NCBI GenBank assembly: GCA_022822085.1
Contig: JAJECK010000075.1
Span: 1-46,711, forward strand
Reading direction: 5' to 3'
Origin: Candidatus Poribacteria bacterium
GTDB lineage: Bacteria > Poribacteria > WGA-4E > WGA-3G
DNA length: 46,711 bases
Below, one piece after another: positions 1 to 46,711 of the stretch (position 1 is the stretch's first letter; each line of letters begins with the position of its first letter). Below the pieces are notes generated by a model. The model did not search any database, was not told the origin of the DNA, and saw only the letters and a list, made by a program, of their open reading frames with translations. A program made the translations under genes and the position numbers.

Positions 1-296
1 ATATTCTGATAACATTGCATCTAAGTGGGAAAGAGGGTTCATTGTAATATCCTTTCAAGAAAGTTTGTTATTCTAAAAGGATACCCTCTTTTCTACATTT
101 TGTCTCTAAAAATCTTAAAATTGTCCAAACTATAGTAAATGTTACGCAAAGCTTCCATCATGTCAACCGTCTCACGGGGCACACCAGCGATGTTATAAGT
201 TTAGCGTATAGTGCGGATGGCAGCACGCTCGCAAGTGCCAGTAATGACGGTAGCGTACGCTTATGGAATGCAGCCACAACTGCTTCCCTTCGAAAC

Positions 297-2408
297 ATGC
301 TCACAGGATACAATACTGCTGTATATAGCATCGCTATGAGTCCTGATAGTAAGGATATCGCCACTGGAAACTGGGATGGGACTGTCCATCTATTGGATAT
401 AGCGACCGGCACCCTCAAAAATAGACTTACGGGACACACCAACTCGGTTCGCAGCGTTGCTTTTAGTCCCGACGGCAAGACGCTCGCCAGTGGGAGTTGG
501 GACACGGATGCGCGTATATGGAGTGTAGCCGGTAGACATCAACACACGATTGATCGTAGTAGCGGTGTCACAAGTGTAGCCTATAGTGCCGATGGTGCTT
601 CTCTTACTGTCGGAGAGTGGAATAACTCGTATGAGTGGGATGTGGTGAGCGGCGAGTACAAGTGCATTAGGTATACCAGCGATGCGGGACAAGTATGGAG
701 TTTTGCGTATAGCGCGGATGGCATCAAGGCCGCCGCAGGATGTGATAATTTTTTGTTTTTACGGAACGGCACAGTTAATTTTTACCTCACAGACCACGTT
801 GGCCGTGTCCGGGGCGTTGCCTTTAGTCCTGATAGCTCGACACTTGTCAGTGGGGGTGAAGATGGCACCGTACGGTTATGGAATGCGGCGGATGGCACCC
901 TCAAAAACACGCTACTCACAGAACACGCTGGTGAGGTCTTGAGTGTTGCTATTAGTCCAGACGGTGACACGATCGCCAGTAGCGGTGCCGACGGTGCCGT
1001 GCGGTTGTGGGATGCGGCGGATGGCACCCTCAAAAACACGCTCATAGGACATACCGGCTGGGTTCATAGCGTCGCGTTTAGTCCGGAGGGGCAGACGCTC
1101 GCTAGTGGGAGTGAAGATGGGACTGTTCTTCTCTGGCGTGTTCCGTCAACAAGCGCGCCCCTCGCCCTTCACCCAAGCACGGTTGCCGATCAGGCGTTCA
1201 CTATTGGCACGCCGGTCACCCTCACGTTGCCTATTGCCACCGGAGGGGCTCCCCCTTACACGTACAGTCTCTCCGCCCAGCCAACGACAGCAACTGAAGT
1301 TACGCAGAATTTAGGAACACCTTACACCTACTACATCTCTGCCCTACCGGCAGGGTTACACTTTGCTGCATCGACGCGGCACCTCAGTGGTACCCCAACG
1401 ACAGCCACAACTGCAACGTCTTTCACTTACACGGTAACAGACGCAGCGGGGGCAATCGCATTGCTGAGGTTTACAATTACAGTGACAGGCACGTCGATTG
1501 TGGACATTACCTTTTTGCAAGATGTTATTCCTGACCAGAGATTCGCTGTCAACAAGGAGATCGCGCCGCTTGGTTTGCCGCAAGCTCTTGGCGGCATCCC
1601 ACCTTATACCTACACACTCACACCTACTCCGCCGGGGTTGGCGTTTGACGCGGCAGCACGTTTGCTCACTGGCACACCAACAACTTTGGGAACCACGGCT
1701 GTCACTTACACCGCAGCAGATGCCACAGGTGCGTCTGCCTCGCTTACGTTTAAGATTAAAGTGACAGAGTTCAATAATTTGGATGTTAATAGAGATGGTG
1801 AGGTGACCATCCTGGATTTGGTACTGGTTGCCTTAAATTTCGGTAAAATAGTGTCAGCGGAGGGGCACCCTGCGGATGTCAATGCGGATGGTCAAGTCGA
1901 TGTCGTAGACCTCGTGGAGGTTGCTGGGGCATTAACGAACAACGCAGCTGCGCCTTTTATAGCAGACAAATTGCCTTATCTCAAAGCATTGGAAACACTG
2001 CGCGCAGCAGATGTGGAACGGTGGTTACTGCAAGCACGGCAGTTAAATCTGACAGATACAATGTCACAACGTGGTATTCTGTTTCTTGAGCAACTCTTGG
2101 CAGCACTAACACCGAAAGAGACAGTATTGCTTGCGAACTATCCGAACCCTTTCAACCCAGAGACGTGGGTCCCGTATCAGTTGGCGAACCCTGCTGATGT
2201 GAAAATCTCCATCTATTCGACAGATGGCGCGTTGGTTCGGACGCTTGACTTAGGACATCAACCTGTCGGGATCTATCAAGGCAAGAGCCGTGCTGCACAT
2301 TGGGATGGTAAGAATGATATAGGTGAGTCTGTGGCAAGTGGTGTGTATTTCTATACGCTTACTGCAGGCGATTTTTCTGCTACGCGGAAGATGTTAATCC
2401 TGAAGTAA
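297..2408 (+). CDS. WD40 / Ig-like / dockerin surface protein with T9SS-like C-terminal module, 5' end missing
   Basis: From the first in-frame ATG this gives 703 residues: WD40 blades (about 1-283, repeated SPDG-TLASG and VRLW), two putative-Ig (He_PIG-like) domains (about 292-396 and 400-491), a two-loop dockerin (about 495-550, DVNRDGEV and DVNADGQV) and a FlgD/T9SS-like C-terminal module starting at YPNPFNP (about 615) and ending ATRKMLILK. The reading frame stays open upstream to a stop at 45-47, and 183-296 encodes another WD40 blade (LAYSADGSTLAS), so 297 is not the natural start. That upstream stretch has no ATG, GTG or TTG in frame, no Shine-Dalgarno and no signal peptide. The two intact relatives downstream do have signal peptides. 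Either the 5' end was lost by recombination or the gene is dead. The domain calls are firm; whether it is functional is doubtful. Confidence 0.8.
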   Translation: MLTGYNTAVYSIAMSPDSKDIATGNWDGTVHLLDIATGTLKNRLTGHTNSVRSVAFSPDGKTLASGSWDTDARIWSVAGRHQHTIDRSSGVTSVAYSADGASLTVGEWNNSYEWDVVSGEYKCIRYTSDAGQVWSFAYSADGIKAAAGCDNFLFLRNGTVNFYLTDHVGRVRGVAFSPDSSTLVSGGEDGTVRLWNAADGTLKNTLLTEHAGEVLSVAISPDGDTIASSGADGAVRLWDAADGTLKNTLIGHTGWVHSVAFSPEGQTLASGSEDGTVLLWRVPSTSAPLALHPSTVADQAFTIGTPVTLTLPIATGGAPPYTYSLSAQPTTATEVTQNLGTPYTYYISALPAGLHFAASTRHLSGTPTTATTATSFTYTVTDAAGAIALLRFTITVTGTSIVDITFLQDVIPDQRFAVNKEIAPLGLPQALGGIPPYTYTLTPTPPGLAFDAAARLLTGTPTTLGTTAVTYTAADATGASASLTFKIKVTEFNNLDVNRDGEVTILDLVLVALNFGKIVSAEGHPADVNADGQVDVVDLVEVAGALTNNAAAPFIADKLPYLKALETLRAADVERWLLQARQLNLTDTMSQRGILFLEQLLAALTPKETVLLANYPNPFNPETWVPYQLANPADVKISIYSTDGALVRTLDLGHQPVGIYQGKSRAAHWDGKNDIGESVASGVYFYTLTAGDFSATRKMLILK

Positions 2409-2455
2409 GTGCTAAACACCAATATAACGTGGGTTTGATAATACTACAAAATGTA

Positions 2456-2526
2456 TCCGTCCGTTGGGTTTCGTGCCTCTACCCGACGGACGAAAAAGGG
2501 TTCATTATAAATTAGAAATGGTATTA
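2456..2526. repeat. Palindromic dispersed repeat (family C) after the WD40 gene
   Basis: A 12-bp stem with one G-T pair (CGTCCGTTGGGT at 2458-2469, ACCCGACGGACG at 2481-2492) is followed by AGAAATGGTAT near 2514. The same end motif, as TACCATTTCTA or its complement, borders the palindrome at 17713-17861 and recurs at 3769. Its position after a stop codon means it could also act as a terminator, although no T-run follows. Confidence 0.55.
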
Positions 2527-2597
2527 TGGGTAGCAACTTGAGTTATCATACGTTGTAACGCAAAATGACAGAGATTCTATATAAAAGGAGATATTTA

Positions 2598-3692
2598 ATG
2601 AAGTCAATTATTGATAAATTGACGATATATCTATTGCTATTTATGTTTTCAATAAACGCTTTTGCTCAAGTCCGATTGGGAGGGAATCCAGAAGGATTAA
2701 ACCTTTTCGCGTTAAGTCCAGATGGTGAAACACTGGCAGGTAGTAATTTCCCTGGCACTATACATTTGTGGGATACTGCTACCGGCGCAGAGAAAGATGT
2801 CTTCAAAAGCGAGTTCACCATAGGTGCCGGTGCCGTTCTTACTTTTAGTCCTGACAGCACACTACTTGCCAGTGGTTCTGAACGGAGTAGGGTGACTTTG
2901 TGGGATGTCGCTACCGGAGAAGCAAAATTCGTATTCGAACATGTTGGGGCAAACTCGATTTCAAGCATATCTTTCAGTCCAGATGGAACCACGTTGGCAA
3001 GTTGTGCTGCCGGCAGATGGGGAACGTCTTCTACGTTTATATATTTTTGGGATGTTGAGACGGGAAAGAAGAAATCTGAAATCGAAGTACCTGAGCTCCC
3101 CATGTGTAGTACATTTAGTCCAGATGGAACTACTTTGGCGATTGGGACTACAGGATTTAGAAATAAACCCGTTTCCGTCTATTTATGGGATATCCACGAA
3201 AACGTCGAAATAGCTACACTCGAAATAGCTACACTTAAGGATCCTTGGGGTGTCGACTATGTCAAGTTCAGTCCAGATGGAACTGCTTTGGCAGCTGGTA
3301 TTGGAGACAGCTCCCTAATCATGTTGTGGGATGTTGTTACAAGAAAAGAAACAGGTCATCTACACGGGTATGCTGATGAGTGGACTAACGTATCTTTTGC
3401 GTTTACCCCGGACGGGACGATACTGGCAGGTCCCGGTGGTGATCCTGATGCCGGTGTGCTTGGACTTTATTTATGGGATATTTTCAACGAGAAAAGGAAA
3501 GAAATCTCTGAACCACGTAAGTTTGCTGGGGTTAGTCCAAACAGCACATTCCATGCTGTTGAAGTGCAAGAAGAGGTAATAGATGGAAATAATACTAATA
3601 CATACTTGCTATGGACTATATCGCCTGAAGAAGTTTTTATGGACGTTGCCGCCCACGGCAAATTGGCGACAAGATGGGCGGATCTGAAATAG
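2598..3692 (+). CDS. Secreted WD40 beta-propeller protein with short W-x-x-LK tail
   Basis: I start at the ATG at 2598 rather than 2565, because AAGGAG at 2585-2590 lies 7 nt before it and the protein then opens with a clean signal peptide (MKSIIDKLTIYLLLFMFS...AFAQ). The 364 residues are WD40 blades throughout, with repeated SPDGTTLA and LWD signatures, so it is probably a single beta-propeller used for extracytoplasmic binding. Unlike its two large WD40 neighbours it has no dockerin and no YPNPFNP module. It ends GKLATRWADLK, a tail shared with other secreted proteins in this window (30338, 31076, 32092 and the remnant at 8459). The ligand is unknown. Confidence 0.85.
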   Translation: MKSIIDKLTIYLLLFMFSINAFAQVRLGGNPEGLNLFALSPDGETLAGSNFPGTIHLWDTATGAEKDVFKSEFTIGAGAVLTFSPDSTLLASGSERSRVTLWDVATGEAKFVFEHVGANSISSISFSPDGTTLASCAAGRWGTSSTFIYFWDVETGKKKSEIEVPELPMCSTFSPDGTTLAIGTTGFRNKPVSVYLWDIHENVEIATLEIATLKDPWGVDYVKFSPDGTALAAGIGDSSLIMLWDVVTRKETGHLHGYADEWTNVSFAFTPDGTILAGPGGDPDAGVLGLYLWDIFNEKRKEISEPRKFAGVSPNSTFHAVEVQEEVIDGNNTNTYLLWTISPEEVFMDVAAHGKLATRWADLK

Positions 3693-3768
3693 TCCAATCT
3701 GTAATCAGTATAATTAAACGTGAACTTGATGGTAGGTATATGAACTTCATTTTCCAAAAATATTGTGC

Positions 3769-3930
3769 CATTTCTAATTAATAATGTCTCATCGCTAATT
3801 GGAAGAACCCCCTAAGTACCCTTATCAAGGGGGACTTTAAGGAGGTTTGCTTTATAACAGTTTCTTAAATAGGAATGGTATTAGATTAAAATAGGGGAAC
3901 CATTCTTTGTAGGAGCGATCTCCGAATCGC
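3769..3930. repeat. Intergenic repeat patch: family C end, family A core, REP-like hairpin
   Basis: The gap 3693-3957 carries no gene. It holds CCATTTCTAATTA (3769 on; family C end), a CCCCCTAAGTACCCTTATCAA-type block at 3808-3840 whose complement matches the cores of the elements at 14446 and 14845, and a GCGAT/ATCGC hairpin within GTAGGAGCGATCTCCGAATCGC at about 3909-3930. The last resembles bacterial REP-type palindromes. Confidence 0.5.
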
Positions 3931-3957
3931 ATCATTATATCTAAAGGAGAATTTACG

Positions 3958-6900
3958 ATGAAAACTATGAAAACGACTTTGATTTCCACAATTATACTGT
4001 TCACACTTTCACTTTTCACTTTTCTGCCGCACACTGCTGCAGCAGATATTACAGAATGGGGTTTACCGGAAGGGGCAGAAGCACGCCTTGGTAAAGGCGC
4101 AGTGCGGGCAAATAGAATAGCATACTCACCGGATGGCACGCACCTTGCAGTTACAAGTGATACCGGTATTTGGATGTATGATGCACACACCTATCAAGAA
4201 CGGTCTCTAACCCCCTTGAACACAGAAGAGAGAGGACTATGGTTAAGTCCGGATTGGCGTACACGCGTAAGTAGCATGTATGATGCACACAATAACAAAT
4301 CCACAATCAACTTATGGGACTGGAATACTGGCGAACTCCGCCATACACTCACAGAACAACATACCGGGCAGGTCGGTAATCTACTTGATTATTCGGGTAG
4401 TGTAGTATTCAGTCCGGATGGACAGAAACTCCTAATTGTAAGCGTTAGTGACTATATCGATCCCGACATCAAGTTGTGGGATGTGAACACTGGTGAACTC
4501 CTCCACACTTTCTCAGAACATACAGGTAAGTACTTTAGTGTAGTATTCAGTCCAGATGGACAGAAACTCCTAATTGCAAGTTGGTATTATTCTAACGAAC
4601 CAACGCACAACATCAATTTGTGGGATGTGAACTCTGGCGAACGCCTCCACTCTTTCACAGGAGATATGGGGGGTGTCGGTGCAGTATTCAGTCCGGATGG
4701 ACAGACACTTGCGACAAGACCGCATTCGAGCGGATCCATCAATCTCTGGCATGTTGAAACAGGTGCCTTGCAGAACACTTTGATGACAGATGCATATCGT
4801 TTCGATGATGTAGTGTTCAGTCCGGATGGCCAGACACTCGTAAGTTCCGACTCCGATGACAATGTCCTTATGTGGGATGTAAAGACCGGCACCGTCCGCC
4901 AACGCCTCACAGGAAATAGATATTATTATTACGGTATCCAAAGGTTTCTGTTGAGTCCGGATGGCCAGACACTCGCCGGTGCTGGATATAACGAAGTCGC
5001 TCTTTGGGATCTGAAAACCGGCGAATTCCTCCAAAGCCTCATCCGAAATGAGGGGTGGATATATAATGTAGCGTTCAGTCCGGATGGACAGACACTCACA
5101 GGTGCAAGTTATCAAGATGGTGCTATCAGTTTCTGGGATGTGAACACAGGTGAAATCCGCCAAACTATCACAGGGCATGTGAATCACGGTTCTTGCCTAT
5201 CACTGAGTCCGGATGGTCAGACGCTCGCAAGTGGGGGAGGAAGGTATATCTATTTGTGGGATATGAATACCAGAACACTCAATCAGACCTTCAATGCATA
5301 TACGGTTCTTGTAAGGGGCATCGCGTTCAGTCCGGATGGACGGACACTCGCAAGCGCGGGTCAAGGCAGCAGCGTTTGGTTATTGGATGCAAACTCTGGA
5401 GCCCTTTTGTGGGAACTCATAGGGCATGCGGGTAATAATGTCAATAGCGTGGCGTTTAGTCCGGATGGCAAAACGCTTGCAAGCGGGGGTGATGACGGGA
5501 CAATCCATCTGTGGAATGTGAAAACTGGCACACTCCAACAAACCTTGACAGGACATGAATGGAGTGTAAGGACAGTCGTGTTCAGGCCGGATGGACAGAC
5601 ACTCGCAAGCCAGAGTGAATCGGAAGTCTATCTCTGGGATCTAAACACCGGCACATCCCGCCAAATCGGTACAGAAGATGGTCCAGAAACTTCAAGAAGC
5701 ATCGCGTTCAGTCCGGATGGGGAGACGCTTGCAAGTTTAAGCCGTCATAGACCCCCTATCCTACGTCTTTGGGATGCGAACACTGGTGCATATCTTCGTA
5801 CGCTTACTGGATACACACATACGGGGAGTTACCATGGCGATACCGATTATCTCACATTCAGCCCGGGTGGACAGATAATTGCCAGTGCAGGTGAGACCTA
5901 CATCCAGTTCTGGAATTTAAACACCGGCGAATACCACACCGGGTATACGCATACGTATCGGAGCAGAAACGTGGTCTTCAGTCCGGATGGACACACAATC
6001 GCAAGTGGGCACCGGGACGGCACGGTGGTGTTCTGGGATGTCCCCTTTGATATACCTGAAACAATCCCAGTGGATGTCAACGACGATGACACTGCGACCA
6101 CCCCTGTCAACATTACGGAATTGGTGGCGTATTTTCCATTTGACGATAACCCACACGATGTTTCTGGAAATGGCAACCACGGACGGATAATAGGTACAGC
6201 AAGTTATACTGATGGCAAATTTGGGGATGCGTTAGCACTTGATGGAGATGGCTATGTTGAAATGCAAACCACAGACTCGCTTCACGGTGATCTTTTCAAA
6301 ACCGATCCGTTCACACTTGCTGTGTGGGTTTATCGGGAAACAGGATTTTACGAACACGTCTGGCGGAGTATGCCAACAGAATCCGGCCATAATACCTTAT
6401 TCATTTTTCCTGAAACAGGAATCATCTCTTGGCGTGGATTTGTTGATGGCGAATGGTCATGGGACAATCTCTGTGAGACCGAGCCTGGTGTTTTTGAAAC
6501 GGATACATGGATGCACATAGCCGTCACAAACGACGGTGAAAAATTTAGGATTTATGCTGATGGTGAGAAGGTCGCTGAGACAGATTTTCAAGAAACGGAT
6601 GGTGGGAACGCCACTTACCGAATTGGTGATTTTGCAAATCATCTAACAGTAGACGATTACGCCGTCTTCTCCAAGGCATTGAACATAGAAGAAATCAATT
6701 TGATAATGAATACAGGCGTTGCACAGTTCTTAAAGACAACACAATCGGATGTTACTGTAGATTCAGGAGTCCCTGTCCCTGAGGATGTCAATGGTGATGG
6801 CACTGTTAACATTTTAGACCTTGTTGCCGTCGCCGCAGCATTTGGTCAAACCGGCGAACACGATGCCGATGTCAACGGTGATGGTGCTGTCAACATTCTG

Positions 6901-7389
6901 GACCTTGTAGCTGTCTCCGCAGCATTCGGAGAAGCTGGAGCTGCACCTTCTACTATCCGTCAACAAACTGTGGGGCAGATGACCTCTGCGGACGTGCAGC
7001 AGTGGCTCACACTGGCACGGCAAGCAAATCTCAGCGATCCAATCTCACAACGCGGCATCCTGTTTTTAGAGCAACTCTTGGCAGCACTCATTCCGGAAAA
7101 GACAGCACTGTTAGCCAATTATCCGAACCCGTTCAACCCAGAAACGTGGATGCCGTATCGGTTGGCACAACCTGCCGATGTAACGGTGACCATCTATGCT
7201 GCGAATGGCACATTGGTTCGGACGCTTGACTTAGGACATCAAGCTGTTGGTGTGTATCAGCACCGTAACCGCGCTGCCTATTGGGATGGAAAGAATGATA
7301 TAGGTGAGTCTGTTGCAAGTGGCGTGTATTTCTATACACTCACAGCAGGCGATTTTTCTGCCACACGAAAAATGTTAATCCTGAAGTAG
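3958..7389 (+). CDS. Large secreted WD40-LamG-dockerin protein with T9SS-like C-terminal module
   Basis: 1143 residues; AAGGAG lies ahead of the ATG, and a signal peptide spans about 1-29 (ending HTAAA). About fifteen WD40 blades fill residues 40-700, probably two propellers, with near-identical [10 protein letters not shown] units. Residues about 721-920 form a LamG/concanavalin-like jelly roll (opens LVAYFPFDDNPHDVSGNGNHG). A two-loop dockerin follows (about 942-994; DVNGDGTVNILDL, then DVNGDGAVNILDL), and then the shared module with YPNPFNP near 1054 and the end ATRKMLILK. The family picture is a cell-surface or released binding protein: the C-terminal module is typical of T9SS-like sorting or FlgD-type Ig folds, and the dockerin implies docking to a cohesin. 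A cohesin-bearing relative is encoded at 19853. Its ligand cannot be read from sequence. Confidence 0.9.
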   Translation: MKTMKTTLISTIILFTLSLFTFLPHTAAADITEWGLPEGAEARLGKGAVRANRIAYSPDGTHLAVTSDTGIWMYDAHTYQERSLTPLNTEERGLWLSPDWRTRVSSMYDAHNNKSTINLWDWNTGELRHTLTEQHTGQVGNLLDYSGSVVFSPDGQKLLIVSVSDYIDPDIKLWDVNTGELLHTFSEHTGKYFSVVFSPDGQKLLIASWYYSNEPTHNINLWDVNSGERLHSFTGDMGGVGAVFSPDGQTLATRPHSSGSINLWHVETGALQNTLMTDAYRFDDVVFSPDGQTLVSSDSDDNVLMWDVKTGTVRQRLTGNRYYYYGIQRFLLSPDGQTLAGAGYNEVALWDLKTGEFLQSLIRNEGWIYNVAFSPDGQTLTGASYQDGAISFWDVNTGEIRQTITGHVNHGSCLSLSPDGQTLASGGGRYIYLWDMNTRTLNQTFNAYTVLVRGIAFSPDGRTLASAGQGSSVWLLDANSGALLWELIGHAGNNVNSVAFSPDGKTLASGGDDGTIHLWNVKTGTLQQTLTGHEWSVRTVVFRPDGQTLASQSESEVYLWDLNTGTSRQIGTEDGPETSRSIAFSPDGETLASLSRHRPPILRLWDANTGAYLRTLTGYTHTGSYHGDTDYLTFSPGGQIIASAGETYIQFWNLNTGEYHTGYTHTYRSRNVVFSPDGHTIASGHRDGTVVFWDVPFDIPETIPVDVNDDDTATTPVNITELVAYFPFDDNPHDVSGNGNHGRIIGTASYTDGKFGDALALDGDGYVEMQTTDSLHGDLFKTDPFTLAVWVYRETGFYEHVWRSMPTESGHNTLFIFPETGIISWRGFVDGEWSWDNLCETEPGVFETDTWMHIAVTNDGEKFRIYADGEKVAETDFQETDGGNATYRIGDFANHLTVDDYAVFSKALNIEEINLIMNTGVAQFLKTTQSDVTVDSGVPVPEDVNGDGTVNILDLVAVAAAFGQTGEHDADVNGDGAVNILDLVAVSAAFGEAGAAPSTIRQQTVGQMTSADVQQWLTLARQANLSDPISQRGILFLEQLLAALIPEKTALLANYPNPFNPETWMPYRLAQPADVTVTIYAANGTLVRTLDLGHQAVGVYQHRNRAAYWDGKNDIGESVASGVYFYTLTAGDFSATRKMLILK

Positions 7390-7425
7390 ATTTTCACAGT
7401 GAGTAGATTTTTTATAGTTACCATT

Positions 7426-7525
7426 ACAGGACAGACACGCATTCCCCGCTTGCGGAGGATAAAAAGGGGTAAACCTTGAAAGGACAAAATGCAAACAGAG
7501 ATACCCGAATTTGCGTCCGTCCTGT
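7426..7525. repeat. MITE-like 100-bp inverted-repeat element (family A variant)
   Basis: Terminal inverted repeats ACAGGACAGACACGC (7426-7440) and GCGTCCGTCCTGT (7513-7525) enclose about 70 bp with no ORF. The ends match the CAGGACGGACGCA end of the element at 14845. It sits in the 162-nt gap between the WD40 gene and the next gene. Confidence 0.5.
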
Positions 7526-7551
7526 TATGTTAACCGTCGGAGGATAAACTG

Positions 7552-8115
7552 ATGAGTACATTTACAATAATTGTTAATATCCTATTTCTCGTATCAGTCT
7601 TGATTATACTGATTATTCAGAAAAACAAATCAGACCGTTCTGAAGTGTATTCTCTCACGATGGGGGAGGAATTACCTGAATCAGAATTAGATGTTAGCAG
7701 CAATGGTAAGACGTTAATTACAAGCATTATTATTATTTGGATAATGTTTAATATAGCGTCATTTCAATTCACAAGGATTTCATCATCTGATCCAGGTATC
7801 ATATCAACGGTTTCTTTGATCGCATTGGTCGTTCTAAACATTTTATTTCTTGGCGGATTCATTTTTACTGTGATCACAAAGTCAAAAGGGATTGTAGCAG
7901 TCTCCGTAATTCTTTGGCTGTTATCAAACATATTTATCCAGTTTATTGCAACGGTGATAGTTATTGCTGTTTGTGCTATAATCGGGCTTTTTATGCTGGC
8001 ATCAAGTAGTGATGATGGAAGTTCTCGGCCTCGCCCGATACGAAGTAAAAGGGAACCTATAGATGATGGTGGCGGGTGGTTTATGCAACAAGAAGATAAT
8101 GATAGTGAGAAATAA
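7552..8115 (+). CDS. Four-segment small membrane protein, possible divergent SecG-like N-terminus
   Basis: 187 residues; GGAGG precedes the ATG. Hydrophobic segments lie at about 4-22, 54-72, 84-108 and 115-150, and the tail is polar and acidic with a basic patch (RPRPIRSKREP) and a GGG. The first half, TM helix - IIQKNKSDRSE - loop - TM helix, has the topology and the Q-x-x-K-x-x-x loop seen in SecG of the Sec translocase, but SecG normally stops after two helices at 70-120 residues. I therefore treat this only as a possibility. No partner gene lies next to it, and AT content is higher than in the WD40 genes. Otherwise it is an unrecognised membrane protein. Confidence 0.6.
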   Translation: MSTFTIIVNILFLVSVLIILIIQKNKSDRSEVYSLTMGEELPESELDVSSNGKTLITSIIIIWIMFNIASFQFTRISSSDPGIISTVSLIALVVLNILFLGGFIFTVITKSKGIVAVSVILWLLSNIFIQFIATVIVIAVCAIIGLFMLASSSDDGSSRPRPIRSKREPIDDGGGWFMQQEDNDSEK

Positions 8116-8120
8116 AATAA

Positions 8121-8459
8121 ATACATTGCAGACCACACCGAAACGGCGTTCTCCTCAACTGGACAACAGAGTCCGAAATGGACAACGCGGGTTTCTATAT
8201 CTACCGCAGTCAAACAAAGAGTGGTGAGTTCAAAGTTAGCAATCAGAATATGGTCCAAGGTGCTGGCACAACAGGTGAACGCAATGACTATACATGGACA
8301 GACACCACCGCGAAACCGAATACTGTCTACTATTATCGGATAGAGGATGTATCACATGCAGGTGTTCGCGAACAGTTAGCGACTGTTCGGTTGAGAGGTT
8401 TAGTCTCTGCTCGTGGCAAACTGACTACCATTTGGGCAGATTTGAAAGCGAAGAACTAA
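8121..8459 (+). pseudogene. C-terminal remnant of a secreted fibronectin-like protein with W-x-x-LK tail
   Basis: Reading is open from a stop at 8118 and gives VLLNWTTESEMDNAGFYIYR, then KPNTVYYYRIEDVSHAGVRE, and ends GKLTTIWADLKAKN. This is the end of a fibronectin/Ig-like beta-sandwich. There is no signal peptide and no start before the domain; the only ATG (8178) falls inside a conserved strand. I read it as the 3' end of a once larger secreted protein whose 5' part was deleted, leaving it 5 nt after the neighbouring gene. It is one of the five examples of the shared C-terminal tail. Confidence 0.7.
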
Positions 8460-8462
8460 ATT

Positions 8463-8541
8463 CTGTGGCAAGTGGTGTGTCCTTCTACACACTCACCGCA
8501 GGTGATTACACTGCTACACGCAAAATGTTGATAAGGAATAA
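8463..8541 (+). pseudogene. Remnant of a T9SS-like C-terminal module
   Basis: Four bases after the previous remnant's stop, another frame encodes [25 protein letters not shown]. This is the last 25 residues of the module found at the ends of the three large WD40 proteins ([21 protein letters not shown]). Nothing upstream in that frame belongs to it, so it is a decayed gene end. Confidence 0.7.
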
Positions 8542-8616
8542 AGGGTATCTAATTAACATGAATTTGGACCATTTTTCGTCTATTTCAGGTTTAGTCCCGG
8601 GGAATGCCTTATGAAG

Positions 8617-8745
8617 ATTAAGAAAATAAATCGGTAATGTGGCGAGGTTAGGAAACCTCGCCAGCAGGGGTACACCTGCCTCGTGTGTGACAAAAAATTG
8701 CCGAATTAATAAATTAACCTTTATATGGCATTGGTCCCGTTGATT
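8617..8745 (-). repeat. Dispersed repeat, family B, copy 1 (inverted)
   Basis: Read on the minus strand it contains GGTTAATTTATTAATTCGGC, ACGAGGCAGGTG, CTGGCGAGG, TCCTAACCTCGCCA and CCGATTTATTTT in the same order as the plus-strand copy at 42818-42985. The adjoining GGCATTGGTCCCGTTGATTT (8727-8746, plus strand) is found inside the other copies. No protein is encoded. Confidence 0.6.
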
Positions 8746-8943
8746 TGGTCCGAACGATATGTTTATAGATCGCGCAGGAACAATCTATCTTTAGTCCCAT
8801 AGGGACGATATGTTTACAGAAAACGTTTGTGCACGGGCTCTTTAGTCCCGTCTGGACGATATGTTTATCCTTCTATGCCATTCGGACAGAACTCAAGAGG
8901 AGTGGAAAACATTTCTCTATAAACATTGCGTCCGGACGGGACT
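8744..8943. repeat. Repeats of TTTAGTCCC-n-GGACGATATGTTTAT type (family D)
   Basis: Three direct copies (8744-8767, 8790-8819, 8841-8870) share GGTCC/AGTCCC - a short variable bit - GACGATATGTTTA. A fourth lies inverted at about 8912-8942 (CTATAAACATTGCGTCCGGACGGGACT) and can fold with the third. Spacers between copies are unrelated. No ORF spans them. Confidence 0.6.
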
Positions 8944-8961
8944 GGAGACGATGTCTATATT

Positions 8962-9210
8962 TCAAATATCCCCTAAGTTGACACCTATGGGTTCTGGGTG
9001 AAGGAGTTGGGGCATGCGATCAGCGTGTTGGTATCCCTCATAGAGTGAGAGATACTCGCGGATCAGGCGATCAGAGAGGTGTGAAATGAGATGTCCTTGT
9101 GCGTTGGGAAGGTTTCATTGATGAAGGAGCGTAGCGACTTGTGTGAAGTTTCCCAAGTAGTGCCAAACGGCTCGTTCGCTGTGGTTCGTCTTTTGTTCTA
9201 TTTCGGTGAA
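8962..9210 (-). pseudogene. DUF1670-like protein remnant with internal stop
   Basis: On the minus strand the frame reads FTEIEQKTNHSERAVWHYLGN, FTQVATLLHQ, a TGA, then NLPNAQGHLISHLSDRLIRE, YLSLYEGYQHADRMPQLLHP and a stop at 8962-8964. The pattern (helix-turn-helix-like start, LI-EYL-LYE) fits DUF1670 proteins, which are common near mobile elements. The internal TGA stands where relatives carry a glycine, so a GGA to TGA nonsense change explains it. The 5' part is missing. Family assignment is from memory of the motif and is moderately sure. Confidence 0.5.
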
Positions 9211-9217
9211 GGTATTG

Positions 9218-9281
9218 ATATGTATACTTTTTCGCATTTTCTATACATATTGATGTTAATATGTATAGAAAGTATACATAT
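9218..9281. terminator. Nested hairpin / cruciform downstream of alaC
   Basis: Outer arms ATATGTATACTTT (9218-9230) and AAAGTATACATAT (9269-9281) enclose a perfect 12-bp inner hairpin TCTATACATATT/AATATGTATAGA (9240-9251 and 9258-9269). The AT-rich double stem lies 10 nt past the alaC stop and may end that minus-strand operon. An insertion-element end is the other possibility. Confidence 0.5.
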
Positions 9282-9291
9282 TACATGATCA

Positions 9292-10467
9292 TTATCCAAA
9301 CAAAACTCTCCGTATCTGGCGCACCGCTTGTCTAATCCTATCCTCATTTTCTACAAGGGCGATACGGATATAGCCTTCACCGTTGTGGCCAAACCCCGCA
9401 CCTGGTGAAACACATACCTCCGCCTCACTCAGGAGTTTCATTGAAAATTCCATAGAGTTGAGGTGTTTCCACGCTTCAGGGATTGGTGCCCAAACAAACA
9501 TGGATGCTTGCGGTTTTGACACCTTCCATCCCATGCGGTTCAGTCCCTCAACAAGGACATCTCTCCGCTTGCAATAAATATCTGCGTTTTCCGTGACGAC
9601 ATCCTCGGGTGTACGGAGTGCCATGATTGCAGCTACTTGAATAGGCGCAAAAATACCGTAGTCATAATAGCCTTTTATTCTTGCAAGTGCCTCAATGATG
9701 TCTCTGTTTCCCGCTGCAAAACCACAACGCCATCCAGCCATGTTATACGACTTTGAAAGAGATATAAACTCAACGCCAACATCTTTTGCACCTTTGGCTT
9801 GCAGAAAACTTGGTGCTGTATATCCGTCAAAGACAATATCGGCATACGCTAAATCATGAATGACTATCATATCTTGTTGTTTGGCGAAATGGACGACTTC
9901 TTCAAAGAAATCAATTTCCACGACTGCCCCTGTGGGATTGTGCGGAAAACTCAATATCAACACTTTCGGTCTTGGCCATATATCACGCGTTATCTCTGCA
10001 AGGGAAGGCACGAAATCATTCTCCTCTGACAAAGGGATACTGACAACACTTCCACCCGCCAGAACGATGCTATACATGTGAATAGGGAATGTCGGATTCG
10101 GCACCATCGCCAAGTCGCCTTCATCTATCAATGCTAAGGCAAGGTGTCCAAGTCCCTCCTTAGTTCCGATGACAGATATTGCTTCTTCATTCGGATCAAT
10201 TTGGACATCGTACCTGCGTTCATAATGCCAACTTACTTCTCTACGAAAATTGTATATCCCACGAGAAGCGGAATAACGGTGGTTTCGCATTTCTTGCGCA
10301 GCTTCTGTAAGCTTGTCAATGATAGGTTGTGGCGTGGGTTGATTAGGATTACCCATCCCTAAATCAATAATATCTATTCCCTGCTGCCGTCTTTCATGCG
10401 TCAGCTGCTTGAGCTTACCAAACATGTAGGGTGGAAGCCGATTTAGTCTTTTTGAAAAAATATTCAT
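9292..10467 (-). CDS. alaC: Alanine transaminase (AlaC-like class I aminotransferase)
   Basis: 391 residues, full length for fold-type I aminotransferases. It follows AlaC/YfdZ along its whole length: RLPPYMF at the N-terminus, YSASRGI, GTKEGLGHLALAL, NPTFPIHMYS, SFPHNPTGA, HDLAYADI, and SLSKSYNMAGWRCGF with the PLP lysine at K239, then CVSPGAGFG near the end. The reaction is transfer of the amino group between alanine and 2-oxoglutarate, with related 2-oxo acids possible, in the cytoplasm. The related LL-diaminopimelate aminotransferases are the main alternative, but the Y-S-A-S-R and HDLAYAD signatures favour AlaC. It is the last gene of a minus-strand run, 38 nt after the sulfatase. Confidence 0.88.
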   Translation of the reverse strand: MNIFSKRLNRLPPYMFGKLKQLTHERRQQGIDIIDLGMGNPNQPTPQPIIDKLTEAAQEMRNHRYSASRGIYNFRREVSWHYERRYDVQIDPNEEAISVIGTKEGLGHLALALIDEGDLAMVPNPTFPIHMYSIVLAGGSVVSIPLSEENDFVPSLAEITRDIWPRPKVLILSFPHNPTGAVVEIDFFEEVVHFAKQQDMIVIHDLAYADIVFDGYTAPSFLQAKGAKDVGVEFISLSKSYNMAGWRCGFAAGNRDIIEALARIKGYYDYGIFAPIQVAAIMALRTPEDVVTENADIYCKRRDVLVEGLNRMGWKVSKPQASMFVWAPIPEAWKHLNSMEFSMKLLSEAEVCVSPGAGFGHNGEGYIRIALVENEDRIRQAVRQIRRVLFG

Positions 10468-10505
10468 CTGTTTCTATCCTGAATTTTGTTCTTATGATTT
10501 CTGTT

Positions 10506-11930
10506 TTACTTACCGTGTTTCCAATATTCACGTAGTCGATTACCCCAATTTCTTATAGTTCTCTTTGGATTCTGATGTACAATTTCTCGTCTATTAAGAC
10601 GACTTTCTTGTTCAAGGAGTTTTTCTCTGCATGAATTAATAATTTCCTGATGTTCTGGTTTATCAGCAAGGTTAACAGTTTCCCAAGGATCACTCTTTCT
10701 ATCAAATAACTGTTCAATGCCGAGTTGTTCAGAATCCGGACCAGGTGGCAGAAAATCTTCTATATCCTTCGGTTTATATTCTGTTATGTATTTGTAGTTA
10801 TCGGTTACAATTGATCGTCCCCAATAATTACTTTCTATGAAAGCATAATCTCGCCAAGGAACATCTTGACCTTCTACTAATGGTCTGAGACTCATTCCTT
10901 GACACGGTTCTGGTACATCAATACCAGCATAATCACAGACAGTTGGGAATAGGTCCACACCAGAGACGAAGTAATCATCATCTAATTTATCTTTCTTAAT
11001 CGGGATACCGTCACCTAAACAAGAAATAATAAACGGCACGCGTACTGACTCTTCATAGAGTGCGAATTTCTGAAACATCTGATGACTCCCGCATGCCTCA
11101 CCGTGGTCAGCACTAAATATAATTACGGTATTGTCACAAAATGGAGTTCGCTTAAGTATTGAAAGGACTCGTCCAATTTCAGCATCAACTTTTTCAATAA
11201 ATCTGTAATAGTTCCATCTAAGGTAACGCCAGTGAAATTCATCCCAGTTCCGTACTGCTTTCAAGATAGGGGCATGTATAAGTGCATCGTCAACACGTCT
11301 ACAGACACGATGTAGTACAGTTTCTTGCTCATCGTAGTTGAAGTTTTCGGGCAGTGGTGGCAAATCCTCTTCAGCAAGAATACCTTGTTCTAACGGATTC
11401 GGTATATGTTTCTCCTCATGATTGTGTAAATATTCACACACATCATGAGGATCAATGTATCCAATTTGAAGATAAAAGGGTTCTTTACTATCATAATTCG
11501 TTAGGAAATCTGCGACAGCGTGTGTAGATGCCGAGTCATAATATGCCGCACCTCCTGCACCTATATGTTGTTTCCCGTAATACAGCACCTCAAAACTATC
11601 GCGGACATTCCTACCCGGAACATGCCATTTACCACAATGAAATGCCCTATATCCATTGCTACTCAGTAACTGTCCAATATCCTGTATATCAGGGTGTAGT
11701 TGGCCACCGTTGAAAGGTACGCCTGTTTCGGACGTGTATAATCCTGTTGCCCAACTTGATCGCGCGGCTGCACAGACAGGATCAGTACAGTAAGATTTTC
11801 TAAATGAAGTTCCGTTTCGGTGAAGTCCGTCAATATTCGGAGTATTAAGATGCGGATTTTCATAAACGGAGATTGCATCCCAAGCGTGTTGGTCTGTGTT
11901 GATAAAGAGAATATTAGGGTGTCCTTTCAT
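10506..11930 (-). CDS. Sulfatase, formylglycine-dependent, CxAxR type
   Basis: 474 residues, typical sulfatase length. The first metal site is NTDQ (D13) near the N-terminus and the second is SADHGEACGSHQ in the middle. The active-site signature is DPVCAAARSSWATG with C53 and R57. Type I sulfatases usually carry C-x-P-x-R; C-x-A-x-R is accepted mainly by the radical-SAM anaerobic maturase family, so an anSME rather than the aerobic FGE may mature it (inference). No export signal is visible, so it may be cytoplasmic and act on imported sulfated sugars. The start is preceded by AGAGGTG. It overlaps the upstream gene by 4 nt (ATGA), which suggests coupled translation. Confidence 0.9.
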   Translation of the reverse strand: MKGHPNILFINTDQHAWDAISVYENPHLNTPNIDGLHRNGTSFRKSYCTDPVCAAARSSWATGLYTSETGVPFNGGQLHPDIQDIGQLLSSNGYRAFHCGKWHVPGRNVRDSFEVLYYGKQHIGAGGAAYYDSASTHAVADFLTNYDSKEPFYLQIGYIDPHDVCEYLHNHEEKHIPNPLEQGILAEEDLPPLPENFNYDEQETVLHRVCRRVDDALIHAPILKAVRNWDEFHWRYLRWNYYRFIEKVDAEIGRVLSILKRTPFCDNTVIIFSADHGEACGSHQMFQKFALYEESVRVPFIISCLGDGIPIKKDKLDDDYFVSGVDLFPTVCDYAGIDVPEPCQGMSLRPLVEGQDVPWRDYAFIESNYWGRSIVTDNYKYITEYKPKDIEDFLPPGPDSEQLGIEQLFDRKSDPWETVNLADKPEHQEIINSCREKLLEQESRLNRREIVHQNPKRTIRNWGNRLREYWKHGK

Positions 11931-12718
11931 GATACACCTCTTATTACCTCTTTTAACACAAAAGTCTCAAGGATTGTTGATACGATAACGGTTTGGTCCG
12001 CATATATCCACCAAAACGATGGTGGGAGCCTATCTCCATAAAGATAATAACCATCAAGTGAAAGCGGTTCTTGCATTGAATCGAGATAACCAACATGGCA
12101 ATTCGGTCTAAGTTGTTCAAGTTCATCATATAAGGCGATCTCAACAACAGACTCCGATTCTTTGTAGGAATCTGCTATTGTCGGTATAACATCAAACAAT
12201 GCCCAATTAGTTGTTAACGGGATGGAATTATCTACTGTTTCTGTAGCAATTTCAATATCATTGGCGCGAAGTTGAATTTCGGTATCAGACAAGAAATTTC
12301 CATTCAATACTAATTTGGAATATTTATCACCTGACTGATTCTGTACAACAACTTGCCAACTTTCAAGAAGCGTCCGATATATATCATCCCGACAACTGAA
12401 GTTGTATCTTATTTCTTCACCACTCGTCTCATTTTGGTATTGCACATTATATTTCCAAATTTGACCGTTCTTGCAATTACGTTCAATAACTGCCTTTCCA
12501 ATAGCCAGTGTTTCACCTGTTCTATTATAACCTTCCCAAAAATTCGGCAAAATCTCATAAACCTGTTTTATATAATTATTTGCATCCTCGTTATTGGTAT
12601 CATTAGGTGTCCTTTCCTTTAATGTATTAAGTAATTTTAGCAATCGATCAGCAAAATTGGGTTTTTGAGAACCGTGATCGTAGTCAAACGACCAATGTAG
12701 AGATATATTATCGCTCAT
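11927..12718 (-). CDS. Unrecognised 263-residue protein coupled to the sulfatase
   Basis: I do not recognise a family. It has no signal peptide or membrane segment. Its N-terminal third is helical and polar (ADRLLKLLNTLKE), and the remainder is beta-rich with many aromatic residues (GYYLYGDRLPPSFWWIYAD near the end). Its stop overlaps the sulfatase ATG by 4 nt, so the two are almost certainly co-translated. A role as a sulfatase accessory or substrate-handling protein is only inference. There is no clear Shine-Dalgarno before the ATG; the upstream bases are AT-rich (CATAATATT), so an initiation site very close to the promoter is possible. Confidence 0.7.
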   Translation of the reverse strand: MSDNISLHWSFDYDHGSQKPNFADRLLKLLNTLKERTPNDTNNEDANNYIKQVYEILPNFWEGYNRTGETLAIGKAVIERNCKNGQIWKYNVQYQNETSGEEIRYNFSCRDDIYRTLLESWQVVVQNQSGDKYSKLVLNGNFLSDTEIQLRANDIEIATETVDNSIPLTTNWALFDVIPTIADSYKESESVVEIALYDELEQLRPNCHVGYLDSMQEPLSLDGYYLYGDRLPPSFWWIYADQTVIVSTILETFVLKEVIRGVS

Positions 12719-12802
12719 AATATTATGTCAATAGGAGATGAGTAAAAGCAGTTACTTGATGATGTTTATTGTCCACTGTGAGTCCTATGTCTTATGATGG
12801 AT

Positions 12803-13495
12803 TCACTCATCCTGTTTTATAAATATGACACCTTCGGGGATTTTACCAGTTGCGGCTTGATGGGCAAAACGAGTAGTTTCGGGTAAGCGGTATTTTGGAC
12901 AACATGACAAGGTCATCTCTCGTGCTGTCTCAAGTGAAATAAGATGTCCTACGGATACGTAGACCACACTAACATTTGTACGCGTTCTTAGAGCTATTCC
13001 AATTATATCGTTGTTATCTTTTAGGTATGACCAAGCACCTTTTTCTATATCAGGTTCTGTATATTTTCCACACAGACGGGATTTAGCACATCCGAAGGTA
13101 GGTTTATCTAAGATCAACCCTAAATGTGAGGCAAGTCCAAACCGCCGAGGGTGTGCGATCCCTTGACCATCTACAATAATCAGATCTGGTTCTGTCTGTA
13201 GACGCGCGAAAGCCACCAGAAGTGGTGGTATTTCGCGAAATGATAGATACCCCGGTATATACGGGAAATCTATACGACTCTGGGCAACTACCCCATCTAC
13301 AATCTGTAGATGGGGAAAGTTGAGGACGACCACTGATGCAGTTGCGATACCGTTTTTGATACCAATATCTACACCAGCGACTGTCCTAATTTTGTCAAAC
13401 CGGTTAATTTGGACTACCTGATGACACAACTCATACTGAATTTCTTTTGCTTCATCAGTCGTAACATTCCAAGTGTGTAGTTCACGATATAGCAT
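12803..13495 (-). CDS. nfi: Endonuclease V (deoxyinosine 3' endonuclease)
   Basis: Starting at the ATG at 13495, which has AGGAG 4 nt upstream (a GTG at 13513 is the alternative), gives 230 residues, the normal size. Family motifs are all present: AGVDIG with D43, PYIPGYLSFRE with E88, and VDGQGIAHPRRFGLASHLG with D109 and H115. These correspond closely to the catalytic D, E, D and H of the Thermotoga enzyme. It cuts the second phosphodiester bond 3' of deoxyinosine for repair of deaminated adenine, in the cytoplasm. It is separated by 84 nt from the sulfatase operon on the same strand. Confidence 0.95.
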   Translation of the reverse strand: MLYRELHTWNVTTDEAKEIQYELCHQVVQINRFDKIRTVAGVDIGIKNGIATASVVVLNFPHLQIVDGVVAQSRIDFPYIPGYLSFREIPPLLVAFARLQTEPDLIIVDGQGIAHPRRFGLASHLGLILDKPTFGCAKSRLCGKYTEPDIEKGAWSYLKDNNDIIGIALRTRTNVSVVYVSVGHLISLETAREMTLSCCPKYRLPETTRFAHQAATGKIPEGVIFIKQDE

Positions 13496-13605
13496 TTTAC
13501 TCCTGATACTCACACTGATGTAAATGTCACATCTGCATTCTGTAGATAATAGTCCAATACAAACATGATAACTGCACCATTTGCAGTTGTCAAAATAATT
13601 TTTTA

Positions 13606-13743
13606 TTACTTTTTTGTTTTCATTGATTCGATGTTAGGTTTGGCGATATGTTGAACTCCTGCCAAAAATGCATTGAGTATGAGGTAGCCTGCCCCAACAC
13701 CTACTAGGGAACCAAGACCCCCCAGCACAATTACATTAAACAT
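13606..13743 (-). CDS. 45-residue glycine-zipper membrane peptide
   Basis: This small ORF is supported by a strong Shine-Dalgarno (AGGAGG, 4 nt before the ATG) and a coherent sequence: a hydrophobic glycine-rich helix (VIVLGGLGSLVGVGAGYLIL) followed by NAFLAGVQHIAKPNIE and a lysine-rich end (MKTKK). It looks like a single-span inner-membrane peptide with its basic end in the cytoplasm. The glycine spacing (GGLG, GVGAG) suggests helix packing or oligomerisation. It lies 111 nt upstream of nfi on the same strand and could be its own transcript. No homologue is recognised. Hydrophobic toxin, stress peptide and subunit of a membrane complex are all open. Confidence 0.55.
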   Translation of the reverse strand: MFNVIVLGGLGSLVGVGAGYLILNAFLAGVQHIAKPNIESMKTKK

Positions 13744-14445
13744 AATTCCTCCTGCAAACCTAAATTAGTTATACCACTATGAGTAACGGACTAATCTATC
13801 TTTGGTTTGCAATCCTTCAATGGATAGAGTTTGTATTTATCTCGTTAATTTCTATTGAGATGCACAAAGCGTGTATTTACTTGCCAAATCATTACTTTGT
13901 GATATTCAGCAAAAAATATAGATAAATTCTATATCAATTGCTGGACAAAAACTCAAAGGAATGGCCCTATCAGTACCACTTTACATAATAAAATTGGTTT
14001 CCCACTTAAATTAATGTAAAGTGTTGCATGAGTTAACGATTTATCCTTTTTTCAGTTTCAAATCCTTCTACTAAACATAAGCAAAAATGATGCCATTGTT
14101 GTCCATCAGTACACATTCCAAATTTGTTGATCAAATTATTTTAAGGCAGTTCTCTTTATCCCAGAAAATACCTCTATTGAACGAGGTACACTCTAAATTT
14201 AGATAATCAGATTATGAATTAATCTATTTGAAATCTGAAGATTAATTATGAGTGATATAGGTGTGTCAAAATTGAAACATGGATTAAGTTATAATATTCA
14301 ATTTTAGCAGGCTATTCTGAGGAGTTTTCGCCTGTCTCATATCGTCATCGCACTTCGCTGGCGGTTCAATTGAATGCTGCACACAGCGAAATAGATAAAA
14401 TCAAAAATAATTGTTGAGAAAAACATAAAAGTTGTATAATACCTT
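13744..14445. other. AT-rich gene-free stretch with one perfect stem-loop
   Basis: I see no coding sequence here on either strand. The one clear structure is CACTTTACAT (13977-13986) with ATGTAAAGTG (14014-14023), a perfect 10-bp stem over 27 nt. A TATAAT box at about 14435-14440 sits directly before the MITE-like element at 14446. Confidence 0.5.
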
Positions 14446-14552
14446 CAGGACTTACGTAATGTATTCAAAGTCCCACTGACAAGGAGGATTTAGGGGGTTA
14501 GATCACTGAAATAACGACTTTTACCCTTATCAAGGGGAATGCGTAAGTACTG
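14446..14552. repeat. MITE-like element, family A, copy 1
   Basis: 107 bp bounded by CAGGACTTACGTA (14446-14458) and, inverted, CAGTACTTACGC (complement of 14541-14552). The core reads GGATTTAGGGGGTTA then CTGAAATAACGACTTTT. The same core and ends recur in the element at 14845. It is too short to code for a transposase. Confidence 0.65.
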
Positions 14553-14626
14553 GCTTCATTATTTTGCCCAATTATTTTCGCAAATTACAAAAAAATACAG
14601 AATTCCACATTTTTTTGTAATTTTAT

Positions 14627-14656
14627 TTGACATATATACGTATAATATTGTATGAT
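14627..14656 (+). promoter_or_regulatory. Promoter-like TTGACA-N18-TATGAT
   Basis: TTGACA at 14627-14632 and TATGAT at 14651-14656 are 18 nt apart. No ORF follows before the next repeat element, apart from a six-codon ORF at 14811. It may drive a short RNA or be chance in AT-rich DNA. Confidence 0.3.
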
Positions 14657-14844
14657 ATACCAACACATCATTTTAAGACGTGTCGGATTTCTAATACATG
14701 GCACAACCATAGACTTAAGAATGATGTATATATTATATATTGTATTGTTTAGTAAGGTTTATGTGGACGTAGCGGAATAAAACGTTGAAAGGAAAAGAAA
14801 CTCAGTTAACATGATCGTCTGCCCTGAACCTTGAAGAATTAAAT

Positions 14845-14957
14845 ATCAGGACGGACGCAGTCCCCTTGATAAAGGGATTTGAGGGGTTAAGTGTGCTGAA
14901 ATAACGACTTTTTATGCAAATTTGCCTGTTTTTTGCGCAAGTTACGTAAGTCCTGAT
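14845..14957. repeat. MITE-like element, family A, copy 2
   Basis: 113 bp with ends ATCAGGACGGACGCA (14845-14859) and, inverted, ATCAGGACTTACGTAAC (complement of 14941-14957). The core GATTTGAGGGGTTAAG then CTGAAATAACGACTTTT matches copy 1. One end is of the GGACGGACGCA type seen at 7426, the other of the GGACTTACG type seen at 38555 and 43849. Confidence 0.65.
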
Positions 14958-14980
14958 AATGTTATATCATATCCGAGTGA

Positions 14981-15008
14981 TTGACATTTTCTCAGTTTGA
15001 GTTAGAAT
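14981..15008 (+). promoter_or_regulatory. Sigma70-type promoter for the leader of the coiled-coil gene
   Basis: TTGACA (14981-14986), 16 nt, TAGAAT (15003-15008). This is the best consensus promoter in the gene-free stretch. It points into the structured leader and the gene at 15325, with an expected start near 15015. Confidence 0.6.
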
Positions 15009-15014
15009 CGGAAA

Positions 15015-15215
15015 ATGGTGTTAGAAATGCACGGAACGCGTATGTTGCACCAGGGCACGTTTACCCTTGTGGGGCGCGCCGACAGTGGTGTTAGGGTTAT
15101 CCACTCTCAGCGCGTAGCACTGCCATAGTAGTAGTATGACAGGGCTGGTTTTCATTTTAGCACAGGTACACGTCTGATGCTATAAGAAAATGGAAACCAG
15201 CGAGCCCAAAGGTTA
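15015..15215 (+). ncRNA. Candidate structured leader or small RNA of unknown class
   Basis: Downstream of the promoter, GC content rises sharply above the surroundings and several stems can be drawn: AGGG/CCCT near 15053-15067; CGCGC...AGTGG/CCACT...GCGCG within about 15074-15115; and a long terminal hairpin with GCTGGTTTTCATTTT (15144 on) pairing to AAAATGGAAACCAGC (ending near 15202), one G-T pair, and an inner AGCA/TGCT. No ORF fits. It matches none of tmRNA, 6S, SRP or RNase P that I can recognise. It may be a free RNA or the aptamer-like part of the leader of the next gene. Confidence 0.4.
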
Positions 15216-15251
15216 GAGTTGACAATAACAAATCTTTTTCAGTTTTCCTGC

Positions 15252-15322
15252 CAACTTCTCCTTTGTGGACTGTCACAATCAAAAGTTTCATGTCTATAAA
15301 CAAACTTTCAAAGGAGAAGTTG
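15252..15322 (+). promoter_or_regulatory. Shine-Dalgarno-sequestering stem in the leader
   Basis: CAACTTCTCCTTTG (15252-15265) is the exact complement of CAAAGGAGAAGTTG (15309-15322), which contains the AAGGAG ribosome site (15311-15316) of the gene at 15325. The 43-nt loop holds a further AAAGTTT/AAACTTT pair (15282-15288 and 15302-15308). Formed in the mRNA, this 14-bp stem would block initiation; an upstream event must open it. It could be a riboswitch, a protein site, an sRNA target or a thermosensor. Confidence 0.65.
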
Positions 15323-15324
15323 AG

Positions 15325-16113
15325 ATGTTACAGAAACAATCCCGTTTTATCGCAATACTCATGGTCTGTGTTATCTTGGCGTTTGCCGTTGTTGTCCCAC
15401 TGGGACATGCCAAAAAGATGCCGCGGTGGCTTGTGCCCTTATGGATAATTTACACGGCGTTAGAAGATGTGCTCAGTGGCATAGATCGTCTTATAGCAGC
15501 GATTACTCAAGACGTTGAGGAAATGGAAGATGCCTTGTCGGATACCAATGATGAATTGGATAAGTGGTATCCAAAAAGGGATGATTTGGAAGATAAGATT
15601 GGCGAATATCAGGATAAACTTGATGTATTAGCAGCAGAACACGAAGCTGCATTAGAAAAGAGGCGTAATGCCGAAGCGCGTATCCGCACTTTGAATCGTC
15701 AGATTGCTCAAATAGAAGCCTCGTTGTCCATGTTATCGGGTTCAAAATCTGAGTTGCGTGCTGCTTTAGAAGCACAGCTGCGACAGAAAAAATCGGAGAT
15801 TTTACAAGCGAAAAAAGAGATCAAAGACGCTAATAAGATTATCAATAGTCAATGGCGATCTATAAAGCGTAGTTGGTATAAAACTCTTATCGGAGACTCT
15901 TTTTCAGGTCTAAAAGGTGAACTCACAGAACTGAATGGTCGCATCGGCTATTTAGAAACACTTGCAGATAATTTAGAGCGTGACATTAATAAGAAGAATA
16001 CAGAGAAAGAGAATGAAACCACGCGTCGTGGCACAGTGCAAGAGAAAGTTGATAAGGCTCGAGAAAACTATCAGAATGCAAAGAAAAAAGGTAAACCCGG
16101 TACTGAGAAATAA
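15325..16113 (+). CDS. Secreted or membrane-associated coiled-coil protein
   Basis: I start at 15325 (AAGGAG 8 nt upstream) rather than an in-frame GTG at 15265 that lies in the leader. The 262 residues open with a signal peptide or anchor (IAILMVCVILAFAVVVPLGHA). A short aromatic stretch (PRWLVPLWIIYTALEDV) follows, then heptad-rich charged sequence from about 50 to the end, with breaks near 170-195 (SQWRSIKRSWYKTLIGD). The end is lysine-rich. The mature part has no cysteine. It looks like an envelope coiled-coil spacer or scaffold. No family is recognised. It lies 17 nt ahead of the next gene, with which it surely forms an operon, and is controlled by the structured leader. Confidence 0.75.
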   Translation: MLQKQSRFIAILMVCVILAFAVVVPLGHAKKMPRWLVPLWIIYTALEDVLSGIDRLIAAITQDVEEMEDALSDTNDELDKWYPKRDDLEDKIGEYQDKLDVLAAEHEAALEKRRNAEARIRTLNRQIAQIEASLSMLSGSKSELRAALEAQLRQKKSEILQAKKEIKDANKIINSQWRSIKRSWYKTLIGDSFSGLKGELTELNGRIGYLETLADNLERDINKKNTEKENETTRRGTVQEKVDKARENYQNAKKKGKPGTEK

Positions 16114-16130
16114 AGGGGGGATATGTCATC

Positions 16131-17318
16131 ATGAAAAAACGAGTTTTCACAATCGGCATTTTTATCACTGTGCCACTATTTATTATTTTGATTCTGGGAG
16201 GTATCATTTTGTTTTCCTCGCCGCCTGATGTTTTAGAAAAACATTTTACCCATGAAAAACAACTCGGTAAACTTTTTGAAAAGTATAGAGAAACACATAC
16301 CTCTATGACAGAAACCCAACTCATCGCGTGGGAAAAAGATGTTGAACAATTAGGCAAGAAATTGAAACAATCTTTTGATGTCATACAGAATGACGAGTCA
16401 CTTTCCAATGAATTGTTAAAAGCAAAAGTATCTATGCTAAAGTTACCAGAACCGAAATATACGGGGATTGCTGCTATAAGTTTCAAGGATATTTCTTCAG
16501 ATGATTTTGACGTATGGTTGGTAGCTCGTGATAAGGCGAAGGATGAACGTCATCGTGAGTGGCTGCGGAATACTACGGATTATAGTGAAAAAGAAATTGA
16601 AGCTGCGGTAGCGAGGGTAAATGATAAACTTGCCAATGATCCAAAGCGGCAAGAACATCGCGAAAAGATGCGTAAACATATTTTGCGTCGGGAAGCTTCT
16701 GCGGAGCGTAGATTAGAACGTGCTCGTGAAAAGCGTGAGGCTGCTGCATACAAAGCAAAGCGTGATCAGGATAAAGCGTGGCTTGCTGCAGAGGCAGCCC
16801 GTCTTGCGAACGAGGAGTGGGATATATCAGATACCGATATTTCTGATATGCCTCCCGCAGAGTATACGGATGCCATTGCCCTCCCCGGCGATGATGTGCC
16901 TCCATCCAAGGGGGATGATCTACCGACAAGGCAACCGATCTCCTCAACGCCTTCCAGCATGCAGCCTGCTCCCCGTGATACTTTCAACCCTGCTGCTGTT
17001 TCAGATCGCTTATCAAAAGATATGTCTCGTTGGGAGGACGATCTTGTGGAGTCGTATCCTGAGTTGTTCCGTTTCAAAGACAGTGAGGATCAATCTGAAT
17101 TTGAGCAGTCGCTTCCCCCCGATGCGCGCGAGCACTTCAAAACACGGCAAAAACGTATGCAACACGAGTATGTGAGGCGGGTGCAGACGTTCTTATCAGA
17201 CACGTCAACTGAACAGAGAGCAGAAACATTGCGGATTGTGAGAGAAACACTGGAAAAAAACTGGAATCGGGATTTTGCTGAATCTGTTCTCAATCAGTTG
17301 ACGTTTGACGAGAAATAA
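16131..17318 (+). CDS. Membrane-anchored charged helical protein
   Basis: 395 residues with one N-terminal membrane helix (about 7-29) and a long extracytoplasmic part. Residues about 30-120 are helical; about 125-225 are extremely rich in K, R, E and A (REKMRKHILRREASAERRLE), probably one long coiled coil. Residues 226-285 form an acidic, proline-rich linker (PPAEYTDAIALPGDDVPPSK), and 285-395 are helical again. There is no cysteine. A GGGGGG run precedes the ATG by about 10 nt. The arrangement of anchor, long rod, flexible hinge and C-terminal helical domain suggests an envelope-spanning or scaffolding role. No family is recognised. Confidence 0.75.
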   Translation: MKKRVFTIGIFITVPLFIILILGGIILFSSPPDVLEKHFTHEKQLGKLFEKYRETHTSMTETQLIAWEKDVEQLGKKLKQSFDVIQNDESLSNELLKAKVSMLKLPEPKYTGIAAISFKDISSDDFDVWLVARDKAKDERHREWLRNTTDYSEKEIEAAVARVNDKLANDPKRQEHREKMRKHILRREASAERRLERAREKREAAAYKAKRDQDKAWLAAEAARLANEEWDISDTDISDMPPAEYTDAIALPGDDVPPSKGDDLPTRQPISSTPSSMQPAPRDTFNPAAVSDRLSKDMSRWEDDLVESYPELFRFKDSEDQSEFEQSLPPDAREHFKTRQKRMQHEYVRRVQTFLSDTSTEQRAETLRIVRETLEKNWNRDFAESVLNQLTFDEK

Positions 17319-17336
17319 CTTCTACTTTACAACTCT

Positions 17337-17372
17337 CACAGGCAGGTATCCGTTATTGGGTATCTGCTTGTG
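17337..17372 (+). terminator. Stem-loop after the coiled-coil operon, copy 1
   Basis: CACAGGCAGGTATCC and GGGTATCTGCTTGTG pair over about 15 bp with three G-T pairs. No T-run follows, so it probably pauses transcription or protects the 3' end rather than fully ending it. A near-identical copy at 17575 has a T-run. Confidence 0.55.
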
Positions 17373-17390
17373 TTCAATTGAGGAACTACA

Positions 17391-17549
17391 ATGGATTGGT
17401 CTACTATTACTGAGTTTTTATTTGTTTTTAGTTATACTTGTTTCGTCGTCAGTACAGCTGGGTTTCTCATTAAAATTAATAAAAAGATAAACGATGTACT
17501 CAGGCGATTAGACGATGTGCTCAGACGATTAGATGAAGAGCAAAAATAA
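17391..17549 (+). CDS. 52-residue membrane peptide with tandem DVLRRLD repeat
   Basis: GAGGA lies 8 nt before the ATG at 17391. The peptide has an N-terminal membrane helix (about 7-28, ITEFLFVFSYTCFVVSTAGF) followed by a basic stretch (KINKKIN) and two perfect copies of the heptad DVLRRLD, ending EEQK. The heptads predict a short coiled coil on the cytoplasmic side, assuming the positive-inside rule. It lies between two near-identical stem-loops (17337 and 17575), so it appears to be a discrete cassette at the end of the coiled-coil operon. It resembles the small holin-like or coiled-coil membrane peptides of many genomes, but no specific family is recognised. Confidence 0.6.
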   Translation: MDWSTITEFLFVFSYTCFVVSTAGFLIKINKKINDVLRRLDDVLRRLDEEQK

Positions 17550-17574
17550 CTGTATCACAACACCCTAACTCCAC

Positions 17575-17611
17575 AGGCAGGTATCCGTCATTGGGTATCT
17601 GCCTTTTTATT
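17575..17611 (+). terminator. Rho-independent terminator, copy 2
   Basis: CACAGGCAGGTATCC, a six-base loop (GTCATT), GGGTATCTGCC, then TTTTT. It is nearly identical to the stem-loop at 17337, with the small membrane peptide gene between them. Confidence 0.75.
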
Positions 17612-17712
17612 TATAGTCCAATCTAAAATATGTGAACCCCCTGGTGAATCAACGCCAAATGCGCTTTTTGGCATTAGTCTCGGTAAATGGTGCGGTTAGA
17701 AAACTGCACCTA

Positions 17713-17862
17713 ATACCATTTCTAATTGACAGATTGTCATAATATATTGTAGGTCGGGTTGAGGAACGAAACCCGACATGACGCTATAAGAAGTCGGGTT
17801 TCGCTACCGCTTCTACCCGACCTACGAAATAATGTCATGTTATCATATAGAAATGGTATAAA
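17713..17862. repeat. Palindromic MITE-like element (family C)
   Basis: Outer ends TACCATTTCTA (about 17714-17724) and, inverted, TAGAAATGGTATAA (17848-17861) enclose two hairpin arms: GTAGGTCGGGTT (17749-17760) pairing with AACCCGAC/ACCCGACCTAC, and GTCGGGTTTCG near 17793-17803. No ORF. Related pieces lie at 2456-2526 and 3769. Confidence 0.6.
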
Positions 17863-17908
17863 TAGCAAAAGTCCAGGAATTTGTGATGTAGGACCACTGC
17901 AAAAATTA

Positions 17909-17937
17909 GTGCAATTCAGAACAATACAAGGTATAAT
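17909..17937 (+). promoter_or_regulatory. Promoter of the ABC permease gene
   Basis: GTGCAA (17909-17914), exactly 17 nt, TATAAT (17932-17937), ending 48 nt before the start codon. It has the same xTGCAA-N17-TATAAT shape as the promoters at 38405, 41677 and 43016. Confidence 0.6.
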
Positions 17938-17985
17938 TACAGTGTAGTTTATTGCGTATTGTTCATTTTCATTGTGGAGAAACAG

Positions 17986-19785
17986 ATGCTCAATCCCCAA
18001 CAGGAAACTGATAACTCACTAAAAAACCTTACCTTTATAGACAGAATAAAGCGAAAATATGATTTAACCCCACCAATCATCCTGATCCTTGGACTAACAA
18101 CTCTCTTTTTTATCATTTTCCTCATTTATCCCCTTCTATATGTCTTTAAAGAATCATTCTGGATCGATAATAGGTTTAACCTGGCCTTTTTCAAACTGAT
18201 GGCAACTGACCCAAACAAAAGGGTCCTTATAGTCAATAGTTTTAAAATCGGTGTTATGGTCACACTGTTGACAAGTATCTTTAGTCTTCCGTTAGCATAC
18301 TTCCTGACTCGCTTCCGTTTTCCGGGTCGTAATCTGTTGCGTTCAGTTATTCTAATCCCAATGATCATGCCGCCATTTGTGGGGGCACTTGGTATGCAAC
18401 AGTTTTTCGGCAAATACGGCAGTATAAACATGTTTCTTGTGAAACTCGGTCTGATGGATATGAGTAGTACAATTGATTGGTTTGAGGGAGGATTTTGGGG
18501 TGTTGTCTTATTGTCAACTTTACATCTCTACCCAATAATGTATCTCAACATCGTTGCAGCTTTAGCAAATGTTGATCCGAGTTTGGAGGAAGCTGCTGAA
18601 AATCTCGGGGCTTCTCGTTTCAATATATTCCGAAGAATAACATTACCCCTAATGATGCCCGGATACTTTGCAGGTGCGATTCTCGTATTTATATGGGCAT
18701 TCACCGATCTTGGCACACCATTAATTTTTAATTATAATAAAGTCATTGCAGTTGAGATATTTAGACTTGTAACGGAAGCAAACCTAAATCCGATGGGATA
18801 TGCGCTGGTTGTGCTTGTGATTGTGTTGACAGCACTTGCCTTTTACATCTCTAAACGATGGACAGGAACAAGACACTATGAGATGCTGGGACGCGGACAT
18901 GTAACGACACGAGAGACAGATGCAAAATGGTCAATGCGTTGCATCATTTATCTCTTTATTGGTGGGTTGACATTTATGGCACTGTTGCCACATATTAGTG
19001 TCATTTTGGTATCCCTTACTCCCGGTCCAAGTGAATGGTATCAGAAAGTGTTACCACAATCCTATACTTTTGAACACTATATTGAGACATTCACACATTC
19101 CGATACATTACCGAGTATTTTAAATAGTCTAAAGTACAGTATCTTCAGCACATTGATTGCTCTCCTCGTAGGTGTTGCAATCGCATATCTACTGACTCGC
19201 AAACGCATTCCTTTTCAAAACTTGTTGGATGCTGTCGCTATGTTGCCGTTAGCTTTACCTGGGGTTGCTATTGCCTTCGGCTATATGGGAAGTTTCTCTG
19301 ATACATCGCTTCTGTTGAAATATCTTCCAGATAGTATTATCGCTGTAATTGATCCGAGAAAAAACCCAACATTTCTCTTAATTATTGGCTATGCAGTGCG
19401 GCGTTTACCCTATATGTTGCGTTCCATATATGCAGGTTTCCAACAAACGAGTATATCGTATGAGGAAGCCTCACAGAACATGGGGGCAACGCCTGTGAGA
19501 ACTTTATATAAAATCACATTACCATTGGTCTTTGCAAATATCCTTGCTGGCGCGATTTTGGTTTTCTCTTTCTCCATGCTTGAAGTGAGTGAAAGTTTAA
19601 TTTTAGCACAACAAAGTCAGTATTATCCTATAACAAAAGCGATATATTCGCTAACCCAACGCCTTGGTGAAGGACCTTACATTGCAAGTGCATTGGGTGT
19701 TGTTGGGATGTTGATTTTAATTGCATGTCTGCTGGGTGCAGGTCGTGTGCTTGGTGGGAAATTGGGAGAGATATTTCGGATATAA
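17986..19785 (+). CDS. Fused two-domain ABC transporter permease (iron/thiamine type)
   Basis: Starting at 17986 (GGAG 7 nt upstream; a TTG at 17959 is weaker) gives 599 residues, typical of FbpB/ThiP-like fused permeases. It has about twelve membrane helices in two MetI-like halves, each with an EAA loop: EEAAENLGASRFNIFRRITL in the first half and YEEASQNMGATPVRTLYKITL in the second. This family forms the membrane channel for periplasmic binding-protein uptake of ferric iron, thiamine or similar solutes. No binding protein or ATPase gene is next to it, so the substrate cannot be assigned from context. The downstream gene is a WD40 protein 67 nt away, probably a separate unit. Confidence 0.88.
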   Translation: MLNPQQETDNSLKNLTFIDRIKRKYDLTPPIILILGLTTLFFIIFLIYPLLYVFKESFWIDNRFNLAFFKLMATDPNKRVLIVNSFKIGVMVTLLTSIFSLPLAYFLTRFRFPGRNLLRSVILIPMIMPPFVGALGMQQFFGKYGSINMFLVKLGLMDMSSTIDWFEGGFWGVVLLSTLHLYPIMYLNIVAALANVDPSLEEAAENLGASRFNIFRRITLPLMMPGYFAGAILVFIWAFTDLGTPLIFNYNKVIAVEIFRLVTEANLNPMGYALVVLVIVLTALAFYISKRWTGTRHYEMLGRGHVTTRETDAKWSMRCIIYLFIGGLTFMALLPHISVILVSLTPGPSEWYQKVLPQSYTFEHYIETFTHSDTLPSILNSLKYSIFSTLIALLVGVAIAYLLTRKRIPFQNLLDAVAMLPLALPGVAIAFGYMGSFSDTSLLLKYLPDSIIAVIDPRKNPTFLLIIGYAVRRLPYMLRSIYAGFQQTSISYEEASQNMGATPVRTLYKITLPLVFANILAGAILVFSFSMLEVSESLILAQQSQYYPITKAIYSLTQRLGEGPYIASALGVVGMLILIACLLGAGRVLGGKLGEIFRI

Positions 19786-19852
19786 TCATTAACTTGAACA
19801 TAGTAAATTCTACTTACATGACTTTCAATGTATTAAGGAGGAATACGATATT

Positions 19853-21793
19853 ATGAAAATTACCAATAGTGTCTTAATCATTATTACTTTATTATCCATT
19901 AATGTTTTTGCACAAGATTTTGAGTCTTTAGAACTTGAGGGACATACTGATTATATCAACAAAATTGTTTTTAATTCAGATGGAACCCTACTTGCAAGTG
20001 CAAGTAGGGATAGCTCTATACGTTTGTGGGATATTGCCAGTGGGACTATAAAATATACTTTAACAGGTCACAACTATTATATATATTCTGTGGCATTTAG
20101 TCCTGATGGATTGACTTTGGCAAGTGGTGATGAGAATGGGAAGATACGGCTTTGGGATGTTACTACAGGACAATATAGAGTAACACTTGAGGGGCATAGG
20201 AATGCAGTAAGAAGTGTTGCATTCAGTCCGGATGGTCAAACCTTGGCAAGTGGAAGTTCTGACGACACAATTCGTTTATGGAACGCAACCACTGGAGTAT
20301 ACAAAGTTACTCTTGAGGGGCATACCGGTACTGTAAATAGTGTGGCGTTTAGTCCGGATGGTCAAACCTTGGCAAGTGGCAGTTCTGACCACACAATTCG
20401 TTTATGGAATGCTTCCAATGGATTCCACAAACAAACCCTAAATGCACATAATAGTAGTGTTTACGATATTACGTTTATTGAAAATGGAACAATCCTTGCA
20501 AGTAAAAGTAATGATAACACGATTCGGCTTTGGGATCATGCTACTGGTCTGCCAAAGGATACAATTACAGTTAATAACTTACAGAATGTTGCTATCAGTT
20601 TAGATAGAAGGATGCTCGCGGGTGTAACTGGAAGTCGCAGACTTTCTTTATGGGATATAGCCACTAACAGTGAAGTTGCATCTTTAGTAGGACATACATC
20701 AACTATTTACAGTGTCACATTCAGTCCAGATGGAAAGAAACTCGCGAGTGGTGGAAGTGATAGAATTATACGACTATGGGATATCTCAACACATGTAAAT
20801 ATCACACCTTCAACTATTGAATCCCCTCCAGTTGGAGAAGAATTTGATATTGATATAAACATAGTTAACGGTCAAGATGTTAGAGGATATAAAATTACAT
20901 TAGAATACGATAGTAATTCTCTTAGTTATGTCTCACATGAATACAGTGATTATTTTTCTGAAGATGATACATATCAGGGACCTATAGAAAACATGATGGG
21001 GAGTGTGTCCTTTAGCGTTGTCTCAACTGCTGATGCAGGTGAGGGTGATGGCACTCTTGCTACAGTAACGTTTGAGGTGGTATCACGGGGGGCATCAACA
21101 TTTAGTTTAACTGCAATACTTTCTGATAGTGATGGCAATAGGTTACCGTATATTGTTATATCAGGAAAAGTTGTTGAACCACCTTGGGATGTAAATGGTG
21201 ATGGTTCAGTTGACATTTTAGATTTATCTTTCGTCGCTGCCCGTTTTGGACAAGAGAATCAAACTCAAGCAGATGTCAATAGGGATGGTGATGTGGATAT
21301 CAAAGACCTAATTATCGTGGCAAGTGGAATGGTTACAGTACCAACATCTCCTGCAGCAATTAATCGATATTCAGCAAAAATTCTGTCACGAGAAAATGTT
21401 AAAAAATGGTTGAATGAAGCACAACAGTTGAATCTTACCGACCCCACTATGCAAAAAGGTATCCAATTTTTACAAAATCTCTTGTCCATGTTGACACCGA
21501 AGGAAACCGCCTTGTTGCCAAACTATCCTAACCCATTCAATCCAGAAACTTGGATACCATATCAGTTGTCAAAACCTGTTGATGTGAGTATTGCTATCTA
21601 TGCTGCCGATGGCAAGTTGGTTCGGACGCTAAATTTAGGGCATCAATCTGTTGGGGCCTATCAAGGCAAGAACCGTGCTGCACATTGGGATGGTAGAAAT
21701 GCTTTGGGTGAACTTGTAGCAAGTGGCGTCTATTTCTATACACTTTCTGCTGGCAATTTCACCGCTACGCGAAAAATGTTAATACGGAAGTAA
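19853..21793 (+). CDS. Secreted WD40-cohesin-dockerin protein with T9SS-like C-terminal module
   Basis: 646 residues; AAGGAGG about 11 nt before the ATG; signal peptide ([21 protein letters not shown]). WD40 blades span about 25-313 (seven units with [10 protein letters not shown] and IRLW), so one propeller. Residues about 317-443 look like a cohesin domain (INPS-like start, [28 protein letters not shown]). A dockerin follows (about 443-495, [13 protein letters not shown] and [13 protein letters not shown]), then the conserved C-terminal module (YPNPFNP near 557, ending ATRKMLIRK). It carries both halves of a cohesin-dockerin pair, so chains of these proteins or binding to the other dockerin proteins in this window are possible (inference). 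Lower GC than the two WD40 genes at 297 and 3958. Confidence 0.88.
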
Positions 21794-21817
21794 AACCATA
21801 ACAGCAGGAGAAAAAAA

Positions 21818-22405
21818 ATGGACATCTTGCATTGCATTCAAAGTTCACTATTGGATGCGCAAGACACACTGAATCAGTTTATCAATAATCCTGATAATAT
21901 CAATGTCATCGCAGAAACAGCATCCCTCATACGAGATGTGTTTGAAGATCAGGGAAGAGTATTCACTTGTGGTAATGGCGGAAGTTTATGTGATGCAGTC
22001 CACTTTGCAGAAGAATGTACAGGTAAATTTCGTGAAGATCGGGATCCGCTTCCTGCAATCGCACTCAGTGATGCTGGACACATCACCTGCACAGCAAACG
22101 ATTTCGGCTTTGCGGAGATATTTGCGCGTCCCCTGCTCGCCCTCGGTCAACCGGGAGACCTGTTAATTGCGATATCTACAAGTGGAAATTCCGAGAACGT
22201 TGTCCGTGCCGCAAAGGCCGCAAAATCCAGAGAGATGCAAGTTTTTGGCTTGCTTGGTAAAGATGGAGGACAGCTTATGCAACACTGTGATAGCTACCTA
22301 ATCGCACCTGGAAAGACAGCCGATAGAATCCAAGAAATACATATAAAGGTCCTACACATTCTAATAGAACAGGTTGAACGATTAATGTTTCCAGAGAATT
22401 ATTGA
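21818..22405 (+). CDS. gmhA: Phosphoheptose isomerase (SIS domain)
   Basis: 195 residues, the usual GmhA length. It follows the E. coli enzyme closely: FTCGNGGSLCDAVHFAEE, GKFREDR, ALSDAGHITCTANDFGF, ISTSGNSENVVRAAKAA, GLLGKDGG, and ADRIQEIHIKVLHILIEQ. It converts sedoheptulose 7-phosphate to D-glycero-D-manno-heptose 7-phosphate, the first step to the ADP- or GDP-heptose used in lipopolysaccharide core or surface glycans. A Shine-Dalgarno (CAGGAG) precedes the ATG. It lies 24 nt after the WD40 gene, so it may share that transcript, with no other heptose genes nearby. Confidence 0.95.
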   Translation: MDILHCIQSSLLDAQDTLNQFINNPDNINVIAETASLIRDVFEDQGRVFTCGNGGSLCDAVHFAEECTGKFREDRDPLPAIALSDAGHITCTANDFGFAEIFARPLLALGQPGDLLIAISTSGNSENVVRAAKAAKSREMQVFGLLGKDGGQLMQHCDSYLIAPGKTADRIQEIHIKVLHILIEQVERLMFPENY

Positions 22406-22488
22406 CATATTTATAGTTTTATGATAATATGTGCGGTAAGAATACATCTTCATTATTGTCCTCTACGTTTCTATTAGGAAGATAACAA

Positions 22489-22767
22489 GTGGCTACATCA
22501 GATAAAAACCGTACATATTGGCGAAAAAACCTTCAATACCTTGCTATCCTACTCGGAATATGGTTTGTCACATCCTATCTCTGCTCAATTGTATTTGTAG
22601 AACAACTTGATAAAATCCAAATTGGTGGATTCCCGCTCGGTTTTACCTTTGCTCAGCAAGCATCAATATGGATTTTTGTCGTGTTGATTTTCGTCTATGC
22701 TTGGTTGATGAACCGTTTAGATAAAAAATACCAGAATGATCGAGACAATGCGGAGAATCCAGAATAA
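22489..22767 (+). CDS. DUF4212 small subunit of a sodium/solute symporter
   Basis: 92 residues with a GTG start; AGGAAG lies upstream. It has two membrane helices (about 18-38 and 56-75), the tryptophan-rich start RTYWRKNLQYLAILLGIWF and the central IGGFPLGFTFAQQASIW. These match DUF4212 proteins, which regularly precede VC_2705-type sodium:solute symporters. Only 2 nt separate it from the symporter, so they form a two-gene unit. The small protein is thought to be a stabilising or accessory subunit; its exact role is not known. Confidence 0.88.
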   Translation: MATSDKNRTYWRKNLQYLAILLGIWFVTSYLCSIVFVEQLDKIQIGGFPLGFTFAQQASIWIFVVLIFVYAWLMNRLDKKYQNDRDNAENPE

Positions 22768-22769
22768 AT

Positions 22770-24461
22770 ATGAATTTACAAGCCTGGACTTTCGTCATGG
22801 TAGGCCTTTCCTTCGCATTATATATCGGGGTAGCACTATGGTCAAAGGCTCGTTCCACAGGAGATTTCTATGTCGCTGGTAGCAATGTACATCCGATTGT
22901 AAATGGGATGGCAACAGCTGCAGATTGGATGAGTGCTGCTTCCTTTATCTCTATGGCAGGACTTGTCTCGTTTATGGGACGCGATGGTTCCGTCTATCTT
23001 CTCGGATGGACAGGTGGTTATGTTCTGCTGGCACTACTCTTGGCACCTTACCTAAGAAAATTCGGCAAGTATACTGTCCCAGATTTTGTTGGAGACAGGT
23101 ATTATTCACAGTTGGCAAGGATAGTAGCAGTTGTTTGCGCTGTGTTTGTCTCATTTACTTATGTTTCTGGGCAGATGCGGGGAGTAGGAATTGTGCTTTC
23201 GCGCTTCCTAAATGTCAATGCTACTCTTGGAGTCATCATAGGTATTGGAATTGTGTTCTTCTATGCTGTACTCGGAGGAATGAAAGGTATTACATATACA
23301 CAGGTTGCACAATATTGTGTTCTCATTTTCGCGTATATGGTGCCTGCGATTTTTATCTCTATCTTAATTACCAATAATCCTATTCCTCAGTTGGGCATGG
23401 GGGCAGTAGACGACGCAGGTATAAATCTGTTAGATCGCCTTAATGGATTAAACGAAGCACTCGGTTTTGACCGATACACAGATGGAAGTAAATCAAAAAT
23501 TGATGTCTTCTGTTTTACAGCAGCGTTGATGTTGGGGACAGCAGGACTCCCACATGTAATTATACGATTCTACACAGTACGCAAAGCCTCCGAGGCACGA
23601 GCATCAGCTGGATGGGCGTTGCTATTCATCGCACTACTCTATACAACTGCACCGGCAGTTGCAATTTTCGCACGGACAAACCTACTTGAGACGGTGACTT
23701 ATGAACAAAATGGGGAATTACAAGATATTAGATATGATGATGCACCTGAGTGGTTCAAAAATTGGGAAAAAACTGAGTTAATAAAATTCAACGACATAAA
23801 TGAAGATGGTAAAATTCAATACCGCGGTTCAAAATCCGAAACCGAAAATGAACTTGAGATTAATCAAGACATCATGGTATTGGCAAATCCAGAAATTGCA
23901 AAACTTCCTAATTGGATTATAGGATTAGTCGCCGCGGGTGGTTTAGCAGCAGCGTTGTCTACAGCAGCGGGATTACTTCTGGTTATATCAACAGCAGTGG
24001 CACACGATTTACTTAAAGGTTGCATTGCACCACATCTCACAGAAAAACAAGAATTGCGAGCGGCACGGATCGCTGCAGGTGTTGCTGTCTGCATTGCCGG
24101 GTATTTAGGTATCAATCCACCCGGATTTGTCGGAGAAGTCGTTGCATTTGCTTTTGGTCTCGCGGCAAGTTCATTCTTCCCCGCTATCGTTATGGGTATT
24201 TTCACCAAACGGATGAACAAAGATGGGGCAGTAGCAGGGATGATAGTTGGAATTACCTTTACAGCAGCATATATTATCTTTTTCAAATTTATCAGAAAAG
24301 ATTTTGACAGTCCAGAATTCTGGTTGTGGGGAATATCCCCTGAAGGAATCGGCACAATTGGGATGTTATTAAATTTTATAGTCGCATCCGTAGTATCGGC
24401 ATTCACTCCGCAACCACCCGATGACGTACAGGCTTTGGTAGAAGATATTCGAGTACCCTAA
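22770..24461 (+). CDS. Sodium:solute symporter, VC_2705 (acetate-permease-like) subfamily
   Basis: 563 residues, about thirteen membrane helices. The SSS-family core is clear: DFYVAGSNVHPIVNGMATAA near the start, ASFISMAGL, YVSGQMRGVGIVLSRFL, and AAGGLAAALSTAAGLLLVIS. The subfamily's soluble insert is present at about 315-370 and contains the acidic loop NDINEDGKIQY, which resembles an EF-hand and is usual in this group. Relatives related to ActP import short-chain carboxylates with sodium; the true substrate is open. It directly follows its DUF4212 partner. Confidence 0.9.
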   Translation: MNLQAWTFVMVGLSFALYIGVALWSKARSTGDFYVAGSNVHPIVNGMATAADWMSAASFISMAGLVSFMGRDGSVYLLGWTGGYVLLALLLAPYLRKFGKYTVPDFVGDRYYSQLARIVAVVCAVFVSFTYVSGQMRGVGIVLSRFLNVNATLGVIIGIGIVFFYAVLGGMKGITYTQVAQYCVLIFAYMVPAIFISILITNNPIPQLGMGAVDDAGINLLDRLNGLNEALGFDRYTDGSKSKIDVFCFTAALMLGTAGLPHVIIRFYTVRKASEARASAGWALLFIALLYTTAPAVAIFARTNLLETVTYEQNGELQDIRYDDAPEWFKNWEKTELIKFNDINEDGKIQYRGSKSETENELEINQDIMVLANPEIAKLPNWIIGLVAAGGLAAALSTAAGLLLVISTAVAHDLLKGCIAPHLTEKQELRAARIAAGVAVCIAGYLGINPPGFVGEVVAFAFGLAASSFFPAIVMGIFTKRMNKDGAVAGMIVGITFTAAYIIFFKFIRKDFDSPEFWLWGISPEGIGTIGMLLNFIVASVVSAFTPQPPDDVQALVEDIRVP

Positions 24462-24476
24462 ATTGGAGGTGTTCTG

Positions 24477-26159
24477 ATGAAATCCAAATTCATATTTCGC
24501 AAAAACATCAAATCAACACATTCTTGGTTGAACATACTTATTTTTATTCTGCTCACTCATTTAATATTCTTACTTCCTATAAATTCTCAAGCTGCCAAAG
24601 TAACAGATTTTATACCTAAAGATAGCGTGGTATATGTCCAATTAAATGATTTAGACGAAATATATAACGAAATAAAAATGTCTGACCACTGGGAGAAGAC
24701 TTACGATCAATTAATTGATGAATCCGATAGGCAAAACCTGCAAAACGGATTGCTATTGGTTCAGAACATCATTGGTACAGATTTGTTCACTGTTATTGAA
24801 ACAGTAGGCTATCAAATCGGTTTTGCTATGTGGTTGGATGAATTTGGAAAACAACAAGGCGGTATTGTTGTGCATTCAGGAGGGAATCTTGCCGAACTCA
24901 GACGTTTTACAAAAATTGTCACTGGCTTTATCGGTATGTCAGAGGGCAGATTAACACTTGATGCAGGAGAACATCGGAAAGTGAAATACGATACACTCCA
25001 GATGCCTGATTTTCTTTTGGCTTACGGATTTGTCGGTGATTTTCTCGTCGTCGGTATCCAAGATAATAGTTTTGAAATGATGATTGACACTTATCGTAAG
25101 AAATCCGAATCAATACGACGTAACGAATCTTATGTTAAAACCATCAAAACACTTGAAACAGGTCAAGTCAACATATATCTTGATTTTGGTAATTTGCTAC
25201 CTTATTTAGAAGATATAGATGAAGAATCACGATTACAAGTTGAAGTGATCACCGATGTTAGTGCTGTCCTGAATCTATTAGAAAAGGGGCCTATACTTCA
25301 ACTACAAGCGAAAATTGAGCCAGAAAGGTCTGAAAGTTATATCAGCCGTTTTCTGAAAGAGGGTGAAGAACTTTCTACATTAAAAAGTTTATCTGGAGAC
25401 GAAGACCTGTTTATTACAGTTGCCCCCAGACTAACGGAAACTGTCTGGGAACTTATCTACGAAGAATTGGAAAATAGCGAAACAGACGATGCTTATGCGT
25501 TCATTACATTTCTGGAAGGTATATTGAATCTCAACTTTGAGGAGGAGGTAGTTGCCGGCCTGACAGGTGAAATAGCGTTATCTGTTGACGATCTATCTCT
25601 GTTTGAACCGGATTCCATAGAAAACTTGAATCTTGAATTATTTGATTCATTCCATATAGATGCAGACAATGTAAGCACGCATGGCGGTTTGATCTTCAAT
25701 GCTACGGACAAAAAAAATTGGAAACAGATTGGTAACAGCCTTTCAAATTTACAGAATACTTCAGTATCAAAAACGGATTATAATGATACCGAAATTTCAG
25801 TGTTTGCTTCAAGTATATATTATGCTGAAAAAGATGGATTTTCTCTATTAAGTTTTTCTGAAGATCAGATGATTTCAATGATAGATGGATTAGATTATAA
25901 GAAGAAGTTACCTATCATAAAAATGTTACCCAAGAATCCGCTTGCTGTCCTGAAACTAAATATATTGAAGTTATTGGAAGTTGCAAGTGAGGGAGAAATC
26001 AGAATAAATGAAGATAATGTAGAAATATCTCCGCTTCTTGCTTGGATATCTGTTAAAGAAAATGTAGCTATGTTACAAGTCGCAGTTTCAGATAAAAGGT
26101 CCCCGCTTGAAGAACTAATGGAATTAGTTCCATTTATTGTTTCAAACATAAATGAATAG
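24477..26159 (+). CDS. Secreted DUF3352-like protein
   Basis: 560 residues; GGAGG before the ATG; N-terminal hydrophobic segment (about 18-37, ending NSQAAK) read as a signal peptide or anchor. The mature part opens with DFIPKDSVVYVQLNDLDEIY, the mark of DUF3352-type proteins, and consists of repeated alpha/beta units with phrases such as QIGFAMWLDEF and NIYLDFGNLLPYLED. Such proteins are common in planctomycete-like bacteria and have no assigned function. It is acidic and lies 15 nt after the symporter and directly against the next small gene, so all four genes from 22489 may be one transcript. Confidence 0.7.
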   Translation: MKSKFIFRKNIKSTHSWLNILIFILLTHLIFLLPINSQAAKVTDFIPKDSVVYVQLNDLDEIYNEIKMSDHWEKTYDQLIDESDRQNLQNGLLLVQNIIGTDLFTVIETVGYQIGFAMWLDEFGKQQGGIVVHSGGNLAELRRFTKIVTGFIGMSEGRLTLDAGEHRKVKYDTLQMPDFLLAYGFVGDFLVVGIQDNSFEMMIDTYRKKSESIRRNESYVKTIKTLETGQVNIYLDFGNLLPYLEDIDEESRLQVEVITDVSAVLNLLEKGPILQLQAKIEPERSESYISRFLKEGEELSTLKSLSGDEDLFITVAPRLTETVWELIYEELENSETDDAYAFITFLEGILNLNFEEEVVAGLTGEIALSVDDLSLFEPDSIENLNLELFDSFHIDADNVSTHGGLIFNATDKKNWKQIGNSLSNLQNTSVSKTDYNDTEISVFASSIYYAEKDGFSLLSFSEDQMISMIDGLDYKKKLPIIKMLPKNPLAVLKLNILKLLEVASEGEIRINEDNVEISPLLAWISVKENVAMLQVAVSDKRSPLEELMELVPFIVSNINE

Positions 26160-26171
26160 ATGGAGGTTATG

Positions 26172-26444
26172 ATGTTTGCCAAAATAATACACTATTATCA
26201 CGAAGCAAAATGGATACAATCGGCATTTAATATTATTTGTATGGTCCTGGGGACATATCTGATTATTGGTTCTTATACGTTTTTTCAAGGAATGCAAGGC
26301 CATCCATCTGGTATTTTAGTGTTAATATCTGGATCGCTATTTCTTTGCTGTAGTGTACTCGGTATTCTATCCCGGTCTATGGCAGCAAATGTAATCGGAG
26401 CACTAATGTCAATTGCGGGTCTGGTTCTATTGTTTATCGCTTAA
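26172..26444 (+). CDS. Small three-helix membrane protein
   Basis: Three ATGs are in frame. GGAGG at 26162-26166 best serves the ATG at 26172, giving 90 residues. Three hydrophobic segments can be seen, about 15-36 (AFNIICMVLGTYLIIGSYTF), 45-66 and 70-90, separated by short loops (QGMQGHPSG, SRSMA). The family is unrecognised. Its ribosome site overlaps the end of the DUF3352-like gene by position, implying coupled expression. Confidence 0.65.
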   Translation: MFAKIIHYYHEAKWIQSAFNIICMVLGTYLIIGSYTFFQGMQGHPSGILVLISGSLFLCCSVLGILSRSMAANVIGALMSIAGLVLLFIA

Positions 26445-26595
26445 TCTGGTTGCGGCTAAACAAATTGTTAGAGTTTCATAAGATTATAGAAAGGAGTATG
26501 TGTTTTCTTAGTAAATACTGTTATTAGTAGAATATCAATGCATTTTATTCTTTATCTATTTTATGTATTTTCCGAGAATTCACAGGAATTTTGGA

Positions 26596-27408
26596 ATGGT
26601 TGAAGTATGTTTTTTTGCTGATGAAGTTTCCAGAGATGATTTTGAGGAGGCTATCAAACTCGGTGTTGACGCGGGAGCAACAACTGTTGAAGTGCGGGGT
26701 GGTGTGTGGGGAAAACACGTCACCGAAATTGACGACGATGATGTTAAACGTGTACAAGATGTCCTGAGTAAATACGATGTTCGCGTTGCAAGTATCGGTT
26801 CACCTTTTGGAAAATGTCCAATAGATAATCAACAGGAGTATGAAAGACATCTGAAACATTTTGACCGAATGGTCGATCTTGCACATGCATTTGGGACACC
26901 AATCATAAGAGGTTTTGCGTTTTGGAACCCAAATCGTAGACTGAAAGAGTCATCACGACCAGATATAAACGACTATCTGGATCAGATTGCTGAAAAACTC
27001 TTACCTGTTGTTCCGATTGCAGAAAGTGCTAATGTAATTCTTGCATTTGAAAATGAAGATGCTACACTGGCTGGTTCCTGTGAGGAAACTCGCGCAGTCA
27101 TAGATGCACTCGGCAATAGTTCCGCACTGGCTTCATGCTGGGATGTCAATAATGGAATACACTGTGGCGAACATCCATTACCTGATGGATACTCACATAT
27201 CAAAGGACTTGTGCGGCATGTGCATGTTAAACCGAATCGTGAGAAAAATCTTGATCCTATCAGAGATACCGACTTACGTTATGAGCAGGTGTTAGCAACA
27301 CTTATCAGTGATGGCTATGAAGGAGCAGCAAGTATTGAACACTGGGGTAACCCGCAACAGATGTTAGATGGTATTCGTCAACTACGCGCAGTTATTGACA
27401 CAATGTAA
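26596..27408 (+). CDS. Sugar phosphate isomerase/epimerase (xylose-isomerase-like TIM barrel)
   Basis: I prefer the ATG at 26596 (AGGAA 8 nt upstream) over 26563, giving 270 residues, the usual length. TIM-barrel signatures include GVDAGATTVEVRGG near the start, FGTPIIRGFAFWNP, ILAFENEDATLAGS with the metal glutamate, ASCWDVNNGIHCGE, VRHVHVKPNRE and AASIEHWGNP with the last acidic residue. Members isomerise or epimerise sugars or cyclitols, such as IolE- or tagatose-epimerase-like enzymes. The substrate cannot be told. It heads a run of carbohydrate-type genes on the same strand. Confidence 0.85.
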   Translation: MVEVCFFADEVSRDDFEEAIKLGVDAGATTVEVRGGVWGKHVTEIDDDDVKRVQDVLSKYDVRVASIGSPFGKCPIDNQQEYERHLKHFDRMVDLAHAFGTPIIRGFAFWNPNRRLKESSRPDINDYLDQIAEKLLPVVPIAESANVILAFENEDATLAGSCEETRAVIDALGNSSALASCWDVNNGIHCGEHPLPDGYSHIKGLVRHVHVKPNREKNLDPIRDTDLRYEQVLATLISDGYEGAASIEHWGNPQQMLDGIRQLRAVIDTM

Positions 27409-27440
27409 TTTCGTCTAAAATTGTAAGGAGAAGTTTTATT

Positions 27441-28430
27441 ATGCACTTGAAACCTGATTCACCGAATTTGAATTGGCAAGGTGTTGTATCTGTTGAAAAG
27501 ACAGGCGAGGCACTCATGCCGTGGCGAACACCCCACGAAATGCATGTGCTGTTTCCTGAACCGTTACTTGAACGTTCCGCAATGCCAGCAGGAGTGAGGA
27601 TTAGTTTCCGTAGTAACACAATCCATATTTCTGGTAGTATTTTAGAGCAGCGCGACTCCGGCATGCTTGATCTATGTTGTAATGGAGAATTCACTGCTTC
27701 GTATGATCTGCGGGGAAAGAACAGTTTCGTTTTCAGCAATCTTCCAGATAAAGATAAACTAATAGAATTATGGTTGCCGCAATTTGGCAGGTTTCAATTT
27801 CGTAATATAGAAATAGATGATGGTGCTACAGTAGAGCCATATATTGACAAACGTCCAAAATGGATTACTTATGGCAGTTCAATTACACAGTGTCGTTCTG
27901 CTGCCTCACCAACACAGACATGGCCTGGCATTGTGGCACGCAGTAAAAACTTCAACTTAACTTGTTTGGGATACGGAGGTCAGTGTCACCTCGATTCAAT
28001 GGTAGCGCGTATGATCCGTGATCTCCCTGCTAATTATATCTCAATGTGTCTCGGCATTAACATTCAGGGGGCATCAAGTTTAGGACCGCGTGCATTTCGT
28101 CCAGCAATTATAGGTGCAGTGCAGATCATTCGTGAAAAACATACAGATATACCTATCGTTCTAATGTCACCTATCTATTGTCCAAACAGAGAAGAAAACC
28201 CGAACAATGTAGGCTTTAATCTGCAAAAAATGCGTGAAGAGGTACAGGCTGCTGCGAATGCACTTCAATCTTATGGTGATAAAAACGTGCATTATGTTAG
28301 CGGTTTGGATGTGTTTGGGGCGGATTATGTTGACCTACTACCAGATAACTTACATCCAGATGCAGAAGGTTATAGAGTGATGGGAAACAATTTTGTAGAT
28401 GTTGTCGCAAACAAATATTTCGTTGAATAA
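27441..28430 (+). CDS. SGNH/GDSL hydrolase (carbohydrate-esterase-like)
   Basis: 329 residues. An N-terminal beta-rich domain (about 1-130) is followed by an SGNH hydrolase domain with block I YGSSIT (catalytic S147), block II GYGGQCHLD, block III LGINIQ and block V DNLHPD with D302 and H305. The two-domain form resembles carbohydrate esterases that remove acyl groups from glycans. No signal peptide is visible, so the substrate may be a small imported sugar ester (inference). A clear Shine-Dalgarno (AAGGAG) precedes it, 32 nt after the isomerase gene. Confidence 0.85.
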   Translation: MHLKPDSPNLNWQGVVSVEKTGEALMPWRTPHEMHVLFPEPLLERSAMPAGVRISFRSNTIHISGSILEQRDSGMLDLCCNGEFTASYDLRGKNSFVFSNLPDKDKLIELWLPQFGRFQFRNIEIDDGATVEPYIDKRPKWITYGSSITQCRSAASPTQTWPGIVARSKNFNLTCLGYGGQCHLDSMVARMIRDLPANYISMCLGINIQGASSLGPRAFRPAIIGAVQIIREKHTDIPIVLMSPIYCPNREENPNNVGFNLQKMREEVQAAANALQSYGDKNVHYVSGLDVFGADYVDLLPDNLHPDAEGYRVMGNNFVDVVANKYFVE

Positions 28431-28468
28431 AATGAGCAAATAACTTTTTCAATTTATGGAGAATGTCA

Positions 28469-29548
28469 ATGAAAACGTACCGCGCAGCAGTAATCGGTTG
28501 TAGTCGGATGGGGGCATTCATTGATAACGAAGTTCCTGACTACAAAGCGATCAAGCTGCCATATTCTCATGCTGCAGGGTTCTTTGCAGAAGAACGAACC
28601 GATCTCATTGCATGTGCAGATTTACGGACTGAGGTGATGGAACAGTTTGGAAACCGTTATAATGTTTCAAAAGCGAATCAATATATAGACTATTGTGAAA
28701 TGATTGAAAAAGAAGAACCGGATATTGTAAGTGTCGCAACACAACCTGAACATCGTGCAGAAATTGTCATATACGCGGCGGAACACGGTGTGAAAGCAAT
28801 TTATGCTGAAAAAGCGATGGCAGCTTCTATGGATGAAGCAGCTGCTATGGTCTCTGCCGTTGAACAGAACAACGTTGCTTTCAACCTTGGGACAAATCGC
28901 AGATGGCATACCGGTTTTGACAAGATGAAGGAAATCATAGACAGTGGTGAAATTGGGAAACTGCGGTCTCTTATTATCTATAACAACGGCAATCTATTCA
29001 ATACTGCAAGTCATCACTTAGACTTGATCTTACGATTAAATAACGATGAACCTGCTGTCTGGGTCTCTGGATACCTGCCTCAAGGTGACTCAGTAATTGA
29101 TGGTGAAATACTACAGGCTGATCCTATTGGTGGTGGAACAATCCAGTTTGAAAATGGAGTCACAGCACATGCATTGTTGACCCCGCGCAGTAGTGAATGG
29201 GAAGCAATTTGTGATGGCGGCACCATCACCTGCTGGAACAACGGTTGGCAGTGGCATATCCGTAAACAACAAGAGGTATCTGGATGGCGATCCTGTAAAG
29301 TTCCTCATACATTTCCTTCGTCCGAACAAACAAGTAGCACAGCAAACCTAATTAAAGATCTGGTTCACGCGTTAGACACAGGTGAACCGACACGTGGTGG
29401 AGTCCGATGCGCTTATGCAAGCACTGAACTGATTTTCGGTATAATCGAATCACATCTACACAATGGAGCACGAATTGGACTCCCATTAAAAGACTCAAAA
29501 ATTCGTTTACAAAGAAATCCTACAGGAAGACAACCACGATACGAGTAA
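28469..29548 (+). CDS. Gfo/Idh/MocA-family oxidoreductase with EKA motif
   Basis: Starting at 28469 (GGAGA 7 nt upstream; the ATG at 28463 lies too close to it) gives 359 residues. The NAD(P)-binding start is AVIGCSRMGAFID. The motif that normally reads EKP is here YAEKA (E114, K115, A116), with the catalytic lysine kept but the proline lost. Further down come LGTNRRWHTGFDKM and ASHHLDLILRL with candidate catalytic histidine and aspartate. It is probably a sugar or cyclitol dehydrogenase. The tail is basic (QRNPTGRQPRYE). Confidence 0.85.
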   Translation: MKTYRAAVIGCSRMGAFIDNEVPDYKAIKLPYSHAAGFFAEERTDLIACADLRTEVMEQFGNRYNVSKANQYIDYCEMIEKEEPDIVSVATQPEHRAEIVIYAAEHGVKAIYAEKAMAASMDEAAAMVSAVEQNNVAFNLGTNRRWHTGFDKMKEIIDSGEIGKLRSLIIYNNGNLFNTASHHLDLILRLNNDEPAVWVSGYLPQGDSVIDGEILQADPIGGGTIQFENGVTAHALLTPRSSEWEAICDGGTITCWNNGWQWHIRKQQEVSGWRSCKVPHTFPSSEQTSSTANLIKDLVHALDTGEPTRGGVRCAYASTELIFGIIESHLHNGARIGLPLKDSKIRLQRNPTGRQPRYE

Positions 29549-29627
29549 ATAACATTTCGGTGTAAGTGTCCTCTTGCAATTTATCAAGCATTGAAAATAT
29601 ATCAAATACAAATACGGAGAAAAACAA

Positions 29628-30338
29628 ATGAAATTTACACTTTACTGCTTACTTGTAATATTAATCACAATTACACCAATGGTGTCCGCAGTACACAATG
29701 AAGAGAAAGGACCGGAGAAATTCGGTCGATATGTATTCAAAGAACAAGATATTGATGCGGCAACGAAGGCTTGTGATGCAGGGGAGAAACCGGGACCAGA
29801 ATTTGTCCCAACTGTTCGGGATAAAGAACCGAATTTAGCATTACTGAAAGATGCTAAAGCGGAAGCATCTTCTTTATTAGGTGGGTGGTGCCCACAACGG
29901 CACTGCACCGAATATCTTAACGACGGTTTCTACAACAATTGCAGAAGTTGGATTATCGGTGCAGTGCCGGGTTGGGCACAGATTGATATTGGCGAAGTAG
30001 CGAATGTGAATCGCATAATTTTTGGTAGTGACCATTCACAAGGTTTCACTGACCGGATGGCTGCAGACTTTGATATCCTCGTCGCAACAAAAATCGCGGA
30101 TGCAAACTCTGAAGCTAACACTTGGGAAAATGTCTATACGCATAAAGGAGCACCAATAAGCAAAACCACAGAGATAACCTTTGACGACGTAGAAGCCCGG
30201 TGGTTACGTATACACATCCGCAAAAATGCAGATGCACGTATTGATGAAATAGAGATATATGGTGGTAATGATCCCTTCGCTGTTGAACCGACTGATAAAC
30301 TAACAACAGTCTGGGGACAAATTAAAATTAATAATTAA
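29628..30338 (+). CDS. Secreted F5/8 type C (discoidin-like) domain protein with W-x-x-LK-type tail
   Basis: 236 residues with a signal peptide (MKFTLYCLLVILITITPMVSA). Residues about 65-215 form a galactose-binding-like F5/8C domain: PNLALLKDAKAEASSLLGG, LNDGFYNN, WAQIDIGEVANVNRIIFG, and RWLRIHIRKNADARIDEIEI at its end. The last residues are VEPTDKLTTVWGQIKINN, matching the tails of the two genes that follow and the WD40 protein at 2598. It probably binds carbohydrate outside the cell. Spacing to the next gene is 27 nt. Confidence 0.8.
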   Translation: MKFTLYCLLVILITITPMVSAVHNEEKGPEKFGRYVFKEQDIDAATKACDAGEKPGPEFVPTVRDKEPNLALLKDAKAEASSLLGGWCPQRHCTEYLNDGFYNNCRSWIIGAVPGWAQIDIGEVANVNRIIFGSDHSQGFTDRMAADFDILVATKIADANSEANTWENVYTHKGAPISKTTEITFDDVEARWLRIHIRKNADARIDEIEIYGGNDPFAVEPTDKLTTVWGQIKINN

Positions 30339-30365
30339 TAAATAATAACAAAAAGGAGAAAAATA

Positions 30366-31076
30366 ATGCGTTATGCATTTTGTTTGTTGCTGATTCTATG
30401 TGCAAGCACTGTTTCAGCTGAAATTCTGTTTCAAGATGACTTCGAGGGTGGTAAAGTTGACGATAAAAAATGGACACCCCACGGTACTTGGGCGATTGAG
30501 GATAGTAATGACGATCATGATGTGCTTGGCAAAAAAGTACTCGCTGTACAAGGAAGTGAAATTGGACTTAGTGTTGAATCATTTCCTGATGAATTTGATT
30601 ATTATGCAGATTTTAAAACTGTTTCAGCGGGTTTGACAGGATTCGTATTCCATGCACAAGACGCGAGTAATGTCTACATGCATCAAGTTTCAACCGCGGG
30701 GTCAGCACATACGCCGCAACATATCCGTTGGCACAGAAAGGTTGGCGGTGGATATGCTGTAGATGCATTAGCCTTTGCAGACAAAGTGAATCGGGACCAA
30801 AATGTCTGGTATCGTGTCAAGTTTGAGGTGCGTAAGAACTATAAATTTAAGGCTTACCTGGGAGATGTTGGTGCAGAAGACGATGATCTCACACTGGTCA
30901 GTGAATGGACAGATGCACTGAAATCATTTGAGAAGGGTAAAATTGGAATCCGAATGAGCGGAGGTGAACGTGCACAATATGATAACATTGTCGTTGCGTC
31001 TCCAGATTTTGACATTTTCCCAGTTGAACCTAAAGCAAAACTTGCAGTGACTTGGGGTAGTTTGAAGAAAAAATAA
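30366..31076 (+). CDS. Secreted jelly-roll (LamG-like) protein, paralogue 1
   Basis: 236 residues with a signal peptide (MRYAFCLLLILCASTVSA); AAAGGAG ahead of the ATG. The body is one concanavalin-like jelly roll: FQDDFEGGKVDDKKWTPHGTW, YYADFKTVSAGLTGFVFH, VWYRVKFEVRKNYKFKAYLG and KGKIGIRMSGGERAQYDNI. The fold occurs in glycan-binding domains and the 3-keto-disaccharide hydrolase family, but I see no catalytic set. It ends VEPKAKLAVTWGSLKKK. It is the tandem paralogue of the gene at 31382. Confidence 0.8.
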   Translation: MRYAFCLLLILCASTVSAEILFQDDFEGGKVDDKKWTPHGTWAIEDSNDDHDVLGKKVLAVQGSEIGLSVESFPDEFDYYADFKTVSAGLTGFVFHAQDASNVYMHQVSTAGSAHTPQHIRWHRKVGGGYAVDALAFADKVNRDQNVWYRVKFEVRKNYKFKAYLGDVGAEDDDLTLVSEWTDALKSFEKGKIGIRMSGGERAQYDNIVVASPDFDIFPVEPKAKLAVTWGSLKKK

Positions 31077-31132
31077 TTTCACCCGATAAATGTCAAATTT
31101 ATTCTTGTCATTCGTAACCATTAAACAGGTTG

Positions 31133-31220
31133 GCTCATGTAAAGAATGAGTGCAAATAAAAATTTAACCCTTGTGGTCATTGATTTCATGGAAACGATAG
31201 CACACACCTTTTACATGAGC
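31133..31220. other. Inverted repeat in the gap between the jelly-roll paralogues
   Basis: GCTCATGTAAAG (31133-31144) and CTTTTACATGAGC (31208-31220) are complementary and about 63 nt apart, with no ORF between them. This could be a short mobile repeat or an RNA stem. It follows the stop of the first paralogue by 57 nt. Confidence 0.45.
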
Positions 31221-31266
31221 GAACATGTTTATACCATAAATGTAACCTGCAAATACAGAAATATGG

Positions 31267-31356
31267 TATAATTGAAATATAGTTGATTGCAATTACTTTA
31301 AAGTTTAAATTTATATCAAATGAAAATCAGGATGAACATCCTGTCATCTGATTTTC
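31267..31356 (+). promoter_or_regulatory. Promoter box and competing hairpins before jelly-roll paralogue 2
   Basis: TATAAT lies at 31267-31272; no convincing -35 box is seen. Downstream, GAAAATCAG (31322-31330) can pair with CTGATTTTC (about 31348-31356). Its last three bases also take part in a perfect CAGGATG/CATCCTG hairpin (31328-31343). The two folds exclude each other, as in attenuators. The second stem is followed by TTTAT. Confidence 0.4.
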
Positions 31357-31381
31357 TTTATCTCACAAGGAGATGATTAAT

Positions 31382-32092
31382 ATGCGATATTTTGTTTGTT
31401 TAACTCTGATACTATGTGCTGCTACAGTAGCTGCTGATATACTGTTTCATGATGATTTTGAAGGTGATAACATAGACGACACAAAATGGGTCCCGCAAGG
31501 CACCTGGGAACTTGTTGAGAATGCTGATGGTCATGATGTGTTAGGGAACAAGGTTCTTTTTGTTCCAGGCGGTGAAGTCGGGCTTAGCGTTGATGAATTC
31601 CCAGAAGAATACGATTACTACGCTGATTTTAAAGCAATGCAAAATGGGTTAACAGGTTTTGTTTTCCACGGAACTGATGGTAACAATATTTACATGCATC
31701 AAGTTTCAACGGATGCATCAGGGCACACACCACAACACATCCGTTGGCATAGAAGAGTGGACGGTGGTTGGGCTGCTGAGCCTGGAGCTTTTGCAGACGG
31801 TGTTGATCGTAAAGCTAATGTATGGTACCGTGCGAAATTTGAAGTTCGTTCAGGGTCCAATTTTAAAGCTTACATTGGACCTGTTGGGGCACCTTCTGAA
31901 GATCTATCTTTCGTGAGTGAATGGACAGATTCACAGAAAGCTTTCTCAAAAGGAAAAATTGGGTTCCGTATGAGTGGTGCCGAACACGCTCAATACGATA
32001 ACTTGTACGTTGTAACACCCGGGGTCACACCTACACCTGTTGAACCTAAAGGTAAAATTGCAGTTACTTGGGGTAACTTAAAACGCAAGTAA
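31382..32092 (+). CDS. Secreted jelly-roll (LamG-like) protein, paralogue 2
   Basis: The ATG at 31373 touches its own AAGGAG, so the ATG at 31382 (9 nt from it) is the real start. This gives 236 residues, exactly the length of paralogue 1. The sequence aligns along its whole length with paralogue 1: signal peptide RYFVCLTLILCAATVAA, FHDDFEGDNIDDTKWVPQGTW, TPQHIRWHRRVDGGW, KGKIGFRMSGAEHAQYDNL, and the tail VEPKGKIAVTWGNLKRK. A recent tandem duplication is the simple explanation, and both copies keep intact signals. Role as in paralogue 1: extracytoplasmic binding, ligand unknown. Confidence 0.8.
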   Translation: MRYFVCLTLILCAATVAADILFHDDFEGDNIDDTKWVPQGTWELVENADGHDVLGNKVLFVPGGEVGLSVDEFPEEYDYYADFKAMQNGLTGFVFHGTDGNNIYMHQVSTDASGHTPQHIRWHRRVDGGWAAEPGAFADGVDRKANVWYRAKFEVRSGSNFKAYIGPVGAPSEDLSFVSEWTDSQKAFSKGKIGFRMSGAEHAQYDNLYVVTPGVTPTPVEPKGKIAVTWGNLKRK

Positions 32093-32126
32093 TACCACAA
32101 CAAACTTTTGTGAGTGATACAACAGA

Positions 32127-33125
32127 GTGAATCCCTTATCAATTGGCATAATCGGTGCTGGTAGGATGGGTAGGCATCACTGTGATGCAGTAACCAAGTA
32201 CGGTGCTCATGTAGTTGCAGTTCACGATGTTCTGTCTGAAGCAGCGAAAGCGTTGGCATCCCACGCTAAATCAGAACTTTCTACCGATGTGTTACAAACT
32301 TTTTTTGACAAAGAAATGGACGGGGTGGTGATTACAACACCACCCCCTGTTCGTTTAGAACCTATACAGATGGCATGTGAACGTGGCATCCCAATGCTGG
32401 TTGAAAAACCGCCTGCTCTGAACATATCTGATGGACGAAGGTGTCTTGAATATATTCATCAGTCAGGGGTTATTGCAGCCGTTGGATTTCAACTCCGATA
32501 CCATCCCCTATATGAACGGATGAAGGAATTGATTGCCTCTGAGACCATCCATCTTGTCAGAACCGTTTGCACCATAAGTTATTATCTCAATTTCCAAATG
32601 CCTACTTGGTTTTTACAATCTGAAATTAGTGGAGGTCCTTTAGCGGAACAGGCAGTGCATGTATTAGATTGCGCTCGTTATGTGATGGGAAACCCAAAGC
32701 CAATTCAAGCTCATGCATTGGCAGTCAAGAATATGGCATTGGATAGAACGGAATTTGATGCTGAAAACGCCATCCAAATGACTTATGAATTAGACAACGG
32801 TGTCTACGGGACGCACATGAATCATTGTGGTACCGAAGGTTTCTGCTTTGATGTTGAAGTTATTGGACCGCATTTGCATCTACAAGGTAAAATGTCCGAT
32901 AGTGCAATACGCGGTTACCTAAACGGAGAAACAATAGATGAACCTGCTACATCAAATAACAGCATCGGTTTAGACAAAACAGGGGCATGGCTTCGGGCAA
33001 TTGAAACAGGTGACAGAACTTTGATCCGTTCTGATTTTGCAGATGCCATTGAAACACTCACACTAATAGACGCGGCAATAAAAAGTAGGAATACTGGAAC
33101 ATTTATAAAAGTGGAGGAATTATAA
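32127..33125 (+). CDS. Gfo/Idh/MocA-family oxidoreductase
   Basis: 332 residues with a GTG start; an in-frame TGA at 32115 rules out a longer form. NAD(P)-binding start IGIIGAGRMGRHHCD, the EKP motif at E93-K94-P95 (LVEKPPALN), and the active-site helix GGPLAEQAVHVLDCARYV with the catalytic histidine. Likely an NAD-dependent sugar or inositol dehydrogenase. Its stop (TAA) shares one base with the ATG of the selenoprotein gene, and the next gene's ribosome site GGAGG lies inside its last codons, so the two are coupled. Confidence 0.9.
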   Translation: MNPLSIGIIGAGRMGRHHCDAVTKYGAHVVAVHDVLSEAAKALASHAKSELSTDVLQTFFDKEMDGVVITTPPPVRLEPIQMACERGIPMLVEKPPALNISDGRRCLEYIHQSGVIAAVGFQLRYHPLYERMKELIASETIHLVRTVCTISYYLNFQMPTWFLQSEISGGPLAEQAVHVLDCARYVMGNPKPIQAHALAVKNMALDRTEFDAENAIQMTYELDNGVYGTHMNHCGTEGFCFDVEVIGPHLHLQGKMSDSAIRGYLNGETIDEPATSNNSIGLDKTGAWLRAIETGDRTLIRSDFADAIETLTLIDAAIKSRNTGTFIKVEEL

Positions 33126-33469
33126 TGATAGACTGGATTTATTTTAGGAATAGCTGAAACTCTTGCAAAAAAGTTCAAGAGGTACTTGACACACATAACA
33201 TTGAAGCAAAAGAACGAACAGATGCTCGCAAAGAGAAGTTAGAAGCAGATGCAGTATGGGATTTAATGGAATCTGCTGAAAGTATAGTAGTTGCTAAAGG
33301 AAAAAGTGTGGAAACTTATATCCCTAACGAAGATTCACGTGAAGACGTACTTAAAGTGGTACTCGGACGGAGTGGCAGTTTGCGCGCTCCGACTGTGAAA
33401 ACAGGTGATGTCTTTTATGTCGGTTATAACGAGACGCTCTACGCTGATTTTCCTGCAGGAAATGGATAG
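33125..33469 (+). CDS. ArsC-family selenoprotein (in-frame TGA read as selenocysteine)
   Basis: The ATG at 33125 has a perfect Shine-Dalgarno (GGAGG at 33113-33117, 7 nt away) and gives MIDWIYFRNS, then TGA at 33155-33157, then NSCKKVQEVLDTHNIEAKER, without any other stop for 114 codons. Read with selenocysteine at residue 11 it makes U-N-S-C (U11, C14), the redox position of ArsC/Spx-like thioredoxin-fold proteins. The rest fits the arsenate-reductase-related family: KGKSVETYIP, LLG-like VVLGRSGSLRAPTVKTGDVF and YVGYNETLYADF. Sec-containing members of this family are known in other bacteria (from memory). Without readthrough only residues 48-114 would be found. Its ATG overlaps the TAA of the Gfo/Idh gene and it precedes an epimerase by 8 nt. 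The substrate is unknown; arsenate reduction is not implied. Confidence 0.85.
33155..33181 (+). promoter_or_regulatory. Candidate bacterial SECIS element
   Basis: Directly after the TGA (33155-33157), CTCTTG (33160-33165) pairs perfectly with CAAGAG (33176-33181). This leaves a 10-nt loop CAAAAAAGTT with a G-T step (G33173, 16 nt past the TGA). Position, short stem and loop G fit the bacterial SECIS plan recognised by SelB. The stem is short, so this is support rather than proof. Confidence 0.55.
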
Positions 33470-33477
33470 AAACTCTG

Positions 33478-34239
33478 ATGGCTATAGAGAAGATATTGAT
33501 AACAGGTGCTGCAGGATACCTCGCGCAGTTTATAATTGAACGTTTGCACACTACATATACACTGACCTTGACAGATATTGTTGAACCGGATCGTAAATAT
33601 GATGGAACTACATTCATAAAAGCAGATGTAACTGAGTTGTCAGAGATTGAAGCTGCTTGTGCAGAGCACGATGCTGTTGTGCATCTGGTTGCTCTGGTTC
33701 GTGAACGTCATGGTAAACCGCTTTCATTATATGCTGAGGTGATGGTCAAAGGCACGTGGAATGTGGCGGAAGCCTGTGTGCGACAAGGTGTGAAAAAACT
33801 TGTCAATATCTCAAGCATCTCAGCATGTCCACCTGCTCCTGAAACCCAATTGCCATATCAAGTTGGGAATAAGTTCCAGTTTGGCGGTGGAGACCTATAT
33901 TATTCGTTGTCAAAATATCTTGGAGAACAGATAGGATTAGCCTACCATCAGGCACACGGTTTGAAAGTGATTCATGTCCGACCAGGAGTTATTGATGGAG
34001 ATGGACTTAATCCAGGACCTTCAGCACCTGATGTCGTAACAGAACCTTGGTTTGTTTATGTTGATCCAAGAGATGTGGCACAGTGTATTGAATGTGTTAT
34101 TAAAAACAGTGATGTCAATTACGGTGCATATAATGCAGTTGCTGGACGCAAAGACTCCCGTTATGACTGGAAGCAAGCCGAAAAAGATATAGGATATTCA
34201 CCTGAATACAATTGGAAAGAGATTCCTGATATGGAGTGA
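33478..34239 (+). CDS. NAD-dependent epimerase/dehydratase (extended SDR)
   Basis: 253 residues. The cofactor motif is ILITGAAGYLA near residue 10 and the catalytic pair Y142-x3-K146 lies in YYSLSKYLGE. VNISSISACPP carries the partner serine, and IHVRPGVIDGDGL is the substrate-side loop. The family covers sugar-nucleotide epimerases, dehydratases and dehydrogenases; this short form is closer to the uronate- or sugar-dehydrogenase-like SDRs. It lies 8 nt after the selenoprotein and ends the plus-strand cluster. A bidirectional stem-loop follows. Confidence 0.85.
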   Translation: MAIEKILITGAAGYLAQFIIERLHTTYTLTLTDIVEPDRKYDGTTFIKADVTELSEIEAACAEHDAVVHLVALVRERHGKPLSLYAEVMVKGTWNVAEACVRQGVKKLVNISSISACPPAPETQLPYQVGNKFQFGGGDLYYSLSKYLGEQIGLAYHQAHGLKVIHVRPGVIDGDGLNPGPSAPDVVTEPWFVYVDPRDVAQCIECVIKNSDVNYGAYNAVAGRKDSRYDWKQAEKDIGYSPEYNWKEIPDME

Positions 34240-34245
34240 CTTATC

Positions 34246-34267
34246 AGGAGGGGCTGTAAACCCTCCT
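34246..34267. terminator. Stem-loop between convergent genes
   Basis: AGGAGGG (34246-34252) and CCCTCCT (34261-34267) form a perfect 7-bp stem over GGCTGTAA-like loop bases, placed in the 59-nt gap between two convergent genes. There is no T-run on either side. It probably separates the two operons. Confidence 0.5.
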
Positions 34268-34298
34268 ACAACAAGTAAGCAAATACGTAACAATTTGG

Positions 34299-34646
34299 TT
34301 ATTCTACAGATTCTTCTGTATCCTGTTCAAGTTGAGAGAGGCGTTGGTCTAATTTGCGTTGTTGCATGGCAACTCTTATGACATAAAGCATGAAAACCAA
34401 CCAAACTACAATGTATGCTGAAGCAAGGTACTTTAATCGAGTACTCTGTCGTTTTTCTAATTTCTCAACAGATTTAAGAACCGCCTTCTCTACAATATCC
34501 TCATCTACAGAAATATTTTCTTCAGAGATAGCATCAGACACTCCCCTTGAAACTTCATCCGATGTCAAACTTACTGGAACACGAGCAGCAAAGAAAAAAA
34601 GTGTCAAAACTATCAAACCACAAACTATAGTAACTATTTTCATCAT
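34299..34646 (-). CDS. CcmD-like heme-export protein with extra N-terminal helix
   Basis: 115 residues. The second half has the CcmD layout: LKYLASAYIVVWLVFMLYVI, one membrane helix beginning with Y-x-x-x-A-Y, then a basic coiled-coil stretch (MQQRKLDQRLSQLEQ). Before it stand a signal-like helix (about 3-21) and an acidic helical linker, which makes it longer than the usual 50-70 residue CcmD. Its ATG overlaps the end of ccmC by 4 nt. In cytochrome c maturation system I, CcmD helps release holo-CcmE from CcmC at the outer face of the inner membrane. Confidence 0.7.
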   Translation of the reverse strand: MMKIVTIVCGLIVLTLFFFAARVPVSLTSDEVSRGVSDAISEENISVDEDIVEKAVLKSVEKLEKRQSTRLKYLASAYIVVWLVFMLYVIRVAMQQRKLDQRLSQLEQDTEESVE

Positions 34647-35317
34647 AATAACTTTCCTAAATGTTTTTGCCGAATAATATCGTACCGCTCTTCAGACTTT
34701 TTCTGTTTATATTGCACTATTATCAACAGAACGCAAAGCAAGACAAATGCCAGTAATGTTAACATCCATGTGTGTTGCATAGTAGTTTCAAGATCCCACT
34801 TTGTTCCGCGATCCGGATGAAGTCCCTCCTGCCAAATATCCACTGCATAATAGACAATCGGGGCATCAAGAAAAGCGATGATACCGAACACAGCTGAAAA
34901 AGTTTTCTTATTTTCCCCGTCTAAAGCAGACCGTAGAATAAAATAACCTACATACATTAACCATAGAATGAGTGTAGTTGTTAACCTTGGTTCCCAATTC
35001 CACCAGGTGCCCCATGCAGTACTTGCCCAAATTGGACCGGATAGCAGTGTAATAGTACAAAAAACAAGACCGATTTCTGCTGCGGATGCGGCTAATAGAT
35101 CGGCATTACTTCTTCTTTTAATCAGATAAGTGATTGAAAAAACAAAATTGATACCAAATGCTACGAAGAGTGTCAAGGCTGATGAGACATGGAAGTAGAA
35201 AATCTTCTGGACCTCCAACATCGTCTTTTCAATTTGGGCATAACTGAATATGAGGTAGATAGAGCAGAATAGGAGGACAAAAGTGATCACTGCAAGTATT
35301 TTTACAGATTTTCCCAT
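34643..35317 (-). CDS. ccmC: Heme exporter / cytochrome c maturation protein CcmC
   Basis: 224 residues with six membrane helices. The heme-handling tryptophan-rich motif appears as WGTWWNWEPRLTTTLILW, and conserved histidines include IFYFHVSSA before it and TMQHTW after it. It places heme on CcmE at the periplasmic face. Its start overlaps the end of map by 16 nt and its end overlaps the ccmD-like gene by 4 nt, so the three are tightly coupled. No ccmA, B, E, F or H is in the window. The related CcsA proteins of system II are the alternative, but length and neighbour favour CcmC. Confidence 0.9.
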   Translation of the reverse strand: MGKSVKILAVITFVLLFCSIYLIFSYAQIEKTMLEVQKIFYFHVSSALTLFVAFGINFVFSITYLIKRRSNADLLAASAAEIGLVFCTITLLSGPIWASTAWGTWWNWEPRLTTTLILWLMYVGYFILRSALDGENKKTFSAVFGIIAFLDAPIVYYAVDIWQEGLHPDRGTKWDLETTMQHTWMLTLLAFVLLCVLLIIVQYKQKKSEERYDIIRQKHLGKLL

Positions 35318-36105
35318 ATCGGACTCCCTGTTAGAATTTCGGGTCCATCAGATAGGATAGCGACCGTATGTTCAAAAAGTGCAGAAAGACTCCCATCGGA
35401 TGTCTCAATCCCCCAACCATCATCCATTTCATCAACACTTGAATGTCCCTCGTTTACCATTGCCTCAATTGCCAGCACCATACCCGCTCTTAATCGTGTG
35501 CCGCGTCCGGGTGTGCCATTTGTCGGAACTTGCGGTTCTTCATGGAGACTGCGACCGATACCATGACCAGAAAAGTTCTGCAACACAGAAAATCCAGCAG
35601 ATTCAGCAACACTTTGCAGCTGAAATGACACATCCCCCATACGGTTACCGGGTTTTGCTTCTGAAATTGCAGCATATAACGATTCTTTCGTTACCTCAAG
35701 TAGTTTCCGTGCATTAGGCGCAACTTGCCCAACAGGAAAAGTGAATGCATTATCACCGTGATAGCCGTTAATGTGGACAGCAGTGTCTACCCCAACAATA
35801 TCACCTTCTTGTAGTACTTCAGATTGATCTGGTATACCGTGTATAACAATGTTGTTGACAGAAACACAGATTGTGGCAGGATAAGGTGGATGGTCTGGAA
35901 TAACATAATTCAGAAATGATGACGTTGCGTTTAATTCAGCAATCGCTTTACGGGAAATCATCTCTAATTCATAAGTTGAAACCCCTGGCTGAATAGCGTC
36001 AGCAATAGATTGTAGGACTTCTGCAGCGGCTTGTCCGCTATGTTTCATTTTCTCAATTTCTAATCTGTTTTTAATTTTAATTTTTTGCATAAATAACAAG
36101 TTCAT
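35302..36105 (-). CDS. map: Type I methionine aminopeptidase
   Basis: 267 residues from the first ATG; the ATG at 36090 (MQKIKIKN) fits the family start better and gives 262. With that numbering all five metal ligands are present: D102 (VGVDTAVHINGYHGD), D113, H176 (GHGIGRSLHEEP), E209 (LAIEAMV) and E240 (FEHTVAI), plus H84 (IHG). It removes the initiator methionine from nascent proteins in the cytoplasm. It is unusual to find it directly joined to ccmC; more often it lies in ribosomal-protein operons. It lies 46 nt after miaB. Confidence 0.95.
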   Translation of the reverse strand: MNLLFMQKIKIKNRLEIEKMKHSGQAAAEVLQSIADAIQPGVSTYELEMISRKAIAELNATSSFLNYVIPDHPPYPATICVSVNNIVIHGIPDQSEVLQEGDIVGVDTAVHINGYHGDNAFTFPVGQVAPNARKLLEVTKESLYAAISEAKPGNRMGDVSFQLQSVAESAGFSVLQNFSGHGIGRSLHEEPQVPTNGTPGRGTRLRAGMVLAIEAMVNEGHSSVDEMDDGWGIETSDGSLSALFEHTVAILSDGPEILTGSPIWENL

Positions 36106-36151
36106 TATAGGTCTGTAAATAACAAGATAGAGGTCGATTCAGTTGATGATA

Positions 36152-37576
36152 TTATTCTGCAATTTGACCAATCAAAGTATGGGCACTAGCTGAATGGATT
36201 TCAACATTGACAATGTCACCGATATTTGCCTTATCTTTTGGAAAAACTGTTGTTTTGAAAGTGTCCGATTTTCCATGATATTGTTCGGAGTCCCGCTTGC
36301 TATTTCCTTCAACTAAAACTGGTACAGCGGTTCCTATTTTCGATTGATTAATATCCGTGGAGATTCGCTCTTGGAGTGAGATAATCTCGCTTAATCTGCG
36401 TCCTTTTTCTTTTTCAGGAACATCGTCATCTAACATCTTATTGGCTAATGTGCCTTCACGATCAGAGTATTTGAACATAAATGCAGAATCAAATCTGATT
36501 TCTTCCATTAGCATATAGGTTTCCGTAAAATCTTCATCGGTTTCACCACAAAAACCGACAATCACATCTGTTGAAAGCGCAATTTCTGGTATGCGTTCTC
36601 TGAGTTTGTAGACCAGTTCACGATATTCTTCAGCAGTGTACGTGCGGCGCATGCGTTCTAAAACTTGTGTTGAACCAGATTGCAAAGGGAGATGGAGTTG
36701 TTTACAGACTTTGGGACAATTTTCCATTGCATCAATCATACTGTCAGTTGCATCTGCTGGGTGAGGTGAAGTAAAACGCACACGTTCAATACCCTCAACA
36801 TCAGCAATTGACCAGAGCAGTTCACCAAAGTCGTGATTTCCATCATTATAAGAGTTTACTGTTTGCCCTAAAAGAACAATTTCTTTAAATCCTTCATCCA
36901 CGAGTCTCTCAACATCGCTTTTCAATATCTTTTGGGGTATGCTCCTTTCTCTCCCTCGGACGAAGGGAACGATGCAGAATGTGCACATTTTATCACACCC
37001 GCGTTGAATTGTCAGCCATGCGCGTACCCCTTCTTTTCGTATCGGCGATATATCAGCATAATCCTCCGCCTTGTTCAACTGCAAACCGAGAAACGGATCT
37101 CCACTGACAACTGCATTGAGTGCCATCGGCAGATTCCGATAGGCATCAGGTCCCATAACAATATCAACATAGGGTGCTGCATCCAGAAGTTTATCTCGTA
37201 GATGTTGTGCCATACATCCACAAACACCGATAATAAGATTACCTTCACGGCGTTTCCTATGATTCAGATGCTTAAGCCGATTGATAACTTTTGTTTCAGC
37301 ATTTTCCCGAATAGCACAGGTATTGAGCAAAATAACATCCGCATCATCTATGTCTGAGACTGTACGGTGTCCTGCTTGCGTCAAGATTCCTGTCATTAGT
37401 TCACTATCGCTGACATTCATCTGACATCCATAGGTTTCAATGAAGATATTGCGAGCATTATCATTATGAATGCTTGATGCTCGTAGACTCATATCAGAAG
37501 GTTGCGCAGATAACTTTGAATTGGGTTGATACTGCTCTGCTGGTTTGTAAATGGGGAGAGATGATTTTGTATTCAT
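36152..37576 (-). CDS. miaB: tRNA-2-methylthio-N6-dimethylallyladenosine synthase
   Basis: 474 residues, full length. The N-terminal methylthiotransferase domain has C51 (ETYGCQMN), C87 (LLNTCAIRE) and C121 (GCMAQ). The radical-SAM cluster is C194-x3-C198-x2-C201 in QRGCDKMCTFCIVPFVRGRE. A TRAM domain closes the protein. It adds the 2-methylthio group to i6A37 of tRNAs reading UNN codons. The first 42 residues are an extension without family likeness, so a later start (M29) is possible. It is 12 nt after the DUF6807-like gene and part of the minus-strand operon. Confidence 0.95.
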   Translation of the reverse strand: MNTKSSLPIYKPAEQYQPNSKLSAQPSDMSLRASSIHNDNARNIFIETYGCQMNVSDSELMTGILTQAGHRTVSDIDDADVILLNTCAIRENAETKVINRLKHLNHRKRREGNLIIGVCGCMAQHLRDKLLDAAPYVDIVMGPDAYRNLPMALNAVVSGDPFLGLQLNKAEDYADISPIRKEGVRAWLTIQRGCDKMCTFCIVPFVRGRERSIPQKILKSDVERLVDEGFKEIVLLGQTVNSYNDGNHDFGELLWSIADVEGIERVRFTSPHPADATDSMIDAMENCPKVCKQLHLPLQSGSTQVLERMRRTYTAEEYRELVYKLRERIPEIALSTDVIVGFCGETDEDFTETYMLMEEIRFDSAFMFKYSDREGTLANKMLDDDVPEKEKGRRLSEIISLQERISTDINQSKIGTAVPVLVEGNSKRDSEQYHGKSDTFKTTVFPKDKANIGDIVNVEIHSASAHTLIGQIAE

Positions 37577-37588
37577 ACATTCAGGTAG

Positions 37589-38398
37589 TTATAGTGTTTC
37601 TTCTACGAATTCCTGTTTTGCATATTTCTCAAAATAATCCGATATGTCAATAGTAAATAGGTCACCTTCATAGATAGCAACACGGTAGTTTAATGTCTGT
37701 GTGGCATGTGCCTCTAATATGGAGTGTTGTGTTTGCGCAAACAAATATCCTTGATAAGCGTCTTCAGCATGGAAGATTGTTTGTCCACTGTTTGGATGTG
37801 GTATGATTGCTAAACCTACAGCTGTGTTTTCTGTAATTCCACACAAAGTTGCCCATTCTGCGGGCTGCTGATTCACTTCAATTTCACCAATTCGTCCATC
37901 TGAATTTGCGGTTTTTCTATGTTCCATCTCAGCTGCGAAGTAGCCAAGTCCGATATTCTCCTTGAGTTTAATCGGATGGATACCGGTTTGCAGCACAATT
38001 GTCAAATCAAGTATTCGCACGTTATTGTTGACTGGCTGAACAACAACATGACATGATTCTACTAACTCAATATCTGAATCTTTATAAGTTGTGTTACTGG
38101 CGAATTTGAGGCTTTTATTATTTGAATCTATATCACAGATTCCCCACTCAAGTGTTGATGCATTTCTTTGAAGTTGTATCAGTTTTCCATATTCGTCATA
38201 GACAGTTCCTAATGTGAAAGATAGTCCTTGTGGGGGCTTCTCTGAATTTGCCTCTGTTATGACATGTCCATTTGGCGTATACAATGGATGAATATATGAA
38301 TGCAATTCGGATACACCATAATAATAGGTGAGTACTGTTTCCTCTTTTTCTGTGATAGATATCTCTTTTCCTGGAACTTCTTCTACCTTAAAGTCCAT
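37589..38398 (-). CDS. DUF6807 (PmoA-like) family protein, probably leaderless
   Basis: I start at the ATG at 38398 (MDFKVEEVPG), because a consensus promoter ends 6 nt before it; the upstream in-frame ATG at 38455 would place the promoter inside the gene. This gives 269 residues. It resembles the DUF6807/PmoA-like group: SYIHPLYTPNGHVITE near residue 40, a beta-rich body, and PAEWATLCGITENTAVGLAI with PHPNSGQTIFHAED towards the end. It lacks the HH-W motif I would expect, so the family call is moderate. No signal peptide. Function unknown; relatives occur in carbohydrate-utilisation loci. First gene of the operon with miaB, map, ccmC and the ccmD-like gene. Confidence 0.6.
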   Translation of the reverse strand: MDFKVEEVPGKEISITEKEETVLTYYYGVSELHSYIHPLYTPNGHVITEANSEKPPQGLSFTLGTVYDEYGKLIQLQRNASTLEWGICDIDSNNKSLKFASNTTYKDSDIELVESCHVVVQPVNNNVRILDLTIVLQTGIHPIKLKENIGLGYFAAEMEHRKTANSDGRIGEIEVNQQPAEWATLCGITENTAVGLAIIPHPNSGQTIFHAEDAYQGYLFAQTQHSILEAHATQTLNYRVAIYEGDLFTIDISDYFEKYAKQEFVEETL

Positions 38399-38404
38399 CT
38401 GTAA

Positions 38405-38433
38405 ATTATACCATGCATGCCTTGTTATTGCAA
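38405..38433 (-). promoter_or_regulatory. Promoter of the DUF6807-miaB-map-ccmC operon
   Basis: On the minus strand, TTGCAA (38428-38433), exactly 17 nt, TATAAT (38405-38410), then TTACAG and the ATG at 38398. The transcription start should fall on or next to the ATG, so the first gene would be read from a leaderless mRNA. Confidence 0.7.
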
Positions 38434-38554
38434 AAGATATTAGAGCATATCTCAAAAATCATTGCAGGATCAAATCAACGTCAAATGCGCGTGGCAGAAT
38501 ACACGTTTGGTATTCTGCATGATTTGTCGGGTCTCTGTGCCCCATCATGTCTCT

Positions 38555-38748
38555 CAGGACTTACGCAAAATACTTGCGATATTTCTCTCCTATGACTAAT
38601 TTACTCTGTCCGGAGGTTTGTTCCAATGACAAAACCAACACGCCCTAATTATTATCAATATCTACTCACGACCCGTGTCAACTATACTCTAACTCATTAT
38701 GCGGATCCCTGTGAGCGTTTTAGTCATGATCAACAATCCCCACACACT
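38555..38748 (+). mobile_element. Left end of an insertion sequence with a broken transposase start
   Basis: CAGGACTTACGCAAAA (38555-38570) is the same end as the family A elements at 14446 and 14845. After 55 nt and a GGAGG ribosome site, the ATG at 38626 opens MTKPTRPNYYQYLLTTRVNY, then TLTHYADPCERFSHDQQ. This looks like the N-terminus of a DDE-type transposase (IS701/IS4-like; family uncertain). The frame then runs into the family B repeat and stops at 38773-38775. The rest of the transposase is missing. Confidence 0.55.
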
Positions 38749-38815
38749 CGCGCTGGCGAGGCGGGGTATGCCTAAATGGCATTGGTCCCGTTGATTTCTT
38801 CCTAACCTCGCCAAT
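38749..38815 (+). repeat. Dispersed repeat, family B, copy 2
   Basis: GCTGGCGAGGCGGGG, GGCATTGGTCCCGTTGATTT and CTTCCTAACCTCGCCA occur in the same order as in the copy at 42818-42985. It directly abuts, and has probably cut, the transposase fragment. Confidence 0.6.
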
Positions 38816-38869
38816 GTCCAAGTAATTGTGGTTTTACTATAAATTGTTGCATGATTATATGTTGTTCTA

Positions 38870-40708
38870 TCAAATACTTGTCTGTTGATCCTGTTTTGGA
38901 TAGATGTTCAATGTATCCTGCCATTTAGTAAGCTGAGCTACACGTTGGGTAGAAGCTGATGATATTTCAAGCGGTCGACCTCGTGTATCAACAACTAATC
39001 CAACAACACCACCCATTACATCTGCTTCTAATAATGTGCCTTTTCCCGCTCCGACATCAAATTTTCTTGTAGATTGGAGTTTTACTGAAGCATTTTCTCC
39101 TATGTCAAGTGGATATAGTCGTAATTGTCCATAAGGTATCTCTTCTGAGATAACCGGTTTATCTGGAATGTTTAACTCTATAGCAAGACAGGCTTCACCT
39201 TCTTTTCCAATACCGATAGGGGAAATACAAGTTCCAAGATGAATTAGACAATCACGCTCAAATACATGCGTCGCCGCTTCTGCATTTACTTGCGCTAAAA
39301 CACCAAGTTGTGGCATCATAAAGATACTATCTACTGCAAGATGGGTTATTCCTTCAGGTTGAAAAGCATCAATCATCATCAACATTGATTGCTGCCGTCT
39401 CGGGGCGTGTGATAAAACGCCACCACTACCAACTAACATATCTAACGAAAGCATATTGACGAGTGTTTGTCCACTTTCTGCTTGATCAAAAGCTTCTGAG
39501 ATTGTGCGTTGTTGCTGAACACCTCGCAATTCCACCGCTAACTGTTTATGTTGTTCAAACGCTAAACGCAGTGCTTCACGACCTATTGCCTGTTCTAACA
39601 CTAATTCTTGTAAGGTCTGGGGAATGGTGGTTGGACGTATCATCTTATTTTTCACACGATTACGGAGATCACCCTCCTCAATATCAAAAGGGACCCAACG
39701 GAGGACATTGTCTATACCTGCCTCTGCAAGAACATTAGAGACACTATAACTCATTCCAAGGTTTGCACTCACAGTTCGGTTGAAGATCGGTTCTGATTCT
39801 CTGTTTTTAAATACAGAAAATACATCAGTTGTCGCCCCTCCAATATCAACACCGACAACCTGCATATCATGTTGTTCAGAAACGGTCTGAATAATTTCTC
39901 CCACCGCACCCGGTGTTGGCATCACAGGTGTGTCTGTCCATTCAAGAAGTTTTTTGTAACCGGGGGCATGTGCCATGACATGTTCAAGGAATTGTTCTTG
40001 AATCTTGTGACGTGTTGGCATCAACTCTTCACGTTCTAATACAGGACGAAGGTTATCTACTATTACCAAAGACATTACATCGTCTAATCGTTCGTGTATA
40101 AGTTCACGCGCATCTTTGTTACCCGCAAAAATAATAGGTAATTCATAAGCAATTCCGAGACGTGGTTGGGGACGCGCAGCTGCTATGATTTCTGCTAATT
40201 CAACAACATGCGAAGTAGTGCCACCATCAATCCCACCGGAAAGTAGCAGCATATCGGGACGAAGATGTCTAATACGCTCAATTTTCTCGTGAGGAAGTCG
40301 TTTATCATTAGAAGCGATGACATCCATCACAATAGCACCCGCACCAAGTGCTGCACGTTCAGCACTTTCTGCAGTCATATTCCGTACGACTCCGGCTACC
40401 ATCATCTGTAAGCCACCGCCGGCACTGCTGGTAGAAATATAGATGTCAACCCCTTCATCACCATTTTGTGGTTTGATGATAACTCCATCATCCAGAAGTT
40501 TACGTCCTGCAAGTTCTTCTACCTCTGTGATAGCATTGATGACACCTGCCGTTACATCTTCTACAGGTGCTTCTACAGTTGTTGGAGCTTCTCCTCGGAC
40601 AATGAACTGGTATTCATCTCCTCGTTTTTCAATAAGAATTGCTTTTGTGGTTGTACTGCCACAGTCAGTGGCAAGAATTGAACGGATTTCCTGATCCGAC
40701 TCGTTCAT
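38870..40708 (-). CDS. MutL-type reactivase of B12-dependent mutases (glutamate mutase L family)
   Basis: 612 residues, GGAG 9 nt before the ATG. It is an ASKHA-fold ATPase: phosphate-1 motif ATDCGSTTTKAI (about 13-24), second motif VVGVDIGGATTDVFSV (about 285-299), plus STSSAGGGLQMMVAGVVRNM and LLLSGGIDGGTTSHVVELAE, all typical of GlmL/MutL proteins. Family members are thought to re-activate adenosylcobalamin-dependent carbon-skeleton or amino mutases by swapping damaged cofactor. No mutase gene is found in this window, so the partner lies elsewhere or is absent. This MutL is unrelated to the mismatch-repair protein of the same name. Confidence 0.85.
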   Translation of the reverse strand: MNESDQEIRSILATDCGSTTTKAILIEKRGDEYQFIVRGEAPTTVEAPVEDVTAGVINAITEVEELAGRKLLDDGVIIKPQNGDEGVDIYISTSSAGGGLQMMVAGVVRNMTAESAERAALGAGAIVMDVIASNDKRLPHEKIERIRHLRPDMLLLSGGIDGGTTSHVVELAEIIAAARPQPRLGIAYELPIIFAGNKDARELIHERLDDVMSLVIVDNLRPVLEREELMPTRHKIQEQFLEHVMAHAPGYKKLLEWTDTPVMPTPGAVGEIIQTVSEQHDMQVVGVDIGGATTDVFSVFKNRESEPIFNRTVSANLGMSYSVSNVLAEAGIDNVLRWVPFDIEEGDLRNRVKNKMIRPTTIPQTLQELVLEQAIGREALRLAFEQHKQLAVELRGVQQQRTISEAFDQAESGQTLVNMLSLDMLVGSGGVLSHAPRRQQSMLMMIDAFQPEGITHLAVDSIFMMPQLGVLAQVNAEAATHVFERDCLIHLGTCISPIGIGKEGEACLAIELNIPDKPVISEEIPYGQLRLYPLDIGENASVKLQSTRKFDVGAGKGTLLEADVMGGVVGLVVDTRGRPLEISSASTQRVAQLTKWQDTLNIYPKQDQQTSI

Positions 40709-40809
40709 TTATATTATCTCCTAAACATAATATCTGTGTATTCCAAAAGGTATCATGATTATGTCATACGATTAAGAACTTAACATTATTTTAACCTATA
40801 TCTAATAAA

Positions 40810-41601
40810 CTAATAACCTAATTGACGGAGATACTCTCGGTTCACTGTCATCCTTTCTTCATCTGTGCGTTCTTCGACCATACCAGGACATGCAGTAATC
40901 CATCTATCATATTCGAGTTCTTCTAAAGCAGTCATTATTCCTGGGAAATCCATTGTATCTCCTCCGCCAACATCAACCCAATCAACTTCATAAGAATTTC
41001 CATCTCCCCCCGAATAACTTGAATAATCCTGTAAGTGCACGTATACAAGGACATCGCTGTAACGTCTTATAGAGTCAATTGGATCAAAACCCCATAGAGC
41101 TGAATGAGAGACATCAATACACAGTTTACACTTACGGAGTAAACTCATATATTTTGCCCAATCCTCTATAGAATCTACAGTCGTATTAGTATGGATATGA
41201 TAACAGACATCTAAATCGTATCGTGATGCATATTCTGCCCATTCCTCAGAAACATCAGCAAGTTGTGTAAGATCCGTGTTGTTTATTGGACGATCACTCG
41301 GTTTTCCAGCTCCCATGAACATGAAACAATCCGCTCCAACTTCTGCTGCAAAGTCTATCCGTCGTTTATTTAGTTCCATCTGTTCATAATTTTTATCAAT
41401 CGGTAGTCCACGAGCTGTGACAGCAGCGACAGGCAAGTCAACATTATCACATAACCGGCGAATACGACTTGGTGTTCCTGTCCATTCCAAGGATTGTCGC
41501 ATCTCCCACCCATCCCAACCGGCATCCTTGAGCTGGGTTAACAATTTCTCAAAATCTGGCTGTTGCCATCGTAATGTACTATATCCAAATTTGAAACCCA
41601 T
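40810..41601 (-). CDS. Sugar phosphate isomerase/epimerase (IolE-like TIM barrel)
   Basis: 263 residues; GAGGAG before the ATG. TIM-barrel signatures: FGYSTLRWQQPDFEKLLTQL at the start, GWDGWEMR with the first acidic group, CFMFMGAGKPSDR, VCYHIHTNTTVDS, LCIDVSHSALWGF with the metal aspartate and histidine, VHLQDYS, and WITACPGMVEERT where a glutamate is usual at the last metal position. Probably a sugar or cyclitol isomerase or dehydratase; substrate open. It is transcribed divergently from the Gfo/Idh gene at 41763, a common pairing for inositol- or sugar-oxidation genes. Confidence 0.85.
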   Translation of the reverse strand: MGFKFGYSTLRWQQPDFEKLLTQLKDAGWDGWEMRQSLEWTGTPSRIRRLCDNVDLPVAAVTARGLPIDKNYEQMELNKRRIDFAAEVGADCFMFMGAGKPSDRPINNTDLTQLADVSEEWAEYASRYDLDVCYHIHTNTTVDSIEDWAKYMSLLRKCKLCIDVSHSALWGFDPIDSIRRYSDVLVYVHLQDYSSYSGGDGNSYEVDWVDVGGGDTMDFPGIMTALEELEYDRWITACPGMVEERTDEERMTVNREYLRQLGY

Positions 41602-41676
41602 CTAATTCTCTCCTCTTTCTAATTTTACTTCGTTTAGAATTAAGATAGTTCAAATTATATCAGATTTTTATATTCC

Positions 41677-41705
41677 TTGCAATAAATGTTCACTTTTGCT
41701 AAACT
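41677..41705 (+). promoter_or_regulatory. Promoter of the Gfo/Idh gene in the divergent gap
   Basis: TTGCAA (41677-41682), 17 nt, TAAACT (41700-41705), 57 nt before the ATG. Same -35 word and spacing as the promoters at 38405 and 43016. The whole gap to the divergent isomerase is 161 nt and must also hold that gene's promoter. Confidence 0.5.
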
Positions 41706-41762
41706 TTATGTAAAAATATAGCTTAGTGATTTTCCGTGACTACTCAAATTTAAGGAGAAATT

Positions 41763-42728
41763 ATGGATCAAGTTAAACTTGGTTTTATCGGTACAGGTGG
41801 CATGGCAGGTGCGCACATGCGTAACCTTAAGGACAACTTTGAAGATGTTGAATTCTGTGCCATGTGTGATATATCTGAAGATCGCGCAAAAGCACGTGCC
41901 GAAGAATTTGGTGGTAATGCTTATTCAGATTTTCGCGTGATGTATGATAAAGAGGATTTGGATGCCGTTTATATTTGCACACCGCCATTTGCACACGGTG
42001 AACAGGAACGGATTGCTTGTGAAAAAGGCATTGCAATGTTCATTGAAAAACCCATCCATTCCGAATTGGAACCGGCAATCATTATCAATGATTACGTCAA
42101 GGAAACTGGTGTTATAACAAGTGTTGGTTACCATTGGCGTTATGGCGGTAATGCTCAAAGTGCTAAGAAAATGCTGGAAGAGCAACCGCAAATACTTGGA
42201 GCACTCGGATATTGGATGGGGGGTATGCCCGGTACACCATGGTGGCGAGTCCGAGCACAATCCGGTGGACAGCACGTTGAACAAACAACGCACATTTTCG
42301 ATCTTTGCCGATTCCTCGTCGGTAGCGATGGAAAGACCGTACACGGTGTCGCAAACAGTGGTAGCATGACCCATATCGAAAACTATGATGTTGACGATAT
42401 CAGTATGGTAAACATTGAGTTTGAAAATGGTGCTGTTGCCAATATCGTATCTGCATGTGCTATGGAAGGTTTTGGACGTGTGCACCTTGAAGTATTCACA
42501 CGCGGGCTCGTTGTCACCGTGGGTGGTCCCAACAACGTGAACCGTAAAGGAGAAACTGAATCGCTTTCTGGCGCGGGTGGACAAGATCGTGACCGTGTCT
42601 TTATTGACGCTGTTAAGAGTGGTGATGACTCTGAGATCCTATCGCCTTATAGTGATGCCTTACAGACACTTCGGATTATGCTCGCTGCAAGCACATCGTT
42701 CGTTACCGGAAAAGCAATTGACCTTTAG
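41763..42728 (+). CDS. Gfo/Idh/MocA-family oxidoreductase
   Basis: 321 residues; AAGGAG before the ATG. NAD(P)-binding start LGFIGTGGMAGAHMRNL, EKP motif at E95-K96-P97 (FIEKPIHSELE), and the active-site helix GGQHVEQTTHIFDLCRFLVG with the catalytic histidine. YHWRYGGNAQ and GAVANIVSACAMEGFGRVHL belong to the beta-sheet substrate domain. Likely oxidises a sugar, inositol or amino-sugar derivative. It is better conserved than the other two copies here. It is followed by a perfect stem-loop terminator. Confidence 0.9.
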   Translation: MDQVKLGFIGTGGMAGAHMRNLKDNFEDVEFCAMCDISEDRAKARAEEFGGNAYSDFRVMYDKEDLDAVYICTPPFAHGEQERIACEKGIAMFIEKPIHSELEPAIIINDYVKETGVITSVGYHWRYGGNAQSAKKMLEEQPQILGALGYWMGGMPGTPWWRVRAQSGGQHVEQTTHIFDLCRFLVGSDGKTVHGVANSGSMTHIENYDVDDISMVNIEFENGAVANIVSACAMEGFGRVHLEVFTRGLVVTVGGPNNVNRKGETESLSGAGGQDRDRVFIDAVKSGDDSEILSPYSDALQTLRIMLAASTSFVTGKAIDL

Positions 42729-42735
42729 AACATAG

Positions 42736-42756
42736 TAGGCACGCATTGCGTGCCTA
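42736..42756 (+). terminator. Stem-loop after the Gfo/Idh gene
   Basis: TAGGCACGC and GCGTGCCTA form a perfect 9-bp stem with a 3-nt loop, 8 nt after the stop. It is followed by AAATATAG, not a T-run. Confidence 0.6.
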
Positions 42757-42817
42757 AATATAGAAAGTTCCTGTAAAATATGTAGGGACCCCGCTGGTAG
42801 GCGCGCTTTGATGAAGG

Positions 42818-42985
42818 TTAATTTTTTAATTCGGCCCTTTTCTATCCGAACGAGGCAGGTGCATCTCCCTACTGGCGAGGCGGGGAATCATGGCGAATAC
42901 CATACGCGTATTCGCCCAATAGCATTGGTCCCGTTGATTTCTTCCTAACCGCGCCACAGGACCGATTTATTTTTTTAACTTCATG
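42818..42985 (+). repeat. Dispersed repeat, family B, copy 3 (longest)
   Basis: Contains GGTTAATTTTTTAATTCGGC, ACGAGGCAGGTG, CTGGCGAGGCGGGG, AGCATTGGTCCCGTTGATTT, TCCTAACCGCGCCA and CCGATTTATTTT. Compared with copy 1 it carries about 60 nt extra between GGCGAGG and TTCCTAACC. It fills most of the 357-nt gene-free gap. Confidence 0.6.
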
Positions 42986-43015
42986 TAAGCGCGCTGAGTG
43001 CCGGTGTATCGTTAA

Positions 43016-43044
43016 TTGCAAAATCGTTCGAGATATGCTACAAT
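43016..43044 (+). promoter_or_regulatory. Promoter of the Uma2 gene
   Basis: TTGCAA (43016-43021), exactly 17 nt, TACAAT (43039-43044), 41 nt before the ATG. AAGGAG lies before the start codon. Confidence 0.65.
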
Positions 43045-43085
43045 ATGGTCCTTGAAAGCCCTACAGAAGAAGGAGATATAGTCTT

Positions 43086-43769
43086 ATGGGAACCCATCCA
43101 AACACTAAGCCACTCGCTTACGTCCCCGCAGAAACAACAGACCTATATCCCGAATCGGATGGAAAACCTATGGCTGAAACGGAACGCCATTTCAGAGAGA
43201 TCCTAAAGAATTTTAGCCGTCTTGAAAACCACTTTGCGAATATACCGGATGTCTACGTTCTCGGAGATATGATGATGTATTACGAAGAGGGCAACCCGCG
43301 TAAATCTATCTCCCCTGATATTTTCGTTTCCTTCGGCATTGGTCGGAAAGAACGCCGCATCTATAAGATATGGGAGGAGGGAAAACCGCCTGATTTCGTC
43401 TTAGAGTTTGCAAGTAAAAAGACCTATCAAAATGACTTAACCGATAAAAAGCAACTCTATGCGGACATCGGTATTACGGAATACTTCCTTTACGATGTAG
43501 ATGGTCGTTATCTGCCGACTACTTTGATGGGATTTCGCCTTGTTGACGGGGATTATGTTGAAATAGCGGTGGGTGCGAATGGTGGTATTCCTGCTGTAAC
43601 GCTCGGTTTAGAATTTCATCTTCTTGATGATGGATTTGGTATTCACGATCCGAGCACACAGGAATGGGTAAAAACACGGGCTGAAGCGGAAGCTGAACGC
43701 GCGGAACACGCAGAAGCCGAAGCAGCACAACTCCGAAAAGAAATAGAACGTTTGAAAGCGCGCTTGTAG
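43086..43769 (+). CDS. Uma2-family (DUF820) PD-(D/E)XK nuclease-like protein with coiled-coil tail
   Basis: 227 residues. The restriction-endonuclease-like core has D78 (KSISPDIFVSF), E107 (DFVLEFASKKT, with K111) and KKQLYADIGITEYFLYDVDG, the Uma2 hallmark. The end (about 196-227) is a charged heptad stretch (EAEAERAEHAEAEAAQLRKE). These proteins are abundant in cyanobacteria and in bacteria rich in mobile elements, and their biological role is not settled. It stands alone between family B and family A repeats, with its own promoter, which suggests it travels with mobile DNA (inference). Confidence 0.88.
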   Translation: MGTHPNTKPLAYVPAETTDLYPESDGKPMAETERHFREILKNFSRLENHFANIPDVYVLGDMMMYYEEGNPRKSISPDIFVSFGIGRKERRIYKIWEEGKPPDFVLEFASKKTYQNDLTDKKQLYADIGITEYFLYDVDGRYLPTTLMGFRLVDGDYVEIAVGANGGIPAVTLGLEFHLLDDGFGIHDPSTQEWVKTRAEAEAERAEHAEAEAAQLRKEIERLKARL

Positions 43770-43846
43770 CGTTGGTGAAGATATTCTAACAACAGACCCT
43801 ATTTGACTTCATAAAACGTTTGGCCCGTCTCAGACGCTTCACGTAT

Positions 43847-43863
43847 CGGATTTGCGTAAGTCC
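43847..43863 (-). repeat. Isolated family A end
   Basis: TTTGCGTAAGTCCT (complement AGGACTTACGCAAA) is identical to the end at 38557. No partner end is seen nearby, so it is a solo end or half of a larger element whose other side is lost. Confidence 0.5.
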
Positions 43864-43900
43864 TAAATCTTTTGATTTATACGAAAAAGGAGAAAAAATT

Positions 43901-44656
43901 ATGCCAATTAATCAATCTATCTGTTTTGGTGGTTTCCGGCGGGATAGAGAGCCGGAAGATGTAATTAAAAAAGCCGCGGAAATCGGTTATAAATCTGTTG
44001 AGATGCTACCCTCCGATCTCTGGCCCGTTGTTCAAGACAATGGGATGCGGGTTGCAATCATTGTTGGGCATTCGTCCCTGCCGTCTGGCTTAAACGATCC
44101 GAGCAATCACGACCGGATTGAAGATGAACTGCTGAAAAATATTGACATCGCAGCAGAAAACGATATCCCCGGTCTTATCTGTTTTTCTGGTAACCGAGAA
44201 GGCAGATCCGACGAAGAAGGTCGTGATAACACAATAGCTGGTTTGTCACGGGTGACAAAAGTTGCTGAGGAGAAGGGTGTTAACCTCTGCGTTGAACTGC
44301 TCAACAGCAAAGTGAACCATCCTGATTATCAGTGTGATAAAACTGAATGGGGCGTTGAAGTTTGTAGAGGTGTCGGCTCACCGCGGGCACTGCTACTCCA
44401 CGACATCTACCACATGCAGATAATGGAAGGTGATCTCATCCGCAATATCACCGATTATATTGAATATATCGGACACTTCCATACCGCAGGAAACCCCGGT
44501 CGTCGTGACCTTGATGACGAACAGGAAATCTATTATCCTGCTGTGATGCGTGCAATCGCAAACACAGACTACGACCTATATGTAGGACACGAGTTTAGTC
44601 CAAAAGGTGATGCTTTTGATGCAATGCAACACGCTTATGATGTGTGTAATGTTTAA
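43901..44656 (+). CDS. Hydroxypyruvate-isomerase-like sugar phosphate isomerase
   Basis: The ATG at 43901 has AGGAG 8 nt upstream; the longer frame from 43820 crosses the repeat and is not used. 251 residues. TIM-barrel metal and catalytic groups resemble the Hyi/TIM family: LCVELLNSKVNHPDYQCDKT (first glutamate), ALLLHDIYHMQIMEGD (aspartate and histidine), YIGHFHTAGNPGRRDLDDEQ (histidine and base), and YVGHEFSPKGD (last glutamate). It may interconvert hydroxypyruvate and tartronate semialdehyde or a related keto sugar; the exact substrate is not certain. Confidence 0.85.
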   Translation: MPINQSICFGGFRRDREPEDVIKKAAEIGYKSVEMLPSDLWPVVQDNGMRVAIIVGHSSLPSGLNDPSNHDRIEDELLKNIDIAAENDIPGLICFSGNREGRSDEEGRDNTIAGLSRVTKVAEEKGVNLCVELLNSKVNHPDYQCDKTEWGVEVCRGVGSPRALLLHDIYHMQIMEGDLIRNITDYIEYIGHFHTAGNPGRRDLDDEQEIYYPAVMRAIANTDYDLYVGHEFSPKGDAFDAMQHAYDVCNV

Positions 44657-44679
44657 TTAAGGCCCACAGTAAATAACCG

Positions 44680-44703
44680 TAGGGACGGGTCTCTGGCCCC
44701 GTC
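44680..44703. other. Stem-loop between isomerase and hsdR genes
   Basis: GGGACGGG (44680-44687) and CCCGTCCC (44696-44703) form a perfect 8-bp stem, flanked at a distance by TTAATTAA on each side (about 44651 and 44712). It resembles the GTAGGGACGGG type of dispersed palindrome and may act as a terminator. Confidence 0.5.
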
Positions 44704-44722
44704 CCTGCATAGGTTAATTAAA

Positions 44723-46582
44723 ATGGCACTTGAACGTGAAGCACGTCAGACCATAGATAGTATGCTGGAAGCGTCTGGATGGCATATCCAAAACTATGCT
44801 GAGCGTGCCCCAGATGCTTCTCTCGGTGTTGTAGTTCGTGAATATCCACTGTCAGACGATCAAAGTGCGGATTACCTTCTTTTTATCAACGATGTCGCAG
44901 TTGGCATATTAGAAGCAAAAAAAGAAGGCATGACACTGGGGGGTGCCCTTCAGCAAGCAGAACGCTATCATTCCAGCCTTCCCAGCTCCTTGCCAATATT
45001 GCAGGGGTGTCCTTTTTTATACGCATCGACAGGTATTGAAACGCATTTTCGGGATTTGCGTGACCCTAACTCACGCTCCCGACCTCTATTTGCATTCCAC
45101 ACACCAGAAGCACTCAGAGATGCACTCCATCCCAGACCCCTTCGACAGAGACTTAAAAATGATCTGCCTGATTTAGAACAAGGCAGTCTCTGGAATTGCC
45201 AGTTTGAGGCTATCACAGAACTTGAAGAATCTTTAAAAGAAGCACGGCCACGCGCTTTAATCCAGATGGCAACAGGCAGCGGGAAAACCTATGTCGCTGT
45301 TAGCAGTGTATACCGACTCATCAAATTTGCTAACGTCAAACGGGTTCTTTTTCTCGTAGACCGCAACAATCTTGGAAGACAAGCTCTTCGTGAGTTTCAA
45401 GCATATAACACCCCCGATGATGGCAGAAAATTTACTGAACTCTACAACGTTCAACACCTCGCCAGCAACGTTATTGACGACACAAGCTCGGTTTGTATTA
45501 CCACTATCCAACGTCTCTATTCAATGCTGACAGGTGAACCCGACTATGAATCGGACGCTGAGGAAAGTTCCGATTTTGAACAAGAAACAGAAGATTCACC
45601 ACCACAACAAGTCGTCTATAATCCAAACATTCCGATTGATACATTTGATCTTATCATTGTTGATGAATGTCACCGCTCTATCTACGGCAAATGGCGGCAT
45701 GTGTTGGAATACTTCGACGCTTTTATTATTGGTCTCACTGCAACGCCTTATGCACAAACGCTCAATTTTTTCAATCAGAATCTTGTTTATGAATACCGCC
45801 ACGAACAGGCTATTGAAGACGATGTAAATGTCGGTTATTACGTTTATCGGATTAAGACTGAAATTACGGAAAACGGTAGCACAGTTGCCGAGGGGAGTTA
45901 TGTCGCGAGACGAGATAGAGATACTCGGCAACTTAACTGGGAAGAGTTAGAAGAAGATGAAGAATATACGGGAAGTCAGTTAGACCACAACGTTGTAGCT
46001 GAAGACCAAATTCGCACAGTTATTCAGACTTTCAAGGATAACCTTTTCACAGAACTTTTTCCCAGTAGGCAAACTGTTCCAAAAACACTTATCTTTGCAA
46101 AAGATGACTCACATGCCGAAGACATTGTCCATATTGTCCGAGAGGTATTTGCCAAAGGCGATGATTTCTGCCAAAAGATCACCTATACAAGCGATAGACC
46201 GGAGGATCTGATTAGACAATTTCGCACACAATTCAATCCACGAATTGCAGTCAGTGTTGACATGATCTCTACTGGTACAGATATCAAACCGCTTGAGTGC
46301 TTGGTCTTTATGCGCTCTGTCCGATCAAGTGGATATTTTGAACAGATGAAGGGACGTGGCGTGAGGACAATTAGTACAGATGATCTACACGCTGTCACAA
46401 GCGATGCAACTAAAAAAACACACTTCATTATTGTTGATGCTGTCGGTGTGTGTGAATCTGTGAAAACTGATTCGCAATCACGCCCAGGCGAGCCATCTTC
46501 TAATGGATCAAACGGACCACGAGAAAGAAACCCCAACCAGCTCATGGATGATGTAAGCGAAGACCGAGTTATACCAAATTAA
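44723..46582 (+). CDS. hsdR: Type I restriction endonuclease subunit R, short or truncated
   Basis: 619 residues. The N-terminal nuclease domain has D50 (SADYLLFI) and E64-x-K66 (GILEAKK). SF2 helicase motifs follow: Walker A MATGSGKT (182-189), motif II VDECH (D314-H317), LTATP, and DMISTGTDI with the motif VI stretch QMKGRGVRT. Type I R subunits normally run to 800 residues or more with a C-terminal helical domain that binds the methylase. Here the protein ends soon after motif VI in an odd, low-complexity tail (SRPGEPSSNGSNGPRERNPN) and stops at bases that also hold the stop of a convergent ORF. I see no hsdM or hsdS. The family is certain; activity as a restriction enzyme is doubtful. Confidence 0.85.
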   Translation: MALEREARQTIDSMLEASGWHIQNYAERAPDASLGVVVREYPLSDDQSADYLLFINDVAVGILEAKKEGMTLGGALQQAERYHSSLPSSLPILQGCPFLYASTGIETHFRDLRDPNSRSRPLFAFHTPEALRDALHPRPLRQRLKNDLPDLEQGSLWNCQFEAITELEESLKEARPRALIQMATGSGKTYVAVSSVYRLIKFANVKRVLFLVDRNNLGRQALREFQAYNTPDDGRKFTELYNVQHLASNVIDDTSSVCITTIQRLYSMLTGEPDYESDAEESSDFEQETEDSPPQQVVYNPNIPIDTFDLIIVDECHRSIYGKWRHVLEYFDAFIIGLTATPYAQTLNFFNQNLVYEYRHEQAIEDDVNVGYYVYRIKTEITENGSTVAEGSYVARRDRDTRQLNWEELEEDEEYTGSQLDHNVVAEDQIRTVIQTFKDNLFTELFPSRQTVPKTLIFAKDDSHAEDIVHIVREVFAKGDDFCQKITYTSDRPEDLIRQFRTQFNPRIAVSVDMISTGTDIKPLECLVFMRSVRSSGYFEQMKGRGVRTISTDDLHAVTSDATKKTHFIIVDAVGVCESVKTDSQSRPGEPSSNGSNGPRERNPNQLMDDVSEDRVIPN

Positions 46583-46711
46583 TGTGATTCATATTGTTTT
46601 TCCATTTTGCAAATCCACTGAAAACCGACATGTGCCTGCACTTTCTTTCTGTTTTTAGAGAACCATTGACACCTTTTCTCAACCGCATCTTCAAGTGCAC
46701 AAAGTGTTGTC
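46579..46711 (-). CDS. C-terminal part of a transposase-like protein (runs off the window)
   Basis: On the minus strand an open frame runs from the window edge to a TAA at 46579-46581: TTLCALEDAVEKRCQWFSKN, then RKKVQAHVGFQWICKMEKQY, ESH. The helical, basic composition and the ending in FQW with a short tail recall the C-termini of IS630-type transposases. Its stop overlaps the stop of hsdR. Only 43 residues are in view, so the family is uncertain. If right, an insertion here explains the short hsdR. Confidence 0.35.
   Translation of the reverse strand, partial: TTLCALEDAVEKRCQWFSKNRKKVQAHVGFQWICKMEKQYESH

What the first reader, a model, noticed from the sequence alone, without database searches (positions are those of the whole stretch)
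33125..33469. ArsC-family selenoprotein with in-frame TGA (U-x-x-C)
The sequence shows a perfect Shine-Dalgarno, an ATG, 10 sense codons, TGA, then 103 sense codons in the same frame, with a redox motif U11-N-S-C14 where ArsC/Spx-like proteins carry their active cysteine. Ordinary gene finding would start at 33266 and lose the active site. The gene is stop-start coupled to a Gfo/Idh oxidoreductase and followed after 8 nt by an SDR, so a Sec redox protein is built into a carbohydrate-type operon. I know of no such coupling.
Basis: partly seen in the sequence, partly recalled or inferred. Interest (0 to 1): 0.92.

Follow-up and report, generated by a model that had tools for sequence, protein, structure and literature searches.

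The report
ArsC-like selenoprotein of Poribacteria
This is a real gene in which the stop codon TGA is most likely read as the rare amino acid selenocysteine, giving a small redox protein; it belongs to a selenoprotein family already described, so the finding is correct but not very surprising.

Summary
At 33125-33469 an open frame of 10 sense codons, TGA, 103 sense codons and TAG follows a strong Shine-Dalgarno. The product matches NCBIfam NF041106.1 'ArsC family (seleno)protein' (126.6 bits, cut-off 85). The TGA is kept in all 59 matches in the order and in all 80 database loci, which span Poribacteria, Desulfobacterota-type lineages, Anaerolineales and Calditrichaeota. Residues on both sides of it are conserved. 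A small hairpin just downstream is frozen at synonymous sites and shows compensatory changes, as a bacterial SECIS should. The own genome has tRNA-Sec, selB, selA and a selD that itself carries a TGA. Sequencing error, pseudogene and late start are rejected. Sec insertion is not shown biochemically.

The family is known: UxxC 'arsenate reductase 2' (cd03032) selenoproteins were listed in 2008 and again in 2022. The operon claim is partly right. The order Gfo/Idh-ArsC-SDR is kept in 42 of 55 poribacterial loci but absent elsewhere, and the selenoprotein persists where the Gfo/Idh gene is lost. Arsenate reductase and Spx hallmarks are missing, so a glutaredoxin-like selenol-thiol oxidoreductase is the best reading.

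The parts
33112..33117 (+). Shine-Dalgarno region (core GGAGG)
   Evidence: the same GTGGAGGA is kept in most same-genus relatives
33125..33469 (+). ArsC-family selenoprotein gene, 114 residues, stop TAG 33467-33469
33155..33157 (+). in-frame TGA, codon 11, read as selenocysteine (inferred); motif U11-N-S-C14
   Evidence: TGA kept in 59/59 and 80/80 relatives; aligns with Spx Cys10
33173..33192 (+). SECIS-like hairpin GTTCAAG-AGGTA-CTTGACAC, apical loop 33180-33184
   Evidence: synonymous-site conservation, pair counts, pairing table
32127..33125 (+). upstream Gfo/Idh/MocA oxidoreductase, stop overlaps the ATG
   Evidence: synteny
33478..34239 (+). downstream NAD-dependent epimerase/dehydratase (SDR), itself ending with TGA as a true stop
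   Evidence: synteny

Best explanation
A genuine selenoprotein of an uncultured Candidatus Poribacteria bacterium. SelB carrying Sec-tRNA-Sec binds the hairpin that begins 18 nt after the first base of the UGA and decodes the UGA as selenocysteine (inferred from the sel genes and the hairpin). The product is a small Trx-fold protein of the ArsC/Spx/YffB branch with a U11-x-x-C14 motif at the start of the first helix. The most likely chemistry is glutaredoxin-like: the Sec selenolate attacks a disulfide or another oxidised sulfur or selenium substrate, and Cys14 resolves the selenenyl-sulfide (inferred). It lacks hallmarks of true arsenate reductases and of the RNA-polymerase-binding Spx regulators.
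For: NF041106.1 126.6 bits vs cut-off 85. TGA in every relative. Invariant W4 and R8 before it and G81-R82-S83-G84, R87-A88-P89, N102 after it across 27 diverse members. Codons 1-14 after the TGA are more frozen at synonymous sites than the rest (mean z -6.7 vs -2.4). Compensatory changes in the hairpin (covariation score reached by 0/500 shuffles). tRNA-Sec 78 bits, selB 354 bits, selA 611 bits, selD 367 bits with its own TGA. tRNA-Sec found in 54 of the 59 relatives with the gene. AlphaFold model pLDDT 92, best PDB matches Spx, YffB, ArsC-related proteins. U11 aligns with Spx Cys10.
Against: No biochemical proof of Sec insertion. Free-energy folding of the window's own hairpin alone is not significant (z -0.8, and a rival fold in the longer stretch). 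The substrate is unknown, so the glutaredoxin-like chemistry is less sure than the Sec reading. TM-scores to PDB relatives are only about 0.5.
Confidence: 0.93

Rival explanations
1. A redox protein working specifically with the Gfo/Idh and SDR enzymes in sugar oxidation, that is, a dedicated three-gene module.
For: Gfo-ArsC-SDR order in 42 of 55 poribacterial loci across several genera while other neighbours vary; start-stop overlap in the window.
Against: Absent in 13 poribacterial loci and in all loci of other phyla. No close Gfo/Idh match in genomes G006, G007, G014 and G016, with only a remnant left at the locus in G007 and G014, although the ArsC gene with its TGA is kept. Spacing to the neighbours varies, up to 233 nt upstream and more than 700 nt downstream.
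Confidence: 0.12
2. A true arsenate reductase in which Sec replaces the catalytic Cys.
For: COG1393/ArsC-family resemblance; the literature calls relatives 'arsenate reductase 2'.
Against: Pfam ArsC is below its cut-off (17.9 vs 24). The residue just before the cis-Pro, an Arg in arsenate reductases (R94 of R773 ArsC, general knowledge) and in Spx, is an invariant Ala here. The second Cys of UxxC is not part of that mechanism (general knowledge).
Confidence: 0.07
3. A Spx-like redox-switch regulator that binds RNA polymerase, with the CxxC switch changed to UxxC.
For: Spx is the closest solved protein by sequence and fold; U11/C14 align with Cys10/Cys13.
Against: The four residues that include Gly52 of Spx, which contacts the alpha C-terminal domain (general knowledge), fall in a gap of this family. 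NCBIfam Spx models score 15.9-28.2 bits, far under their cut-offs of 123-159.
Confidence: 0.05
4. Not a selenoprotein: the TGA is a sequencing error, a pseudogene mark, reassigned to another residue, or the true start is ATG 33266.
For: None beyond the TGA being a stop in the standard code.
Against: TGA at this place in two overlapping sets of 59 and 80 loci from independent genomes; conserved residues before it; the neighbouring SDR uses TGA as stop; Met48 at 33266 is not conserved among relatives.
Confidence: 0.01

Closest known systems
NCBIfam NF041106.1 'ArsC family (seleno)protein' (ArsC_rel_Se_1)
   Same: Full-length match over the cut-off, Sec site in place
   Different: Nothing essential; this is a poribacterial member
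'Arsenate reductase 2' (cd03032, UxxC) selenoprotein of the Global Ocean Sampling data (PMC2398784; table of PMC9312934)
   Same: ArsC/Spx-branch Trx fold, UxxC motif, marine
   Different: Sequence identity to those entries was not measured here, as they are not held
ArsC-like selenoproteins of Desulfotalea psychrophila and Desulfuromonas acetoxidans (PMC1794560)
   Same: ArsC-like with Sec; Desulfobulbaceae relatives of this protein were found here
   Different: Other phylum; no Gfo/SDR neighbours in the related loci examined
Spx (PDB 1z3e, 3gfk) and YffB (1rw1)
   Same: Fold; CxxC of Spx aligns with UxxC here
   Different: Cys instead of Sec; the Spx Gly52 loop is missing here, and Ala precedes the cis-Pro

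Membership tests
Bacterial selenoprotein | in-frame UGA conserved across relatives with coding conservation on both sides | tested here: met
Bacterial selenoprotein | SECIS hairpin just downstream with a small apical loop holding G | tested here: met
   energy of the single window sequence not significant
Bacterial selenoprotein | selA, selB, selC, selD in the same genome | tested here: met
Bacterial selenoprotein | selenium or Sec shown in the protein | not testable with these tools
   needs 75Se labelling or mass spectrometry
NF041106.1 ArsC family (seleno)protein | score over curated cut-off | tested here: met
   126.6 vs 85 bits
ArsC arsenate reductase (PF03960) | score over gathering cut-off | tested here: not met
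   17.9 vs 24 bits
ArsC arsenate reductase | Arg directly before the cis-Pro | tested here: not met
   invariant Ala88-Pro89; role of the Arg from general knowledge
Spx regulator | score over curated cut-off | tested here: not met
   15.9-28.2 bits vs cut-offs 123-159
Spx regulator | Gly52 loop contacting RNA polymerase alpha | tested here: not met
   four-residue gap over it; role of Gly52 from general knowledge

The most novel reading that the evidence does not exclude
The selenoprotein is a dedicated redox partner of the Gfo/Idh and SDR enzymes in a poribacterial sugar-oxidation pathway, so that selenium use would be tied to carbohydrate breakdown in these bacteria.
Probability: 0.1. Interest if true: 0.5.

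Novelty: new member of a known kind. Interest (0 to 1): 0.25.

Why it matters
It confirms selenocysteine coding across Candidatus Poribacteria, common sponge symbionts, and points to a well-conserved redox family whose substrate is unknown and for which no Cys form was seen among the 80 best relatives. It also shows how ordinary gene calling would lose such a gene's active site. The conserved gene order gives a testable, though weakly supported, lead to a partner pathway.

Tried and rejected
Rfam gathering search of the window found nothing; that is no test of a short, variable bacterial SECIS. Single-sequence RNA folding was inconclusive, so pair counting on alignments was used instead. Considered and rejected: sequencing error, pseudogene, code reassignment, late start at 33266. 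No Cys form was seen among the 80 best of 92 relatives; 12 weaker ones were not shown, so Cys forms are not excluded. Only two papers held both 'Poribacteria' and 'selenocysteine', with one mention of selenocysteine each.

Full report
Observation. The frame is as described: ATG 33125, TGA 33155-33157 as codon 11, TAG 33467-33469, 114 residues, with a GGAGG Shine-Dalgarno. The Gfo/Idh stop overlaps the start (TAATG) and the SDR begins 8 nt after the stop. The genetic code is ordinary: the neighbouring SDR gene ends with TGA.

Identity. The protein read through the TGA hits NCBIfam NF041106.1 'ArsC family (seleno)protein' at 126.6 bits against a cut-off of 85. Pfam ArsC and the Spx models are below their cut-offs. 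The organism is a member of Candidatus Poribacteria, judged from the named relatives, which are up to 80% identical.

Conservation. Of 79 genomes searched (the window's own and its relatives), 60 had a match; 59 of these, all within the order, carry exactly one in-frame TGA, and 58 of them pass the cut-off; the 60th is a weak match without a stop in a distant genome. Of 80 loci fetched by protein patterns from a collection of bacterial and archaeal species genomes, all have TGA at the Sec position: 78 by script, and L113 and L129 read by eye. They include Poribacteria, Desulfobulbaceae- and Desulfobacteraceae-type bacteria, Anaerolineales and a Calditrichaeota MAG. One of the two search patterns could only match Cys forms, and none appeared among the 80. 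The two sets overlap. Residues before the TGA (W4, R8) are as invariant as those after it, which speaks against a start downstream of it.

SECIS. The stretch after the TGA is nearly frozen at synonymous sites: K16, Q18, E19, L21 and D22 each use a single codon in 30 genomes wherever that residue is present; mean z is -6.7 for codons 1-14 and -2.4 beyond (the test ignores relatedness, so only the contrast is meaningful). The stretch GTGCAAG-AGGTT-CTTGACAC forms a hairpin with a five-base loop. The four core pairs hold in 95-100% of 38 distinct sequences, including G-C to A-U exchanges at the loop-closing pair, and lower pairs exchange GTG/CAC for GCG/CGC. The covariation score exceeded all 500 shuffles and slid controls scored lower; the shuffles do not correct for relatedness. 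Folding energy of the window alone was not significant.

Machinery. The own genome (96.5% complete) has tRNA-Sec directly after selB on contig C94, selA on C104 and selD on C140. The selD reads KCAG-TGA-ASKLAPGE, so it looks like a selenoprotein gene itself. tRNA-Sec was found in 54 of the 59 genomes that carry this gene; the five misses are draft assemblies.

Structure and mechanism. AlphaFold gave pLDDT 91.8. The best solved matches by sequence and fold are Spx, YffB and ArsC-related proteins, with TM about 0.5. U11 and C14 fall on the Spx CxxC. The residue before the cis-Pro is an invariant Ala instead of Arg, and the loop that includes Spx Gly52 is missing. I therefore favour a glutaredoxin-like selenol-thiol oxidoreductase; the substrate is not known. 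Shown: the gene, its conservation, the hairpin, the sel genes. Inferred: Sec insertion and the chemistry.

Neighbourhood. The order Gfo/Idh-ArsC-SDR is found in 42 of 55 poribacterial loci, often alongside an F5/8 type C gene. It is absent from the other 13 and from all loci of other phyla. The Gfo/Idh gene has no match at the threshold used in genomes G006, G007, G014 and G016, and only a remnant is left beside the ArsC gene in G007 and G014. In relatives G054 and G055 a Gfo/Idh of 63-64% identity lies elsewhere in the genome. So the link is a lineage-specific gene order, not a general coupling.

Literature. ArsC-like selenoproteins were listed in 2005 (UxxS, PMC1088965), in 2006 (PMC1794560), as a UxxC 'arsenate reductase 2' matching cd03032 in 2008 (PMC2398784), and in the 2022 table (PMC9312934). 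The finding is a good reading of raw sequence, but of a known kind.

Noticed in passing
L051 (own genome contig C94), TGA at about 7399-7401, minus strand: A probable second selenoprotein close to selB: an AhpC/TSA domain (PF00578, 105.7 bits) reading ...VFFRGGW-TGA-PWC..., a UxxC peroxiredoxin-like motif.
   Followed up: partly
L050 (own genome contig C140), selD: selD carries an in-frame TGA at its active site (KCAG-U-ASK), so the selenium donor enzyme is itself a likely selenoprotein.
   Followed up: partly
window ORFs ending at 3692, 8459, 30338, 31076, 32092; also L051 9392-9934: These ORFs, several starting with signal-like sequences, end in a shared tail K-L/I-T/A-x-x-W-G/A-x-L/I-K, possibly a poribacterial sorting or secretion tail. 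An NCBIfam scan of four of them showed no known tail.
   Followed up: partly
window 26563-32092: A carbohydrate-type cluster: xylose-isomerase-like TIM barrel, GDSL hydrolase, Gfo/Idh, F5/8 type C and a 3-keto-disaccharide hydrolase-like domain, perhaps a 3-keto-glycoside pathway.
   Followed up: no
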